This document shows positions 1-64,000 of a DNA stretch of 64,000 nt, one piece after another. A program made the position numbers and the translations under genes. The notes under the pieces are model-generated. The model searched no databases and was not told the origin of the DNA. It was given only the letters and a program-made list of their open reading frames with translations. The DNA is from a bacterium. GTDB taxonomy: Bacteria > Latescibacterota > Latescibacteria > Latescibacterales > Latescibacteraceae. Numbering within the stretch: the first letter of the stretch is position 1; the number at the start of each line of letters is the position of its first letter. The stretch is from NCBI GenBank assembly GCA_021372535.1, contig JAJFUH010000183.1, positions 1 to 64,000 on the forward strand. Direction: 5' to 3'.

Positions 1-2088
1 GACATAGAGAACGGTTTTTTGCCCCTGTACAGTGTGATAAAGGGGAAAGCGAAAATTCTTTCCGATCTCAAAAAAGCCGCCGACCAGGCTGATACCGTAT
101 TTCTTGCTACCGACCCCGACCGTGAGGGTGAGGCGATTGCCTGGCATGTCGCCGGTCGCATTCTGAAAGAAAACCAGCCCTCATTCCGTGTGCTCATCAA
201 TCAGATCACCAAGAACGCCGTTCTGAAAGCGATCAGTGAAAAAGGGGAACTGGACCTGAACAAGGTAAACGCCCAGCAGGCCCGGCGTGTGCTCGACAGG
301 CTCGTGGGATACAAGGTCAGCCCGATACTCTGGAAAACGATGTATTCCGGTCTTTCCGCAGGCCGTGTACAGTCGGTGGCTCTCAGGCTTGTGGTTGAGC
401 GCGATATGGAAATCGAGGCATTCACCCCCGAGGAATTCTGGGAAATAAAAGCCCTGCTCGATACGAAACAGCATGAGTCATTCGAAGCAAAGCTTATCAA
501 GAAGAACGGTAAACTGATAAAAATCGGAAATTCCGAAGATTCTGCTTCGGTCGTCCGTGATCTCAGATCATCGTCATTTGCGGTTGCCGATGTCACAAGC
601 AGGAAAACGAAACGTCAGCCTTTCCCGCCTTTCATTACGAGTACACTCCAGCAGGAAGCCTCACGGAGGCTCGGTTTTACCGTTTCAAGAACCATGCGCA
701 TCGCACAGACTCTGTATGAGGGTGTGGAACTTGATGATGGTTATGCAGGTCTGATAACCTATATGAGAACCGATTCGACCAGAATCGCTCCCGAGGCTCT
801 TGATGAAGTCCGTGAATATATCGGGAGTAAGTGGGGAACCGATCATCTTCCCGCAAAACCCAATTTTTACCAGAAAAAGAAGGGCGCACAGGATGCCCAT
901 GAGGCTGTCAGGCCCGCATCCATGGAGAGAACGCCCGAACGGGTGAAATCCTTCATGACCGCCGAACAGCTGAAACTCTATACGCTCATCTGGAACCGGT
1001 TTGTTGCTTCCCAGATGAAACCGGCTGAGCTTACTGTGGTCACCGTGGACATCAAAGCGGGCGAATATGAGCTGCGGTCGAGTGCAACGCATGTTGATTA
1101 CAACGGTTTCCTCATGGTTTACAAGGATGTAAGCCAGGATGACGAAGAAAAACCATCATCCGATCTTCCCGTGAACCTCAAGACCGGGGATGAACTGATC
1201 CTTAAAGATATCTCTTCGGATCAGCGTTTTACCAAGCCGCCCGCTCACTATAACGAGGCGACGCTCGTACGGCAGCTTGAATCGGAAGGTATCGGCAGGC
1301 CGTCCACCTACGCACAGATAATCAACACCATCCTCCAGCGAGACTATGTCATCCGTGAGAAAGGAAAACTGTTATCCACCGAACTCGGCAGAAAGGTTTC
1401 CGGCCTTCTTGTGAACGGTTTTCCGAACATTTTCTCCGTTGACTTCACCGCCAATATGGAAGAGGAGCTCGATAAAATCGAATCGGGTGAATACGAGTGG
1501 CTGTCTGTCGTGAACGATTTTTACGGACCGTTTATCGAATCGCTCGGAAACATAGAAAAACAGACAAAAGAATTAAAAAAAGGCATGATAGAGGAAACGG
1601 ATGAGGTATGCGACAAATGCGGATCTCCGATGGTTATCCGCTGGGGCCGTAACGGGAAATTCATGGCATGTTCCGCGTTTCCGAAATGCAAGAATACGAA
1701 GCCGCTCGAACAGGATGCGCCTGTAAAACTCGATGAACGATGCGAGAAATGCGGCGCACCCATGGAAGTACGGAACGGAAAATTCGGTCGGTTTATTGCG
1801 TGCTCCAATTATCCGAAGTGCAAAAATATAAAGCCGTTCACGCTCGGTGTTAAATGTCCTGAGAAAGGGTGTGACGGTGAGATTGTCGAGAAACGGTCCA
1901 AGAAGGGGCGGATATTTTATGGCTGTAACCGATATCCGAAGTGTAAATATGCGAGCTGGACGAAACCGGTCAGCATCTCGTGCCCGGCATGTGAAAGTCC
2001 CACACTGGTCGAATCAAAAAATGGCGAGTCCTATTCATGCCCGTCCTGTAAAGGTACATTTAATAAAAACGACCTCGAGTTGACGTGA
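1..2088 (+). CDS. topA: DNA topoisomerase I (type IA), 5'-truncated by window edge
   Basis: Relaxes negatively supercoiled DNA by transient single-strand cleavage through a tyrosine. The reading frame is open from base 1 and has no plausible start at the edge, so roughly the first 40 residues (start of the Toprim domain) lie outside the window. Visible are the rest of Toprim with the acidic DPDREGEA motif, and the active-site region ITYMRTDS, whose tyrosine codon is at 760-762. The C-terminus carries zinc ribbons: three topoisomerase-type four-cysteine modules (codons around 1610-1700, 1735-1830 and 1850-1950) and a shorter fourth CPAC/CPSC ribbon. The stop overlaps the start of xerC by one base (TGATG), indicating translational coupling. 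The order topA-xerC-hslV-hslU matches the codWXY neighbourhood of Firmicutes. Identification is secure. Confidence 0.97.
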   Translation, partial: DIENGFLPLYSVIKGKAKILSDLKKAADQADTVFLATDPDREGEAIAWHVAGRILKENQPSFRVLINQITKNAVLKAISEKGELDLNKVNAQQARRVLDRLVGYKVSPILWKTMYSGLSAGRVQSVALRLVVERDMEIEAFTPEEFWEIKALLDTKQHESFEAKLIKKNGKLIKIGNSEDSASVVRDLRSSSFAVADVTSRKTKRQPFPPFITSTLQQEASRRLGFTVSRTMRIAQTLYEGVELDDGYAGLITYMRTDSTRIAPEALDEVREYIGSKWGTDHLPAKPNFYQKKKGAQDAHEAVRPASMERTPERVKSFMTAEQLKLYTLIWNRFVASQMKPAELTVVTVDIKAGEYELRSSATHVDYNGFLMVYKDVSQDDEEKPSSDLPVNLKTGDELILKDISSDQRFTKPPAHYNEATLVRQLESEGIGRPSTYAQIINTILQRDYVIREKGKLLSTELGRKVSGLLVNGFPNIFSVDFTANMEEELDKIESGEYEWLSVVNDFYGPFIESLGNIEKQTKELKKGMIEETDEVCDKCGSPMVIRWGRNGKFMACSAFPKCKNTKPLEQDAPVKLDERCEKCGAPMEVRNGKFGRFIACSNYPKCKNIKPFTLGVKCPEKGCDGEIVEKRSKKGRIFYGCNRYPKCKYASWTKPVSISCPACESPTLVESKNGESYSCPSCKGTFNKNDLELT

Positions 2089-2990
2089 TGGAAACATATC
2101 TTGAGCTGTTTCTCAAGTATATCATGGTCCAGAAAAATTACTCCGGGCATACCGTTGAGGCCTATGAGCGCGATATCCGACAGTTTATGGGATTTCTGCA
2201 GACCAGGGCAGGTGATGTACCGGTGAGTCTCGATCAGTTTTCTCGACAGAACATTCGTGATTATCTATATGCGCTGTCGCAGGCCGGCCTTTCCCGGAAA
2301 AGTATCGGTCGTAAACTGGCTTCGCTCAAATCTTTCGGTAAATATCTCGTCAATGAGAGTGTGTTTGAAAAAAGTCCCGCCGGAGAGATCAAAACCCCGA
2401 AGATCGAAAAAAAGGAACCTGTTTTTCTGAGCGAGACGGAAGTTATGCATACCATGTCGATACCGGTCGGACAGGATATGATTTCGTTCCGTAACCGGGC
2501 TATCCTCGAGGTATTCTACGGTACGGGCATACGGCTTTCCGAGCTTCATGGACTTAATGTAGACAGTATCGATTACTTCGACGGTGTTTTCCGTGTTCTG
2601 GGTAAAGGCAGAAAACAACGTATCGTTCCCATTGGCCGTAAGGCAGTGGAAGCGGTGAGAGACTATCTGCCGTTCCGTGAAAAAGAGCTTGTCAGGTGCG
2701 GATCTTCGGGTGAGACGGCGCTGTTCGTGAACACAAAGGGTAAACGCCTGGGACAGCGCAGCATTCAACTGGCTGTGACAAAACATCTCAGGATGGTTTC
2801 CGAAAAGGAGCATCTAAGCCCCCATGTACTGCGGCACTCGTTTGCCACCCATATGCTCGATCACGGCGCCGATCTGAGAGCGGTTCAGGAACTTCTGGGA
2901 CATACGTCGCTTTCCACAACCCAGATTTACACCCATGTCACCATGGACAGGCTTATAAAGGCATACCGTCAGGCGCATCCACGGGCCTGA
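2088..2990 (+). CDS. xerC: tyrosine recombinase XerC
   Basis: Site-specific tyrosine recombinase that, with XerD, resolves chromosome dimers at dif. The N-terminal SAM-like core-binding domain (about residues 1-90) is followed by the catalytic domain. Catalytic residues are visible: Arg in GTGIRLSEL, Lys in LGKGRKQR, the HVLRHSFATHM box (HxxR), His in LLGHTSLSTTQ, and nucleophile Tyr281 in QIYTHV. The length of 300 residues is normal for the family. I chose the ATG at 2088, which overlaps the topA stop, over a GTG one codon upstream. XerC and XerD are hard to separate by eye; the position after topA and before hslV favours XerC. Confidence 0.93.
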   Translation: METYLELFLKYIMVQKNYSGHTVEAYERDIRQFMGFLQTRAGDVPVSLDQFSRQNIRDYLYALSQAGLSRKSIGRKLASLKSFGKYLVNESVFEKSPAGEIKTPKIEKKEPVFLSETEVMHTMSIPVGQDMISFRNRAILEVFYGTGIRLSELHGLNVDSIDYFDGVFRVLGKGRKQRIVPIGRKAVEAVRDYLPFREKELVRCGSSGETALFVNTKGKRLGQRSIQLAVTKHLRMVSEKEHLSPHVLRHSFATHMLDHGADLRAVQELLGHTSLSTTQIYTHVTMDRLIKAYRQAHPRA

Positions 2991-3082
2991 ATCAGGAGTT
3001 TTTCTGGTGCGGAGACCGGAAGTTTTGAACACCGGCGGAATTGAACGGAATCAAGTTAAAACTATTATACGGAGTAAAAGCT

Positions 3083-3622
3083 GTGCACGATCAACGCATG
3101 CATGCAACAACGATTCTCGGAGTGAGACGGAATGGTAAAGTGGCGCTGGGCGGAGACGGGCAGGTGACATACGGCGATACGGTTGTTAAAAGCTCGGCGG
3201 TGAAGATCAGGCGCCTCTATAATGATTCCATTCTCGCGGGTTTTGCGGGAGCGACGGCCGATGCATTTGCACTGTTTGAAAAATTCGAGGGCAAGCTGGA
3301 AGAATATTCCGGGAATATGCCCAAGGCTGTCGTGGAGCTTGCCAAGGAATGGCGTACCGACAAGATGCTCAGACGTCTCGAAGCAATGCTCGTGATCATG
3401 GACAAGAAACACTCCTTCATCATATCGGGTGAAGGAGATGTCATCGAGCCCGACGACGATGTCGTCACCATCGGCTCAGGTTCTCCGTATGCGCTCGCGG
3501 CTGCCCGCGCTTACATTGATGGAACCCGTCTTTCGGCTGCAAAGATCGTTGAAAAGTCGCTTTCCATTGCCGCTGATATCTGTATTTACACCAATAACCG
3601 TATAACCGTGATGGAGCTCTGA
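3083..3622 (+). CDS. hslV: HslV (ClpQ) peptidase subunit of the HslUV protease
   Basis: Threonine peptidase that forms the double-hexameric core of the two-component ATP-dependent protease HslUV in the cytoplasm. The TTI sequence that becomes the mature N-terminus is followed by VRRNG, GDGQVT, the GFAG-TADAF core and the KMLRRLEA helix, all typical. Two starts are possible. The GTG at 3083 has a GGAG at 3071-3074 and gives eight residues before the catalytic Thr; the ATG at 3098 gives three. In either case a short propeptide must be removed, as in other HslV/ClpQ members beginning HATT or HGTT. I prefer 3083 for its ribosome-binding site. hslU follows after one base, so the two are co-translated. 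Confidence 0.93.
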
Positions 3623-3623
3623 T

Positions 3624-4988
3624 ATGACCGATCGTCAAAAACACCTGACACCGCGTGAAATCGTTCAGGAGCTCGATAAATATATCATCGGCCAGGAAAA
3701 AGCGAAAAAATCGGTGGCGATTGCCCTCAGAAACCGCTGGAGGCGGCGCATGGTCCCTGAAGATATTCGTGAGGAGATCATGCCCAACAATATCATCATG
3801 ATCGGCCCGACCGGTGTAGGAAAAACCGAAATCGCCCGCCGTCTGGCGAGTCTTGCCGATGCTCCCTTCATCAAGGTTGAGGCGTCCAAGTTCACCGAAG
3901 TTGGTTATGTGGGCCGTGATGTCGAATCCATCGTCCGCGATCTTGCGGACCTTGCGGTCAACATGGTCAAAGAGCGGTGCAACAAAGAGGTTCAGGAAAC
4001 GGCGGTAAAACTTGCGGATGACCGGATTCTCGATTTTCTTCTTCCGGCTGCCGGGACAAAAGCCATCGAGTCAGGCGAAAGTGAAGTCCGTGACGAACGG
4101 CGCGGGAAAACCCGCGGCAAACTCCAGGAACAGCTTTTAAGCGGACATCTGGAAGACCGGATGATCGAGATCGATGTACCGGTCGAACGGTCGCCGATGA
4201 TCGAGATTTTTACACCGCAGGGCATGGAGGAAATGGGAATCAATATTCAGGAGATATTCGGCGGTGTCATGTCCGGCCGTTCCAAAAAACGGAAGGTTAC
4301 CATCAACGAGGCGCGTACCATTTTCCAGCAGGAAGAGAGCCGTAAACTCATCGACATGGATAATGTGATCAAGGAAGCGCTCCAGATGGTCGAGGAGTCC
4401 GGGATTGTGTTTGTCGATGAAATCGATAAAATCGCGGGCGAATCGGTGCATGAAACCATCGATGTATCCCGTGAAGGTGTTCAGCGCGATATACTCCCGA
4501 TAGTTGAAGGATCGACCGTGATGACGAAATACGGGATGGTAAAGACCGATCATGTCCTGTTCATAGCAGCCGGAGCCTTTCATTCGAGCAAGCCTTCCGA
4601 TCTTATTCCCGAGCTTCAGGGACGGTTCCCCATTCGGGTCGAGCTTGACAGTCTCGGAGAGGAAGAATTTTACCGCATTCTTACCGAGCCGCGGAATGCA
4701 CTCATCAAACAGTATCAGGCGTTGCTCAATGCCGATGGGATCACCTTGACATTTACGGACGGCGCGCTTCGGGAGATTGCCTCCTCCGCCGACAAGGTCA
4801 ACAAAAAAACGGAAAATATCGGCGCCCGGAGGCTTCACACGATCATGAGCACACTTCTCGAAAATATACTGTTTGAAACCCCCGCTGAGGAAGGCAAGGT
4901 CAAAAAGACCCGCATAACCAAGGAAATGGTTCGCTCCGAGCTCGATGAAATAATAAGCGATGAGGATTTGAGCAGGTATATCCTTTAA
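3624..4988 (+). CDS. hslU: HslU (ClpY) unfoldase ATPase of the HslUV protease
   Basis: AAA+ hexameric unfoldase that feeds substrates into HslV. Walker A is GPTGVGKT at residues 61-68 and Walker B ends at Asp265-Glu266 in IVFVDEIDK. Between them lies the charged intermediate (I) domain, about residues 110-240, ending in the [10 protein letters not shown] stretch typical of HslU. Sensor-like NIGARRLHT and the C-terminal IL tail, which docks into HslV in known HslU, are present. The length of 454 residues matches the family. The gene starts one base after hslV, so the pair is certainly co-expressed. Confidence 0.97.
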
Positions 4989-5014
4989 CATGGTTTGTGG
5001 TTTATAGTTCATGG
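4989..5014 (+). repeat. short GGTTTGTGGTTTATA-type repeat downstream of hslU
   Basis: Just after the hslU stop is a GGTTTGTGGTTTATAGTTCA stretch. In reverse complement it resembles the 14-bp unit AACCACAAACCATA that is tandemly repeated at 59681-59712. It is a diverged, roughly two-unit copy. No gene or terminator explains it. Confidence 0.45.
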
Positions 5015-5158
5015 TGAGTGGGGCGTGTTTCGGGAAGGCTGTTATGCCGGATTTATTTCGGCTCCCCATAGAATGAGTGATAAATAATATCAGCGTTTGC
5101 TGAATAAATGAAAATACCAGGGAAAATCTCAGGCATATGCTGTAACATAGAGGGTATC

Positions 5159-6091
5159 ATGAAAAAAGATCTTCTCAGTATCGGTGATTTGACAAAGGCG
5201 GATTACGAGTTTCTGGTCGCAACGGCGCTTACGATCAAGGGAGATATGGCATCCTTTCAGGATGTGCTCAGGAACAGAACGGTTGTTCTCATTTTTGACA
5301 AGCCTTCTCTCAGGACGCGGGTAACGTTCGAGGTGGCCATGCGTCAGTTCGGCGGTAACAGCATCTATATGCGGGGCAATGAAATATCACTCGGCAAGCG
5401 CGAAACCATATCCGATGCCGCACGGAATCTTTCACGGTGGGTGGATGGCGTCATCATGCGGACGTTCGGTCACGATATCGTCTCCGAGCTTGCTGAAGCG
5501 TCGACCATACCCGTCATCAACGCCCTGACCGACCTCGAGCATCCCTGCCAGGCGCTTGCCTGTTTCATGACTCTGAAAGAGCATCTTGGTGATCTCTGTG
5601 GAAAGAAGCTTGTTTTTGTGGGTGACGGGAACAATGTTGCACACAGCCTGATGCTTCTGGCTCCTCTTGCCGGGATGGATTTTACCATGTGCTGCCCGGG
5701 CGGGTATGAACCGCTGAAAGAAATTGAAACCCGGGCCATGCGCTCTGCCGGCGAAATGGGGACGACCTGTACGACAGACCATGATCCTTTTGCGGCGGTG
5801 AAAGGTGCCGATCTCATATACACCGATGTCTGGGCCAGTATGGGGCAGGAAGATGAATCGGAAAAACGCGCCCGGGACTTTAAAAACTTTCAGGTCAACG
5901 GTAAGCTCGTTTCCGCTGCGGGGGAAAAGTGCCTCGTTTCCCACTGCCTTCCTGCTCACCGGGAAGAAGAGATTACCTCGGAAGTTCTCGACAGCGATGT
6001 CAGCATCGCATTCGATGAGGCTGAAAACCGCCTCCATATCCAGAAAGCGATTCTCTATACCCTTCTCGGGGCGTCACGTGAGAGGGAGTGA
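5159..6091 (+). CDS. argF: ornithine carbamoyltransferase
   Basis: Transfers the carbamoyl group from carbamoyl phosphate to ornithine, making citrulline in arginine synthesis. The carbamoyl-phosphate loop is SLRTR at residues 50-54, the HPCQ motif is at 128-131, the ornithine-side motif HCLPAHR is at 262-268, and FVGDGNNVAHS and DVWASMGQE match OTCase rather than aspartate carbamoyltransferase. I chose the ATG at 5159, preceded by AGAGGG (5149-5154), over an in-frame ATG at 5108 that would add a non-homologous 17-residue leader. The length of 310 residues is normal. The next gene overlaps the stop by four bases. No other arginine gene is nearby, so the gene sits outside any arg operon here. 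Confidence 0.94.
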   Translation: MKKDLLSIGDLTKADYEFLVATALTIKGDMASFQDVLRNRTVVLIFDKPSLRTRVTFEVAMRQFGGNSIYMRGNEISLGKRETISDAARNLSRWVDGVIMRTFGHDIVSELAEASTIPVINALTDLEHPCQALACFMTLKEHLGDLCGKKLVFVGDGNNVAHSLMLLAPLAGMDFTMCCPGGYEPLKEIETRAMRSAGEMGTTCTTDHDPFAAVKGADLIYTDVWASMGQEDESEKRARDFKNFQVNGKLVSAAGEKCLVSHCLPAHREEEITSEVLDSDVSIAFDEAENRLHIQKAILYTLLGASRERE

Positions 6092-7788
6092 ACATCGTGG
6101 TATTTTGTCCTCGTGGTAATGGGCGATTCCCCCTTGCGGTAATTGCCTTATTTGTTTTTATAGGGTTTTCATGCGCCAAACAGGGACTGCCGCCCGGGGG
6201 TCCGGAAGATAAAATACCGCCTGAACTGATCGGTTCATCGCCTGCCAACATGTCGATCAATGTTTCTGCCGGGGAACGGATCCTGTTCGAGTTTTCGGAA
6301 CCCATGGATTCCAAAAGCGTTGAAGATAATTTTTTCGTTGTTCCCATTCCTTCTTCGTGGCCGGAATTTTTGTGGCATTCGGGCAGCAGGGCTCTGGAAG
6401 TGCGATTCCACGAACCCTTTAAAATGAACACGACCTATGTTGTCTCGATAGGAGCCAAGGCGAGCGACCTGAGGCGTAATCCGCTTGACGACACCGTTAC
6501 GCTCACGTTTTCGACCGGCGCAACCATCGAGAACGGAAAAATCACGGGCAGAATAATACCATACGGATACTTCTCAAAGGAACCTGAGAAGATTTCCGGA
6601 GTCGATATCGTGGCATACAGGCTATCCGATGCAGGTAAGTCACCCGATCCGCGCAGTGATGTACCCGATTATTTTACCCAGAGCGGCAACGATGGAAGCT
6701 TTGAAATCACCGGACTGTCACACGGACTTTACCGCATTTTCGCGATTGGCGACAAGGACGGAAACGGATTTTATTCGGAAGGTTCCGATATGGTGGGCAT
6801 AGCTCCCCATGATGTCGAGCTTGCTGAAAAGGATTCCGTGCGGGCGCCCATGATCATGGTATCGTCGAAGGACACCACCGGTGTTCAGCTCAGATCGGTG
6901 AGGGCATCCGATTCGAGGCGGGTCGAGGTATTCTTTGATCGCGCCGTTGTATCCGCCGGTATGCAGCTGGCGTTCGATGGGCTTGAAATCGACGGCTTCT
7001 TTGTCGATGTGAAAAATCCACAGACTGTTTCGGTCGCGACAGCGGCGCAGGAAAACGGGAAACGGTATGCCGTCAGCACCCTCGAGGTTTTCGACCGTGA
7101 CGGGAATGGTGTTGCCCCGCTCGGCTTCAAACCCGATTTCGCCGGCACCGACCGTCCCGATACTACCGCGCTTGAAATTGCTGATTGGGGGCCGAAGATT
7201 CTTACAGCCGGCAGCGGGCCGTTGAGGCTTGTTTTTAATCGCATCCTTGCCATTTCCGCCGATTCGGATACCAGTTTTGCTCTGGCTGATGAATCGGGAG
7301 AGGATCTGGCTGTCAGGCGTTCTGCCCCGAATGAGATGGAAATTACGCCGCCGAACGGATGGAAAGAAGGCTATAATTATCTTATATCGCTTGAGAAAGA
7401 AAACCTGAAGGGTATATCCGGGAACACGTTTGCGGACACGGCCGGAGATATACGTTTCAGGGTTGTTCCCTCCGATACACTTGGATTCATGATCGGGTCG
7501 GTTGTCGATCCTGCGGGCGGCGACGGCTCTCTGTACCGTATAGCATGGAAACATATCGAAACCGGTACAGTCAGTGAAATCGGGATCAGAGGACCGGTCG
7601 AATGGGCGTCCGGAGGGGTGCTTCCGGGACGATATATAGCATACGCATACCGTGATGACGGCGACAGTACGGTGTTTCGCGGGATGGTTTCGCCGTTTCG
7701 GGCCGCCGAACAGGTTGTTGCTTATCCGGATACGATTAAGGTTGTTTCACGCTGGAAAACGGACACAATTCAATTCATTTTCGAATAA
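6088..7788 (+). CDS. exported lipoprotein with bacterial Ig-like (Big_5-type) domains
   Basis: Starts at a GTG overlapping the argF stop (GTGA). The N-terminus has a hydrophobic signal (about residues 14-28) ending in FSC at Cys29, a relaxed lipobox. A GGPEDKIPPELI stretch follows, leading into an Ig-like domain with FEFSEPMD, the hallmark of Big_5/SbsA-like Ig domains in FCB-group lipoproteins. The remaining roughly 430 residues look like repeated beta-sandwich modules (for example the EPMD-like LVFNRILA and FDRAVVSA strands). It is predicted to be a surface or periplasmic protein anchored by lipid; no enzymatic motif is visible. It is transcribed in line with argF and the GuaB3 gene, but a shared function is not evident. 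Confidence 0.75.
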   Translation: MNIVVFCPRGNGRFPLAVIALFVFIGFSCAKQGLPPGGPEDKIPPELIGSSPANMSINVSAGERILFEFSEPMDSKSVEDNFFVVPIPSSWPEFLWHSGSRALEVRFHEPFKMNTTYVVSIGAKASDLRRNPLDDTVTLTFSTGATIENGKITGRIIPYGYFSKEPEKISGVDIVAYRLSDAGKSPDPRSDVPDYFTQSGNDGSFEITGLSHGLYRIFAIGDKDGNGFYSEGSDMVGIAPHDVELAEKDSVRAPMIMVSSKDTTGVQLRSVRASDSRRVEVFFDRAVVSAGMQLAFDGLEIDGFFVDVKNPQTVSVATAAQENGKRYAVSTLEVFDRDGNGVAPLGFKPDFAGTDRPDTTALEIADWGPKILTAGSGPLRLVFNRILAISADSDTSFALADESGEDLAVRRSAPNEMEITPPNGWKEGYNYLISLEKENLKGISGNTFADTAGDIRFRVVPSDTLGFMIGSVVDPAGGDGSLYRIAWKHIETGTVSEIGIRGPVEWASGGVLPGRYIAYAYRDDGDSTVFRGMVSPFRAAEQVVAYPDTIKVVSRWKTDTIQFIFE

Positions 7789-7809
7789 ACTTTCTTCCGG
7801 AGGTCATGT

Positions 7810-8970
7810 ATGAGCGAGTATATCAGCAGAGGACGTAAAGCCCGACGGTGTTACGGTTTTGACGAGATCGCCCTCGTTCCGGGTGATGTTACCTTCAACC
7901 CCAATGAAGTCGATGTCTCCTGGATGCTTGAAGGTATTAAAATCGATGTTCCGATCCTGGCTGCGGCTATGGACGGGGTTGTCGATACACGGTTTGCCAT
8001 CGAAATGGGAAAATTCGGCGGACTTGCGGTGCTTAATCTCGAGGGTGTCCAGACACGTTACGAAAACCCATCGGAAATTCTCGATGCGATTGCGAACTCC
8101 ACGCCCGAAGAAGCGACAAAACTCGTGCAGGGAATCTACAAGGTTCCGGTAAAAGAGGAGTTGATCGAAAAACGTATTGCCGAAATCAAGAACGCAGGTG
8201 TGCGTGCGATTGTTTCTTCGATTCCCCAGAAAGCACAGCGGTATGGCGACATTGCCCAGAGCGCGGGCGTGGATATTTTCGTCGTACAGTCGACTGTCAC
8301 CACAGTTCGTCATATTTCAAAAGAATATGAACCGCTTAATTTCGAGCGTTTGTGCAAAAAGATGAAAGTGCCTGTTATCGCTGGAAATACAGTGAGTTAC
8401 ACTGCGAGCCTCGAACTTATGGAAACGGGGATTTCCGCTCTCCTCGTCGGCATCGGTCCGGGAGCTGCATGCACGACACGGGGAGTTCTCGGTATCGGAA
8501 TGCCCCAGGTGACCGCTACCGCTGACTGTGCGTCCGCCCGTGATTTCTGGCTTAAGAAATCCGGCAGATACGTACCCATTATCACCGATGGCGGTATGAG
8601 CTCGGGAGGTGACATCTGCAAGGCTTTTGCGAGCGGCGCCGATGCCGTGATGATTGGATCGTCCTTTGCCCGCGCCAAGGAAGCCCCCGGCAGAGGGTAC
8701 CACTGGGGTATGGCGACATCGCACGAGAATCTGCCCCGCGGAACCCGTATAAGAGTTGGAGTTACCGGTACCCTCGAGCAGATACTGTTCGGGCCTGCCG
8801 AGCTCGATGACGGCAGCCAGAATCTGATGGGTGCTCTGCGGACTTCAATGGGTTCTCTCGGCGCGAGTAATATTCGCGAGATGCAGCTTGCCCAGATTAT
8901 CATCGCACCTTCCATAAAGACCGAGGGTAAAGTTTTCCAGACAGCTCAGCGAGTGGGAATGGGCAAGTGA
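7810..8970 (+). CDS. guaB3: GuaB3-family IMP dehydrogenase-related protein, no CBS domains
   Basis: A TIM-barrel protein of the IMP dehydrogenase/GMP reductase superfamily, 386 residues and continuous, without the CBS pair that interrupts canonical IMPDH. The N-terminal YGFDEIALVPG and NLEGVQTRYE are characteristic of the GuaB3 subgroup of Actinobacteria and cyanobacteria. The catalytic cysteine is Cys221 in GPGAACTTRG, and the phosphate-binding ITDGGMSSGGD is intact. GuaB3 is expected to act on IMP or GMP in guanine nucleotide metabolism; its precise reaction is less settled than that of GuaB. A GGAGG (7798-7802) precedes the ATG at 7810. The DUF4159 gene starts one base after the stop, so the gene is part of the downstream operon. 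Confidence 0.88.
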   Translation: MSEYISRGRKARRCYGFDEIALVPGDVTFNPNEVDVSWMLEGIKIDVPILAAAMDGVVDTRFAIEMGKFGGLAVLNLEGVQTRYENPSEILDAIANSTPEEATKLVQGIYKVPVKEELIEKRIAEIKNAGVRAIVSSIPQKAQRYGDIAQSAGVDIFVVQSTVTTVRHISKEYEPLNFERLCKKMKVPVIAGNTVSYTASLELMETGISALLVGIGPGAACTTRGVLGIGMPQVTATADCASARDFWLKKSGRYVPIITDGGMSSGGDICKAFASGADAVMIGSSFARAKEAPGRGYHWGMATSHENLPRGTRIRVGVTGTLEQILFGPAELDDGSQNLMGALRTSMGSLGASNIREMQLAQIIIAPSIKTEGKVFQTAQRVGMGK

Positions 8971-8971
8971 C

Positions 8972-9646
8972 ATGAATTTTGTGAGAAACTGTACAGCCGC
9001 GGTATGTCTCATTGTGTTTGCCGGTGCAATGGTATCCGATACACATGCCCGCGAGCCGCTGACCATTGCCCGGCTTAAATACGGGGGAGGAGGGGACTGG
9101 TACTCGAATCCGTCTTCTCTCCCCAATCTCATGAAATTCGTTCAGGAAAACGCATCCATTCCGGTTACCGGTACGGAAACGGCAGTCGCTGTAGGGGATG
9201 AGGAACTTTTTGATTACCCCATCGTCTACATGAATGGGCATGGGAACATATCGTTTACCCAGTCGGAAACTGCATCTCTCAGGAGATACCTCACTTCCGG
9301 AGGATTCCTGATCGCTGATGACAATTATGGCATGGATAAAAGCTTCAGACGGGAAATAAAAAAGGTTTTTCCTGACAAAGAACTGGTGCTTCTTCCAAAA
9401 AATCACCCTGTTTTCAACGCATTGTTCTCTTTTCCGGAAGGTATTCCCAAGATACATGAACATGACGGCAAACCTGCACAGGCATTCGGAATTTTCCATG
9501 AAGGGCGGATGGTCGTTTTTTATTCGTATGAATCAGACCTCGGCGACGGATGGGAAGATCCGTCGGTCCATAACGATCCTGAGCCGGTCAGGCTTTCCGC
9601 GTTGAAAATGGGAACGAATCTTATTGTCTGGGCACTCAGCCAGTGA
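8972..9646 (+). CDS. DUF4159 exported protein
   Basis: Begins with a classical signal peptide (residues 1-26, ending near DTHA) followed by ARLKYGGGGDWYSNPSSL, the opening signature of the DUF4159 family. Internal GGFLIADDNYG and KNHPVFN motifs recall a glutamine-amidotransferase-like alpha/beta fold, but no Cys nucleophile is seen. The family is usually found beside DUF4175, MoxR, DUF58 and BatA-type genes, as here. Its biochemical role is unknown. It starts one base after guaB3 and is followed after 13 bases by the DUF4175 gene. Confidence 0.85.
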   Translation: MNFVRNCTAAVCLIVFAGAMVSDTHAREPLTIARLKYGGGGDWYSNPSSLPNLMKFVQENASIPVTGTETAVAVGDEELFDYPIVYMNGHGNISFTQSETASLRRYLTSGGFLIADDNYGMDKSFRREIKKVFPDKELVLLPKNHPVFNALFSFPEGIPKIHEHDGKPAQAFGIFHEGRMVVFYSYESDLGDGWEDPSVHNDPEPVRLSALKMGTNLIVWALSQ

Positions 9647-9659
9647 GCGGTCCGCTGTA

Positions 9660-12600
9660 ATGGAGCATATGTCCGATAATTCATATAATACTATTACCAC
9701 ACGCCTGAAGGCTGTGTCCCGGCGGTATATTATGGCTGGAGCGGCTGAAGCGTTCTGTGCTGCATGTGCTTTTTATGTCGGGCTTACAGCGGTATGTGCT
9801 CTCTATGAATCGTTTTATTACCTTCCCGCTCCTGTGCGGAAAATCCTTTTTTTTGCACTCCTTACAGTTTCGGCAGCAGTATTCAGCGTTCTCTTCATCA
9901 TCCGGCTGGTTCACAGTCCCGGATTGGATGAATGCTCCCGGATGGTCGAGCGAAAATACCCGCATCTCCATGACCGTCTCATCAGCGCTGTACAGCTTGG
10001 AAAGCTCGATGACTCCGCGCTCAAGGGCCAGTCATCGGCGCTCGTTGATGCGCTTGTCATCCGGGTCAATGAAGAAGTCCGTTCAATCGACATGCGCCGC
10101 GCTGTTTCTCTGGATCGCCTTGTTGCATGGATGCGGGCAGCATATGGCGCGGTAATTGCCGTGCTGGTCATATCGCTCTTTTTCCCCGGCCATATGCTTG
10201 TCGGACTCTATCGTCTTGCCGATTACACGCATACCTATCCTCTTCCCGGCGATATCATGGTTTATACCCTCGGCCGTGACAGTTCCATTATCAGGGGAGA
10301 CAATTTTACCACGACGGGATTTGTTTCGGGCGGGGCGGGAAAAACCCTGAATATCCTCTATCGGTGGGATGATTCGGATATATGGAGTGTCAAACCGGTG
10401 CAATTCGATGAAAAATCGGGCTCATTTACCCTGACCGTTGAAAAGCCGCGAACCTCTTTCATGTATTACCTTGAGATGGAAGCATATGAAACCCCGCGAT
10501 ACCGGATAACCGTAATAGACCGTCCTGTCATCGAACAACTGGCGGTGGCGGTGACCTATCCCGGCTATACCGGTCTCGGCACGGTCAGCCGCAGCGATAA
10601 TGACGGTAATATTCGCGCCCCCGGAGGCTCCAGAGTCGTTCTCACCGCAACGGCAAACAAGCCCATCGCGGAAATGATGCTGCACTGGAGCGATTCGACC
10701 GCCACGAAGTGCACCGTTGACCGTTTGACCGGTACCGCCTCCTTTTCCGTCACGCGCGACGCCGATTACTATATCGGGCTTGTCGATACGCTCGGTATAT
10801 CGAATTCAAATCCTATATCGTACCGGGTGACCTGTCTGAAAGACGAGAATCCCGTAGTGGCGATTCTGAGCCCTGTTTCCGATGTTGAACTGCCGCGTTC
10901 GAAGCGTTTTCCCATCGTATACAGGGCGCGTGACGATTTCGGGCTTTCTGCAGTAACGCTCAATTTCCAGCTTCCACAGGAAAAGACACCCCGCGAGGTA
11001 TCGCTTAAAAAGGGTGTGATCGATAAGGATATTCTCGATGAATATCAGTGGAGCCTGTCAGGTCTGGGTCTTTTACCCGAGGATACCGTTACGTATTTCA
11101 TCACGGTATATGATAACGATACGGTCAACGGTCCGAAGAAGGGTGTCTCCGAAACACGGACTGTCAGGGTTCCCTCGCTGACCGACCTCCTGAGCGACTC
11201 CATCGATAAACAGGAAAACGGCATTCAAACACTTCGCGAAATGACCGAACGCGCAGCCCGTCAGGGGAAAAAACTTGAGGATTTGCAGCGTAACATCAAG
11301 AGCGGTAAAGAGATGGACTGGTCGGAGAAAAATGCCCTCAATGAAGCCACAAAAGATTTTGAAAATATGCAGCAGGAGTTGAAGAATCTTTCGGATGTGA
11401 TCAAGAATACCGCCGATAAACTCTCCCAGGAGGATGTGGCGGCGCTCGAAACACTCGAAAAGATGCAGAAAATATCCCAGATGATGAATGAACTGGCCGA
11501 CGGCTACATGAAGGATGCGTTGAAGCGTCTCGCCGAAGCCGCGGCCCAGCTCGACCCGGAAAAGATTAACAAGGCGCTCGAGCAGTATAAGTTTTCTTCT
11601 GACGTTATGAAGGAAAAGCTTGACCGTTTCATCAAGCTCCTCGAACAGGTAAAATCCATTCAGCGTTTTGAAATGGCGCAGAGAATACTTGAAGATATTT
11701 CGTTCAGACAGGCCGAAATCGCCGAACAGTATAAACAGGGGCAGCAGAAGGCGGAAATACCCCGTGAGCAGAATACTCTTGCCACGGAAATGAAAAATCT
11801 TGAAAAAGAGCTCGGAGATGTCGCGAAAGACCTGAACGAGCGGTTTTCCCTTGATACAAAACGGCTCGAATCGGAAGTTAAATCCTCCGAAATATCGAAA
11901 ACCATGGAGGAAACATCACAAAAGATGACGGCTGATAAGCCCGAAGAGGCCCAAAAAGGACTTGATACGTCTAATTCCAGGCTTTCAGGGCTGATGGAAA
12001 CGATGAAGACCATTGGCAGTACGATGAAGAAAACGAATACCGCCGAGATAAAGCGGCGGTTGTTCAAGGCTGCGGTCGAGCTCATAGCAGTTTCCCGGAC
12101 ACAGGAGGAGCTTATCGGCAGGATCGGAACCGAAACTCCGGAAAACCTTGCAAAGGAGCAGCTCGATGTCATCGATGGCATGAACAGGGCAAAGAAATCG
12201 CTTGCCGAATTCGCGGCGGTGTTTGTCGAGGTTTCCGGTGTTCTCGACCAGATTATGACTTCGGCGGACATGACCGCGCGGACGACGCTCGATGCTTTCG
12301 CCACAGGAAATCCTGCAGCCGGAAAAGAGGAAGCTCTTTTAACCCTGGGCACGCTCAATAAAACCGTACATTTCCTTACCCTGCTCATTAAGAATTCTTC
12401 GGGTGATGGCCCGGGTATGCCCGGTGATCTCATGGATCAGCTTCAGCAGATAGCGAGCGGAGAGCTTTCGCTCCAGATGAATATGAATCCGGGCATGACC
12501 GAGGAGATGCTTGCCCGTCTTGCCGCGGAACAACAGAAGCTCGCCGAACAACTCTCCGAATTGAGCCGTAAATTCTCGGAGGATAAAAGACTCCGGGAAA

Positions 12601-12950
12601 TACTCGATAAACTTGTTCAGGACATGGACGATACCGCCGGGATGATGCGGTTGAATGAAAAACGCGAGCTTATCGAGCGCAGACAGCTCGATTTGTACCG
12701 CAGGCTTCTCGATGCCCGGAGGTCGCGCCGTGAAAAGGACGAGGACACCGACCGGCAATCGTGGACCGCCAAGCGCGATTATTCCCTCGGTGCGGACGAG
12801 CTTGCGGGCGACCGCGGCGAAAAACAGCGCGAGCTGAACGAACGCATCAAAGAGGCGATGAAGGATGATTTCAATCCCGAATTCATGCGCCTGATCCGGC
12901 GGTATTTTGAATCGATGCTTCAGGATAACACGGAGGTACGGGCTCGATGA
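9660..12950 (+). CDS. giant DUF4175 membrane protein with long coiled coil
   Basis: About 1,096 residues. Two N-terminal transmembrane helices (about residues 20-85) and a third near 165-190 are followed by an extracytoplasmic beta-rich region with Ig-like strands (about 200-500). A very long, charged, heptad-rich alpha-helical region (about 510-1000) rich in Glu, Lys, Gln and Met follows, consistent with extended coiled coil. The C-terminus is basic and acidic in turn with no membrane anchor. This architecture fits DUF4175. The start is uncertain: the ATG at 9660 is preferred, while the ATG at 9669 has a GGAG only three bases ahead. The stop overlaps the TPR gene (ATGA). Its role is unknown; the coiled coil suggests a structural or scaffold function in the MoxR/BatA module. 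Confidence 0.83.
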   Translation: MEHMSDNSYNTITTRLKAVSRRYIMAGAAEAFCAACAFYVGLTAVCALYESFYYLPAPVRKILFFALLTVSAAVFSVLFIIRLVHSPGLDECSRMVERKYPHLHDRLISAVQLGKLDDSALKGQSSALVDALVIRVNEEVRSIDMRRAVSLDRLVAWMRAAYGAVIAVLVISLFFPGHMLVGLYRLADYTHTYPLPGDIMVYTLGRDSSIIRGDNFTTTGFVSGGAGKTLNILYRWDDSDIWSVKPVQFDEKSGSFTLTVEKPRTSFMYYLEMEAYETPRYRITVIDRPVIEQLAVAVTYPGYTGLGTVSRSDNDGNIRAPGGSRVVLTATANKPIAEMMLHWSDSTATKCTVDRLTGTASFSVTRDADYYIGLVDTLGISNSNPISYRVTCLKDENPVVAILSPVSDVELPRSKRFPIVYRARDDFGLSAVTLNFQLPQEKTPREVSLKKGVIDKDILDEYQWSLSGLGLLPEDTVTYFITVYDNDTVNGPKKGVSETRTVRVPSLTDLLSDSIDKQENGIQTLREMTERAARQGKKLEDLQRNIKSGKEMDWSEKNALNEATKDFENMQQELKNLSDVIKNTADKLSQEDVAALETLEKMQKISQMMNELADGYMKDALKRLAEAAAQLDPEKINKALEQYKFSSDVMKEKLDRFIKLLEQVKSIQRFEMAQRILEDISFRQAEIAEQYKQGQQKAEIPREQNTLATEMKNLEKELGDVAKDLNERFSLDTKRLESEVKSSEISKTMEETSQKMTADKPEEAQKGLDTSNSRLSGLMETMKTIGSTMKKTNTAEIKRRLFKAAVELIAVSRTQEELIGRIGTETPENLAKEQLDVIDGMNRAKKSLAEFAAVFVEVSGVLDQIMTSADMTARTTLDAFATGNPAAGKEEALLTLGTLNKTVHFLTLLIKNSSGDGPGMPGDLMDQLQQIASGELSLQMNMNPGMTEEMLARLAAEQQKLAEQLSELSRKFSEDKRLREILDKLVQDMDDTAGMMRLNEKRELIERRQLDLYRRLLDARRSRREKDEDTDRQSWTAKRDYSLGADELAGDRGEKQRELNERIKEAMKDDFNPEFMRLIRRYFESMLQDNTEVRAR

Positions 12951-14719
12951 GGCGGCTGCTTACAATGTGGACGATGCTTTTCTGGCAGACGGCAGCTCTG
13001 TGCTTTGCGCAGGCACCGTTGATTGACAGCGAGTATCTGAAAGCTCAGGAGTTCGAACAGCAGGGTAACTATTCCGAAGCCCGTGAAATCTACCGTCGTC
13101 TTTACGAATCAAAGAAGAACGACCAGTATTTCTGGCGTCTTATGCTCGCCAATGAGCGTCTGAATGATTTCATGAGCATGGAAAAGCTTGCGCTCACACG
13201 GCTCGATTCCCATCCCGACGAATTACCGACCATGCGGTATCTTACCCGGGCGTATTACGGTCTCGGCGATACGAAAAAAGCCCGCGAAGTTGCATTGGCC
13301 ATTATCGGGAACAACTGGAACGATTTCTCGCGTATTGTTTATTCGGCGGGTGAGCTGACTAATAACAATGATTTTGATACGGCTCTCCAGATATACATGA
13401 AAGCCCGTGAAAAAAGCAGGGATAGTGGATTATTCTCGGTCGAAATCGGCCGCCTGTATCTTCTCAAGTTCCAGTATGTCAAGGCAATTGAGGAATATCT
13501 TAAATCCCTTGAAAGCGTCGAAATATCATATGCGAACATCGAACAGATTATCGATGATGCCCTCGATGCCGGAGAAAAGCCTGAAACTTTTGTACAGCCC
13601 CTGGAGAATTATCTCAGGCAGAATCCGAAAAGCGTAAAAACAGCCCGTCTTCTGTCCGGATTGAAATACCGTATGGGGGATTTCCGCGGCGCGCTGGCTG
13701 TGCTCGTCGATCCTGCGGTCGCCCCCGGTTCCGCTCAGGAAATCTGGGATATTGCAGGGCGGTTCCGGACGGACGGTCATCCCGGTGAGGCGCTTGCCGC
13801 ATACGAGGCATTCGGCCGGTTGTTTACCGGCAACCCGAACCGTATCAAAGCATTGAGTAATTCAGCGTCAATCAAAGCCGATATGGGAGACAGTGAAGGC
13901 GCCCGCAGGGATTATCTCAGAATTACTCAGGATTACGGCGGAACCGAGGATGCAGCATATGCGACGCTCCGGCTCCTGGAGCTCTCGAAGGACACCATGG
14001 GCAGCGAGGGATTCATCAAAGCGCTCAGAGAGTTTGCCTCGGCTACAAAAGTCCGTAAAGCCGCCCTCGAAGCCTCCATGCTTCTTGCCGATACTTTCAT
14101 GCGCGACGGTAATCCCGGGGAGGCTCACAATGTTCTGTCCGAATTCAGGGTTAAAAGCCGGTCGAAAGAGGAGTTGTATGACATCGCTTCACGGTCCGCA
14201 CTGTATTACTTTTTTACCGCTGATTTCGAATCCATGGGCCGTGAGGTTGACGCCTGCGTGAGTTATGCATCCGCTGAAAACGATATGAACGATTTACTTG
14301 ACCTGAAGGTGCTCAACATGAGATGTTCGACCGAATCCGACAGGAAGGGATTTACCGCCCTCGCGCATGGGCGCTATGCCCTGTACCGGGGATTATATGA
14401 AGAAGCCGCCGACAGCCTTACATATGCCGCGCAGGATTCCTCGGCAGCGGCGGCGTCATCGGCCGCTCTAACTCTTGCCGGAATGAACCGTGATCGTGGA
14501 AACAGCGATCAGGCATATACGTGGTATCTGTATGCCGCATCGGCAGCCCATGATACGACCGAACGTGTGGAAGCCATGATCGATGCCGCGGATTTACTGC
14601 TCACCGAACGCAGGGATTCCGAAGGCGCACGGGCGCTCTACCTGAAAGCCATGACATCATGCCCCGGTACGGTCTACGACAGTATTTTGCGCCGCAAACT
14701 GAGAATGGTGGTTGAGTGA
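12947..14719 (+). CDS. exported tetratricopeptide-repeat protein
   Basis: 590 residues with a signal peptide (1-22, ending CFAQA) and an almost wholly helical remainder made of TPR-like units, for example residues 25-60 (EFEQQGNYSEAREIYRRLY) and repeated A/G-x-x-Y/A spacing to the C-terminus. Such proteins serve as periplasmic docking scaffolds. It is translationally coupled on both sides: ATGA with the DUF4175 gene and TGATG with the next gene. That coupling argues for a fixed stoichiometric complex with DUF4175 and the following GATase-like protein. No enzymatic motif is visible. Confidence 0.82.
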   Translation: MRRLLTMWTMLFWQTAALCFAQAPLIDSEYLKAQEFEQQGNYSEAREIYRRLYESKKNDQYFWRLMLANERLNDFMSMEKLALTRLDSHPDELPTMRYLTRAYYGLGDTKKAREVALAIIGNNWNDFSRIVYSAGELTNNNDFDTALQIYMKAREKSRDSGLFSVEIGRLYLLKFQYVKAIEEYLKSLESVEISYANIEQIIDDALDAGEKPETFVQPLENYLRQNPKSVKTARLLSGLKYRMGDFRGALAVLVDPAVAPGSAQEIWDIAGRFRTDGHPGEALAAYEAFGRLFTGNPNRIKALSNSASIKADMGDSEGARRDYLRITQDYGGTEDAAYATLRLLELSKDTMGSEGFIKALREFASATKVRKAALEASMLLADTFMRDGNPGEAHNVLSEFRVKSRSKEELYDIASRSALYYFFTADFESMGREVDACVSYASAENDMNDLLDLKVLNMRCSTESDRKGFTALAHGRYALYRGLYEEAADSLTYAAQDSSAAAASSAALTLAGMNRDRGNSDQAYTWYLYAASAAHDTTERVEAMIDAADLLLTERRDSEGARALYLKAMTSCPGTVYDSILRRKLRMVVE

Positions 14720-15987
14720 TGAAATCGATGTACTGGCTCTGTCTTCTTTTCTGTATCGCCGCGTCTCCCGCTCATGGGGATAAGATGCTCATTTTCATGG
14801 ATGTTGAGCAGACCGATCATCTCAAGGCCTACGGCGTGGCGTATCATGCCATTGAAAAGGGCCTGACAGTCGAATGGCTGCTCAATTACCGCGGCGGCTC
14901 ATTTCTTATCGACGTGAATCAGGAGATCGGGGAATATGCCCTTGTCCGCGGTGTGGCTTATAAAATTATCGGCCCGGCAGAGCTTGTCGAACTCGATACC
15001 ACCATCGAAAATTCAAACATGTCCAAGGAGCTTCTTGAAAAGGCGCCCAAAGTGGCGGTATATACTCCACCCAACAAGCAGCCGTGGGATGACGCGGTCA
15101 CTCTGGCTCTGACATATGCGGAAATTCCCTACGATACCCTCTGGGATGAGGAAGTGCTCGGGGGTAAACTTAAGGAATATGACTGGCTCCACCTCCACCA
15201 CGAGGATTTCACCGGTCAGTACGGGAAGTTTTACAAGAATTTCCGCAACATCCCATGGTATATCGAGCAGCAAAAAGAATTCGAGGCCATGGCCCATAAA
15301 CTCGGATTCGCGAAGGTTTCGGAAGAAAAGAAAGCGGTCGCAGAAATGATCAGGGAGTTTGTGAACGGCGGCGGGTTCCTTTTCGCCATGTGTTCCGCGA
15401 CCGATACCATTGATATTGCCCTCGCCGCACACGGAGTCGATATTGTCGCTGCGGAATTCGATGGCGACCCGTACGACCCGGATTACCAGTCGAAGCTCGA
15501 TTTTTCCCGAACATTCGCATTCGAAAACTTTCACCTTATCACCGATCCCATGATCTATGAGTTTTCGGATATCGATATAGAGACCGAACAGGTTTTTACC
15601 ACACGCGATGTCCAGGAGCCTATGGAATATTTCGAGATTTTCGAATTCAGCGCAAAATATGATCCCGTACCGACCATGCTGACCCAGGACCATGAAAATC
15701 CTATCAAGGGTTTCATGGGGCAGACCACAGAATTCCATGAAAATCTTATCAAAAAGAATGTCGTCATCATGGGAAGAAACAGGGCCCGGAGCACTGCGCG
15801 GTACATTCACGGCAATCTCGGGGAAGGAACATTCACCTTCCTGGGCGGGCACGATCCCGAGGATTTCCGTCACTTCGTCAACGATCCGCCGACTCAGCTC
15901 TTTCTCCATAAAAATTCGGCCGGATACCGTCTCATCCTGAACAATGTGCTCTTTCCCGGAGCGAAAAAGAAGGAATTGAAGACCTGA
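14719..15987 (+). CDS. exported GATase1-like protein of the family often labelled 'asparagine synthetase B'
   Basis: 422 residues with a signal peptide (about 1-20). I recall that close relatives in FCB genomes are labelled asparagine synthetase B, but there is no N-terminal Cys glutaminase and no ATP-pyrophosphatase loop, so that name is not supported. What is visible is a Rossmann-like layout: AVYTPP strand, TLWDEEVL, DWLHLHHEDFTG, then GGGFLFAMCSAT with Cys225 at a nucleophile-elbow-like turn, and FLGGHDPEDF with His378. This resembles a class I glutamine-amidotransferase/ThuA-like fold. The start overlaps the TPR stop (TGATG). It probably acts in the periplasm together with the TPR and DUF4175 proteins; the reaction is unknown. 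Confidence 0.68.
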   Translation: MKSMYWLCLLFCIAASPAHGDKMLIFMDVEQTDHLKAYGVAYHAIEKGLTVEWLLNYRGGSFLIDVNQEIGEYALVRGVAYKIIGPAELVELDTTIENSNMSKELLEKAPKVAVYTPPNKQPWDDAVTLALTYAEIPYDTLWDEEVLGGKLKEYDWLHLHHEDFTGQYGKFYKNFRNIPWYIEQQKEFEAMAHKLGFAKVSEEKKAVAEMIREFVNGGGFLFAMCSATDTIDIALAAHGVDIVAAEFDGDPYDPDYQSKLDFSRTFAFENFHLITDPMIYEFSDIDIETEQVFTTRDVQEPMEYFEIFEFSAKYDPVPTMLTQDHENPIKGFMGQTTEFHENLIKKNVVIMGRNRARSTARYIHGNLGEGTFTFLGGHDPEDFRHFVNDPPTQLFLHKNSAGYRLILNNVLFPGAKKKELKT

Positions 15988-16058
15988 TAAAGTACCATGT
16001 TTCGCAGATTTATACAGTTTGAAGTGTGATCACAACAACCGATAGAAAAGGATATTCG

Positions 16059-17057
16059 ATGCCTGTACATGCACCCAAAGATGACATAATGCTACTGGAG
16101 CGTCTCACCGGAGCGCAGAAAAAAATCAAGAATGAGCTGGCCAAGGTGATCGTCGGTCAGAATTCCATCATCGATAACCTCATCATCACCCTCATGTGCC
16201 GCGGCCACTGCCTGCTTGTCGGCGTACCGGGACTGGCGAAAACCCTCATGATCTCGTCGCTTGCCCGTGTTATCGACCTGACGTTCTCTCGTATTCAGTT
16301 CACGCCCGATCTTATGCCCTCCGATATTGTCGGCACCGAGGTGATCGAGGAAGACCCCCATACGGGCAGGCGGAGTTTCAGGTTCGTCAAGGGACCGGTA
16401 TTCGCCAATATCATTCTTGCGGACGAGATCAACAGAACACCGCCAAAGACCCAGTCGGCGCTCCTTGAAGCTATGCAGGAACATGCCGTGACGGTTCAGG
16501 GGAATACCATGCGTCTGACCGAGCCGTTTTTTGTGCTCGCCACGCAGAATCCCATCGAGCAGGAGGGAACCTATCCGCTTCCCGAAGCACAGCTCGACCG
16601 GTTCATGTTCAACCTCTGGATCGGCTATCCCGAACGTGACGAAGAGGTGGAGATCGTGCGGCGGACGACCGGCGCAGAGGATATCGCCCCGGAGAAAATA
16701 ATCGATGCCGCTGAAATCATCGAGCTTCAGGACCTCGTGCGAAGAATACCCGCCGCGGACGATGTCGTTTCCTATGCGGTTGATCTCGTGCGCAAGACCC
16801 GTCCCACCGAACCAGGTTCGCCGGAATACATCAGAGAATGGGTGAAGTGGGGCGCCGGCCCGCGTGCATCACAATACCTTATCCTCGGCGCAAAGGCCCG
16901 CGCCGCTCTCGATGGCAGGTTTGTCCCCTCGACTGATGATGTCCGCTCGGTCGCCATGCTCGTGCTCCGCCACCGGCTTGTAACGACGTTCGCCGCCGAG
17001 GCCGAGGGTGTTTTTGCGCCGGATATCGTTGAACGGCTGACAGGAGAGAAAGGGTGA
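16059..17057 (+). CDS. MoxR-family AAA+ ATPase
   Basis: MoxR ATPases act as chaperones that activate or assemble partner complexes, usually with vWA-domain proteins. Walker A is GVPGLAKT (residues 55-62) and Walker B ends LADE with Asp122-Glu123, followed by INRTPPKTQSALLEAMQE, a MoxR signature. Sensor 1 ATQNP and the C-terminal lid are complete. The ATG at 16059, with AAAGGA six bases ahead, is chosen over a GTG at 16026. The DUF58 gene begins inside its stop (GTGA), the classic MoxR-DUF58 pairing. A 71-bp gap separates it from the previous gene, so a secondary promoter is possible. Confidence 0.93.
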   Translation: MPVHAPKDDIMLLERLTGAQKKIKNELAKVIVGQNSIIDNLIITLMCRGHCLLVGVPGLAKTLMISSLARVIDLTFSRIQFTPDLMPSDIVGTEVIEEDPHTGRRSFRFVKGPVFANIILADEINRTPPKTQSALLEAMQEHAVTVQGNTMRLTEPFFVLATQNPIEQEGTYPLPEAQLDRFMFNLWIGYPERDEEVEIVRRTTGAEDIAPEKIIDAAEIIELQDLVRRIPAADDVVSYAVDLVRKTRPTEPGSPEYIREWVKWGAGPRASQYLILGAKARAALDGRFVPSTDDVRSVAMLVLRHRLVTTFAAEAEGVFAPDIVERLTGEKG

Positions 17058-17953
17058 ACAGCACCTATCAGGAATATCTTTCGCCGGAGATTGTCAGCAG
17101 GCTGTCACGGCTCGATCTTATCGCCCGTTTCGTTGTGGAAGGGTATATTACCGGACTGCACAAGAGCCCTTACCATGGTTTTTCAGCCGAGTTCGCCGAG
17201 CACCGTCAATACATGGCGGGTGATTCGCTCCGGTATCTCGACTGGAAAGTGTACGGCAGGAGCGACCGCATGTATATCAAGCGGTTCGAGGAGGAAACCA
17301 ACCTCAAGAGCCATATCATCGTGGACAGAAGCGGGTCGATGGGATTCAAAAGCCGCGGTTCCGTGACAAAATTCAGGTATGCGGGCATTATTGCCTCGGC
17401 GCTCGCCTTTCTCATGATACGGCAGCGGGACAGCGTCGGGCTTGTCTCCTTTTCCGATACCATAAAGTCGTATGTGCCGCCCCGGTCGGTACAGTCCCAA
17501 CTCAAGGAAATCATAAAAGTCCTTTCGATCACGGAGCCGGACGGCCTCACAGTGACCGGCGATGTTCTTCATACCATGGCCGAGCGGATTTCCGCGCGCG
17601 GTCTCGTCATTCTCATAAGCGATCTTGTGGTCGATACCGATGAGCTGATACACGGCTTGAAACACTTCCGGCACAACGGTCATGAAGTCCTCGTTTTTCA
17701 TGTGCTCGATCCCATGGAGCTGGATTTCGATTACGATACCGAGACACGGTTCATCGACATGGAGACCGGCGGGAGAATAACGACCCAGCCCTGGCATATC
17801 CGCGGTCAGTACCGTTCGATGCTCGAACAGCATCTGGCGGAGATGGTTCGCGCCATGCACGATATATCCGTCGATTATGCGCTGTTCACCACCGATGTTC
17901 CCTTCGACCGGGCGCTCTCTGAGTATCTCGCGAAACGCAAGAGACTGTATTGA
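17054..17953 (+). CDS. DUF58 vWA-like protein
   Basis: 299 residues. The EFAEHRQYMAGDSLRYLDWK region and YGRSD-MYIKRFEEETN are diagnostic of DUF58. A vWA-like segment begins with DRSGSM at residues 91-96, supplying the DxSxS metal-ion-dependent adhesion site. No transmembrane helix is apparent, so it is probably cytoplasmic. It overlaps the MoxR stop by four bases and precedes the BatA gene by 43. Family knowledge links DUF58 to MoxR as substrate or partner. Confidence 0.92.
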   Translation: MNSTYQEYLSPEIVSRLSRLDLIARFVVEGYITGLHKSPYHGFSAEFAEHRQYMAGDSLRYLDWKVYGRSDRMYIKRFEEETNLKSHIIVDRSGSMGFKSRGSVTKFRYAGIIASALAFLMIRQRDSVGLVSFSDTIKSYVPPRSVQSQLKEIIKVLSITEPDGLTVTGDVLHTMAERISARGLVILISDLVVDTDELIHGLKHFRHNGHEVLVFHVLDPMELDFDYDTETRFIDMETGGRITTQPWHIRGQYRSMLEQHLAEMVRAMHDISVDYALFTTDVPFDRALSEYLAKRKRLY

Positions 17954-17996
17954 CGGTGTTTAAAATCTTGACTCATTTCCGGTATAGCATACAATC

Positions 17997-20042
17997 ATGA
18001 ATTTTCTCAATCCTTTTATACTTTTCGGACTCGGCGCTGCTGTTCTGCCGATCCTCATACATCTTATATCACGGCGCCGTGCGCGTGATGTCGCATTTCC
18101 GTCCATCAAGCTGCTCGAAAAGATGCGCACCGACCGTATCCGCCGTCTCAGGTTAAAACAGCTCATCGTTCTGCTCCTTCGAACCATCATCCTTATCCTT
18201 ATCGTTCTTGCCTTTGCCCGGCCCGCCATCAGGAGTGTTTTCCGCCGTAACGCCCGGACTGCCGCGGTGATTGTGATCGATGGTTCGGCGAGCATGCAGT
18301 ATGTTCATAACGGCGAGATTCTGTTCGACCTCGCTCTCAGAAGAGCGCGCGAGATTCTGGAAATGCTCGGCGATGATGATTCCGGCGCGGTGATTCTGTC
18401 TGCCGGCAGTCCCGATATGGTCGGCCCCGGTATGACGACTGATAAAAAGGAGCTTGTAAAGGCACTCGAAACCATTGAACCCTCCTTTACGGGAGGCGAT
18501 CCCACAGCGGCTGTAACCCGCTCCGTGAGCCTTCTCAATACATCGGGCTCCCCGAATCGCGAGTTGTATTACCTTACAGACGGGGCGTCGAATGCGCTGC
18601 CTGATTCTATCGGCGCTGCGTCGAATGCGGTTCGCCTTTACCATATTCTGCTCGGGCCGGAAAAAAGAGGCGGCGCGGTCATCGATAATCTGGAACTGGT
18701 CGACCGTCTCGTAACGGCGGGCGGAAATGTCACTTTCCGGGCCTCAGGACTCGCCGGTGAAGAGGACGACAAGGTTATCATCGAGTTATTCGTCAACGGC
18801 GAGCGCAAAGGGAGAACACCGGTGGATAAACGTGCCGGCGGCGTCATAGAGGCTGATTTTTCCTATACACCGGAAAAACCCGGCTGGTATTCGGTATATG
18901 CAACTGCCGGCGATGGCCGCTTCGAATCCGGCGAAACACGGCGTCTCGTTTTGCATGTACCGCGAAAGGCGGCTGTTCTCGTTGCCGGAGGCAAGCCGGA
19001 TGATCTCTATTTTCTCCAGCGTGTGCTCGATCCCGATCCCGAACGCTCAATGTTTTCTGTAAGGACCGTCCTTTCCGATGAGGTCACGCCCGATGAAATC
19101 GCCCTGGCCGATGTAATCGTGCTTTCCGGTGTTCCCTCATTGTCGGAAAATCTCTATCGTTCCCTCCGGAGCGCTGTTGTGGAACGCGGCGCAGGGCTCG
19201 TGGTGTTTCCGCCGGAGACTATGGATTCCGGACTTTATGAAAATGGCCTGTTCAGGGATATTATCCCGTTAACCGTTGAAAAGCGTGTCCTTTTACGTGA
19301 TACATCAAAGGGCGGTTACACCCGTATCGACTGGTTTGACATGAATCATCCCATACTGAGGGGAGTGTCCCGCGATGGGAATTTCCGGAAACCCGATGTC
19401 CGCTCGTATGCGATGTTACAGCCTTCCGGAACCACCAATGTAATCGCCCGGTTCAGCGATGGCTCGATGGCGATCGGTGATGCACGGTCGGGAAAAGGCC
19501 GTGCCGTGGTATTCGGAATCGATGCGACCGTTTCCGGCAGCGAACTCCCCTTGACCGGAATTTTTGTGCCTCTTTTTATACGAACCATACAGTATCTTTC
19601 CGGAACATTCGTGACCGGAGAAAGCTATTCCTGCGGTGAGACGGTCGATGAAACGATTGGCGATATCACAGGCAATACTCCTGTTACTATCAAGCCGGAG
19701 GACGGCCCGGCCCGGTCTGTAACCATTGACTATACCGGTGCAGGTGCCGTTATAAAGGGCGAAACAGCCGGGAGACCCGGTTTTTACTCGGTGATTGCTG
19801 GAGGAGAGGAACTGAAGAGGTTCAGCGCCGATATCCCCCGTAACGAGCTCCTATTCCAGCGGGCGGGCAGGGAACTGATTGCCCGGGCATACAGGCATGT
19901 GAGCTGGAAGGCGCTTGACGGCTCGGGAAACCTCATGGCAACGATAACGGGCGACCGTTACGGCACCGAGTTGTTCGGGTTGTTCATTATGCTTGCGCTT
20001 GTAATTCTTGTGATCGAAATGGTGCTTTCCCGGAAACTGTGA
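17997..20042 (+). CDS. BatA-type membrane protein with vWA domain and GATase-like C-terminal region
   Basis: 681 residues. The N-terminus is the BatA domain: a transmembrane helix (1-22), an RRRARDVAFPS basic loop, and a second helix (about 57-78). A vWA domain follows with the MIDAS motif DGSAS at residues 95-99. The middle holds Ig-like strands. The region about 320-560 has the layout of a class I amidotransferase-like domain (ADVIVLSG, AGLVVFPP, GKGRAVVFGIDAT) but lacks an evident Cys nucleophile. A last membrane helix lies at about 660-678. It ends the MoxR/DUF58 operon. BatD, its usual partner, is found on the opposite strand at 36754-38517. Confidence 0.88.
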   Translation: MNFLNPFILFGLGAAVLPILIHLISRRRARDVAFPSIKLLEKMRTDRIRRLRLKQLIVLLLRTIILILIVLAFARPAIRSVFRRNARTAAVIVIDGSASMQYVHNGEILFDLALRRAREILEMLGDDDSGAVILSAGSPDMVGPGMTTDKKELVKALETIEPSFTGGDPTAAVTRSVSLLNTSGSPNRELYYLTDGASNALPDSIGAASNAVRLYHILLGPEKRGGAVIDNLELVDRLVTAGGNVTFRASGLAGEEDDKVIIELFVNGERKGRTPVDKRAGGVIEADFSYTPEKPGWYSVYATAGDGRFESGETRRLVLHVPRKAAVLVAGGKPDDLYFLQRVLDPDPERSMFSVRTVLSDEVTPDEIALADVIVLSGVPSLSENLYRSLRSAVVERGAGLVVFPPETMDSGLYENGLFRDIIPLTVEKRVLLRDTSKGGYTRIDWFDMNHPILRGVSRDGNFRKPDVRSYAMLQPSGTTNVIARFSDGSMAIGDARSGKGRAVVFGIDATVSGSELPLTGIFVPLFIRTIQYLSGTFVTGESYSCGETVDETIGDITGNTPVTIKPEDGPARSVTIDYTGAGAVIKGETAGRPGFYSVIAGGEELKRFSADIPRNELLFQRAGRELIARAYRHVSWKALDGSGNLMATITGDRYGTELFGLFIMLALVILVIEMVLSRKL

Positions 20043-20110
20043 ATCCGTTTCCTCAAATTTCCGTTCTAATAATAACGACTATTGTTGCCCCGATTAATTC
20101 AATAAAAATA

Positions 20111-20359
20111 TTTTGCCACAAAGCCATAAAGCCACAAAAAGATATAATATATTATTAATACTATCAATAATGACAATTAATCGGCCACATCAACAAGATA
20201 TTGCTCCGGCGAATAAATATTGATACTAATATTTGGAATAGATGCCGAAACAAGTTCGGCATGATACAATGCTTATGTCACTGTTTAACCACCGGAGCAA
20301 TAATAAAATCTGCAATAATCCATGTTCTTATAAAATTTGTGAATAGGTCGGATTAACAG
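20111..20359. repeat. AT-rich dispersed repeat, copy A (fills the gap 20043-20429)
   Basis: This 387-bp gap holds no gene. It contains CACAAAAAGATATAATATAT near 20133 and ends in GGTCGGATTAACAGG at 20345-20359. Nearly the same left and right blocks recur at 49611-49757 and 62331-62540, and the right block alone at 29881-29950. Copy A is interrupted by a structured 104-bp segment (20199-20302). It may act as an upstream region of the NifS-like gene, but I see no convincing promoter hexamers. Confidence 0.6.
20199..20302. mobile_element. 104-bp MITE-like insertion inside repeat copy A
   Basis: Bounded by a perfect 11-bp inverted repeat, TATTGCTCCGG at 20199-20209 and CCGGAGCAATA at 20292-20302. 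An internal perfect hairpin has ATGCCGAA (20242-20249), loop ACAAG and TTCGGCAT (20255-20262). The related copies at 49611 and 62331 lack this segment, which supports insertion. It is too small to code for protein. No clear target duplication can be seen beyond two or three A/T bases. Confidence 0.5.
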
Positions 20360-20429
20360 GTACCGCTTTAATAATAGTAAAAGCGGATGAACGAAAACAG
20401 TCGCACATTGAAATCTCGTGAGGTGTGCT

Positions 20430-21590
20430 ATGTCAGATATATACCTTGATAATGCTGCGGGGACACGGCTGCTCGAAGAGGTATTCGAGGAGATGACCCC
20501 GTTTTTTACCGGCGATTACGGCAACCCGTCGAGCATCCACCGTATGGGAGTAAAACCGAAAGAAGCCCTCAATACTGCCCGTGAGCGTGTCGCTTCAATG
20601 ATAGGGGCCGATCCCGGAGAAATCTATTTTACCTCGTGCGGTTCCGAGTCGAACAACCTGGCGGTCAAGGGCACTGCATGGGCCTCGACAAAAAAGGGGC
20701 GTCATATCGTAGTTTCCGCAATAGAACACCAGTCGGTGCTCTATGCTGCGCGGGCTCTGACACGGCTTGGCTGGGAAGTGACCACGACAGGAGTCGACAG
20801 CAGGGGATTCGTCAATCCTTCCGATGTGGCGAGCGCCATCAGGGAGGATACGGTGCTCGTGTCGGTGATCCATGCATCCAACGAAATCGGCACCATCGAG
20901 CCGATACAGGAAATCGCCGCCGCAGCACGTGAAAAAGGAGTGCCCGTTCATACCGATGCAGTCATGACTGCCGGAGTCATCCCCATCGATGTTAATGACC
21001 TGGGTGTCGACATGCTGACGGTTTCAGCAAACAGTTTCGGCGGGCCGAAGGGAGTCTCCGCGCTTTATATCCGTAAAGGTGTCCGTGTGTTTTCACTGAT
21101 CGACGGCGGTATTCAGGAACGCGGGAGACGGGCGGGTACGGAGAATGTGCCAGCGATTGCCGGTTTCGGAAAAGCTGCCGAAATAGCGATTCGTGAAATG
21201 GAGTCGCGGGTCGCTGCGGTTACAAGGCTCAGGGACAGGCTCATGGCCGGGCTCGAACAGGCGATTCCGAAACTGGTCGTGAACGGCGACCGTACGAAAC
21301 GCCTTCCGGGGAATGTTCATGTCAGCATCGAGGCTATCGAAGGCGAATCGATGATATACAGCCTTGCCGGAAAGGGTATCATGGCCGCGTCTGGTTCCTC
21401 CTGCGCCGACAAGGCGCTCAAAAGTTCGCATGTCCTTTCCGCCATAGGACTCGATCCGGCGCTGGCGAACGCCTCGATTCTGTTCTCGCTCGGCTTCGAT
21501 AACACCGATGAGGATGTCGACCGGGTACTCGAAATACTGCCGCCGATTGTCGCACGGCTCAGGAGCATGTCGCCGCTCTGGAACGGGTAA
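20430..21590 (+). CDS. NifS/IscS-fold class V aminotransferase lacking the PLP lysine
   Basis: 386 residues with the overall sequence of a cysteine desulfurase: DNAAGTRLLEEV at the start, YFTSCGSESNNLA, AIEHQSV with the PLP-stacking His, and ASGSSCADK with the conserved persulfide cysteine (Cys325). The segment that in IscS reads S-G-H-K-x-x-G-P-K-G here reads SANSFGGPKG. The Schiff-base lysine is therefore Ser202 (codon 21033-21035) and the preceding His is Asn201. DAVQ is also changed to DAVM. It should not form an internal aldimine. A comparable Lys replacement is known in Archaeoglobus fulgidus IscS. The ATG at 20430 has GAGGTG at 20420-20425. No iscU or iscR is adjacent. The fold call is sure; desulfurase activity is doubtful. 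Confidence 0.87.
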   Translation: MSDIYLDNAAGTRLLEEVFEEMTPFFTGDYGNPSSIHRMGVKPKEALNTARERVASMIGADPGEIYFTSCGSESNNLAVKGTAWASTKKGRHIVVSAIEHQSVLYAARALTRLGWEVTTTGVDSRGFVNPSDVASAIREDTVLVSVIHASNEIGTIEPIQEIAAAAREKGVPVHTDAVMTAGVIPIDVNDLGVDMLTVSANSFGGPKGVSALYIRKGVRVFSLIDGGIQERGRRAGTENVPAIAGFGKAAEIAIREMESRVAAVTRLRDRLMAGLEQAIPKLVVNGDRTKRLPGNVHVSIEAIEGESMIYSLAGKGIMAASGSSCADKALKSSHVLSAIGLDPALANASILFSLGFDNTDEDVDRVLEILPPIVARLRSMSPLWNG

Positions 21591-21677
21591 GTCGCATCGA
21601 TTCCGTAAAACAGGCCAGTTATCGTGTTCTGTAAATGATATAAAATAAAAGTAGTATAGAAGATTGCATTATAGGGA

Positions 21678-21706
21678 AAAAAGGGGGCTGTCAGCGCCCC
21701 CTTTTT
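21678..21706. terminator. bidirectional rho-independent terminator
   Basis: Eleven-base-pair stem AAAAAGGGGGC (21678-21688), loop TGTCAGC, GCCCCCTTTTT (21696-21706). The A and T tracts on either side let it work for both converging genes, the NifS-like gene (+) and apgM (-). Confidence 0.85.
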
Positions 21707-21730
21707 CATACTGTATGGAATTCAGCGGAT

Positions 21731-22939
21731 TTACGCCCCGAATTTCGTGTTTTTCCCTGCAGCGGCGAGGAGCTCGTTGATCAGGTAACGGGCTTCGAAC
21801 CGCCCGAGTCCGCCGTTGATTGCGGCGTTTTCCCCGAATGCAGCCACACGGTCAGGACGGATATATTTCCCGGCGATCAGCACCGGTACGGGATGCCATG
21901 AGTGGGCTTTATAGACGGCCGGAGTGGAATGATCACCCGTAACCGCAATCACATCCGGCTTGAGATCGAGAATACAGGGAAGGGCCTTATCAAACTCTTC
22001 TATGCAGGCGACTTTACGGTCGAAATCGCCGTCCTCGCCTGCCGAATCGGTATGTTTATAGTGGAAGAAGAAGAAATCGTGTTGTCCCCATACGTTTTTA
22101 AGGACATCGATCTTCGATGCGAAATCCTTGATTCCCTCGGTATACACCTTCATGCCGATAAACCGGGCAACGCCGCGGTACATGGGGTAGAGGGCGATGC
22201 AGGCTGGGTTGAGGCCATATATCTCCTGGTAGATCGGAATATCGGGATAGTTGCACCAGCCGCGCGTCAGGATGCCGTTGGCAGGTGATTCTCCCTTGAG
22301 AACCTCATAAACTCCTTCGAGCCAATTGTTGGCGATTTCAGCCATCTTATGGGATTCGCCGCTGTCGGATGGTGCGGCTTTCAGAGGAGGGACACCCAGA
22401 CGCTGGGGGTCGGTATCGTGAAGATTGCCCGCGAGCCCTTCCTTGCGGAAAACCGCGACGCCCCGGTGTTCCTTGACAGTCTCGACAAATACCTGAATCC
22501 CGGGTACGGTAACGCTACGCATTTTTTCGACGAGTTTACGGTTGACATCCGTGGAAATCCTCCCCGCGCGCCGGTCGGTGATGTTTCCGTTTCCGTCGAG
22601 GGTGCAGAAGTTAAAACGGGTGGCAACATCATTCTGCTGGAGATCGAATCCGATACCTGCCGCTTCGAGAGCACCGCGTCCGATAAGGAATGTCAGCGGA
22701 TCATATCCGAAAAGTCCCAGGTGTCCCGGGCCGCTTCCCGGAGTGATTCCGCGCCTGACCGGGTCGATGAGGCCGGAGGCTCCGCGTGCGGCAAGGGCAT
22801 CGAGATTCGGAGTCGAGGCAGCCTCGAGCTCGGTCAGCCCTTTCGGGCCGGGTAAGCCGCCAAGACCATCCATAACCATGAGGAGTATTTTAGTGTCGGT
22901 TTTTACCTTCAGCTCGGATAAAAGATTAATATTATGCAT
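21731..22939 (-). CDS. apgM: 2,3-bisphosphoglycerate-independent phosphoglycerate mutase, archaeal (ApgM) type
   Basis: Interconverts 3- and 2-phosphoglycerate in glycolysis and gluconeogenesis through a phosphoserine intermediate in an alkaline-phosphatase fold. The start MVMDGLGGLPG carries the first metal-binding Asp. TPGSGPGHLGLFGYDP carries the nucleophile serine, and VTGDHSTPAVYKAHSWHPVP carries the later metal ligands. These are ApgM-family features, distinct from the longer GpmI. The ATG at 22939 is preceded by GGGAG; a longer in-frame extension to 23023 has no homologous sequence. The length of 402 residues fits ApgM. It is convergent with the NifS-like gene and divergent from the LOG-family gene. 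Confidence 0.94.
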   Translation of the reverse strand: MHNINLLSELKVKTDTKILLMVMDGLGGLPGPKGLTELEAASTPNLDALAARGASGLIDPVRRGITPGSGPGHLGLFGYDPLTFLIGRGALEAAGIGFDLQQNDVATRFNFCTLDGNGNITDRRAGRISTDVNRKLVEKMRSVTVPGIQVFVETVKEHRGVAVFRKEGLAGNLHDTDPQRLGVPPLKAAPSDSGESHKMAEIANNWLEGVYEVLKGESPANGILTRGWCNYPDIPIYQEIYGLNPACIALYPMYRGVARFIGMKVYTEGIKDFASKIDVLKNVWGQHDFFFFHYKHTDSAGEDGDFDRKVACIEEFDKALPCILDLKPDVIAVTGDHSTPAVYKAHSWHPVPVLIAGKYIRPDRVAAFGENAAINGGLGRFEARYLINELLAAAGKNTKFGA

Positions 22940-22987
22940 TATCTCTCCCTTGTAAGAAATTCCTCTGTTATAAAAATCATGAATAAT

Positions 22988-23016
22988 AATATAGGAAAAA
23001 AAAACATCGCAATCAA
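22988..23016 (-). promoter_or_regulatory. sigma70-type promoter for apgM
   Basis: On the minus strand, TTGATT (23016-23011) is followed by a 17-bp spacer containing nine T and then TATATT (22993-22988). The -10 box lies about 49 bp upstream of the apgM ATG. Confidence 0.5.
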
Positions 23017-23110
23017 GTTTCATAAGCAGACTCTGGGTGTATGGGATGAAAACAAATTCCCCGATATCCGGTCAGGCTTGTTTTTTATCGACACTCCGGG
23101 GCTTCTTGAC

Positions 23111-23139
23111 TTGACTCCGGTAATGACCTGTGTTATTTT
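23111..23139 (+). promoter_or_regulatory. sigma70-type promoter for the LOG-family gene
   Basis: TTGACT (23111-23116), 17-bp spacer, TATTTT (23134-23139), followed by AAGGAG (23161-23166) and the GTG start at 23173. It is arranged back to back with the apgM promoter in the 233-bp divergent gap. Confidence 0.5.
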
Positions 23140-23172
23140 TTCAAACACACTCGTTGAACAAAGGAGAAACAG

Positions 23173-23895
23173 GTGAAGATATCGTATAAAAATAATGTCC
23201 AGAAGAGGATTTCCAACGATCACGAGCTTCTTTCATCAAAACGGGATGAATCGATTGATTTCACCGATTCTGATCCATGGAGGGTTTTAAGGATTCAGGC
23301 GGAATTTGTTGAGGGTTTCGACGCGCTTTCGAAAATCGGTCCGGCGGTATCGATATTCGGCTCAGCCAGAACTCTTCCCGGAACTCCGTATTACGAAGCA
23401 GCCCGCGCAACAGGGCGATTACTCGTCCAGAACGGTATTGCCGTAATAACCGGCGGCGGGCCCGGCATTATGGAAGCGGGAAACCGTGGAGCCGAAGAAG
23501 CGGGTGGCGTCTCGATCGGACTCAATATCGAGCTTCCGAAGGAACAGGATCCGAATCCCTATCAGAACATGTCATTGGAATTCCGTTATTTCTTCGTCCG
23601 AAAAATGATGTTTGTCAAGTATTCGCTCGGTTATGTCATATTTCCCGGAGGTTTCGGAACACTCGATGAAATGTTCGAAGCGCTCACACTCTCACAAAAC
23701 GGGAAAATCACTCCTTTTCCGGTGGTATTGTACGGGTATGATTACTGGGGCAGGATGCTCGACTGGATAAAAGTAAACATGCTCGGTGAAAAGTACATTG
23801 ATCGTGACGATCTCGATCTGTTTATCGTTACCGATGAGGTTGAAGAGGCTGCGCACTATATAATATTCAAAGTTAAAGAGCTCGGACTTTTATAG
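23173..23895 (+). CDS. LOG-family nucleoside 5'-monophosphate phosphoribohydrolase
   Basis: Member of the lysine decarboxylase-like (LOG) Rossmann family, whose characterised members cleave the N-glycosidic bond of nucleotide 5'-monophosphates (cytokinin riboside monophosphates in plants). GGGPG at residues 94-98 and PGGFGTLDE at 158-166 are the defining phosphate and catalytic motifs, with Arg in the FRYFFVRKMM helix. The first 50 residues form an extra N-terminal helix common in the longer bacterial subgroup. It starts at GTG with an AAGGAG six bases ahead. Substrate is not predictable. It is monocistronic, with a hairpin just downstream. Confidence 0.88.
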   Translation: MKISYKNNVQKRISNDHELLSSKRDESIDFTDSDPWRVLRIQAEFVEGFDALSKIGPAVSIFGSARTLPGTPYYEAARATGRLLVQNGIAVITGGGPGIMEAGNRGAEEAGGVSIGLNIELPKEQDPNPYQNMSLEFRYFFVRKMMFVKYSLGYVIFPGGFGTLDEMFEALTLSQNGKITPFPVVLYGYDYWGRMLDWIKVNMLGEKYIDRDDLDLFIVTDEVEEAAHYIIFKVKELGLL

Positions 23896-23911
23896 AAATA
23901 GAGCCGTGTCA

Positions 23912-23930
23912 CCCTGAATTTATTTCAGGG
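23912..23930. repeat. CCCTGAA hairpin after the LOG-family gene
   Basis: CCCTGAA (23912-23918), loop TTTAT, TTCAGGG (23924-23930), embedded in GTGTCACCCTGAATTT. It may act as a weak terminator, since a T-rich but not continuous tract follows. It also looks like the short palindromic GTCACCCTGAA element seen in many bacterial genomes. Confidence 0.4.
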
Positions 23931-24013
23931 TCTATTGCAGACTTTATTACTTCACCGAACGCAACTTGATAGTACACCGATAAACCGGATTCATTAAAAT
24001 AGTCCGAGAAGCT

Positions 24014-24634
24014 CTACTTTTTTTTCAAATAGAAATTCAATCCGAAAATGCAGTGAAATTCCCTTGATACGATTGTTTTTCCATATTTGCATTCAAGAAA
24101 AAATGATCTGTTGCGTTCCATATAGTATTCTAAACCTGAAGTAACAAATGATTCGAACGTGTTTTCTTTCGTTTCTTCTTTTCTGTCAATACCGTTTTCG
24201 GTAATCTTCTCCTCGCTGTATACTCCCATGTAACTCAGGGAAAATCCACCGAATATATTCATGCGGTGATAAAATGGAATCTGATAGGTTATACTTTCTT
24301 CCAGTCCAAAAACAGTCTTGTCCATATTTTTTTTAGTAGCTTCCCAGAAATGAATCTGTGATGTAAGCTGAAAATACGGGTGAAAGAAAATCTGACTTAT
24401 TCGGGCGCCGCAATCAACTCCTGTGTCAAGATGTTTGGTGAAGACAAAACCCGACTGAATACCGAATTTTACCACATTTCCCGGCATGAATGTATTATAG
24501 ACAGGGAACTCGCTGATCCGAATGCTGTCTTTCTTTGCCTCGTAACCCCATGATAGAGCAGATAATTGCACAATTCCGGCGATTATGAGAATAAACACTC
24601 GTATCATGGGGAAAGCGCAGGTGCGGTTTTTCAT
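24014..24634 (-). CDS. small exported protein, probable outer-membrane beta-barrel
   Basis: 206 residues. The signal peptide covers residues 1-30 (IRVFILIIAGIVQLSALSWG). The rest alternates aromatic and polar residues in short strands (for example FFLECKYGKTIVSREFHCI) and the chain ends in a strand-like FGLNFYLKKK. This is suggestive of an 8-strand barrel, though the usual terminal Phe is followed by lysines. The start at 24634 is set by GGAAGG just upstream. It follows the transglutaminase gene by 16 bases, so the two form one transcript. No family recognised. Confidence 0.6.
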   Translation of the reverse strand: MKNRTCAFPMIRVFILIIAGIVQLSALSWGYEAKKDSIRISEFPVYNTFMPGNVVKFGIQSGFVFTKHLDTGVDCGARISQIFFHPYFQLTSQIHFWEATKKNMDKTVFGLEESITYQIPFYHRMNIFGGFSLSYMGVYSEEKITENGIDRKEETKENTFESFVTSGLEYYMERNRSFFLECKYGKTIVSREFHCIFGLNFYLKKK

Positions 24635-24650
24635 GGTTCCTTCCCTACGG

Positions 24651-25946
24651 CTACGTTTTGAGAACATCTCCAATCAAAACGAGACCGGACACTCCTGTTA
24701 TTATGGCGCATATAATAAAACCAGCCATTACGAGTGTTTTAATCATGCAGAGTTTCGGTAGCGCAAACGGCGCATAGAGCAGAGTCGGATAGTGGAGAAA
24801 ATGCCCGACTCTCGAGTATTCTTTGTTTCTTGGATAACCGAATTTATAGGCGAGAACGACGTCTCCGGTGAAGTACCCTTTATTGCCGTTGTAAAATGAC
24901 GTGTGTGGTCTCGGGTCGAGTGATCGTGTCGAATGGTTGTAGGTCAGTACGGTTTCGTCGGTGAATTTATCGAGATCGAACATTTTTTTAATTTCGAGCG
25001 TATCGAGAAGACGGCCCGAGGAGGTTTTGATATTCGCTGCTCGCGACATGGGATCGACGAAATACCATTTTGCCTGTATGGGGTCCCAGCTTTCGCAGAA
25101 GTAGTGGCCGGTGAGCTTGAGCGGGCCGAATTTTCCTGCGAGGTCGACAAGCCGTGTTTTAATACCTGCGGCGTTCGCGAACAAATAATAGGCAAGCGCC
25201 CAATTTTCGCACCATCCCTTGCCTGTTCCGCCGCTCAGCATTTCATACGTTTCAAGCGGCGAAGCATCCTGAACCTTGTCAGAGGGTGTGCCGCCTGATT
25301 CTTCGATTTTTTCCATGACAAAACGAAAAACCTGTTCTGACCGTTCCAGGACAGGTCCGTACATACTGACCGCGTTTCCCATGATGCTCCGCGCCTCGAT
25401 GATTTCGGGATTTTTATCCGTCAGCCCTGTCCATTCATCGAGAGAATACGGTTCAGTTATGCTGAATGGTATGCTCGAATAGGGCGAATAATAATTGTCA
25501 GGCCATGACAGCCCTTGTTTAGTATAGTTTTCCTTCGGATAGAACGAAATGTTGATAACTATTTCCTTGAGAAGTTTCACGTCTTCAGGAATAAAAACAT
25601 ATGTTTCGCTTGATGGCTTGTCCGAAAACTGGATTTCGGGATATACGTCACGCGATACTTCACGTCTTTCCTCTGCGGTGAGTATTTTCCATGCTTCGGT
25701 CTGGAACGGGGGAGTGAATTCGAATCTCAGCTTACGGGGACCAACGAGCTTAATCGATTTTATAGCGTGTACCTCGGCAACATTATATATTTCCCCTTCG
25801 GAAGCCTGACGGCTGTTGAAATCGAATATACGCCATCTCGGGTCCTGGTAGCTTTTAACGAATATATACGAGAGCCCCGAAAAAAACAGGATAGTCAGAA
25901 TTCCCGAAAGTATTACTATGCGAACGGTCTTTTTTGATGGAGTCAT
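24651..25946 (-). CDS. membrane-anchored transglutaminase-like cysteine protease-fold protein
   Basis: 431 residues. The N-terminal transmembrane helix (8-30) is followed by an extracytoplasmic beta-rich region. A transglutaminase-like core then has its triad visible: Cys246 in GKGWCENWA, His281 in LTGHYFCESW and Asp298 in WYFVDPMS. A second membrane helix lies near the C-terminus (about 405-428), so both ends are anchored. Proteins of this class act as peptidases or amide-exchange enzymes in the envelope; the substrate is unknown. The ATG at 25946 has AGGAG seven bases ahead. It is the first gene of a two-gene operon with the barrel-like protein. Confidence 0.78.
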   Translation of the reverse strand: MTPSKKTVRIVILSGILTILFFSGLSYIFVKSYQDPRWRIFDFNSRQASEGEIYNVAEVHAIKSIKLVGPRKLRFEFTPPFQTEAWKILTAEERREVSRDVYPEIQFSDKPSSETYVFIPEDVKLLKEIVINISFYPKENYTKQGLSWPDNYYSPYSSIPFSITEPYSLDEWTGLTDKNPEIIEARSIMGNAVSMYGPVLERSEQVFRFVMEKIEESGGTPSDKVQDASPLETYEMLSGGTGKGWCENWALAYYLFANAAGIKTRLVDLAGKFGPLKLTGHYFCESWDPIQAKWYFVDPMSRAANIKTSSGRLLDTLEIKKMFDLDKFTDETVLTYNHSTRSLDPRPHTSFYNGNKGYFTGDVVLAYKFGYPRNKEYSRVGHFLHYPTLLYAPFALPKLCMIKTLVMAGFIICAIITGVSGLVLIGDVLKT

Positions 25947-26005
25947 AACATTTCTCCTTTTCGAAGAAACCATTTTCACGGTATTTACAAAAAACAGGAA
26001 ATAAC

Positions 26006-26034
26006 TGTATATATGTATGATATAGTATACACAA
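26006..26034 (-). promoter_or_regulatory. sigma70-type promoter for the transglutaminase operon
   Basis: Minus strand TTGTGT (26034-26029), 17-bp spacer, TATACA (26011-26006), about 60 bp ahead of the ATG at 25946. The rest of the 462-bp gap 25947-26408 is AT-rich and holds the inverted-repeat copy at 26238-26378; no gene is seen. Confidence 0.45.
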
Positions 26035-26237
26035 TTTTTTATTTTTAGCCAAATTGTAAAAAAGATTCATGGGAAGTACACAATTACTTTTTCAACCGTA
26101 AAAATGTCATTTTTATCCATGTGTTGACGTTATATACTTAAGGTATACGCGAGTCGTTCTTTATGTTGGGGGAACAAAATATTCTGGATATTCAATGAGT
26201 GCATAATACTTATGAATTAGATGTTTTTTTCTTTTAT

Positions 26238-26378
26238 AGTGTCATTCCCGTGAAAACGGGAATCCATCATCCCGTGCTCTTGACAGAATGATGTAAATAT
26301 TGGATTCCCAATTCACTTCGTTCTTGGGAATGACAATACTCATAAAATAAATCAGTGATTATGAGCTTATTGAATAAC
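26238..26378 (+). repeat. ~140-bp dispersed repeat, copy 1 (left boundary of the UroD/GntR/AKR cassette)
   Basis: Contains the palindrome ATTCCCGTGAAAACGGGAAT, a second imperfect palindrome GGATTCCCAATTCAC...TTGGGAATGACA, and ends TTGAATAAC. TGTCATTCCC (26240-26249) and GGGAATGACA (26326-26335) form 10-bp terminal inverted repeats of a 96-bp inner element. By eye the whole is about 90% identical to the reverse complement of 29555-29691. Confidence 0.8.
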
Positions 26379-26408
26379 CCAAGAATTTTCTTATAACGGA
26401 GGTATTTC

Positions 26409-27392
26409 ATGACCGGATATGAGCTTGTCAGGAAGGCAATCGAGTTTGATAAACCTGAAAGGCTGCCCTTTTTTCAGCGTGTGTATCCGAAAGCACCCGA
26501 TGATGTATGCGATTCATGGGAAATGGACCGTCAGAAAGCCGGCTGGTTTTTCGATATACCGGAACTCGATGACTGGGGATGCCAATGGCAGGTGACGGAA
26601 GTGAAAAACATGGGACAGGTTGTAAAAGGTCCTCTTGAAGACTGGTCGAAGCTCGACAGCTATATTCCTCCCGATCCGACAGATCCGTTCTATTTCGAAC
26701 GGGCCGAAAAGGAAATCGCCGACCCCCGTGACCGGTATGTCTGCCTTACCAGTCATTTCAATCTCTTTGAACGTCTCCATATGCTCCATGGGTTTACCCG
26801 GACTCTCATGGATTTCTATGATGCACCGGAAAAAATCGAACGGGTGCTCGACATGATTCTCGATTTTAAACTCCGCCAGATCGATGAGGTTCACCGTCGT
26901 TTCGGCGACCGTGTGCACGGTGTCTTTCTCACCGACGACTGGGGGACGCAGAATGCACCCTTCATTTCACCCGGGTTGTTCGATGATTTCTTTTTCGAGC
27001 GGTATCGCACGCTGGTCAGCGCATATCATGGCCACGGTTACCATTTCATTCTTCATTCATGCGGCCGTATCAACGATCTGGTGGACCGGTTTATCGATGC
27101 GGGTGTCGATGTCATGAACATGCAGCAGCCGCGGGCATACGGCATCGAGGAGATCGGGCGCCGTTTCGCCGGTCGGATAGCCTTTCTCACCACAGTGGAC
27201 ATTCAGGCGACACTCCCCGCCGGCAATCCTGTCGCCATCCGAGAAGAAGCCCACGCCCTCGTTAAAAACTGGGGAACACCCAATGGCGGATTTATCGTGT
27301 TCAATTACGGTGACGGCGAGGGAATCAATGTGGATGATTCGGTCAGCTCGATCATGTTCGAGGCATTCATGGAAGCCATGTGGCTCAGGTAA
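26409..27392 (+). CDS. uroporphyrinogen decarboxylase (URO-D)-family protein
   Basis: 327 residues of a TIM-barrel protein related to UroD and to the corrinoid-linked methyltransferases MtaA/MtbA. HSCGRIND with His216 and Cys218 matches the zinc-binding strand of the MtaA-like branch, and FLTDDWGTQNAPFISP matches the conserved substrate-side loop. The C-terminal Cys that completes the MtaA zinc site is not evident: the region reads FIVFNYGDGEGI. Role and substrate are therefore uncertain; a heme-pathway function is unlikely because other heme genes are absent. RBS CGGAGG lies seven bases ahead. It is convergent with the GntR gene and lies inside the inverted-repeat-bounded cassette. Confidence 0.8.
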   Translation: MTGYELVRKAIEFDKPERLPFFQRVYPKAPDDVCDSWEMDRQKAGWFFDIPELDDWGCQWQVTEVKNMGQVVKGPLEDWSKLDSYIPPDPTDPFYFERAEKEIADPRDRYVCLTSHFNLFERLHMLHGFTRTLMDFYDAPEKIERVLDMILDFKLRQIDEVHRRFGDRVHGVFLTDDWGTQNAPFISPGLFDDFFFERYRTLVSAYHGHGYHFILHSCGRINDLVDRFIDAGVDVMNMQQPRAYGIEEIGRRFAGRIAFLTTVDIQATLPAGNPVAIREEAHALVKNWGTPNGGFIVFNYGDGEGINVDDSVSSIMFEAFMEAMWLR

Positions 27393-27501
27393 CCAAGCAG
27401 GTTTATGTTTATTCATCTCACCGACGGAATAATCAGGCGTCCTGTGTTTCGGCATTATTCGGCGGAGAAGTTGCGCAGGGCTTTTTTGATTGTCGATGTT
27501 A

Positions 27502-28218
27502 TTATCCCCGCTCAACCGACAGCCTGAATATCCATGGTGCGAAGTATTCGCGCGACATCAGAACCGGTGTATTATCTTCCGTACGGGCAATACCCTCGAA
27601 AAAGAAAATGTGCGATGAAGGATCGATTTCGAGCTTTTCCGCCACACTTTTGACATTGTGAAGGGGAATAAGAATTGATTTTGATCTGACCAGCTCAATT
27701 CCGCAGTTGTATTTGAGGTGTTCGATAAGGGAAAAGTTATCATCCCCCTGCCGATCGGGATACTTGGTCAGAACCCACGCGGGAACGGTGTCGATCGTGT
27801 ATGCAACCGGCTGTCCGTTGGCTGTCCGGACCCGCTCGATCCGGATGATTTTCGATCCCGGATTAATTTCGAGCCGCTCCATATCATCGGGGAAAACATT
27901 CTCGGTTCTGACTTTCATGGTTTTTGTGCCGGGCATGAATCCGAGAGACTCGACCATTTCGGTGATACTTCGCGGAATAGAGATGTTGAGAGTGAGGGAC
28001 GGTTTTCTGGCTGTAATGAAGGTCCCGAGGCCGTGGATACGGTTTATGATGCCTTCACCCTCGAGCTGATTGAGTGCTTCTCTGAGCGTCGCCCGTGACA
28101 CACCGAACTGCTTTGCCAGAACCGGCTCGGTCGGAAGACGGTCACCGTCCACATACTCACCTGAAAAAATGGAATCACGGAGTCGCTCGGCAACGGAGAT
28201 GTAAAGCGGCTTGTTCAT
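27502..28218 (-). CDS. GntR-family regulator, HutC/UTRA subfamily
   Basis: 238 residues. The N-terminal winged helix (about 1-70) shows RLPTEPVLAKQFGVSRATLREALNQL and GLGTFI, the GntR signature. The C-terminal UTRA ligand-binding domain (about 90-235) ends in MSREYFAPWIFRLSVERG. UTRA regulators typically respond to sugar phosphates or other small metabolites. The gene is divergent from the aldo/keto reductase, convergent with the UroD-family gene, and inside the repeat-bounded cassette, so these two are its most likely targets. A 342-bp divergent gap carries candidate operators. Confidence 0.92.
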   Translation of the reverse strand: MNKPLYISVAERLRDSIFSGEYVDGDRLPTEPVLAKQFGVSRATLREALNQLEGEGIINRIHGLGTFITARKPSLTLNISIPRSITEMVESLGFMPGTKTMKVRTENVFPDDMERLEINPGSKIIRIERVRTANGQPVAYTIDTVPAWVLTKYPDRQGDDNFSLIEHLKYNCGIELVRSKSILIPLHNVKSVAEKLEIDPSSHIFFFEGIARTEDNTPVLMSREYFAPWIFRLSVERG

Positions 28219-28417
28219 TAAGACGCCCTGTCAAAATAAAATCCTTGAAAAAAACCATAAATTTGGATATAGAGTTTTAAATTATTTAAATATGTTATTT
28301 TCAATAATATACAGAAGTAAATATAGCAGCGATAGCCATATTTGTCAAGCACCGTTGCCTAAAAACCGATGATCGAATTTTCCGGAAGGAGAGAAACATA
28401 AGATTATTCAAACGGGA

Positions 28418-28433
28418 TAATCTAAAAAGATTA
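28418..28433. promoter_or_regulatory. palindrome TAATCT-AAAA-AGATTA in the GntR/AKR divergent gap
   Basis: A perfect 6-bp inverted repeat with a 4-bp spacer between the GntR and aldo/keto reductase starts. It is a possible operator; the function is inferred from position only. Confidence 0.3.
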
Positions 28434-28462
28434 CATTATTAGTAAAAACACTAGAATTGTTT

Positions 28463-28489
28463 TTGATATGGGAAACAACCCCATATATT
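28463..28489 (+). promoter_or_regulatory. promoter with embedded operator-like palindrome upstream of the aldo/keto reductase
   Basis: TTGATA (28463-28468) and TATATT (28484-28489) with a short 15-bp spacer. The spacer is occupied by the perfect palindrome ATATGGG-N7-CCCATAT (28466-28486). This placement would let a bound regulator block RNA polymerase. The GntR product is the obvious candidate binder. Confidence 0.4.
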
Positions 28490-28560
28490 ACCTTAGCAGG
28501 ATTACCATATCGGATGTACGGCAACTGAATGAATCATTTACATAAACAACGGAGAATCAT

Positions 28561-29535
28561 ATGAGCCCGAACGTAACGAGACGAAACTTTCTCACAAGCA
28601 GTGTGGCCGGAATAGGATTGACCACTCTAGGAAGTTCCGGCGGGACAACAAATGCTGCCCCCCGGTCTGCAATGCCGTTACGGCCGCTGGGGAAGACCGG
28701 TCAAATGGTTTCCCTCCTGGCATTTGGCGGCGGTTCCCGCTATGCCGACATACTCAAGGATGAGGACGAGGCGGAACGCATGATAAACCGTGCCATAGAA
28801 CTCGGAGTGAATTACTTCGATACAGCTTTCGATTACGGCGAGGATCAGAAGAGCCAGAAGCGTTACGGCAAATACCTCACACCTTCCTATCGCTCCAGAA
28901 TCTTTCTTTCCAGCAAATCGAGCAAGCGGGATGCCGATGGATATCTTCGGGAAGTCGAGCAGTCACTCAAGAATTTGAACACCGATCACATCGACCTCCT
29001 GCATTTCCACGGAGTGGACGAGCAGGAGGATTTCAACAAGCTTACCGCTTCTGACGGGGCTGTTGGCGCTGCCCGGAAGCTCGTGGAAGAAAAAGTGATA
29101 CGCTTTATCGGATGGTCGACCCACAGGAATGCCGATGTTCATATCGCCGCGATTGACCGCATCGGACCCGATGTTATGATGTTCCCGTGCAACGCGGCGC
29201 GCGAACAGGAGCTCCTGCAGCGGGTATTGCCCTACGCACTCGGAAAAGGTGTGGGGGTGATGGCAATGAAAACCACGGCGCAGGATAAGCTTATCGGCAA
29301 GGGCGGCGCAACGGCTCCCGAGCTGGTGCGCTACGCCATGGGGTTGCCGGTAAGCGGCACAGTGGTCGGCATGCCGAGCATGCAGGTTCTGGAATCGTGC
29401 TGTGCTATCGCACGTTCGTTTAAGCCCATGAGCGACGAGGAAAAAACCGTATTGGAAAAGAAAGTAGCCGCGGCTCCCACTGATGGTTCGCTCTATTATC
29501 TCTGTCCCGGGTATCGTGACGGCAGATCGGTCTGA
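28561..29535 (+). CDS. Tat-exported aldo/keto reductase
   Basis: 324 residues. A twin-arginine signal (RRNFL at residues 7-11, hydrophobic to about 24) precedes an AKR TIM barrel. The catalytic tetrad is visible: Asp87 and Tyr92 in YFDTAFDYG, Lys119 in FLSSKSS, and His150 in IDLLHFHG. Export by Tat suggests folding with NADP(H) cofactor in the cytoplasm before transport. The C-terminus ends CPGYRDGRSV, without the ferredoxin-like tail of some relatives. The ATG has CGGAGA six bases ahead. It lies inside the inverted-repeat cassette. The substrate, probably a sugar or its derivative, is inferred only from context. Confidence 0.88.
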   Translation: MSPNVTRRNFLTSSVAGIGLTTLGSSGGTTNAAPRSAMPLRPLGKTGQMVSLLAFGGGSRYADILKDEDEAERMINRAIELGVNYFDTAFDYGEDQKSQKRYGKYLTPSYRSRIFLSSKSSKRDADGYLREVEQSLKNLNTDHIDLLHFHGVDEQEDFNKLTASDGAVGAARKLVEEKVIRFIGWSTHRNADVHIAAIDRIGPDVMMFPCNAAREQELLQRVLPYALGKGVGVMAMKTTAQDKLIGKGGATAPELVRYAMGLPVSGTVVGMPSMQVLESCCAIARSFKPMSDEEKTVLEKKVAAAPTDGSLYYLCPGYRDGRSV

Positions 29536-29554
29536 GCGCGTGTATAATCATCTT

Positions 29555-29691
29555 GTTATTCAATGGGCTCATAATCACTAATTTATTGTACGAGTATTGT
29601 CATTCTCAAGAACGAAGTGAATTGGGAATCCAGTATTAACATCTCTCTGTCATGAGTTTTGATGGATTCCCGTTTTCACGGGAATGACACT
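29555..29691 (-). repeat. ~140-bp dispersed repeat, copy 2, inverted relative to copy 1
   Basis: Starts GTTATTCAA and ends GGGAATGACACT. Its reverse complement matches 26238-26378 over 137 aligned positions with about 14 mismatches and one 4-bp gap (hand alignment). Both copies point their TGTCATTCCC ends outward. It fills the first half of the 422-bp gap 29536-29957. Confidence 0.8.
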
Positions 29692-29880
29692 TTATCGTGT
29701 AAGATATCTCATTATTAATCGGAACAGGAAAACCGAAAAGCAGAGAAAATGTGTATCAACGATATAATAATTGTATATTATTAAACTCTATCCTCTATGA
29801 TTTTTCTATAAGTGTCTCCTCAAATTCATATTATACCATATTGTATCATTAATGTTTGTATTTAATAATACTTACAAATT

Positions 29881-29950
29881 ATTCACATTCGCGTAAATCC
29901 GCCTGATCCGCGAAAATCCGCATTCTATTCATAATAATCAGGATTGACAG
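29881..29950. repeat. AT-rich dispersed repeat, copy B (right half only)
   Basis: Contains GTAAATCCGCCTGATCCGCG and AAAATCCGCATTCT, shared with copies C and D, and ends ATCAGGATTGACAG, like the CGGATTAAC end of the others. The left block is not clearly present. No gene lies in 29692-29957. Confidence 0.45.
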
Positions 29951-29957
29951 TGATTAC

Positions 29958-31082
29958 TCAGAACTCGTCGAAATAAATCCGGTTCTCGTCGATGCCGAGC
30001 TTTTTGAGGAGAAGCTTCGAGTAGTGGAGCATTGCAGGGGGGCCGCACATGTATGCTTCCCAGTTCGAGACATCGGTCAGAGAGCGCTCCATCACCTCGG
30101 TGATGAGGCCGGTCTCGCCTTTCCAGCCATCGGCGCCGGTCGATTCGTTGACAGCGGGTATATGTCTGAAATTCTTGAGATTCTTCCCGATTTCCCCGTA
30201 ATATTCCGTTAAATAGATATCCTTCGGCGCCCGACCGCCATAGAAGCTTATAATCCTGCGGTCTGATTGCTTTTCGCTCAGGTAGGTGACAATCGACCGT
30301 ATGGGTGCGCTGCCCGAGCCGCCGGCGACACAGACCATGGGATCGTTCGTTTCCTCGCGGAGGAAGAATTCACCGTAAGGCCCGGTGAGATATATCTGGT
30401 CGCCGACCCTGAGTTTGTTGAACATGTACGTTGTACAAAGTCCGCCCGGAACGAGGCGTACGATAAGCTCGACGATATTTTTCGCGTTGGGGCTCGATGC
30501 GATCGAGTATGCCCGTTCCTCGCCGGCTTTTGGGATACGGAACTGGACGAACTGTCCGGGCTTGAATGTGATTTCATTCGGTTCGATGAGTCTGAAGCGG
30601 TACATCCGCGTGTCATGGCTCAGCGGGGTTATGGATTCCACTGTGGTGAGGAATTCCTTGACGAGGAAGTATTCCTCGGGAATGAGAATCTCGGTATCCT
30701 TTTTGACCTTGACCTGGCAGAGGAGGCGCGTATGGTTGGCGAGCTCCTCTTTATCCATGAACGGACGCTCGGTCGGCAGAAGAGGGCCGACATCGGTTAC
30801 GACTCGTCCTTTGCAGAGGCCGCAGGTTGCCTTGCCGCCGCAGGCCGAGGGAATGAAAATCCTGTTCGCCGACAGATAGGACATGATTGTCGAGCCGCCG
30901 CGGATGGTGAATTCCTTTTCACTGTTGATGATGAGTCTGCACTCGCCGTAATCGGCAAGGAACTTATCCGCCAAGACAAGCATAATACCCAGAATAAGGC
31001 TTATCAGAGAAAGAACTAATATCGGAGTCAGGAGCGCCACTAAAGCCAATTCCCCCTTAAAAAGTGTTGTGATAAACACCAT
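29958..31082 (-). CDS. nqrF: Na+-translocating NADH:quinone reductase subunit F
   Basis: NADH-oxidising entry subunit of Na+-NQR. An N-terminal membrane helix (about 13-38) is followed by a plant-type [2Fe-2S] domain with Cys81, Cys87, Cys90 and Cys122. A ferredoxin-reductase module follows with the FAD motif RAYSIASSP and the NADH motif VAGGSGSAPIRS, and the C-terminus is MCGPPAM...YFDEF. The length of 374 residues is slightly below the usual ~405. It is last in nqrABCDEF and is separated from nqrE by a 118-bp gap with two hairpins, so its expression may be tuned separately. No strong ribosome-binding site precedes the ATG. Confidence 0.95.
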   Translation of the reverse strand: MVFITTLFKGELALVALLTPILVLSLISLILGIMLVLADKFLADYGECRLIINSEKEFTIRGGSTIMSYLSANRIFIPSACGGKATCGLCKGRVVTDVGPLLPTERPFMDKEELANHTRLLCQVKVKKDTEILIPEEYFLVKEFLTTVESITPLSHDTRMYRFRLIEPNEITFKPGQFVQFRIPKAGEERAYSIASSPNAKNIVELIVRLVPGGLCTTYMFNKLRVGDQIYLTGPYGEFFLREETNDPMVCVAGGSGSAPIRSIVTYLSEKQSDRRIISFYGGRAPKDIYLTEYYGEIGKNLKNFRHIPAVNESTGADGWKGETGLITEVMERSLTDVSNWEAYMCGPPAMLHYSKLLLKKLGIDENRIYFDEF

Positions 31083-31096
31083 TTACGTGGATATAA

Positions 31097-31198
31097 GCTG
31101 TCAAGGACGGCACGAAGTGCCGGTTTACATGCCCTTGACAGCAACAAAACAACACATTTCGTCATGGGGCTCGTGAAAAATATACTTTTTCACAGCCC
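31097..31198. other. two stable hairpins between nqrE and nqrF
   Basis: Structure 1: outer 10-bp inverted repeat GCTGTCAAGG (31097-31106) with CCTTGACAGC (31133-31142), enclosing CGGCAC-GAA-GTGCCG (31108-31122). Structure 2: GGGCT...GTGAAAAA, loop TATAC, TTTTTCAC...AGCCC (31167-31198, one bulged base), immediately downstream of the nqrE stop. They could attenuate, process or stabilise the nqr transcript. The second resembles a weak terminator in the minus direction. Confidence 0.55.
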
Positions 31199-31200
31199 TC

Positions 31201-31794
31201 TTACAGATTGATTATTCCCGCAAAACCCATGAATGCCATTGCCATGATACCGGCGATGATCATGGTGATACCCGGCCCCTGAAGGCCCTTCGGTATCGCT
31301 GAAAACTGCAATTTCTGCCGTATACCCGCCATAGCTATGATCGCAAGGGTCCAGCCGATTCCGCTCCCGAGGGCGAATGCCAGGCTCTGGAGGTAGTTGT
31401 AATTCCGCAGAACCGACAAAAGCGATACGCCGAGAATTGCACAGTTCACCGTAATGAGCGGGAGGAACACCCCAAGCGAGACATAAAGGATGGGGGAGTA
31501 CCGGTCGATGAAGATTTCGACGATCTGGACAAAAGTTGCGATCACCATGATAAACACGAGGAACGATAGATATTCCACATGGAGCGGAACGAGAACAAGG
31601 TGGTAGAGCGGCCAGTTCAGACCCATGGTCATGAACATGACGAAAATGACTGCCATACCCATGCCGAACGCTGTCGGAATCTCCTTTGATACGGCGACAA
31701 ATGGGCAAATTCCCAGGAAGTAAGTCAGCACGACATTCTGGGTGAATATACTTGCGAAAAAGATTATGAACAGGTTGAGAAAATCGAGCTCCAT
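31201..31794 (-). CDS. nqrE: Na+-NQR subunit E
   Basis: 197-residue, six-helix membrane protein of the NqrE/RnfA family. NqrD and NqrE are inverted-topology homologues that share an iron centre between conserved cysteines. YFLGICPFVAVS and VNCAILGVSLL carry those cysteines, and the C-terminal helix ends FMGFAGIINL. It starts three bases after the nqrD stop. The downstream gap contains strong secondary structure before nqrF. Confidence 0.95.
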   Translation of the reverse strand: MELDFLNLFIIFFASIFTQNVVLTYFLGICPFVAVSKEIPTAFGMGMAVIFVMFMTMGLNWPLYHLVLVPLHVEYLSFLVFIMVIATFVQIVEIFIDRYSPILYVSLGVFLPLITVNCAILGVSLLSVLRNYNYLQSLAFALGSGIGWTLAIIAMAGIRQKLQFSAIPKGLQGPGITMIIAGIMAMAFMGFAGIINL

Positions 31795-31797
31795 GGA

Positions 31798-32433
31798 TTA
31801 ACTCTCCTTCGATATCGTCCTGAGCAGCCAGATATAGAGGCCGAGCACAAAAAACGCTCCGGGCGCGAGAATCATGATAACCCACTGTGTCCACCAGTCG
31901 CCTAAAACAGTGAACCCGAAAAACGTGCCGAATCCGAGCATTTCCCTGATCGTCGCCAGCATGAGGAGCGAAAAACCGTAGCCGCTCGATACCGCCAGCG
32001 CATCGACCATTGAGGGGAGTACAGGATTCGAGATTGCGAACGCCTCGGCGCGTCCCATCACGATGCAGTTGGTGATGATGAGTCCCACATACGGGCCGAG
32101 CGCTTTTGAAATCGCCGGATAATATGCCTTCAGCACCTGGTCGACGACGATAGTGAAAGTCGATATCACCATCATGAACACGGCCATCCTCACCCGAGAC
32201 GGGATAATACTTCGCATGGCGCTGATGATCGTGGATGAGGCTACGAGCACAAAAATGACACCGAGCGACATGGCAACCGAGTTGCGGAGATTGTTGGTGA
32301 CCGCAAGGGTCGAGCACAGGCCGAGCATCATACGGAAACTGGCATTGTTCGTCCAGAACCCGTCATAAAATATTTTCCACTCTCTCGACTGTTTTAATCC
32401 CACTGTCTCAAGCCCATCCTTTATAGATACCAT
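31798..32433 (-). CDS. nqrD: Na+-NQR subunit D
   Basis: 211-residue membrane protein of the NqrD/RnfE family. LGLCSTLAVTN and ITNCIVMGRAEAFA carry the paired cysteines expected for the intramembrane iron site with NqrE. WWTQWVIMILAPGAFF matches the last helices. I use the ATG at 32433; a TTG one codon upstream is less likely. It lies 25 bases after nqrC and 3 before nqrE, inside the operon. Confidence 0.95.
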   Translation of the reverse strand: MVSIKDGLETVGLKQSREWKIFYDGFWTNNASFRMMLGLCSTLAVTNNLRNSVAMSLGVIFVLVASSTIISAMRSIIPSRVRMAVFMMVISTFTIVVDQVLKAYYPAISKALGPYVGLIITNCIVMGRAEAFAISNPVLPSMVDALAVSSGYGFSLLMLATIREMLGFGTFFGFTVLGDWWTQWVIMILAPGAFFVLGLYIWLLRTISKES

Positions 32434-32458
32434 CAAATCAATTCATGATGATATTCGT

Positions 32459-33034
32459 TTATTTTTTAAGAAGTTCGAAGTATTCCTGAAAACCCTTGTT
32501 CAAAATCTTTACGAGCGCCTTCGATGTTTCGGTCGCACCGGTAATGGCGTCGAATTCTCCCGGGCCGGCGTTACCGGATTTGCTCAGGGCGATTCCTTTC
32601 GATACCTTTTTGCCGATAAACGATCTTTGGAAAGAATCCTCTGATATCCTTGACCCGAGCCCAGGTGTTTCCTCCTGGCTGACCACCTTGAAACCGGTGA
32701 TGGTTTCGCCGTCGAGCGCAACAACGAGCGATATATGTCCCTGAAATCCGCTCCCCTCGAAGGAAACTGCGGTTGCATGGGTCGTCTGCTCGTCGAATAA
32801 GGTGAGCTCTCCCGCTTTACGTTCCTTAATGCGTTCGTTGTAGGTACTGATGATTGAGTTCTCGTCGAGCATATCGTAGGGTACACCGAACACATCGAGC
32901 ACCGTGCGCATCGAGGTTATCTGACGGTTTCTTTCGATGACCGGAGCGATTTTGATATTCACGACGGCAAGCGCCGTTGAGCAGATGACCGCCATGATCA
33001 CGAGCAGACCTATCATCCAGGCGCGGCTGTTCAT
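32459..33034 (-). CDS. nqrC: Na+-NQR subunit C
   Basis: 191-residue FMN-binding subunit with one N-terminal membrane helix (6-26) and a periplasmic FMN domain. The flavinylation motif DAITGATETS (residues 162-171) places the covalent FMN on the Thr of GAT, the site modified by the flavin transferase ApbE. The protein is shorter than Vibrio NqrC (about 255) and close in size to RnfG. Its start overlaps the nqrB stop (ATGA), so both flavoproteins are co-translated. No apbE gene is in the window. Confidence 0.93.
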   Translation of the reverse strand: MNSRAWMIGLLVIMAVICSTALAVVNIKIAPVIERNRQITSMRTVLDVFGVPYDMLDENSIISTYNERIKERKAGELTLFDEQTTHATAVSFEGSGFQGHISLVVALDGETITGFKVVSQEETPGLGSRISEDSFQRSFIGKKVSKGIALSKSGNAGPGEFDAITGATETSKALVKILNKGFQEYFELLKK

Positions 33035-34113
33035 GCTCCACCTGCCTTTTTGTATTTCATTGCAAGCACGGCATCATCGATGACCGGGGCGAACATATTC
33101 AGAAGCAGGATTGCGAACATCATTCCCTCGGGAAAACCCGAAAGGTTGCGAATCACGATCGTGACAGCGCCGATCAGCCCGCCGTAAATCCATTTTCCGA
33201 TGCTCGTGAACGGGCTGCTGACCGGATCGGTGACCATGTAAAATGCGCCGAAGAGGAGTCCTCCTCCGGCTAGATGGAAAAGCGGCGATGCGAACGCGGT
33301 CGGATTGGCAGCATGCATGAGAGCTGCAAGAACCATGGCCGATACGATCGTTGAAAGAGTCAGACGCCAGTTCGCGATACGTGTATAGAGGAGAAACAGG
33401 CCTCCGATGATGATCAGAATCGCCGATGTCTCACCGAGAGAGCCGCTTGTCGAGCCGATGAGCATATCGGTGATGTTCGATGCTGTTCCGTTCTTGAAAT
33501 CGATCAGAGGGGATGCTGCGGTGACGGCATCGCCCGATTTCACCCAGTGCAAGAATCCACCGGGAAATCCACCGTACGGGGTTACCCATCGCGATGCCAT
33601 GTGAACCGGGAATGTCACTGCCAAAAACACCCGTCCCACAATCGCGGGATTGAAGATGTTTTTCCCTGTACCGCCGAAAACTTCCTTGCCGAGTATGAGA
33701 CCGACCGCAAGCCCGACACCGGCCATCCAGAACGGTATGGTCGGCGGGAGTATCATGGGGTAGAGAATACAGGTTACGAACATCCCTTCGGTTACTTCCT
33801 CGCCTTTTGCAGTCGCAAATCCCATTTCGATGATGATTCCGAGAACATAGCAGAATATAACGAGCGCGAGACTCCTCCAGCCGAAGAAATAAATCGAGGC
33901 AAGGACAGTTGGGGCTGCGGCGCCCATGACCGCGGACATGTACCGTTTGAGGTCGGTGTTGTCCCTGATATGGGGGCCTGCGAGAGGATTGACCGTTTTC
34001 AACGAGAAGAAAAATGTCGAGATGGTGCCCCAGGGGTCATTCAGTTTGGTGTTCTCGAATTTTCTGTCGAAAAACTCGATGATTTCTCTGAAGCGGTCAA
34101 TGAGGAAGTTCAT
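33031..34113 (-). CDS. nqrB: Na+-NQR subunit B
   Basis: 360-residue integral membrane subunit with about ten helices and GKNIFNPAIVGRVFLAVTFP, typical of NqrB/RnfD. The position that is usually the flavinylated Thr in a (S/T)GAT motif reads DAVTAAS here, with Ser (codon 33511-33513) as the candidate FMN acceptor. The ATG at 34113, with GGAGGT just upstream, is chosen over an ATG at 34140. This start lies 17 bases inside the end of nqrA. Length is below Vibrio NqrB (about 415), mainly at the N-terminus. Confidence 0.93.
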   Translation of the reverse strand: MNFLIDRFREIIEFFDRKFENTKLNDPWGTISTFFFSLKTVNPLAGPHIRDNTDLKRYMSAVMGAAAPTVLASIYFFGWRSLALVIFCYVLGIIIEMGFATAKGEEVTEGMFVTCILYPMILPPTIPFWMAGVGLAVGLILGKEVFGGTGKNIFNPAIVGRVFLAVTFPVHMASRWVTPYGGFPGGFLHWVKSGDAVTAASPLIDFKNGTASNITDMLIGSTSGSLGETSAILIIIGGLFLLYTRIANWRLTLSTIVSAMVLAALMHAANPTAFASPLFHLAGGGLLFGAFYMVTDPVSSPFTSIGKWIYGGLIGAVTIVIRNLSGFPEGMMFAILLLNMFAPVIDDAVLAMKYKKAGGA

Positions 34114-35479
34114 TGGACCTCCTCGATTCGCGATACTCATGTTTTGCTTTTGTAACGACAGCGGAAATCGCTATTTTCGATGGGCACACATAATCGCACA
34201 ATCCGCATCCGATACAGTCACAGGGCTTGAAACGGTAGCTTTCCTCGGTCTTTCCCGCTTCCACGTATTTCCAGATAAGAAACGGATAAATATTCACCGG
34301 GCACACCTCGTCGCAGTAATTACACTGCACACAGGGCCGAACACCGCCGTGGACATTGCTGTCGAGCTGTTTTGGCAGAAGCGGGATATAGTCGGCCATG
34401 GTGACCTTCGGGAAACTGTCGAGATTGAACCCCGGATTCATGAATCGCCACAGCTCCCTGACCGCACGCTCCCGTATCACCGAAATCTCTTTGTCTGTGG
34501 GACGGACAGACGATGTTCCGGGTGAAGAAATTCCCTCGCCCTCGAAAAGATTGCCGCGCACGATGCGCCATGATTCTTTTTCATCCGACTTCAGGAGACG
34601 GCGCTGAATTTCCTCAAACGTCATTCCGATGCGGATACGGTACCACCCGGGCCGTGATACGCCCGGTCCGGCTACCATGAGAATACGGTCGATAAGCGGC
34701 CTTCCCTGAGTAAGAGCTTCGGCAAGCTGGATGACATTGACAAAAGGCATGATGGTTATCGACCGGTCGCGAACACCCTCCGGCGAAACAAGCCTCATAT
34801 GAGCGGCGTCGCGTGCGAGCAGTTCGGGGTGTTCCTGCGGGTATTTATCGGATAGCGTTATGATTTTAGCGTTTTCTCTGATATCCGGCGCGGAAAAAAA
34901 ACGGGCGGTTTTTCCGGTAACAGTGATAACCGTCTCCGCTTGCGGAAAGAGCGCCTTGAGTATCTTCAGTCCGCCCGGAAACAGGGTGGTATCCGCAAAC
35001 ATCTCAGGCGACCATCCCTGATCGAGGGGACCGTTATGGACTGTATTGACGATAACATGCCGTACGGAACCGCACATATCCGGAGTATCGAACCAATGAT
35101 CAAAGAGAAGGCTGCAGCCGCTCGAACAGATAAGTCCGAACAACTCCCCGTGATTCAGATGCCAGGGATTCCTTGTATGACCGGCAACGGATTCGAACGA
35201 TTCAGAACTATCAGGGGTGATGGTTATCCCGCTGTCATCGATAGTGGCAACGTTCCCGCCGACAGGGGCCGGAAAAACGCATTTCGGGGAGCCGTCGCCA
35301 TGCTCGAAAAGTTTTTCACCGGCACGGATCGAGTCTCCCTGCTTTACAAGCGGAGATACCGATATCAGAGTACCTTTACAGAAGGATATATATGCTTTTT
35401 CGGGAACAGGTAGGGCTCTCAGAACAGGTTCCGCTTTGCCCTCAAAATGCTTGAAACTGTAGCCGCCGTGAAAAGCCAT
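34097..35479 (-). CDS. nqrA: NqrA/RnfC-like subunit with two [4Fe-4S] motifs
   Basis: 460 residues, first gene of nqrABCDEF. The N-terminus begins FHGGYSFKHFEGKAEP, recalling RnfC (TFKGGxHP), followed by a barrel-sandwich-like domain (about 25-90) and a Rossmann-like central region. The C-terminus has two complete CxxCxxCxxxCP motifs: Cys383/386/389/393 and Cys422/425/428/432. In Vibrio-type NqrA this ferredoxin-like domain is degenerate, whereas RnfC retains the clusters. This protein therefore looks RnfC-like although the operon ends in nqrF and lacks rnfB. A consensus promoter lies 50 bp upstream. Operon position makes it the A subunit; redox chemistry is inferred. Confidence 0.85.
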   Translation of the reverse strand: MAFHGGYSFKHFEGKAEPVLRALPVPEKAYISFCKGTLISVSPLVKQGDSIRAGEKLFEHGDGSPKCVFPAPVGGNVATIDDSGITITPDSSESFESVAGHTRNPWHLNHGELFGLICSSGCSLLFDHWFDTPDMCGSVRHVIVNTVHNGPLDQGWSPEMFADTTLFPGGLKILKALFPQAETVITVTGKTARFFSAPDIRENAKIITLSDKYPQEHPELLARDAAHMRLVSPEGVRDRSITIMPFVNVIQLAEALTQGRPLIDRILMVAGPGVSRPGWYRIRIGMTFEEIQRRLLKSDEKESWRIVRGNLFEGEGISSPGTSSVRPTDKEISVIRERAVRELWRFMNPGFNLDSFPKVTMADYIPLLPKQLDSNVHGGVRPCVQCNYCDEVCPVNIYPFLIWKYVEAGKTEESYRFKPCDCIGCGLCDYVCPSKIAISAVVTKAKHEYRESRRSNELPH

Positions 35480-35528
35480 AAAAAGAGTATTCCGGTTTGG
35501 AGAGTATCGGTTTGAATTTTAAGCTCAT

Positions 35529-35557
35529 ATTATACAATTTCCCACAGTGCAATGCAA
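35529..35557 (-). promoter_or_regulatory. sigma70 promoter of the nqr operon
   Basis: Minus strand TTGCAT (35557-35552), 17-bp spacer, perfect TATAAT (35534-35529), 50 bp ahead of the nqrA ATG. This is the best promoter match in the window. Confidence 0.65.
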
Positions 35558-35586
35558 CAAATAATCTGAAAGGACAAAGGGATAAT

Positions 35587-35618
35587 GTGACAAAGTGATT
35601 AAGTGACTGAGTGACAGA
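35587..35618. repeat. four tandem 8-bp units GTGAYNNA
   Basis: GTGACAAA, GTGATTAA, GTGACTGA, GTGACAGA in direct succession. It lies in the 413-bp gap 35480-35892, which contains no gene. Confidence 0.5.
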
Positions 35619-35802
35619 GGAGTCCGAGGGGATTTTCAGATTCGATGCGGTATTTCATGCCGGGTATTGTTTTATACTGTTTCTTATTTGACTATAGACT
35701 AATCGATGTACTATGTCATGTTCATACCCTTATCCCCGACCCATTTTCCATATATGTGAGAAGGGAGATAACATATCGAATCTCAATGTCTTATGTTTCC
35801 CT

Positions 35803-35820
35803 TCTCCCGTTTACGGGAGA
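35803..35820. repeat. TCTCCCG-TTTA-CGGGAGA hairpin with GGGTGAGGG tail
   Basis: A perfect 7-bp stem (35803-35809 and 35814-35820) followed by GGGGGCAGGGGGTGAGGG. This resembles a short CTCTCCC/GGGTGAGGG interspersed element found between genes in many bacteria. No U-tract follows in either direction, so it is not a convincing terminator. Confidence 0.45.
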
Positions 35821-35892
35821 GGGGGCAGGGGGTGAGGGTGAACAGAGGTTTGTTGAATTTCATTTTTTAGAAATCATATTACATATCCTGAA

Positions 35893-36696
35893 TTACCGCA
35901 TCTGTTCTTTGAGCCATGCGGGACGGTTGGTGGTTATTCCATTCACGCCGTACTGCCTGAGCTTCCGGGCAACAGACGGATCATCCACAGTCCATGCGTA
36001 CAGCGCAAGATCCGCAGACCTGACCGCACCGGCAAATTCTTTTGTCACCCCGCCGTAATGAACGTCGAGCCCGTCAAGGTTGTGTTTTTTTATGATATCG
36101 ATAAGACCGGCATCGTAAGGCCTGTATGTCCCGCTCGACTCGTTTTTTTTGGATACGGCAAGCCAGTGAACGGGGATTTCGGGCATGAGCACCTTGCATC
36201 GCGAAACCGTATCGAGGTCGAAACCGATGATGACGATTGACAGCCTTTTCCCGCTGTTATCGATGACCTCCCTGAGCGCCGGGAGAATGTCAGGGCCGCT
36301 CTTGATTTCTATGAAGAGACGTTTCCCGTCAGGAATCGTCCCGATGACCTCATCAAGGAACGGAATGCGTTCACCGGCGTATTCCGGTGATTTGAAGCTC
36401 CCGGCATCGAGTTCTCGCAGTGCTTCGGAGGATGTTTCGTTTACCATAAGGTCGACGCCGGTTATCCGTTTTGTCGTGGCATCGTGAATGACAGCTATTT
36501 TTCCGTCCTTCGTCATATGAACATCCACCTCAACCGCATCGGCGCCGAGTTCCCAGGCAAGTTTAACCGCCGCGAGGGTGTTTTCCGGGGCGCGATACGA
36601 TGCTCCGCGATGGGCAATGATAGCTGGAGTGCTGCCGCACCCGTTCAACAGCATAATGACTGCGGTGAACAGAAAGAGGGTATATAATTCATTCAT
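35893..36696 (-). CDS. lipoprotein glycerophosphodiester phosphodiesterase
   Basis: 267 residues. The lipobox LLNGC puts the lipid on Cys20. The GDPD TIM barrel starts IIAHRGASYRAPENT with catalytic His29, and DAVEVDVHMTKDG supplies Glu56 and Asp58 for metal and His60; LFIEIK and LYAWTVDD complete the fold. It hydrolyses glycerophosphodiesters to glycerol-3-phosphate and alcohols, probably in the periplasm as a lipid-anchored scavenging enzyme. It lies 57 bases after batD on the same strand and may share the transcript. Confidence 0.93.
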   Translation of the reverse strand: MNELYTLFLFTAVIMLLNGCGSTPAIIAHRGASYRAPENTLAAVKLAWELGADAVEVDVHMTKDGKIAVIHDATTKRITGVDLMVNETSSEALRELDAGSFKSPEYAGERIPFLDEVIGTIPDGKRLFIEIKSGPDILPALREVIDNSGKRLSIVIIGFDLDTVSRCKVLMPEIPVHWLAVSKKNESSGTYRPYDAGLIDIIKKHNLDGLDVHYGGVTKEFAGAVRSADLALYAWTVDDPSVARKLRQYGVNGITTNRPAWLKEQMR

Positions 36697-36753
36697 AATT
36701 GACTCCGATTTCGAAATTCTGATGAACAGCTCCGCAGTTCTGTGGCAGGTAGT

Positions 36754-38517
36754 TCAATGAATATTCTTCAACATGGAAATGATTTGAACCGTATCCCGAA
36801 TAACATTTTCAGGATTCACAGAATTATCAAACGAAGATGAAAACACATTGAAATCACATATCTCGATTATCGTCCGTATTCGTTCCGCAAGCTCAGGCGC
36901 CGCTCCATGACGGATGATGATGTCCTCAAGCTCCGCCGGGACAGTCATGACAGTATCGATAGTGAATATATCTTCGATATAACCCGTTATTGTCTCATGT
37001 ATGGTGCGGTAAAATCCTTTCATATCGTTTTGGCCGATCAGGTGTGAAGCATCATCCAGCCGTTTCGTTGCCCGCTTCAGAGCTGTGCGCTTACGCTGCA
37101 TACTCCTGTCGCTTATAATTCTGTCATGTCTTCTTTTCGCCCCGTACGAAATAAAAAACACTGCGCAGGGAACGATATATAAGAGAAATATAAAGTGAAA
37201 TGTGCGAGGATTTTTTCCGGAGTTTTCAAGTACTGATTTATCGGGCTTGATATAGCGGATATCAGAAGCGATGTGAGCAATGTCTTCCTGAATATCTTGC
37301 GGAATGACCGAATGTTCTTTAACCGCTGTTCCGGGTGAGACGGTCAATGTCACCGGCTTGGTGGAAACCGTATGATAGCACTTATCGCGGGGATTGAAAT
37401 AGGAAAGAGCAAACGAACCGACAGTATAGGAGCCTTCCTTCGGGGGCACGAGAGAATAATTCCATGTTTTTGTGCCGCCGACCGTCAGGCCGTTTTTTGT
37501 TATATCTTCGCTGACATGAGGGCCGTATGTTCTGAATGCGGACAAGTCAGGTTCGGTGAGGCTCGAAACAAGGCCGAGGTTACCCTGGCCGGTCAGTGTA
37601 ACGGTCACGGTAACTTCGTTGTCTGCATCGAGTTCTGTCGGTTGTACCGATGCTGTGATCGAAAATTTCCCCACCGCACCGGCAAACGAGGATGGTCTGT
37701 CATTTTCCGGCAGCGGCCTGATATGGAGAACAATCGGCTCCGAGATAAGCTGGCCCCATTGGGTTATCAGACCTTTAACAGAAGAGTAGGTCAGGTTTGC
37801 AGATCCAATGACCAGATCACCTGATGTTGCCGGGAAAAGGGCGATTCTGTAAACGTTGAACCAGCACTGTTCGCCTTTGATACGGATCGATTTTTCCATT
37901 ACTCCCGGCATTTCTACCGACCAGAATCCGGCTACCGGTGGTGCGGTGTAATTCGTATCCGTATTGTAAATATTGTCGAAATGGGTTAATTCGAACAATA
38001 CCTGTTCACCGACATAAGGATCTTTTTTATTGACCGATGATGTGACAAAGATATATCTGTCATCTCCCGGGAACGTGTGATTCGTTTGGAGTTTGTCCGG
38101 TTTAAGGAGCGGCGGCCCATCGACGACTTCGACAGAATTACCCTCGTTGAATGAGCGTACCCAGTTGGTCTTTCCCACGGTGAACGTTCCGGTTTTCAGG
38201 GGAATGAGCTGGTAAGTCTGAACGATGGTGCATTGCAGGTTTTTGTTTTGAGAATGTAATTGAACTGTGGTATATGCCCATATCGTACTGAACTCCGGTG
38301 TCGGAAAAAGCCGGGGATAATATTCCTTGAATCGTGAGGGGCCTGTTGCGGTAACCGTAAGGACAAGCCTGTCATGGAGGGAAATCCGTGAAGCGCTGAT
38401 TGTCGATGACAGCGTGTTCTCCTGGTCCTGGGCAGAGAGGACGCTGCTCATTACACATATTAGGACAAGAAACGAACCGCAGATTTTTCCCCGTTCTCCA
38501 AGCCGCAAAGCCTTCAC
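36754..38517 (-). CDS. batD: BatD-like protein (oxygen-tolerance family)
   Basis: 587 residues with a signal peptide (1-29, ending LSAQ), several Ig-like beta-sandwich domains typical of BatD (VNKKDPYVGEQVLFEL and VTVTLTGQGNLG are family-like), a membrane helix about residues 432-450, and a cytoplasmic helical C-terminus. BatD partners BatA and BatB in FCB genomes. Here it is separated by about 17 kb from the BatA gene and sits at the end of the smpB-rph-rdgB operon. It starts at a GTG overlapping the rdgB stop, with GAGGAG ahead. Envelope function is inferred from the family. Confidence 0.85.
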   Translation of the reverse strand: MKALRLGERGKICGSFLVLICVMSSVLSAQDQENTLSSTISASRISLHDRLVLTVTATGPSRFKEYYPRLFPTPEFSTIWAYTTVQLHSQNKNLQCTIVQTYQLIPLKTGTFTVGKTNWVRSFNEGNSVEVVDGPPLLKPDKLQTNHTFPGDDRYIFVTSSVNKKDPYVGEQVLFELTHFDNIYNTDTNYTAPPVAGFWSVEMPGVMEKSIRIKGEQCWFNVYRIALFPATSGDLVIGSANLTYSSVKGLITQWGQLISEPIVLHIRPLPENDRPSSFAGAVGKFSITASVQPTELDADNEVTVTVTLTGQGNLGLVSSLTEPDLSAFRTYGPHVSEDITKNGLTVGGTKTWNYSLVPPKEGSYTVGSFALSYFNPRDKCYHTVSTKPVTLTVSPGTAVKEHSVIPQDIQEDIAHIASDIRYIKPDKSVLENSGKNPRTFHFIFLLYIVPCAVFFISYGAKRRHDRIISDRSMQRKRTALKRATKRLDDASHLIGQNDMKGFYRTIHETITGYIEDIFTIDTVMTVPAELEDIIIRHGAAPELAERIRTIIEICDFNVFSSSFDNSVNPENVIRDTVQIISMLKNIH

Positions 38518-39122
38518 TCCTCGTCACAGGATTTCCCCAGGATTTCCTCGCTTTCAACAGCACATTTGAACGCATGCATCGCCTTGCCCCGGTGGCTTAT
38601 GGTGTTTTTTATATCGAGGGGAATTTCGGCAAATGTCAGACCGAGGGGCTCATAGAGAAACAGCGGATCGTACCCGAAACCGCCATCCCCGCGCTGTTCA
38701 TGGATTATTATCCCATCACTGACACCAATAGTGGTCCATTCGAAACCATCAGGGCGGACAAGAGCGAGCGCACAGACAAACCGGGCGGTTCTCAGGTGAT
38801 CCGGCACATCCCTGAGAAGATCGAGAAGCTTGCTGTTCCGCTCTTCGGTGGTCGGCGCAAAACGGGCCGACATGACCCCCGGAATGCCATTGAGAGCATC
38901 GACCTCGAGACCGCTGTCATCAGCAAGGGACATGATTCCCGTAAACGATGATGTCACGCGGGCTTTTATGAGAGCGTTTTCAAGGAACGTGGCGCCATCC
39001 TCGATTATATCCGGCATATCGGGATAATCTTTGAGCGAAGTAACGGAGATGTCATGTCCCGCGAGGAGTTTTTCAAACTCGGTGATCTTACCGGGATTGG
39101 TTGTGGCTATCACGAGTTTCAT
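38514..39122 (-). CDS. rdgB: non-canonical purine NTP pyrophosphatase (RdgB/HAM1)
   Basis: 202 residues. Hydrolyses dITP, ITP and XTP to monophosphates, keeping deaminated purines out of DNA. It begins MKLVIATTNPGKITEFEKLL, contains LADDSGLEVDALNGIPGV with the metal-binding acidic residues, and GGFGYDPLFLYE and SHRGKAM in the C-terminal half, all diagnostic. The start overlaps the rph stop (ATGA), the common rph-rdgB pairing, and the stop overlaps the batD start (GTGA). Confidence 0.96.
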   Translation of the reverse strand: MKLVIATTNPGKITEFEKLLAGHDISVTSLKDYPDMPDIIEDGATFLENALIKARVTSSFTGIMSLADDSGLEVDALNGIPGVMSARFAPTTEERNSKLLDLLRDVPDHLRTARFVCALALVRPDGFEWTTIGVSDGIIIHEQRGDGGFGYDPLFLYEPLGLTFAEIPLDIKNTISHRGKAMHAFKCAVESEEILGKSCDEE

Positions 39123-39844
39123 GATATATGCAGGGTTGCTTTCTGTATTTCGATAATGGTATGGATTGCCGGTTCCGCCGCATCGAGCATGGCATCGAGC
39201 GTGCTCCGGTCGAACGTTCTGTGTTCAGCTGTCCCCTGTATCTCGACGAGCTCCCCCGCTTCGGTCATGACTATGTTCATATCCACATCAGCGCCGGAGT
39301 CCTCGGCGTAGGTGAGGTCGAGGGCAAGGGCGCCGTTAACCATACCGGCGCTTATGGCCGCAACGAGACCGTTCATGGGATTGTCCCTGATCTTGCCCTT
39401 TTCGAGCATCCATGTCAGCGCATCATGGAGCGAAACCGCTGCGCCGATGATCGATGCGGTTCGTGTGCCGCCGTCCGCTGAAATGACATCGCAATCAATG
39501 GTGATTGTGTGTTCGCCGAGACTCTTATAGTCGGTTACCGCTCTCATGGCGCGGCCGATCAGGCGCTGGATTTCCATCGTTCGCCCGTTCTGCTGAGGAG
39601 AAGAGGACGGACGCCGGTTACGGGTATGGGTGGAACGCGGCAGCATGCCATACTCTGCGGTTATCCAGCCGGAATCCTGTCCGGCGAGCCACTGCGGCAC
39701 AAAGTCCGTCACACTCGCTGAGGTGATGACGCGTGTTCCTCCGAGGTCAACGAGACAGGAGCCTTCCGCATGGGGAAGGTAATTCCGCATCAGGGTCAGC
39801 GGGCGGATTTCGTCCGGCTGACGGTTGTCGGGACGTTTATTCAT
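39119..39844 (-). CDS. rph: ribonuclease PH
   Basis: 241 residues. Phosphorolytic 3'-5' exoribonuclease that trims tRNA 3' ends. Family features include the RPDNRQPDEIRP start, GWITAEYGMLPRSTHTR, EIQRLIGRAMRAV with the conserved Arg residues, and DCDVISADGGTRTASI. It lies ten bases after the DnaC-like gene and overlaps rdgB, so it is in the middle of a six-gene operon. Confidence 0.97.
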   Translation of the reverse strand: MNKRPDNRQPDEIRPLTLMRNYLPHAEGSCLVDLGGTRVITSASVTDFVPQWLAGQDSGWITAEYGMLPRSTHTRNRRPSSSPQQNGRTMEIQRLIGRAMRAVTDYKSLGEHTITIDCDVISADGGTRTASIIGAAVSLHDALTWMLEKGKIRDNPMNGLVAAISAGMVNGALALDLTYAEDSGADVDMNIVMTEAGELVEIQGTAEHRTFDRSTLDAMLDAAEPAIHTIIEIQKATLHIS

Positions 39845-39853
39845 GGGCTTCGA

Positions 39854-40663
39854 TCAGGTAAAGTTGTGTTCCCTGAGGTATTTATCGCGATAATCAGGGA
39901 GGTCGACCTTGATAACGGAGCACATTTCCTTGATACGGGAATGTATGCGCCCGTGGGCGATTTCTTTGTAATCGTTTATGTGAATGTTCGAGGTGATAAT
40001 GGTCAGATGCTCCATCTCGTACCGTGAATCGATGAGGTTGTAGAGCATCTCCGATTCCCATTCCGTATTGCGCTGAACTCCAAAATCATCGACCACGAGG
40101 AACGGAATTTCAATGAGCGCGTCAAGAATCTGGCCTCCGGAGCCGTACAACTCGTCGGTACTGTCATACGACCGTTTCAGCCGCTGGAAAAATTGGCGTG
40201 AGAGATCGACGAATCTGCCGCCAAGAGCGTACTTGAGCATGAGCTCCTGGAGTATGATGCAGGCAAGGAGTGTCTTTCCGCTGCCGGCGGCGCCCCAGAA
40301 ATAGTACCCTTTCATCGTATCAGGCCGGGGTTCGATGTCGCGCACGACCGTAGTTACCATGCCGATCAGTTTTTGTGCAACATCATTGACGATTTCGAAA
40401 TCCTCGATAAATTTCCACTTGTACTTATTGGGGACCTGGGCTTCTTTGAACGCTTTTCTTACCGTGGCAAGCTTCAGCCGTGCGCTCCTGCAGGGACACC
40501 AGGAGAAATTACCCTTGTTGTCGAACACCTGGTAGGGTTCGGCACCCCCGCAGGAACACAGCTTCTCTATACAGTCGCATATCCGGAGCTCGCCATGTGT
40601 ACCGGCTTTGATGTCTCGGTCATAAATAATACCGCTCGAACCGCATATTCTGCATCGTTTCAT
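39854..40663 (-). CDS. DnaC/DnaI-like AAA+ ATPase with N-terminal cysteine cluster
   Basis: 269 residues. Walker A is WGAAGSGKT ending at residue 131 and Walker B is FLVVDDFGVQ, followed by a sensor ITSNIHINDY, placing it in the DnaC/IstB/DnaI helicase-loader group. The first 60 residues hold eight cysteines (4, 7, 29, 31, 36, 38, 56, 58), likely one or two zinc sites, as in primosomal loaders such as DnaI but richer. It is not beside an IS21 transposase, which argues against IstB. It is four bases downstream of the amidase and ten upstream of rph. Helicase loading is the leading guess; a tRNA- or RNA-linked role is possible from context. Confidence 0.78.
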   Translation of the reverse strand: MKRCRICGSSGIIYDRDIKAGTHGELRICDCIEKLCSCGGAEPYQVFDNKGNFSWCPCRSARLKLATVRKAFKEAQVPNKYKWKFIEDFEIVNDVAQKLIGMVTTVVRDIEPRPDTMKGYYFWGAAGSGKTLLACIILQELMLKYALGGRFVDLSRQFFQRLKRSYDSTDELYGSGGQILDALIEIPFLVVDDFGVQRNTEWESEMLYNLIDSRYEMEHLTIITSNIHINDYKEIAHGRIHSRIKEMCSVIKVDLPDYRDKYLREHNFT

Positions 40664-40666
40664 TGC

Positions 40667-42346
40667 CTACTGGCTCCTCGATACGGTAAAGAGGTCTCGT
40701 TCCACGCCTTTTTTAAACAGTATGACAGCCTCGTAAATAGAAGCAGCTATTCGTTTCTGGTGGCTGGCGAGCCTGAGCATTTTTTCCTCTTTTGGATTGG
40801 AGATGAAACCGACTTCAAAGAGAACACTCGGCATGACTGCCTGTGTATTACGCATCACGAGGAACCCCGCCTGCTTGACTCCGCGATTTTCCTGGCGGGT
40901 TGAGGACACGGTGGTGTCGAGGAGGATGGAGCACATGCTCTGGCTTTCTTTAAGGAATACGTTTGAAACCATGTCGAACTGGATTTCCTTGAGTTCCTTT
41001 GATATATCATTGTTATCGAACATTTTTGCGTACTGCTGCGGGTTGTCCTCGAATGCAATCACCGCGTTCTCACGTTCCGCAACCCGTTTTGCGTCCTCGG
41101 TTTTTGCATCTGAGAGAAAATACACTTCGATACCGGAAACATTTTTGCTTTTGGTTGCATTGGCATGAATGCTGACAAAAAGCTTGCCGCTTTTGAGAGC
41201 AGTCCTCGCCCGCTCGTGGAGAGGAACAAAGACATCGGTGTCGCGAGTGAGAATGACCTTGACTTCTTTCTGTTTGTCGGCGATTTTCTTCAATTCCTTT
41301 GCGATGGCGAGCACAACGTCCTTCTCCTGCGTTCCACCAGGCCCCACCGCTCCCGGGTCTATGCCGCCGTGGCCCGGGTCGATCACAATGGTGTCAATAA
41401 CCCAGAGATCACCGTTGACATTCGGTTCAACCGGAATACTCGCCACGGGTTCGGGCGGTTTTTCGGCCAGCGACGCGATCGTATTCAACCGTTTACGGCG
41501 GAGGGATATGAGAAGTTCATGTGGCCTGGAACCTCTGGTCACATCGTAATTTTCCATGTCGTCCGAAACGAGGAACGAAACGATCAGCTCCCCGTTACCG
41601 GGAAAGGTTCTGAGTGAGCGAACCATGCCGACAGGCTGCATCACGGTGAGTGAATCGGGATCGAATATCCCGTCCTCCAACCGCAGATGAAGCCACCGCT
41701 GACCGTTGATAGACTGAAGCGTATCCTTGCAAGCCAGCGATTCCGCAAGCTCTATTCTGATGAGCGTCCCCTGGGTTCGTTCTTCAAATGACACCGACCG
41801 CACGGAGCCTGTCATGCCTTCCGTAATAACCGCCCGCACTCTTTCATCCCAGCGGATCGAACCGTTGAGAAGCGTTGAAAACAGCGGCAGTACTGTCGAA
41901 GCCGGAGCATATAACGCTCCATGAACCAGACATGACGGAGCCATCATGTTCACTGTGGCGCCGTTACACTGTGCAAATCGTGAACGGTTTTGGAGTGTCA
42001 GTGTTTTAGCACCTCTTTTCACCGTGAGGCTGTTGATAAGAGGATTATAATCGATTTTGAGCCTGAATGCCTCGGCGAGCTCGACCATCGACACATACGG
42101 TATTCTGTCGACCGGTACGACGGAAACCGACGAGAGATTGGCGGAATCAGCCCGAAACGCTCCGAGACAGGTTATAAAGGAAGCAATAATGACGGAAACG
42201 ATGATCCTGTAACAAGAGGTCTTGATATTTGCCCAAAAGTGGTCAAAAATTCTGTCCTTGACCGGTAATAATGAGCGGAAGATAGTCTGAAATGCCGGGA
42301 GATAATCCGGTGACTGTACGGGAGTCTCATTGTATCGCGCTTTCAT
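40667..42346 (-). CDS. N-acetylmuramoyl-L-alanine amidase (Amidase_3) with copper-amine-oxidase-like and AMIN-like domains
   Basis: 559 residues. A hydrophobic segment at about 46-64 follows an unusually long cytoplasmic N-terminal stretch, so the protein may be membrane-anchored. Next are a copper-amine-oxidase-like stalk ([16 protein letters not shown]) and an AMIN-type region. The C-terminal zinc amidase is complete: [30 protein letters not shown] and [14 protein letters not shown] supply the zinc ligands and catalytic Glu. It cleaves the bond between MurNAc and the stem peptide during cell separation. The start overlaps the smpB stop (ATGA). Confidence 0.92.
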
Positions 42347-42792
42347 AAGGCCGCCTTTTTACGGGCACGGTCGATCTCACGCCGAGCGTCGCGTGAGGCT
42401 TTATCCTCACGTTTATCGTAGAGATGCTTTCCCCGCGCCAGTCCAAGTTCTACCTTGACTCGACCCCCGTTTAAATATAATGATAATGGAACAATTGTCA
42501 ATCCTTTCTCTTCGATGCTTTTACGAAGCCGTTCGATTTCGGCTGAATGCAGAAGCAATTTCCGTTTCCGGAGAGGGTCATGATTAAAAATATTCCCCTG
42601 TTCATAGGGGCTTATATGTAAGCCGATAAGCCAGAGCTCGTTATCGATCACCCTGGCATAGCTGTCATTGAGATTGACATGTCCCAGCCGTATCGACTTG
42701 ACTTCAGTTCCCTGGAGAACGATACCTGCTTCGTACTTCGAGAGAATGAAATAATCGTGATAGGCTTTCTTGTTTTTGGTAGCAATTTTCAT
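42343..42792 (-). CDS. smpB: SsrA-binding protein SmpB
   Basis: 149 residues. Binds tmRNA and delivers it to stalled ribosomes for trans-translation. The N-terminal [11 protein letters not shown], the [13 protein letters not shown] core, [14 protein letters not shown] and the basic C-terminal tail ([19 protein letters not shown]) are diagnostic. The ATG at 42792 is chosen over one at 42828, which would add an unlike leader. It heads a tightly packed operon smpB-amidase-dnaC-like-rph-rdgB-batD. The tmRNA gene itself is not in the window. Confidence 0.96.
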
Positions 42793-42950
42793 GGTGTTAA
42801 TATAATGGCTGGATATACAGGTAATCAACGTGTTTTATGGTTGTTCAATGGTTTGGGCCAGATAAAGAACCTCGAATTACTCAAACCTGACGAAAACGGT
42901 GCACGCAGGTATAAACGATGAATCTGCCTGTGATTTCCTGCTTTTTGTTC

Positions 42951-45785
<2,835 letters not shown>

Positions 45786-46194
45786 ATAGAACCTCCCGTT
45801 CAGAAAGTCATGATATTCAGGAAAACCGCATAATCAATGTGTATAGAAATTAATGATAACGTGATATCGTCACGGACATCCTTTCGGATATGGAATAACC
45901 TGACAATAAACGAAAATAGTATACAGGACATGCGTGCACAACCTGTTATTTCTCTGAATTGATACTCTCACCGGCAGTTTCAAATGCCAAAGATACTCTT
46001 TTTCCTGGCCGAATACACTCCGTGTATGGAAAAAATTTCCGGATTCTTTTTTCTCCGTGTCTCCGTGGTTAAATTCCATACTTTTTCAAAACCACTTGAA
46101 CTTGCAAGACTAATAAAATATATTAAAAAATCTTATATCGCTCTTGTGATGAATATTCGTTTTTTTTCAATAATACAGCAACGAGGGGGGTTAC
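45786..46194. other. 409-bp divergent intergenic region between the M14 peptidase and etfB
   Basis: No gene seen. It contains the common short motif CTCCGTGTCTCCGTGG (46053-46068), which may be an interspersed element, and a promoter for etfB at 46096-46124. AT-rich near etfB. Confidence 0.5.
46096..46124 (+). promoter_or_regulatory. sigma70-type promoter for etfBA and the dehydrogenase
   Basis: TTGAAC (46096-46101), 17-bp spacer, TATATT (46119-46124), about 70 bp before the etfB ATG, which also has a GAGGGGG ribosome-binding site. Confidence 0.55.
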
Positions 46195-46989
46195 ATGCGG
46201 ATAATCGTACCCATTAAGCAGGTCCCCGAAACGGGGAATGTCAAGATGGATGAAAAAACAGGAACCATGATCCGTGAAGGGGTCGAGAGTATCGTGAATC
46301 CGCTCGATCTCTACGCGATAGAATGCGCGCTCCAGTTGAAAGAAGAGCACGGCGGAACGGTAAAGGTGCTTTCCATGGGCCCGCCTAAGGCTGAAAAAGC
46401 GATCAGGGAAGCGCTGTCGATGGGGTGTGATGATGGTATCCTTCTGACCGACAAGGCATTCGCTGGGTCCGATACATGGGCTACCTCGTATGTTCTCAGC
46501 GAGGCGGTCAGGACCATGGGTGATTATGACATCATAATCGCCGGTATCAGGGCGACCGATGGAGATACCGGCCAGGTCGGACCCGAGATGGCTTCCATGC
46601 TCGACCTCCCCCTTGCAACATTCGTAAGCAGAATCGTTTCGATTGACAGCAGCTCGGTGACTGTTGAACGGCTGATCGAGGGCGGGTACGAAACGCTCAG
46701 GCTTCCTTTGCCCTGCCTGTTGACTGTTGTCAAGGAAATAAGCTCGCCACGGCTTCCGACACTGCGCGGCAAACAGGCCGCCCGTACAAAGGAGATCGTT
46801 CCGAAAGGCAGGAACGACCTTACGGTCGAGGGCGCAAAACTCGGCCTCGATGGGTCTCCGACACGGGTGGTGAAAATCATGAAACCCAAAGTCACCAGAA
46901 ACGGAATCATGATTGACATAAAAAAGACTGGCGTGAAAAAAGCTGTTGATGAACTTATACAATTTCTCGCAGCGAAAGACTTTGTATAA
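46195..46989 (+). CDS. etfB: electron transfer flavoprotein, beta subunit
   Basis: 264 residues. Together with EtfA it carries electrons from FAD dehydrogenases. The start MRIIVPIKQVPETG and NPLDLYAIECAL are typical. The AMP/FAD-side loop reads IRATDGDTGQVGPEM; the DGDT-QVGP form resembles EtfB proteins of anaerobic, potentially electron-bifurcating systems more than the DDDCNQT of mitochondrial type. It is first in a three-gene operon with etfA (15 bases later) and an FAD-linked dehydrogenase. Confidence 0.95.
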   Translation: MRIIVPIKQVPETGNVKMDEKTGTMIREGVESIVNPLDLYAIECALQLKEEHGGTVKVLSMGPPKAEKAIREALSMGCDDGILLTDKAFAGSDTWATSYVLSEAVRTMGDYDIIIAGIRATDGDTGQVGPEMASMLDLPLATFVSRIVSIDSSSVTVERLIEGGYETLRLPLPCLLTVVKEISSPRLPTLRGKQAARTKEIVPKGRNDLTVEGAKLGLDGSPTRVVKIMKPKVTRNGIMIDIKKTGVKKAVDELIQFLAAKDFV

Positions 46990-47004
46990 CAGGAGGTTAA
47001 TTCG

Positions 47005-48009
47005 TTGGCTCAAGAGGTCTGGACATTTGCCGAACAGGATGAGGGGCGTATCGAGTCCATCTCATTTGAACTCCTGACACGGGGAAGGGCGCTTGCGGAT
47101 AAACTGGGCACGAAGCTTGCTTCGGTCGTTCTGGGTTCTTCCGTCGATCCCGGTGGTATACAGGAGTTGTTCGAGCGAGGCGCTGATAAAGTATATCTGG
47201 CTGAAAATACTAAGCTTGCACACTATCTTAACGATCTTTATGCGAATGTGCTCTCGCATCTGATCAAAACATATGAACCGGAAATCTTTCTCGCCGGGGC
47301 AACGACGACGGGGCGGAGCGTCATGCCCTATGTGGCCGCCAAGACCACAACCGGTCTCACCGCCGACTGTACGGAGCTCGATATCGAGGAGGGCACGGGA
47401 AATCTCCTCCAGACACGACCGGCTATCGGCGGCAATATCATGGCGACCATTAAAACACCGAACCACCGTCCCCAGATGGCGACCGTCCGTCCGCGCTCCA
47501 CACCCATTCCGCCGTTTGTAAAAGGCAGAACCGGTGAAATCGTACGGGTACCAATTCCCGATGAGATTCTGAAAGGCCGCGAGGAGCGTCTCGGTTTCCG
47601 TCCCATGGAAGGCGGGGAGATCAATATCGAGGAAGCCGACAGGGTCGTTTCGGGAGGCCGCGGATTTAAAAAGGGCGAGAACTTCAAAATGCTCTATGAT
47701 CTCGCACACAGGCTCGATGCGGCTGTCGGTGCGAGCAGGGATGCAATCGACCGCGGCTGGGCGGAATATCCCCATCAGGTGGGATTGAGCGGTAAAACGG
47801 TCGTTCCGAAGCTCTATATGGCTTTCGGTATTTCCGGCGCCATTCAGCATCTTGCAGGGATGAAAACCTCGGAAACGATCGTTGCGGTCAATACCGATCC
47901 CGATGCCCAGATTTTCCAGGTTGCTGATTTCGGAATCGTGGGTGATCTGTTCGAGATCATTCCGGAACTCATCAAGGAACTTGACAGGCGGAAAGCTGAA
48001 AAGGAATAG
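47005..48009 (+). CDS. etfA: electron transfer flavoprotein, alpha subunit
   Basis: 334 residues. It starts at a TTG with AGGAGG (46991-46996) eight bases ahead; no in-frame ATG fits the N-terminus. The C-terminal FAD domain is intact: GLSGKTVVPKLYMAFGISG, IQHLAGM, IVAVNTDPDAQIF and ADFGIVGDLFE. There is no N-terminal ferredoxin extension, unlike the LctC subunit of the Acetobacterium lactate dehydrogenase complex. It pairs with EtfB, and the dehydrogenase four bases downstream is its likely electron donor or acceptor partner. Confidence 0.95.
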   Translation: MAQEVWTFAEQDEGRIESISFELLTRGRALADKLGTKLASVVLGSSVDPGGIQELFERGADKVYLAENTKLAHYLNDLYANVLSHLIKTYEPEIFLAGATTTGRSVMPYVAAKTTTGLTADCTELDIEEGTGNLLQTRPAIGGNIMATIKTPNHRPQMATVRPRSTPIPPFVKGRTGEIVRVPIPDEILKGREERLGFRPMEGGEINIEEADRVVSGGRGFKKGENFKMLYDLAHRLDAAVGASRDAIDRGWAEYPHQVGLSGKTVVPKLYMAFGISGAIQHLAGMKTSETIVAVNTDPDAQIFQVADFGIVGDLFEIIPELIKELDRRKAEKE

Positions 48010-48013
48010 AGAT

Positions 48014-49438
48014 ATGAATGCTGTTCGATATGGTAAGATTGATCAGGAAATTATCCGGAAATTGAAGGATATCGTCGGTGAGCAGTATGTGGTCACCGAC
48101 GCTGAGAAGATGGAGCCCTATTCTCACGATGAGGTGGCCGACACGGAATATGCCCACATGCCCGATGTGGTTGTGAAGCCGCGAACCGCCGAGGAAATCG
48201 CCGCCATGGTCAGGCTGGCGAACGAGAAGCTGATACCGATCACTCCGCGCGGTGCTGGCAGCGGACTTTCGGGCGGTGCGGTGCCCATTTGCGGCGGCAT
48301 TCTCCTGTCGGTAGAGCGTATGAACCAGATTCTCGAAATCGACACCGAAAATATGATGGTGGTTGTCGAGCCCGGTGTCGTCACCAACGAGATTAACGAG
48401 AAGCTCAAGGATTACGGGCTTTTCTTCGCCGGATATCCCATGAGCCTCGAAACATGCTATGTCGGCGGCAATGTCGCTGAAAACGCCGGCGGCGGCAAGG
48501 CGGTGAAGTACGGTGTCACGGAACGGTACATCATGGGGCTCGAGTTTGTCACCCCTACGGGCGAGATTGTAAAAGCCGGAGGGAAGATCATCAAGGATGT
48601 GACCGGATACAATATCCGCATGCTCATGGTCGGCTCGGAAGGAACGCTCGGTATAATCACCAAGGTTATCATCAAGCTCCTGCCGGTCCCCAAGGCGCAG
48701 GTCGATCTCCTCGCGCTGTTTCCCGATGTACAGACAGCGATTTCGGTCGTCCCGAAGATCATGACGCAGGGCGGTGTCATTCCAACCGCCATCGAGTTCA
48801 TGGATCAGCTTTCGGTTCACACCTCGTGCGGGTACCTCAATGAATCCATTCCCTACCAGAAAGCGGGCGCCATGCTGCTCATTACGGTGGATGGCAGCGA
48901 CGAGCAGATTGTCGAGCGCGATTATGATACCATCGGTAATCTCTGCATGGACAACGGCGCTATCGAGGTCTATGTCGCGGACAACTACACCACCTCGGAA
49001 CGGCTGTGGAGCGTGCGGCGCAATATCGCCGAAGCGTTCAAGGTAGTCAGCCCGCATCAGAGTCTCGAGGATATCGTAGTACCGACCGCGCAGATACCTG
49101 ACCTCATGCCGGAGATAGCCAGGATTTCAAAAAAGTACAACATGCAGATTCCATGCTACGGACACGCCGGGGACGGTAACCTGCATGCGACACCCATCAA
49201 GAATCCCGCCGATTCGATGGATGAATGGCATCGTAAACTTCCACTGGCGCTCGAGGAGCTCTACACTGCGACGCTCAAGCTCGGCGGTACCCTGAGCGGG
49301 GAGCACGGCATCGGCCATAAACGCAAGAAGTACATGCACATCGTCAAGTCGGATGCGGAGCTCGAATTCATGCGGCGCATCAAGCGGGCGGTCGATCCGA
49401 ACAACATCATGAATCCGGGAAAGATTTTTGATGTATGA
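48014..49438 (+). CDS. FAD-linked 2-hydroxyacid dehydrogenase (GlcD/LctD family)
   Basis: 474 residues. The FAD-binding PCMH-type domain shows PRGAGSGLSGGAVP, MMVVVEPGVVTNEI, YVGGNVAENAGGGKAVKYG and VGSEGTLGIITK. The C-terminal oxidase domain shows CYGHAGDGNLHATP, with the catalytic-site His, and LSGEHGIGHKRKKYM. This family includes glycolate oxidase GlcD, D-lactate dehydrogenase and the ETF-linked LctD. The location directly after etfB-etfA argues for an ETF-coupled lactate or glycolate dehydrogenase. There is no glcE or glcF. The ATG at 48014 is chosen; upstream in-frame sequence overlaps etfA and is not coding. Confidence 0.92.
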   Translation: MNAVRYGKIDQEIIRKLKDIVGEQYVVTDAEKMEPYSHDEVADTEYAHMPDVVVKPRTAEEIAAMVRLANEKLIPITPRGAGSGLSGGAVPICGGILLSVERMNQILEIDTENMMVVVEPGVVTNEINEKLKDYGLFFAGYPMSLETCYVGGNVAENAGGGKAVKYGVTERYIMGLEFVTPTGEIVKAGGKIIKDVTGYNIRMLMVGSEGTLGIITKVIIKLLPVPKAQVDLLALFPDVQTAISVVPKIMTQGGVIPTAIEFMDQLSVHTSCGYLNESIPYQKAGAMLLITVDGSDEQIVERDYDTIGNLCMDNGAIEVYVADNYTTSERLWSVRRNIAEAFKVVSPHQSLEDIVVPTAQIPDLMPEIARISKKYNMQIPCYGHAGDGNLHATPIKNPADSMDEWHRKLPLALEELYTATLKLGGTLSGEHGIGHKRKKYMHIVKSDAELEFMRRIKRAVDPNNIMNPGKIFDV

Positions 49439-49470
49439 GTCATTGACGGCACGTATTGCACAATCTCCGG

Positions 49471-49503
49471 GGGGGCGGTTAACTGTATGCCGCCCTCTTT
49501 GTT
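49471..49503 (+). terminator. rho-independent terminator of the etf operon
   Basis: GGGGGCGG (49471-49478), 11-nt loop, CCGCCCTC (49490-49497) with one G-T pair, then TTTGTT. It lies about 30 bases after the dehydrogenase stop. Confidence 0.7.
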
Positions 49504-49610
49504 ATGAATCTGCGGGTTTTACAGACGTATTCAAGCGATACTGCCGACATCTGTCGTATGAATAAATCTGTTTTACCAGATATTATTAGCCTGGATTATC
49601 TATGAGAATA

Positions 49611-49757
49611 TTTCACCACAAAACACAAATTGATATAATAGATTATTTATACTATCTTTTGAAATTGCCGATAGATCACATCTGAAAAGAATAAAACAAT
49701 AAATCCGCGAACATCCGCATTCCGTTAAATATTTGCGAACAGGACGGATTAACATCA
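49611..49757. repeat. AT-rich dispersed repeat, copy C (fills most of the gap 49439-49829)
   Basis: The most complete uninterrupted copy: CACAAATTGATATAATAGAT, then TTATTTATACTAT, AAATCCGCGAACATCCGCAT, and end GGACGGATTAACATC. It lies between the etf terminator and the aldolase gene; no gene is seen in the gap. Confidence 0.6.
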
Positions 49758-49829
49758 ATGGTTATTTATTAAAATATACAGTTACCGGTGCGTATTTCAT
49801 TTTAAATCCGTTAATCCCATGAGGTTGCC

Positions 49830-50591
49830 ATGCCGAATGAAACGTTTCTGGACAAGCTGCGGAGAAAAGACACCCTTATCGGAACAGCGCTTACGCTGTC
49901 TTCACCCGAGGTTGCTGAAATACTGTCTGATTCAGGTTTTGACTGGCTTTTTCTCGATACTGAGCACACTACTCTCGATGTTGATGATATTCAGGTAATT
50001 CTCGGCGTGGTTCATGGACCCTGCCATTGCATTGTTCGTGCTCCCGCGAATGATGAGGTCTGGATAAAAAAACTGCTCGATACGGGGGTCGAAGGCATCA
50101 TTATTCCGCTGGTAAACACAGCCGAGGAAGCGCGAAAGGTAATCAGGCTGTGCAAGTATCCCCCTCTGGGAGCGCGGAGCGTGGGAATGTCCAGGGCTCA
50201 GAAATATGGAATGAATTTCGCTGAATATGTCGCGCATGCCAATGAGCGTGTAGCGGTAATTATACAGATCGAGCATAAAGATGCTGTTGAAAATATCGAT
50301 TCGATTCTTGCTGTTCCGGGAATCGATGCTGTTTTTGTGGGACCGTATGATTTGTCGGGGAGCATGGGGAAAATCGGAAAAGTCAGGGATCAGGAAGTTC
50401 TGAGCGCAATCAACAGGGTCAGGGAAGCGTGTTCGAAATCAGGGATGCCCATCGGTATTTTCGGATTCGATACTGAAGCAGCAAAAGAGTATATCAAACA
50501 GGGCTTTACACTGGTTACCGTGGGTATGGATACCGTTTATCTCTGGAAATCGGCTCATGCGGTTATTGATGCGCTCCGTGGTTCGAAATGA
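49830..50591 (+). CDS. HpcH/HpaI-family aldolase
   Basis: 253 residues, TIM barrel with class II (metal-dependent) pyruvate aldolase features. LFLDTEHTTLDVDD, IIIPLVNTAEEARKVI, PPLGARSVGMSRAQKYG, IIQIEHKDAVENID with a metal-binding Glu, and VGPYDLSGSMGKIG with the metal Asp all match HpcH/HpaI and YfaU-like 2-keto-3-deoxy sugar acid aldolases. It cleaves a 2-keto-3-deoxy acid to pyruvate or a related ketoacid plus an aldehyde. GAGG is five bases ahead of the ATG. No sugar-acid catabolic genes adjoin, so substrate is open. Confidence 0.93.
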   Translation: MPNETFLDKLRRKDTLIGTALTLSSPEVAEILSDSGFDWLFLDTEHTTLDVDDIQVILGVVHGPCHCIVRAPANDEVWIKKLLDTGVEGIIIPLVNTAEEARKVIRLCKYPPLGARSVGMSRAQKYGMNFAEYVAHANERVAVIIQIEHKDAVENIDSILAVPGIDAVFVGPYDLSGSMGKIGKVRDQEVLSAINRVREACSKSGMPIGIFGFDTEAAKEYIKQGFTLVTVGMDTVYLWKSAHAVIDALRGSK

Positions 50592-50635
50592 AAGTAAGGT
50601 AGATAAAATAAATTACAGAATTCCTGGAATATCGC

Positions 50636-51619
50636 ATGAATGGCAACAAATCATGTAAGATAAGGGATATCCGGTTTTGGTCGGTTTTACGGAAGACAGG
50701 GTATGATATTCTATTAATCTCTCTTCTCATGATGTGGATACCCTCGGAATGTCGCTGTGAGACCGGAACTGTTTCGTCACCCCATATCGTCGTACAGTAT
50801 GAGGACATCGGGGAAAGGTATGCACGGCTCGTTTCAGAGTCCGCCGAACAGAGTTTCCGGGTCATTACCGCCGAGCTCGGACATGTGCCTGAAAAACCCT
50901 TAACGATAATCCTCACCGGCACCGACGAGGAATTCAGTAAAGCAACCGAGGGAGTGCTTCCAGACTGGAGCGCGGCGGCTGCCATGCCGGGAAACAGAAT
51001 CGTTGTATCCCCTCTGCCCGGTCTGAAAATGGAAATCGAGCGGATTCTCGCCCATGAAATTGTCCATTGTGTCATTTATGATGCCGCCGGAGGAACGTTC
51101 GTACCGCGCTGGTTTCACGAGGGTTGTGCCGAGGCCTTGTCGGGCGAATGGGGAATCCGCGGCAGGCTCTATATGGTATGGAAGGTTTCTCGCGGTGAGC
51201 TCATGTCATTCCGGGATATCGAAGATGTGTTTTCGGCACGCGGGGCCGATGTTACCCTTGCTTATGATCAGTCGCTCCTGGCGGTGAATCGCCTGGGAAC
51301 ACTGCGTGGTCCTTCCGTTGTGCCGCTGATACTCGGAAACCTGTCGCGGGGATATGAATTTGACCGTGCATTTTTCGAGGCTTCCGGTTTAACGACCGCG
51401 GAATTTGAGCGTGATTATCTGGATTCTGTCCGCAGGGCATATGGCAAACGGATGCTTCTCACATATATACCCGGCACATGGACGATCATACTGCTCTTGT
51501 CTTTTTTTGTATACATTATCAAGCGAAGGCGGAATAAACGTCTCATGAGCCAGTGGGAGGTTGTCGATGCCGCCGAGAACATCATACGGTTCAGGCCCGG
51601 ACCGCCATCCGAAGAGTAA
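50636..51619 (+). CDS. membrane-anchored gluzincin metallopeptidase (peptidase MA-like)
   Basis: 327 residues. The N-terminal signal or anchor helix is at about 22-40 and the C-terminal membrane helix at about 280-297, followed by a basic cytoplasmic tail (KRRRNKR). The extracytoplasmic domain has the zinc motif HEIVH (His140, Glu141, His144) and WFHEG with Glu162 as the third ligand, the peptidase MA-like arrangement. The substrate is unknown. It follows the aldolase by 44 bases and precedes the acyltransferase by about 200 bases. Confidence 0.82.
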   Translation: MNGNKSCKIRDIRFWSVLRKTGYDILLISLLMMWIPSECRCETGTVSSPHIVVQYEDIGERYARLVSESAEQSFRVITAELGHVPEKPLTIILTGTDEEFSKATEGVLPDWSAAAAMPGNRIVVSPLPGLKMEIERILAHEIVHCVIYDAAGGTFVPRWFHEGCAEALSGEWGIRGRLYMVWKVSRGELMSFRDIEDVFSARGADVTLAYDQSLLAVNRLGTLRGPSVVPLILGNLSRGYEFDRAFFEASGLTTAEFERDYLDSVRRAYGKRMLLTYIPGTWTIILLLSFFVYIIKRRRNKRLMSQWEVVDAAENIIRFRPGPPSEE

Positions 51620-51703
51620 CAGGAACAGCTCTTGTTTTTGATAAAATTCAAGAAGCTGCGAATTTACGTGGATTTGTATTTTTCCTGTTGATAATCAAAG
51701 TCC

Positions 51704-51731
51704 TTGACATTATTATGATAAATACTATATT
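51704..51731 (+). promoter_or_regulatory. sigma70-type promoter upstream of the acyltransferase
   Basis: TTGACA (51704-51709), 16-bp spacer, TATATT (51726-51731). It lies 88 bp before the preferred start at 51819 and 43 bp before a TTG at 51774. Confidence 0.5.
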
Positions 51732-51818
51732 TTTCTATAGTATGCGGTTGAATGAAACCGCTGATATCAGTATTTGTGGAGAAAAGGATTGAAAAAGAGG
51801 GGTATCGTCAGGACATTC

Positions 51819-52682
51819 ATGCACCGTATCGAGTATATTTCGCTCGTAATGGCCGGTGCTGTGTTGAGGACGATACCGACAGCCTGGGTATATGTATTTG
51901 TGCGGATTCTTGGGTTCTGGGCTTTCCATGTGTTCAGAATTCGCCGTAATGTCACCATGGACAATCTCAGGAATGCTCTGGGCGGGGAATTAACCGAACG
52001 AAAGCTGGAAGAGATAGCACGCCGGTCATATGAGCATATCGGAATAACATTCATCGAGCTGCTCCTCGCCCCGAAGCTGGCAGGCCGGATTCTTTCGATA
52101 GTCGATATGTCTGATGCCGATGAGGCTCACCGGGTATTCATGCAAGGTCGTGGAATTATCATGACCACCGGTCATTTCGGCAGCTGGGAACTGAATGGTG
52201 CGTCGGTTGTGGCTGCGGGTATTCCGGTGACTGTTGTGGCAAAATCCCAGTCCAATCCGTTTGTGGACACGTTGATAACACGGTATCGTGAATTGTTCGG
52301 CCTGAGGATTGTAAACCTCGGTGCACCGATTAAACATATCGTCCGGGCTTTGAGAGAAGGAGGCGCTGTCGGGCTTATTTCCGATCAGGATGTCGGCAGA
52401 AAAGGCGTATATGTGGATTTTTTCGGAAGGAAAGCTTCGACTCCTCAGGGGCCGGCGCAGCTTTCGCTGAAATATAACACTCCTCTGATGGTGATTATGA
52501 CGGTCAGAACACGCCCGGGCCGTTATAAGTCTTATTTCCGTGAAGTCGATATTTACCCCGGTGATACGGTGGAATCGCTCACGCAGCGGTATACGAAAGT
52601 AATGGAGGATGTTATACGGCTTTATCCAGAGCAGTATTTCTGGATGCACCGCCGCTGGAAATCGTCACCTCAGGAAGATTGA
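51819..52682 (+). CDS. LpxL/HtrB-type lipid A acyltransferase
   Basis: 287 residues from the preferred ATG. Transfers an acyl chain to a Kdo-lipid A or similar acceptor at the inner membrane. The N-terminal membrane helix (about 5-35) is followed by GHFGSWE, the HX4(D/E) catalytic pair at His119 and Glu124; SDQDVGRKGVYVDFFG and QYFWMHRRWK match the family. The start is uncertain: the ATG at 51819 has AGGA five bases ahead and begins MHRIEY as in homologues, while a TTG at 51774 would add 15 residues. It implies an LPS-bearing outer membrane. Confidence 0.88.
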   Translation: MHRIEYISLVMAGAVLRTIPTAWVYVFVRILGFWAFHVFRIRRNVTMDNLRNALGGELTERKLEEIARRSYEHIGITFIELLLAPKLAGRILSIVDMSDADEAHRVFMQGRGIIMTTGHFGSWELNGASVVAAGIPVTVVAKSQSNPFVDTLITRYRELFGLRIVNLGAPIKHIVRALREGGAVGLISDQDVGRKGVYVDFFGRKASTPQGPAQLSLKYNTPLMVIMTVRTRPGRYKSYFREVDIYPGDTVESLTQRYTKVMEDVIRLYPEQYFWMHRRWKSSPQED

Positions 52683-52774
52683 AAGTATAAAATACTCGGT
52701 ACTCTGAAAGATATAATAATATTGTTGTTCAATTAATTCATAAAACTCATATTGTTACTGATTAATCGGTTTTG

Positions 52775-52802
52775 TGTCATTCCCGTGAAAACGGGAATCC
52801 AT
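52775..52802 (+). repeat. fragment of the ~140-bp repeat (left palindrome only)
   Basis: TGTCATTCCC followed by the same GTGAAAACGGGAATCCAT palindrome as at 26240 and 29691, then unrelated sequence. It lies in the 240-bp gap before coaE, which shows no gene. Confidence 0.65.
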
Positions 52803-52922
52803 TAAGTATTAACCACGGCAAAAAGGGTAGTTTTGATCGGTATATCATTGAAAACCATACCGGATTATAGCAGTATTTTGATAAACCCGGGAACTTTTTA
52901 TCAGTAAGATAGTGAAATTGCT

Positions 52923-53507
52923 ATGATAATCGGACTGACCGGATGTCCCGGTTCAGGGAAATCGTTTCTTGCCAGTGAGTTTGAAAAACACGGATGGATT
53001 GTTGTTGATGCCGATAAAATCGGCCGTGAGATAGTTGAAAACGATCAGGAGATTCTGGGAAAGCTGGCACATGTTTTTGGCAGCGATATAATCGGTCCCG
53101 ATGGAAGACTTCAGAGACGGGTACTTGCCAAACGTGCTTTTTCCGGCCCTGAACAGACACGCAAGCTCAATCAGATTGTCCATCCGCTTCTTATACTGAA
53201 GATTAAAGAGCATGTTCTCGCGTTGCGATCCTCCGGGCGCGATGCTGTCGTGGACTGTGCTCTTATTTTCGAATGGGGAATCGGGAATATATTCGATAAA
53301 GTTGTTTGTGTTGCTGCCGATGAAGATATAAGAAGAAAACGGTTAATCCGGCGGGACGGTCGTACTTCGTTGGAAATTGATGATCTCTTTGCTGCTCAGC
53401 TTTCGGAGGAAGAAAAGATCAGAAGAGCCGATATCGTGGTACAAAACAACGGTTCTGATGATTCTTTACCTGATTTTGGGGGAATACTGACTCACATACA
53501 TAAATGA
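52923..53507 (+). CDS. coaE: dephospho-CoA kinase
   Basis: 194 residues. Phosphorylates the 3'-OH of dephospho-CoA in the last step of CoA synthesis. The P-loop GCPGSGKS is at residues 7-14, with VVDADKIGREIV, HPLLILKIKEH, DCALIFEWGI and the lid RRKRLIRRDGRT. Family length is normal. The receiver-domain gene starts 16 bases after the stop, so coaE may head the polysaccharide operon. Confidence 0.95.
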   Translation: MIIGLTGCPGSGKSFLASEFEKHGWIVVDADKIGREIVENDQEILGKLAHVFGSDIIGPDGRLQRRVLAKRAFSGPEQTRKLNQIVHPLLILKIKEHVLALRSSGRDAVVDCALIFEWGIGNIFDKVVCVAADEDIRRKRLIRRDGRTSLEIDDLFAAQLSEEEKIRRADIVVQNNGSDDSLPDFGGILTHIHK

Positions 53508-53523
53508 TGTATAGAGGCTTGAA

Positions 53524-53928
53524 ATGGAAAGTGATTCTTTGGTAAAGGGAGCTTTTAAAATTCTTGTTGTGGACGATGAAGAAACAATCAGGGATGTTCT
53601 GGTTGATTTTCTCGATAGCGAGGGATATACTGTCAAAACCGCCGACAGCGGGGTTACCGCTTTACCAATAGTTGACGATTTCGAGCCCCACGTGGTATTG
53701 CTCGACATTCGCATGCCCGATATGGACGGTCTCCAGTGCCTTCGCTCTATTAAGGACATGAATACCCGGATTCAGGTAGTGATGATGTCAGGATTTGCTA
53801 CAGAGCACATTGCCCAGAAATCCCTTGAAATCGGGGCATTTGATTACATAAACAAACCATTGTGTTTCAATCACCTCAAGAACGTTTTACAGTTCATTAA
53901 AATCACGAAATTTGTGGAGTATCTGTGA
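53524..53928 (+). CDS. stand-alone receiver-domain response regulator
   Basis: 134 residues, receiver (REC) domain only. The acidic pocket is Asp17-Asp18, the phospho-acceptor is Asp61 in LLDIRMPDMDG, the switch Ser is Ser89 in MMSGFA, and Lys111 is in INKPL. No output domain follows. Its stop overlaps the start of the wza-like gene (GTGA), tying its synthesis to polysaccharide export. It may act by protein-protein contact with a kinase or the export machinery. No histidine kinase is nearby. Confidence 0.92.
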   Translation: MESDSLVKGAFKILVVDDEETIRDVLVDFLDSEGYTVKTADSGVTALPIVDDFEPHVVLLDIRMPDMDGLQCLRSIKDMNTRIQVVMMSGFATEHIAQKSLEIGAFDYINKPLCFNHLKNVLQFIKITKFVEYL

Positions 53929-54935
53929 AAAACCTCATGGTAAACGATATTTCGGCGTGTGTGATAAAGGGATTACGCTGTTTATTCATTGTGGGTATAC
54001 TGGTTTTGAACGGGACGGTTTCGGCACAGGAAACTGCTCCGGTAACCCCTAATGTTCCTGCCGGTGACAACTCTTTCAATACCCAGGATATCATGAAAAC
54101 GTATATGATTAATCCCCTCGACAGACTGCTTATTGTTGTTTATGCTGGCGAAAAACAGACCACTGAACTTGAAAAATATGTTCAGAGCGACGGCAGCGTT
54201 TACCTTCCCTTTATCGAGCAGGATGTCGTACTCGGAGGATTGATGGTGCTTGAGGCACAAAAGAAACTCGAGGAGCTTGCGCGAACCTATATCAAGGAAC
54301 CCCGTGTCGTCATCACCGTCATGAGCTCGTATTCCCAGACTGTTTCCACGTATGGGAAAATCGCCAACAGAAACTTCGAGTTGAATGCTCCCATGCGTAT
54401 TCTGCAGCTCATTGCACGAGCCGGAGGTCCCCTCGAGAATGCCCATGAGGATTCTATCCGGGTTATTTCACGGGATGGAACGATTCGGTTTTTCAATTTC
54501 AGGAAAGTAAATTTAAATCCCACAAATGAAACTAATTTTTTACTGAAGCCCGGTGATATCGTTTATGTTCCCGGTATTGAAGACTTTTCGGTGATTGTAT
54601 TCGGCGATATTCGAACGGCGGGAGTATATAAAATGCGCCAGGGGGAAAGGCTCCTCGACGCTCTTGTCAAAGCCGGTTCATGGACCGCACAGGCCGATCT
54701 TAAAAACGTGAGAATTATCAGGGTAAACAAAGGGAAAAAGGCTCAGGTAATGGAAGTAGACCTGAAAAATATATTTAATAAAGGTAATACACAGTTGAAT
54801 TATCAACTCCGGGATGGTGACATGATTTTTGTACCTACGAGCAGGATGCCGCTCGTTCTACAAACCGTGTCGACATTCTTTGGAATTCTTTCAACGTTGA
54901 CTTATACTTTCACGTTATATCAGACAACGAAATGA
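53925..54935 (+). CDS. Wza-like polysaccharide export protein
   Basis: 336 residues. The signal peptide (about 15-36, ending VSAQ) has no lipobox Cys, unlike E. coli Wza. A Poly_export domain (about residues 58-145, INPLDRLLIVVYAG and YVQSDGSVYLPFI) is followed by two SLBB domains (about 148-215 and 225-300) and a C-terminal amphipathic or membrane helix (about 310-333) that could form the outer-membrane pore. It starts at a GTG overlapping the receiver gene and is 72 bases ahead of the wzc-like gene. It forms the outer-membrane channel for capsule or exopolysaccharide. Confidence 0.9.
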   Translation: MKNLMVNDISACVIKGLRCLFIVGILVLNGTVSAQETAPVTPNVPAGDNSFNTQDIMKTYMINPLDRLLIVVYAGEKQTTELEKYVQSDGSVYLPFIEQDVVLGGLMVLEAQKKLEELARTYIKEPRVVITVMSSYSQTVSTYGKIANRNFELNAPMRILQLIARAGGPLENAHEDSIRVISRDGTIRFFNFRKVNLNPTNETNFLLKPGDIVYVPGIEDFSVIVFGDIRTAGVYKMRQGERLLDALVKAGSWTAQADLKNVRIIRVNKGKKAQVMEVDLKNIFNKGNTQLNYQLRDGDMIFVPTSRMPLVLQTVSTFFGILSTLTYTFTLYQTTK

Positions 54936-55007
54936 TGAGAGTATTCGCATAAATACTTTAAAGAACTGTTTTATAAAGCTTATTAGTGTAATATCGAGGT
55001 AACCGGA

Positions 55008-57269
55008 ATGGCACAGTATGATATTGATTTGCGCGATTATTGGAGAATAATAAGGAAAAGAAGATCGATTATAATATTTTCCATGATTGCGATGGCGGTT
55101 TTATCTTTTGTGTTTGCTAAATTCAAGGCAAGAAATACCGTTGCATATTATGCTTCTTCGTCGACGATTCGTATCGATAAGGTAATAAAGGGTGACGAGA
55201 TTTTTATGCAGTCGTATGGTTATACAAGTACCGATGAAATCGAAACCGAGGTCAAGACCATAACATCGTTTCCTGTCATGGCGGAGGTGGCCCGGAGATT
55301 CGGAGCGATTGCCGAAGTTGACAGTAATGAGGCTATCAGGGTAGACCCAAAGCTTTTAAGTGTCGTGAATAATATTACCACCATGGTAACTCCGGAACGA
55401 TCTGAGTTTACGAATATTGTTACCATAAATACTATGGGATATGATCCGGTGGAAGCTCGTGACCTGGCTCAGATAGTTGCCGAAACCTATAAAGACTTCA
55501 GGCGGGTTGAAGTCAACAAGCGTATCGATAATTCCATCGAGTATCTCAAACAGAAGCTTGTGGAAAATGAAAAAGCAATGGCAGTGGCAAAAGCTGCATT
55601 AAAACAATTTTCAGCCGACAATGACAGTCTTATGCCTTATTACACAAATAATGCGATTTCTCAGGATATGATGAACCTCTATCGCAATGAAAATGATCTC
55701 ACCCCCCGTGAACATTCCATTGAGGCGATGATAGCCCAGGTTGGTAAAAATGGCATATTGGATGATTCAGCAATTTCGGGAGCGTTTGCTGAGAAAGAGG
55801 GGGTTATTTTCAGGGATAACTATTCCCAGCTCCTGAAACTTTATAGTGAGCGGGACGATCTCAAACGGTATTATACCGATGAGCATCCCGAAGTCAGGAC
55901 GGTTAATAATAAAATTGAGAGTACCAAAAAAACGCTCCTTGACCAGTTGAAAGGGACACTTAACCTGATAAATTCGCAGAAACAAGGTTTTAAAATGGTC
56001 GGCAAAAATCTCAGGCAGCAGCTTCAGGATGTTAATAATAAGAAGGAAGAACTCCAGAAAATGCAGACCGACATAGATCTCCTTCGTAATCAGTATATTG
56101 ATTACATGAGCCAGCTCCAGGCCGTTCAGATAAAGAAATCCGAAAACATCGACGAAATTACTATAATAACTCCTGCTGTCATTGAACCTAAACCGGTTAA
56201 TTCGCCGGCATCAACCACATCGGTTACATTTATCGGACTGCTTCTCGGTCTGATACTCGGCCTGGTTTTTGGATTTGTTTTTGAGGCCCTTGATACATCC
56301 ATCGGAACCATCGAAGATGTGGAAGCCTATCTCGGTGTGCCGGTTGTAGGCATCATTCCCCAAATAGAAATGTCGTATCTCAAAGATAAATACGGCCCCG
56401 GGCGATACAGCTCGGAAAGTGCCGCAAGCGATGCTGCCAGTCCGGAAACGAATGATGACCAGATACGTCTCGTAATCAAGTATGCTCCAAAGAGCACACT
56501 CGCCGAGTCATACAGGGCGCTGAGAACCAATATTCAGTTCATTTCATTTGAGAGGGAAGTCAAAGTGCTCATGTTCTCGTCATCGTCACCCCGCGAAGGG
56601 AAAACGACCACTATCGTTAACCTTGCCCTGACCATGGCCCAGAGCGGAAACCGCGTGCTCCTCGTCGATGGCGATATGCGTAAACCCAAGTTGAATCAGA
56701 TTTTCGGACTCGATCGTGAGCGGGGACTCAGCGAGATTATCCTCGGTAATTTCAAGTGGCGTGACTGCGTTAAGACGGTTACGGATATTATTACCGGCGA
56801 GCTTGGGATGAGCGATATTGTTCTTACTCCCGGCATCGATAATCTTCATATCATTACCTGCGGGGCGATACCTCCGAATCCGTCCGAACTGCTGAACAGC
56901 GATGTCATGGATGAATTCATACATGAGGTCCGGAATGATTACGATATGGTACTGTTTGACTGTACACCGGTACTTCCGACCACTGACCCGGCTGTTCTGG
57001 GACGAAAGGTGGATGGGGTTGTACTCGTTTATGCTGTCGGGAAAGTATCCCGTGGCTCATTAAAACGGGCTAAATCACAGCTGGACACGGTCAAGGCTCA
57101 TCTGGTCGGAATAGTGCTCAATGGTATGAGAGCCGATAATACTGCCGATTACCCTGAATACAAATACAACGAAGCATATTACGGGCTCGAGGAACAGGAA
57201 GAAATACCGAAAAATAATGTTGAAAAAATCAAGAAACTCATGGGAGGATTTATAAGCCGTTTTTCATGA
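55008..57269 (+). CDS. Wzc-like chain-length determinant/tyrosine autokinase
   Basis: 753 residues. The N-terminal Wzz domain has the first membrane helix at about 20-38, a long periplasmic coiled coil (about 170-390) and a second helix at about 406-430 preceded by a Pro-rich motif. The cytoplasmic BY-kinase has Walker A SSPREGKTT with Lys532, Walker A' VLLVDGDMRKP and Walker B DMVLFDCTP. A C-terminal tyrosine cluster (YPEYKYNEAYYG) is the expected autophosphorylation site. Co-polymerase activity controls polysaccharide length with Wza. GAGG precedes the ATG. This is the fused proteobacterial/FCB type, not the split Firmicutes type. Confidence 0.94.
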   Translation: MAQYDIDLRDYWRIIRKRRSIIIFSMIAMAVLSFVFAKFKARNTVAYYASSSTIRIDKVIKGDEIFMQSYGYTSTDEIETEVKTITSFPVMAEVARRFGAIAEVDSNEAIRVDPKLLSVVNNITTMVTPERSEFTNIVTINTMGYDPVEARDLAQIVAETYKDFRRVEVNKRIDNSIEYLKQKLVENEKAMAVAKAALKQFSADNDSLMPYYTNNAISQDMMNLYRNENDLTPREHSIEAMIAQVGKNGILDDSAISGAFAEKEGVIFRDNYSQLLKLYSERDDLKRYYTDEHPEVRTVNNKIESTKKTLLDQLKGTLNLINSQKQGFKMVGKNLRQQLQDVNNKKEELQKMQTDIDLLRNQYIDYMSQLQAVQIKKSENIDEITIITPAVIEPKPVNSPASTTSVTFIGLLLGLILGLVFGFVFEALDTSIGTIEDVEAYLGVPVVGIIPQIEMSYLKDKYGPGRYSSESAASDAASPETNDDQIRLVIKYAPKSTLAESYRALRTNIQFISFEREVKVLMFSSSSPREGKTTTIVNLALTMAQSGNRVLLVDGDMRKPKLNQIFGLDRERGLSEIILGNFKWRDCVKTVTDIITGELGMSDIVLTPGIDNLHIITCGAIPPNPSELLNSDVMDEFIHEVRNDYDMVLFDCTPVLPTTDPAVLGRKVDGVVLVYAVGKVSRGSLKRAKSQLDTVKAHLVGIVLNGMRADNTADYPEYKYNEAYYGLEEQEEIPKNNVEKIKKLMGGFISRFS

Positions 57270-57281
57270 GCGATTTGCTTG

Positions 57282-57350
57282 CCTGCGGCAGGGATACCAC
57301 TAAGGGGTGCAGTATAAAGGGGGGGACCCTGCCGCAGGTATTCCTCTTTT
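57282..57350 (+). terminator. long-stem terminator-like inverted repeat after wzc
   Basis: A perfect 12-bp inverted repeat, CCTGCGGCAGGG (57282-57293) and CCCTGCCGCAGG (57327-57338), separates 33 bases and is followed by a T-rich tract ending in TCTTTTTTC. It could terminate the wza-wzc transcript; the long loop also fits a small mobile repeat. Confidence 0.5.
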
Positions 57351-57451
57351 TTCTTCATTTCATGACAGTACCCTCTTGCACTTATTTATCTCTGATATTA
57401 CTTTGATATACATACTGAAGATCATAATCATTTTACCGGTGAGGGTCATAT

Positions 57452-58837
57452 ATGGATATCAGGAAACTCGCTTGCTTCAAAGCATATGACATCCGGGGAA
57501 GAATCCCCGATGATTTCAATATAGATATGGCCTATGACATTGGCCGTGCATATGTTGCGGAAATTTGTCCCCAGGGACCGGTGGCAGTCGGTCGTGATAT
57601 CAGGGAAACAAGTGAAGCAGTCTCGGAGTCTCTTCAGAGAGGTATTCATGATGCCGGGGTCGATACGGTAGATATCGGCCTGTGCGGGACGGAAATGGTC
57701 TATTTTGCCTCATCTTTCGAGGGAATGGGCGGCGGCGCCATGGTGACAGCAAGTCATAATCCCAGGGATTATAACGGAATCAAGCTTGTGCACGCCGGCG
57801 CCCGTCCCATCAGTGGTGATACCGGACTTATGAACATGGAACGGCGGGTCCGTACGGGTGATATTCCGGTAAAAACACTGCATACCGGGAATACCGCCCG
57901 AAAGGATATTATGGATGAGTATGTCCGGCGTATCCTGTCATTTATCAATATCGATGTTCTGAAACCGCTCACCATACTGGTCAATCCCGGCAACGGTTGT
58001 GCGGGACCGGTTATTGATACGATGGCGCCCTTGCTGCCGTTCCGTTTCGAACGGATGAATTTCGAACCGGACGGTTCATTTCCGAACGGGATACCGAATC
58101 CGCTTCTTATCGAGAACCGTTCCGTTACCGCTCATGCGGTCATATCTGCCGGAGCCGCCATGGGTGTTGCGTGGGACGGTGATTATGACCGGTGTTTTTT
58201 CTTTGACGAAAACGGTCATTTCATCGAGGGTTATTATGTTGTGGGATTTCTCGCAAAACGGCTCCTTGGCCGGAATCCCGGAGGAAAAATAGTACTCGAT
58301 CCCCGTCTTACATGGAACACGATCGAGCTTGTCGAAGAGGCAGGCGGCGAAGCGGTAATCTCAAAATCGGGCCACTCGTTCATGAAAGAGAAAATGCGGG
58401 ATATTGAGGCGGTTTATGGCGGCGAAATGAGCGCTCACCATTATTTCCGCGATTTCTCATACAGCGATTCAGGTATGATACCCTGGCTTCTGGTGGCGGA
58501 GGAATTATCGATCACCGGTCAGACTCTTTCCAGCCTTGTGAAAGAACGTATCAGGCTGTATCCCTGCTCGGGCGAGATAAACCGCTCGGTGAAGGACCCC
58601 GATGGCGTTCTGGCAATGCTTGAACGGAATTATCGTGATAAAGCTTCGGCATTTTCCGATATTGACGGTGTCAGCATGGAATTTGGTGATATCTGGCGGT
58701 TTAATGTCCGTAAATCGAATACCGAGCCTCTTGTCCGTCTTAATGTCGAGTCATCCGGGGATGAAAAAACAATGGAATTCCATACCCGTAAAATTCTCGA
58801 ACTTATCGATCAGTTTGATGGAAATGGCGGGGAATAA
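57452..58837 (+). CDS. manB: phosphomannomutase/phosphoglucomutase (ManB type)
   Basis: 461 residues. Interconverts hexose 6- and 1-phosphates, feeding GDP-mannose for polysaccharide. The phosphoserine loop TASHNP has Ser101, the metal loop is DGDYDR, the sugar-binding loop is GGEMSAHHYF, and the C-terminal phosphate site is SNTEPLVRLN. SAHHYF resembles phosphomannomutase CpsG rather than phosphoglucosamine mutase GlmM. GAGGGT precedes the ATG. It sits 182 bases after wzc and supports the same pathway. Confidence 0.92.
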   Translation: MDIRKLACFKAYDIRGRIPDDFNIDMAYDIGRAYVAEICPQGPVAVGRDIRETSEAVSESLQRGIHDAGVDTVDIGLCGTEMVYFASSFEGMGGGAMVTASHNPRDYNGIKLVHAGARPISGDTGLMNMERRVRTGDIPVKTLHTGNTARKDIMDEYVRRILSFINIDVLKPLTILVNPGNGCAGPVIDTMAPLLPFRFERMNFEPDGSFPNGIPNPLLIENRSVTAHAVISAGAAMGVAWDGDYDRCFFFDENGHFIEGYYVVGFLAKRLLGRNPGGKIVLDPRLTWNTIELVEEAGGEAVISKSGHSFMKEKMRDIEAVYGGEMSAHHYFRDFSYSDSGMIPWLLVAEELSITGQTLSSLVKERIRLYPCSGEINRSVKDPDGVLAMLERNYRDKASAFSDIDGVSMEFGDIWRFNVRKSNTEPLVRLNVESSGDEKTMEFHTRKILELIDQFDGNGGE

Positions 58838-58891
58838 CAAGGGTAGTCCGCATTTCGCCGCGATTATACGAAACGATACGGAAAGGGAATC

Positions 58892-59626
58892 ATGAAAAAA
58901 ACAGTTCTTATGGCAGTATTGGCTGTTTATTGTCTTGCCGGATGCTCTTCCGACGATAAAGCCAGAACAAAAAATGATGCTGGCCAGCCCGGAACCGGTT
59001 CCTATCCGGTTTCTACCGCTGATGGTAAAACAATACCGGTCGCCGAGCTCGCGAAATGGCCGTTTTATGGTATCGGCAATGTATCCATCGATCAGGCGGA
59101 GAATGCCCTCCGAGTTGCTGAAAGTGACAGCTCAAAGGGTGTAATGCTTGTTTCGCCGGAATCGTATGCGTCACGTGTTGTGGTATCATTTAAAGTGAAG
59201 CCGTCCACCTTCGAAAGTGTCAACGTTGTGGTTATCTCGGCTTCCGACAAAACCACGGGAGGAGATTTTCTGATTCCGTCCGATTATGATGGCAATTTCG
59301 GGTTCTGGACACAGGAAAATGTGCAGAATTACGTTTTTGCGTTCCACAATGCGGCGCACGACAGAAAACCATTCATTGTGAGAGACCCGGGAATGGTGCT
59401 CCTCGCGGAGGCGGAAACCCATGTCACCGGTGAGCGCTGGAATGAAATTGAAATCGGCCGTGACGGTTCTCATGTATTCATGAAAATCGACGGAAAAACG
59501 ATCATCGATGCCGCGGATACCGCGCAGCCAGAGCTTCCGGGCGGTAAAATATGTTTCCGCTTACGCGGTACTCCGGGAAACAATGCTTCGGCGCTGTTCA
59601 AGGATGTCGTTATTCGCGAACAGTAA
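58892..59626 (+). CDS. lipoprotein with concanavalin A-like beta-sandwich domain
   Basis: 244 residues. The lipobox CLAGC puts the lipid at Cys18. A low-complexity linker precedes a beta-rich domain (about 45-242) of the LamG or sugar-hydrolase-associated type, with FSFK-like VVVSFKVKP, WNEIEIGRDGSHVFMKIDG and a terminal ALFKDVVIRE strand. Such domains bind or hydrolyse glycans; no catalytic residues can be assigned. It lies between phosphomannomutase and tyrA on the same strand, with about 50 and 92 base gaps. Confidence 0.7.
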   Translation: MKKTVLMAVLAVYCLAGCSSDDKARTKNDAGQPGTGSYPVSTADGKTIPVAELAKWPFYGIGNVSIDQAENALRVAESDSSKGVMLVSPESYASRVVVSFKVKPSTFESVNVVVISASDKTTGGDFLIPSDYDGNFGFWTQENVQNYVFAFHNAAHDRKPFIVRDPGMVLLAEAETHVTGERWNEIEIGRDGSHVFMKIDGKTIIDAADTAQPELPGGKICFRLRGTPGNNASALFKDVVIREQ

Positions 59627-59680
59627 CCATGTACCGGTAACCTTACGGTTGTATAATCGAACCTGAGAGTGGTTCACTGA

Positions 59681-59712
59681 AACCACAAACCATAAACCAC
59701 AAACCATAAACC
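59681..59712. repeat. tandem 14-bp repeat AACCACAAACCATA x2.3
   Basis: Two perfect 14-bp units and AACC, immediately upstream of tyrA. A diverged reverse-complement relative follows hslU at 4989-5014. Confidence 0.6.
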
Positions 59713-59718
59713 TGGAAT

Positions 59719-60813
59719 ATGTTTAACACGATTGTCATTGTTGGTGTCGGGCTGATCGGCGGATCATTCGGACTTGCGATAAAACGAAAGTATCCCGGAA
59801 TTCGTATCATCGGTGTTTCATCCCGAGCCGCAACAGCCAGCGCCATCGAGATGGGAGCGGTCAACGAAGGCTGCGGTTACGAAGAGCTCGGAGATGCGGT
59901 TGCCAGCGCCGATTGCGTGGTGCTCTGTACACCGATACACCGTATCCAGGGGCTTCTCACTGTTCTGGGCTCATCGCTGAAACCGGGTGTCCTCGTTTCC
60001 GATGTCGGCTCGACCAAACGCGCCATCACCGAACATGCGGCAATGGTGCTTCCCCGGGGAGTTCACTTTATCGGCGGTCATCCGATGACCGGTTCCGAAC
60101 GCCGCGGTGTCGATGCTGCCGATCCGTTCCTGTTTCAGAACGCCATATATGTTCTTACACCCGTTGATGGCGTTCCGAAAGCCATTGTTGAAAGCTTCAG
60201 CAGATTTCTCGAAACCCTCGGAGCTACCGTTATCATCATGGATGCCGCCGTACATGACCGCATTGCTGCCACAGTCAGTCATCTTCCTCAGATGCTTGCG
60301 GTAACTCTCGTCGAAATGGCAGGTAAACTCGATAGCGAATCCGCGCCGTACCTCAGGCTTGCCGCCGGAGGTTTCCGTGACATGACCCGGATTGCTTCAA
60401 GTCCTTTCACCATGTGGGACGATATATGCCGAACGAACGACGATGCCATAAAAGAGGCTCTCGATTCGTATATCGATCATCTTCGACGTATCAGAGATCG
60501 TATCGGAACACCGGCGCTGGGAGAAGATTTCGAGATAGCTAATATTACACGGGCGACTATTCCAAAGGATACTAAAGGCTTCCTGCGCACCCTGTTCGAA
60601 GTCCTCGTCGTCGTCGAAGACAAACCCGGTGTTATCGCCGAAATCGCCACGGAGCTTGCCCGGGTTGACATCAATATCAAGGATATGGAAGTTGTCAAGG
60701 TCCGCGAAGGCGAAGGAGGGACGCTCCGGCTCTCGTTCGAGAATGAGCCGCTTGCGAACGATGCGGTTTCACTCCTCACCCGTCTCGGTTATACAGCCCG
60801 TCTGAGGAGGTAA
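59719..60813 (+). CDS. tyrA: prephenate dehydrogenase with C-terminal ACT domain
   Basis: 364 residues. Oxidatively decarboxylates prephenate to 4-hydroxyphenylpyruvate for tyrosine. The Rossmann motif VGVGLIGGSFG is at residues 8-18. FIGGHPMTGSE is the prephenate-binding loop with catalytic His, and SHLPQMLAVTL is the second helical motif. The C-terminal ACT domain (about 290-364, VVVEDKPGVIAEIA) is expected to sense tyrosine. The aroA-like gene starts one base after the stop and is therefore co-translated. Confidence 0.93.
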   Translation: MFNTIVIVGVGLIGGSFGLAIKRKYPGIRIIGVSSRAATASAIEMGAVNEGCGYEELGDAVASADCVVLCTPIHRIQGLLTVLGSSLKPGVLVSDVGSTKRAITEHAAMVLPRGVHFIGGHPMTGSERRGVDAADPFLFQNAIYVLTPVDGVPKAIVESFSRFLETLGATVIIMDAAVHDRIAATVSHLPQMLAVTLVEMAGKLDSESAPYLRLAAGGFRDMTRIASSPFTMWDDICRTNDDAIKEALDSYIDHLRRIRDRIGTPALGEDFEIANITRATIPKDTKGFLRTLFEVLVVVEDKPGVIAEIATELARVDINIKDMEVVKVREGEGGTLRLSFENEPLANDAVSLLTRLGYTARLRR

Positions 60814-60814
60814 G

Positions 60815-62155
60815 GTGCAGTTCACGGTTTCTTCTCCCGGGCCTCTATCCGGCAGTATAATCCTTCCCGGTGATCTCAGGCTGACACTCGTGCTCATGTC
60901 GCTTGGCATGTTCGTTGAAAAGCCGTTGACGATCCTCAATCCATCTACGGCGCCCGATGTTGAAAAACTACGGGCATTCCTCGCAAGACATGGCGCGAGC
61001 ATTACCGACACGGAGGAAGGATTTACGATGCGGGGCACGCGGCTGGCCGGCGATGTTATACTGGATCGCGACATTCCGGATGCCGTCATCCATTGTATCG
61101 CCACAGGTGCAGTATTCTGCGCAAAAACCGTAAAAATTATCGATGGCGAAACTGCACGGGCGCAATATGTACGACCCCTTATCAAACGGCTCGCGTCGGT
61201 TGGACTCGGTACTGACCATGTCACCGCCGATGGCGATGATGTGGTGATCAGGAGATGTGAATGTGCAGCGCCGGGACTGGTCACCGTGCATTCCCAGTGG
61301 GCTTTCGAGGTTATTATCACTGCCGCGCTGGCAGGACGGAGTTCCGTAACGGTTTCGCTCAATTCCGGCGCTGTATCGCCCTCGGAAAAGGTGCTCGGCG
61401 AGTTCGGGTGTACGCTATCGCCCGTTTCTGAAACGGGTGATACGCAGATTGAACTCGAACGCCGTATGGCAAGGATTTCAGGAGATAAAACACGCGGGAT
61501 TGTCACAGTGCAGTGGGCGGAGAAACCCGGGGAAGTGCGGGTTGAAATTCCGGGAGATTCCACACTTGCAGCCGCTGTTGCAGGTCTTGCCGCCGTGCTC
61601 CAGCGTTCGAGCGTAATTATCGAAAAGGTAGTATGGGATACGGGCCGCAGGGGATTTTTTGATACGCTTCGGCGGATGAAGGCGCGAGTGATACCTGATT
61701 CGGAGAAAAACGGTCGGCTGTTGGATATCGCGGATATAAGAGTTGACTGGAGCAGGCTTGACGGAGTTCATGTTACTCCCGAACAGGCACAGACAATGAC
61801 TGATGAGCTTCTCATACTCGCTTCTGTTGCGACTGCCGCTCCCGGGGAAACGGTTATTAGCGATATTACCGATGCACCGGGAGTGGGAAGGGAAGCGTTC
61901 AAGCTTCTTGCGCGCGGACTTGAAAAATGCGGTATCCGTGTCGGCGATTTCACCGAAGGTATTGTACTGCGCGGGGGAGGTGAGCTGCAAGGCGGTGTCC
62001 TCGATTCGGGAGGGAAGCCGGATGTGGCGCTTGCACTTGCCGTTGCGGGTATGACGGCATCAAGTGCGGTGACCATTGATGGTTCCGGAAGTGATGACTA
62101 TCCTGTCAGTGAATTTCTGAGGCTCGTCAGGGAGCTTTCCGGAAGGATTTTATAA
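60815..62155 (+). CDS. EPSP-synthase-fold protein lacking catalytic residues
   Basis: 446 residues, start GTG with GGAGG at 60806-60810. The length and repeated inside-out alpha/beta pattern match AroA. By hand alignment to E. coli AroA, the Lys22-Ser23...Arg27 loop is Leu21-Arg22...Val26; the GNAGTAMRPL loop with Arg100 is lost; the VKETDR loop with Glu341 and Arg344 reads GVGREAF; and the NDHRMA loop with His385-Arg386 reads GGKPDVA. Gln161 (Q171 equivalent) and Asp330 (D313 equivalent) remain. It cannot be a normal EPSP synthase. Its place between tyrA and aroE is where aroA is expected. It could be regulatory, a neofunctionalised enzyme, or part of a complex. The fold call is moderately confident. 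Confidence 0.78.
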   Translation: MQFTVSSPGPLSGSIILPGDLRLTLVLMSLGMFVEKPLTILNPSTAPDVEKLRAFLARHGASITDTEEGFTMRGTRLAGDVILDRDIPDAVIHCIATGAVFCAKTVKIIDGETARAQYVRPLIKRLASVGLGTDHVTADGDDVVIRRCECAAPGLVTVHSQWAFEVIITAALAGRSSVTVSLNSGAVSPSEKVLGEFGCTLSPVSETGDTQIELERRMARISGDKTRGIVTVQWAEKPGEVRVEIPGDSTLAAAVAGLAAVLQRSSVIIEKVVWDTGRRGFFDTLRRMKARVIPDSEKNGRLLDIADIRVDWSRLDGVHVTPEQAQTMTDELLILASVATAAPGETVISDITDAPGVGREAFKLLARGLEKCGIRVGDFTEGIVLRGGGELQGGVLDSGGKPDVALALAVAGMTASSAVTIDGSGSDDYPVSEFLRLVRELSGRIL

Positions 62156-62330
62156 GCGGCAGCAGTGCCGTTACAACATGATGTATTCTGCAGCGGTTTT
62201 AGCTGCCCTTGCATCCTGCTTTAAAGCGCATGTTGCATTTTCATTCCAGACATTTATATTACAATGACCATTCGATTCAACGGATGGATAAAGGGATTAT
62301 TCACTCAGCATACTGACCAGGATTATTCAT

Positions 62331-62540
62331 GAAAATTTTTTCCATAAAGACACAAATAGATATAAGATATTATTTATACTATTATTAGCAATGATAAATT
62401 GTTGATACTCAAAAAGATATAAATATAAAAAAACAAATCCGTGAAAATCCTCCTCCGCTGCGTCAGAGCGACAGCGCGACGAGCCGATCCGCGATAATCC
62501 GTGTTCTATAAATTCTTTGAATAGATCGGGCTGATTTTTC
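62331..62540. repeat. AT-rich dispersed repeat, copy D (in the gap 62156-62615)
   Basis: CACAAATAGATATAAGATAT, TTATTTATACTAT, AAATCCGTGAAAATCC, then a GC-rich insert of about 37 bp (62451-62487), then GATCCGCGATAATCCGTG and end GAATAGATCGGGCTGA. The remainder of the gap holds a weak CGGCA-GCAG-TGCCG hairpin just after the aroA-like stop (62157-62170) and no gene. Confidence 0.6.
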
Positions 62541-62615
62541 ATGTGAAAATTTACTTCCCAAATTTAACGTTGTCTGAGTTGTGTTCCAAAATGTTATTCT
62601 AACGGAGGTTCGGTG

Positions 62616-62807
62616 ATGAAATCATTTATCAGGTTTCTGGCGGCATTGGCTACGGTACTTTTTGTGCTTGTCGCTGTCATTAAATTCGTGCAGCGGTGCT
62701 CATGGAAAGAGGCTGTAGGAATTCTCGAAGAATTCTGTAAAGAGGCGCATGGAAGCTGCTGCTCGAGAAAAGGGCCGGCAGAGGAAGATATTCCGGAAGA
62801 GGCTTGA
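62616..62807 (+). CDS. small single-pass membrane protein with C-terminal cysteines
   Basis: 63 residues from an ATG with GGAGG (62604-62608) seven bases ahead; a GTG at 62613 is the alternative. One transmembrane helix (about 5-25, FLAALATVLFVLVAVIKFV) is followed by a polar tail with four cysteines (around FCKEAHGSCCSRK and RCSWK) and an acidic end. No family is recognised. The stop lies just ahead of or overlapping the aroE start, so it is co-expressed with the aromatic pathway genes. The strong ribosome-binding site and coupling argue that it is real. Confidence 0.65.
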   Translation: MKSFIRFLAALATVLFVLVAVIKFVQRCSWKEAVGILEEFCKEAHGSCCSRKGPAEEDIPEEA

Positions 62808-62812
62808 GCGGA

Positions 62813-63679
62813 ATGCTTTTACGCGGTACGACAATGGTTTGCGGAATTATCGGGGATCCGGTCGGTCACAGCATGTCGCCCCATATGCAGACGAAAGCAA
62901 TGGAAAAAATGGGGTTTGACGGCGTCTATGTCCCGTTCCATGTGAAATCCGGAGACCTTGAAAACGCCGTTCGCGGAATTGTTGCACTCGACATCAGGGG
63001 CATGAATGTAACAGTGCCTCACAAAACAGCGGTTATGCAGTATCTCGACCGTCTTACCGATGACGCCCGGGCTGTGGGAGCGGTCAATACGATCATCAAT
63101 GAGCATGGTTTGCTGACCGGTGATAACACCGACGTGTACGGATTCGTCCAGGGGCTTCTCAGGGAAGAGGGAGTCGATTCCTTTCCCGCAAAGGTCTGTA
63201 TCATCGGAGCCGGGGGCGCCGCGAGAGCCGTTATATATGGATGCGCAACCCGTCCGGAGGTCGAGGAAATCTGCATCCTCAATCGGACACTGCCGAAGGC
63301 TCAGAATCTCGCGACGGAATTTTCAGGGAAAACGGGAAAAAAAATTGCCTCCTGTCCTTTCGATGAAAAAACCATTTCCGAGGTTATTCCCGCTGCGTCG
63401 CTCGTGATCAACACGACAACAATCGGGATGCATCCCCATGAAGATGCGTCGCCGGTGCCCGATCCTTCGGTGTTTCGCACCGGACAGATTGTTTACGATA
63501 TTGTTATTCCCCCCATGCAGACAACGCTGCTGAAAGAAGCCGCTGCAAGAGGGGCTCGTACTGTCGGCGGTCTTTCCATGCTTGCCTGCCAGGGCGCACG
63601 ATCACTCGAATTGTGGACAGGCCATGACGCCCCTGAGGAGTTCATGGCGGCCATTCTTCGTGGTCAGTTCAGATCATAA
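62813..63679 (+). CDS. aroE: shikimate dehydrogenase
   Basis: 288 residues. Reduces 3-dehydroshikimate to shikimate with NADPH. GDPVGHSMSPHM is the substrate-binding start, catalytic Lys71 is in VTVPHKTAV, catalytic Asp107 in TGDNTDVYG, the NADP loop is GAGGAARA followed by NRT, and INTTTIGMHP and GGLSMLACQGARSLELWTG complete the C-terminus. The start is uncertain between a TTG at 62804 overlapping the upstream stop, the ATG at 62813 and an ATG at 62834; I use 62813. It precedes aroB by 80 bases. Confidence 0.95.
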   Translation: MLLRGTTMVCGIIGDPVGHSMSPHMQTKAMEKMGFDGVYVPFHVKSGDLENAVRGIVALDIRGMNVTVPHKTAVMQYLDRLTDDARAVGAVNTIINEHGLLTGDNTDVYGFVQGLLREEGVDSFPAKVCIIGAGGAARAVIYGCATRPEVEEICILNRTLPKAQNLATEFSGKTGKKIASCPFDEKTISEVIPAASLVINTTTIGMHPHEDASPVPDPSVFRTGQIVYDIVIPPMQTTLLKEAAARGARTVGGLSMLACQGARSLELWTGHDAPEEFMAAILRGQFRS

Positions 63680-63759
63680 GGTCTTATTCTGCATAATATC
63701 TGGTATGATACGATTATGTTAATGAGGCAGTATTTCTATTTTGAAAGAGCAGATTTTTT

Positions 63760-64000
63760 ATGGAAACAGTTTTAGTCGAGTTTGCTGAACGTTCGTATGA
63801 TATCATGATCAGAAGCGGCAGTCTCCGTCGGGCCGGTTCATTTATTCGCACCTGTATAGCGGAAAAACCTGCAAAAGCAGCCATCGTAACAACGGAAACG
63901 GTGGCCGGCCTGTACCTTGACACAGTGCTGAAGTCAATAGAAGCGGAAGGCTATTCCGTTACTGCTGTTGTTGTGCCGGATGGCGAGGAATTTAAAACTC
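63760..64000 (+). CDS. aroB: 3-dehydroquinate synthase, 3'-truncated by window edge
   Basis: Only the first 80 residues are present. The ATG at 63760 begins METVLVEFAERSYDIMI, followed by VTTETVAGLYLDTVLKS and VVVPDGEEFKT, the NAD-binding N-terminal domain of AroB. In the intact family the enzyme cyclises DAHP to 3-dehydroquinate, two steps before the AroE reaction. The frame runs off the end of the window with no stop. The identification rests on the PDGE-x-KT motif and the aroE neighbourhood. Confidence 0.88.
   Translation, partial: METVLVEFAERSYDIMIRSGSLRRAGSFIRTCIAEKPAKAAIVTTETVAGLYLDTVLKSIEAEGYSVTAVVVPDGEEFKT

Follow-up and report, generated by a model that had tools for sequence, protein, structure and literature searches.

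Introduction

EPSP synthase (AroA), the target of glyphosate, is among the most studied of all enzymes and is regarded simply as a catalyst.

A case in which the protein outlived its activity has been described in Pseudomonas syringae, where the EPSP synthase fused to tyrA lost catalysis, with about 200 N-terminal residues deleted; the loss was coupled with the gain of a stand-alone EPSP synthase, probably by transfer, and the authors proposed that the remaining part could turn into a new regulatory domain (PMC1173090). At another step of the same pathway, Aro1 of Candida albicans retains an inactive dehydroquinase (DHQase) domain, the unrelated Dqd1 appears to supply the activity, and deletion of the domain caused no detectable growth defect (PMC9074039). 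A literature search on EPSP synthase pseudoenzymes and on Latescibacterota aroA yielded no direct description of such a protein. Here, we analyze a homologue of AroA, referred to as pseudo-AroA, that is encoded in the window, the whole stretch of 64,000 nucleotides under study, and follow its relatives across a sample of 64 Latescibacterota genomes.

The gene and its neighbors

The reading frame of pseudo-AroA is unbroken and starts with GTG (Table 1). Because the stop codon of tyrA, TAA, occupies positions 60811–60813, one base lies between the two genes. An earlier note, made from the DNA sequence alone, had described an intact frame with a ribosome-binding site and a start one base after tyrA, and the positions of AGGAGG and TAA agree with that description. 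The note also called the gene fused by position to tyrA, which holds as far as the two adjoin each other; they are nevertheless separate open reading frames, divided by a stop codon and one base, and do not form a single chain. In line with this, the profile of the bifunctional TyrA-AroA, NF011381, gave 85 bits with the window protein, compared to a cut-off of 902. Frames of 656–740 amino acids had led us to suspect true TyrA fusions, a candidate that we rejected, as they proved to be long open frames upstream that are read in a different frame from tyrA.

Profile scores place the window protein in the enolpyruvyl transferase superfamily, with a PF00275 match of 77.2 bits against a cut-off of 22.8, which bears out the EPSP synthase relationship suggested earlier; yet with the NCBIfam aroA model TIGR01356 it reaches only 91.5 bits, far under the cut-off of 287, indicating that it falls outside the AroA equivalog. 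An origin from MurA was rejected, because the two MurA models gave 21.2 bits (cut-off 297) and 19.1 bits (cut-off 392.7).

Table 1. Features of the window around pseudo-AroA, with the evidence for each
Feature	Position	Strand	Evidence and remarks
tyrA, prephenate dehydrogenase with C-terminal ACT domain	59719..60813	+	PF02153, PF20463, PF01842; always upstream of pseudo-AroA
AGGAGG ribosome-binding site of pseudo-AroA	60805..60810	+	direct sequence reading; overlaps tyrA 3' end
pseudo-AroA, putative displaced, non-catalytic EPSP synthase, 446 aa	60815..62155	+	PF00275 and TIGR01356 scores; catalytic residues lost
domain I region, ~residues 21–240, fast-evolving	60875..61534	+	boundaries approximate (E. 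coli EPSP synthase alignment); excised in g5 and f10 relatives
domain II region, ~residues 241–446 (plus N-terminal strand 1–20), conserved core	61535..62152	+	conserved columns; fold of the L068 protein
single-transmembrane microprotein (MKSFIRFLAALATVLFVLVAVIKFVQRCSWKEAVGILEEF...), 63 aa, unannotated	62616..62807	+	profile match E 1e-21
aroE, shikimate dehydrogenase; start TTG 62804 or ATG 62813	62804..63679	+	NF001319 266.6 bits (cut-off 252); TIGR00507 233.8 bits (cut-off 200.2)
aroB, presumably 3-dehydroquinate synthase, runs past window end	63760..64000	+	matches aroB-like ORF of locus L107; continues in L054

The last frame of the window we take to be aroB by recognition of its sequence and not from a family scan. 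The microprotein encoded between pseudo-AroA and aroE, a position that it occupies in all complete loci, has profile matches in 51 of the 64 genomes; its relatives are 46–67 amino acids long and share the motif SW-K/R-E-S/A (loci L034–L052, L107 and L112–L143). A Pfam scan of the microprotein gave no family over its cut-off. In family f5 it is encoded away from aroE.

Distribution and gene order across Latescibacterota

In families f1, f3, f8, f9 and f10, pseudo-AroA is carried by 48 of 51 genomes, and it was found in none of the 13 genomes of families f2, f4, f5, f6 and f7. Two of the three non-carriers in the former group, G045 and G027, are incomplete, with tyrA not found either. In the third, G003, which belongs to the window's family and is 97% complete, the gene has been lost and tyrA, the microprotein gene, aroE and aroB still follow in order (L107, 6071–6457), so that pseudo-AroA is dispensable in this genome; comparison of TyrA and AroE divergence in G003 revealed no clear acceleration after the loss. 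In a scan of the genome contigs, a profile built from a narrow alignment named 19 loci, 18 of the pseudo-AroA family and one encoding a catalytic Chloroflexota AroA. The same contigs scanned with the window protein as a single query gave no relatives.

The order tyrA, pseudo-AroA, microprotein, aroE on one strand is found in all 42 complete loci fetched, which represent the five families, and in the window. The surroundings vary: in the f3, f9 and f10 loci the cluster is preceded by DAHP synthase and followed by a UbiE-like gene; aroB comes directly after the cluster in f1, and in many loci of f8, f3 and f9 it lies a few kilobases further downstream. At one f10 locus (L114, 4369–5331) a kinase-like gene, judged APH-like by eye, is inserted between tyrA and a single-domain pseudo-AroA. 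In G047, aroE seems to be split into two open frames (L044, 6931–7821); the cause would be an in-frame stop codon, a frameshift or a fault in the assembly.

Loss of the active site

As the residue reference we used E. coli AroA (a sequence with one residue different from 1g6s). In the window protein the equivalents of K22, S23, R27, N94, R124, K340, E341, R344, H385, R386 and K411 are replaced, and among K22, S23, R27, R124, D313, E341, R344, H385, R386 and K411 only D313 is kept. The protein is thus an enzyme homologue that has lost its active site, as the earlier note had concluded from the substrate and PEP residues. That note named Q171 and D313 as the two residues remaining, of which D313 is indeed present, and Q171 depends on the alignment: it is kept in the pairwise alignment to the E. 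coli protein, but in multiple alignments it falls one residue out of register, making its position ambiguous. The D313 position is occupied by H and A in the two same-family relatives and has therefore not been conserved for catalysis. Across the phylum, pseudo-AroAs keep 0–4 of 14 substrate and PEP residues, compared to 12–14 of 14 in the catalytic AroAs, and at least 10 of the 14 are gone in every full-length pseudo-AroA, the PEP-binding arginines among them. Judged by these alignments, pseudo-AroA is almost certainly non-catalytic as an EPSP synthase.

Domain II is the conserved part and domain I is lost in some relatives

The two domains have evolved differently. Every comparison gives domain II a higher identity than domain I, with a ratio of up to 2.3-fold between the window family and the native AroAs of the phylum; comparisons inside each group of catalytic AroAs give a ratio of 1.0–1.1. 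All of domain I is missing from the proteins of genus g5 (11 genomes, including two single-contig ones) and of f10 (G041), which measure 219–227 amino acids and have the N-terminal strand of domain II joined directly to the second part of that domain. The two cases look like separate excisions, because the TyrA tree puts g5 and f10 into separate clades and both have full-length relatives.

Structure prediction supports domain II as a self-contained unit. For the 219-residue protein of locus L068, which consists of domain II only, AF2 gave a pLDDT of 93.9 and a pTM of 0.90, and the best PDB matches of the model are EPSP synthases (TMq ~0.8 over about half their length). The model of the window protein is weaker (pLDDT 69.1, pTM 0.48), with domain I and the arrangement of the domains poorly modelled (rmsd ~24 Å over both domains); its best Foldseek PDB matches are likewise EPSP synthases (E 1.8e-20), so that both models point to the fold expected by the earlier note.

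These data bear on the proposal, raised in the earlier note, that pseudo-AroA is an enzyme with a new reaction in a remodelled interdomain cleft. Full-length forms do persist in f1, f8, f9 and most f3 genera, and f1 has a conserved set of its own that includes W162, F164, E165, R278, R279, R359, E360 and D403, albeit in three sequences only. A search of the conserved columns for a new polar set common to all pseudo-AroA families found none, however, and the residues lining the cleft differ between f1, f8 and f3/f9. Moreover, the EPSP synthase cleft needs both domains and cannot be formed by a single one, and g5 and f10 deleted domain I and the cleft with it, ruling out cleft catalysis in these two lineages. 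A new reaction is therefore unlikely.

Selection is purifying but relaxed

Selection on pseudo-AroA was estimated in genera g5, g15 and g16 and in family f9, where dN/dS (NG86) is 0.19–0.29 over 88 non-independent pairs. In the same genomes the values are 0.07–0.17 for tyrA and 0.11–0.22 for aroE. Selection on the gene is thus purifying but relaxed in all four groups sampled. The earlier note had considered the window gene to be selected for; this holds for the groups measured, and in the window's own family dS is saturated and the evidence consists of two relatives at 51% and 42% identity, which have an open frame and the same gene order.

Relaxation could also mean that pseudo-AroA is a slowly decaying, functionless remnant of a displaced AroA. 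Its dN/dS is ~1.3 to 3 times that of its neighbors, two lineages have lost domain I, and the whole gene is gone from G003. Against decay stand the dN/dS values themselves, over many if non-independent pairs, and the open frames and identical gene order retained in five families, and the excision of domain I was precise, leaving a globular domain that is predicted with confidence. We consider decay quite unlikely and a retained, non-enzymatic role to be the better reading of these observations.

Catalytic AroAs of the carriers

The genome of the window encodes a separate, complete catalytic AroA on contig C72, as well as MurA on contig C161, which answers the question, raised in the earlier note, of a second complete aroA in the genome. 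Overall, 45 of the 48 carriers encode a catalytic AroA. The TIGR01356 profile finds it in 44 of the 48, the protein of G022 being truncated and just below the cut-off. The profile missed the AroA of G059 (genus g10, L197) at E 1e-60, a divergent catalytic type with 12 of 14 listed residues, and we dropped the suggestion from this search that g10 genomes are without any catalytic AroA. The carriers in which no catalytic AroA was found are G002 (80% complete), G053 (84%) and G023 (90%). Several f8 genomes (L146, L153, L156) encode, in addition to MurA, AroA and pseudo-AroA, another PF00275 protein that resembles MurA.

The catalytic AroAs are of at least four types, namely the f1 type, an E. coli-like type, the type of the f8 genera g11, g14, g16 and g20, and the G059 type. 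Judging from the separate clades that they occupy, they appear to have been acquired from other lineages; their genes lie on other contigs or far from pseudo-AroA.

Being homologous to AroA and accompanied by a catalytic AroA in nearly all carriers, pseudo-AroA might regulate or stabilize the acquired enzyme, e.g. as the partner in an unequal dimer. With acquired AroAs from at least four lineages, a conserved specific interface is unlikely, and the fixed neighbors of pseudo-AroA are tyrA, the microprotein gene and aroE rather than the distant aroA, so that we regard this possibility as very unlikely. It is hardly credible that pseudo-AroA still catalyzes the EPSP synthase reaction with relocated residues, since the D313 retained in the window protein and the Q171 seen in one alignment are outweighed by the loss of the PEP-binding arginines and most other listed residues in every full-length member, by H or A in place of D313 in the nearest relatives, and by the full catalytic AroA of the window genome.

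Probable origin from the native AroA

Two basal families without pseudo-AroA, f2 (L182) and f6 (L180), encode an AroA of the native lineage that has 13 of 14 active-site residues and lies directly upstream of aroE. The pseudo-AroA profile gives 343–379 bits with full-length native AroAs and 80–192 bits with other AroAs, and in domain II the window family shares 32% identity with the native type versus 21% with the acquired types. In the tree, the pseudo-AroAs of f3, f8 and f9 are placed beside the native lineage (SH-aLRT 89, not starred), and the remaining catalytic AroAs form clades of their own. The window family sits on a very long branch that the tree does not place firmly. The test of one clade for all pseudo-AroAs neither establishes nor rejects it (p-AU 0.41), so that catalysis may have been lost independently in the window family.

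The position of a same-lineage catalytic AroA directly upstream of aroE in f2 and f6 makes a displaced native AroA the most likely source of the gene. Together, tree, profile scores, domain II identities and aroA-aroE synteny lead us to read pseudo-AroA as, very probably, the native Latescibacterota AroA displaced in catalysis, and they speak against the term paralogue used in the earlier note.

Discussion

Most of the phylum keeps an inactive copy of AroA between tyrA and aroE, which suggests a second, non-catalytic job, and a selected non-enzymatic role is probable. As to how it arose, we lean towards a scenario in which the native AroA lost EPSP synthase catalysis in genomes that carried another AroA and the dead protein was retained through that second role, conceivably as a subunit of AroE or TyrA. 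The role would consist in protein binding, with domain II scaffolding or tuning AroE and/or TyrA, and the membrane microprotein encoded alongside may take part. Pseudo-AroA would then be what remains of an older AroE-AroA or TyrA-AroA complex. The scaffold or subunit idea of the earlier note thus stands as a leading one.

Whether AroE and/or TyrA is the partner is an evenly balanced judgement. AroE is a strong candidate because pseudo-AroA, the microprotein and aroE stay together even where the kinase-like gene separates them from tyrA, and because aroA and aroE also adjoin each other where a catalytic native AroA persists. The case for TyrA, the second candidate, rests on the one-base spacing in the window and on the precedent in P. 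syringae. More broadly, one may tentatively regard EPSP synthase domain II as a reusable protein-binding or regulatory module of aromatic biosynthesis that was freed from catalysis both in Latescibacterota, where it was first kept within a displaced full-length protein and later trimmed independently in g5 and f10, and in the TyrA-fused protein of P. syringae; such a module might bind TyrA or AroE and tune flux, in Latescibacterota together with the membrane microprotein.

If a native AroA has been kept without its active site while catalysis came from at least four other lineages, this would imply a second role for the bacterial AroA. In practical terms, as general profiles of the PF00275 type match pseudo-AroA, a quick aroA annotation would be wrong, as would predictions of the pathway or of glyphosate sensitivity that build on it.

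A pseudo-EPSP synthase is confirmed and widespread in Latescibacterota; the breadth of its occurrence and the repeated excision of a domain are new, and a precedent on a small scale had already been published. Compared with EPSP synthase proper (AroA; PF00275, TIGR01356), pseudo-AroA shares the profile homology, the structure of domain II and the place next to tyrA and aroE, but it is without the active site, scores under the equivalog cut-off, coexists with a separate catalytic AroA and has lost domain I in some members. The bifunctional TyrA-AroA (NF011381, PRK14806) likewise pairs TyrA with an EPSP synthase module, in that case as one catalytic chain, whereas Latescibacterota have two genes. 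Aro1 of C. albicans is similar in that shikimate-pathway catalysis was displaced and the domain retained, and differs in that it concerns the dehydroquinase step and a eukaryotic multidomain enzyme. The closest precedent remains P. syringae, one species within a clade of fusion proteins, in which the remnant is fused to TyrA; pseudo-AroA, in contrast, is found in most of a phylum, as a separate gene that is often full length and for which purifying selection has been measured.
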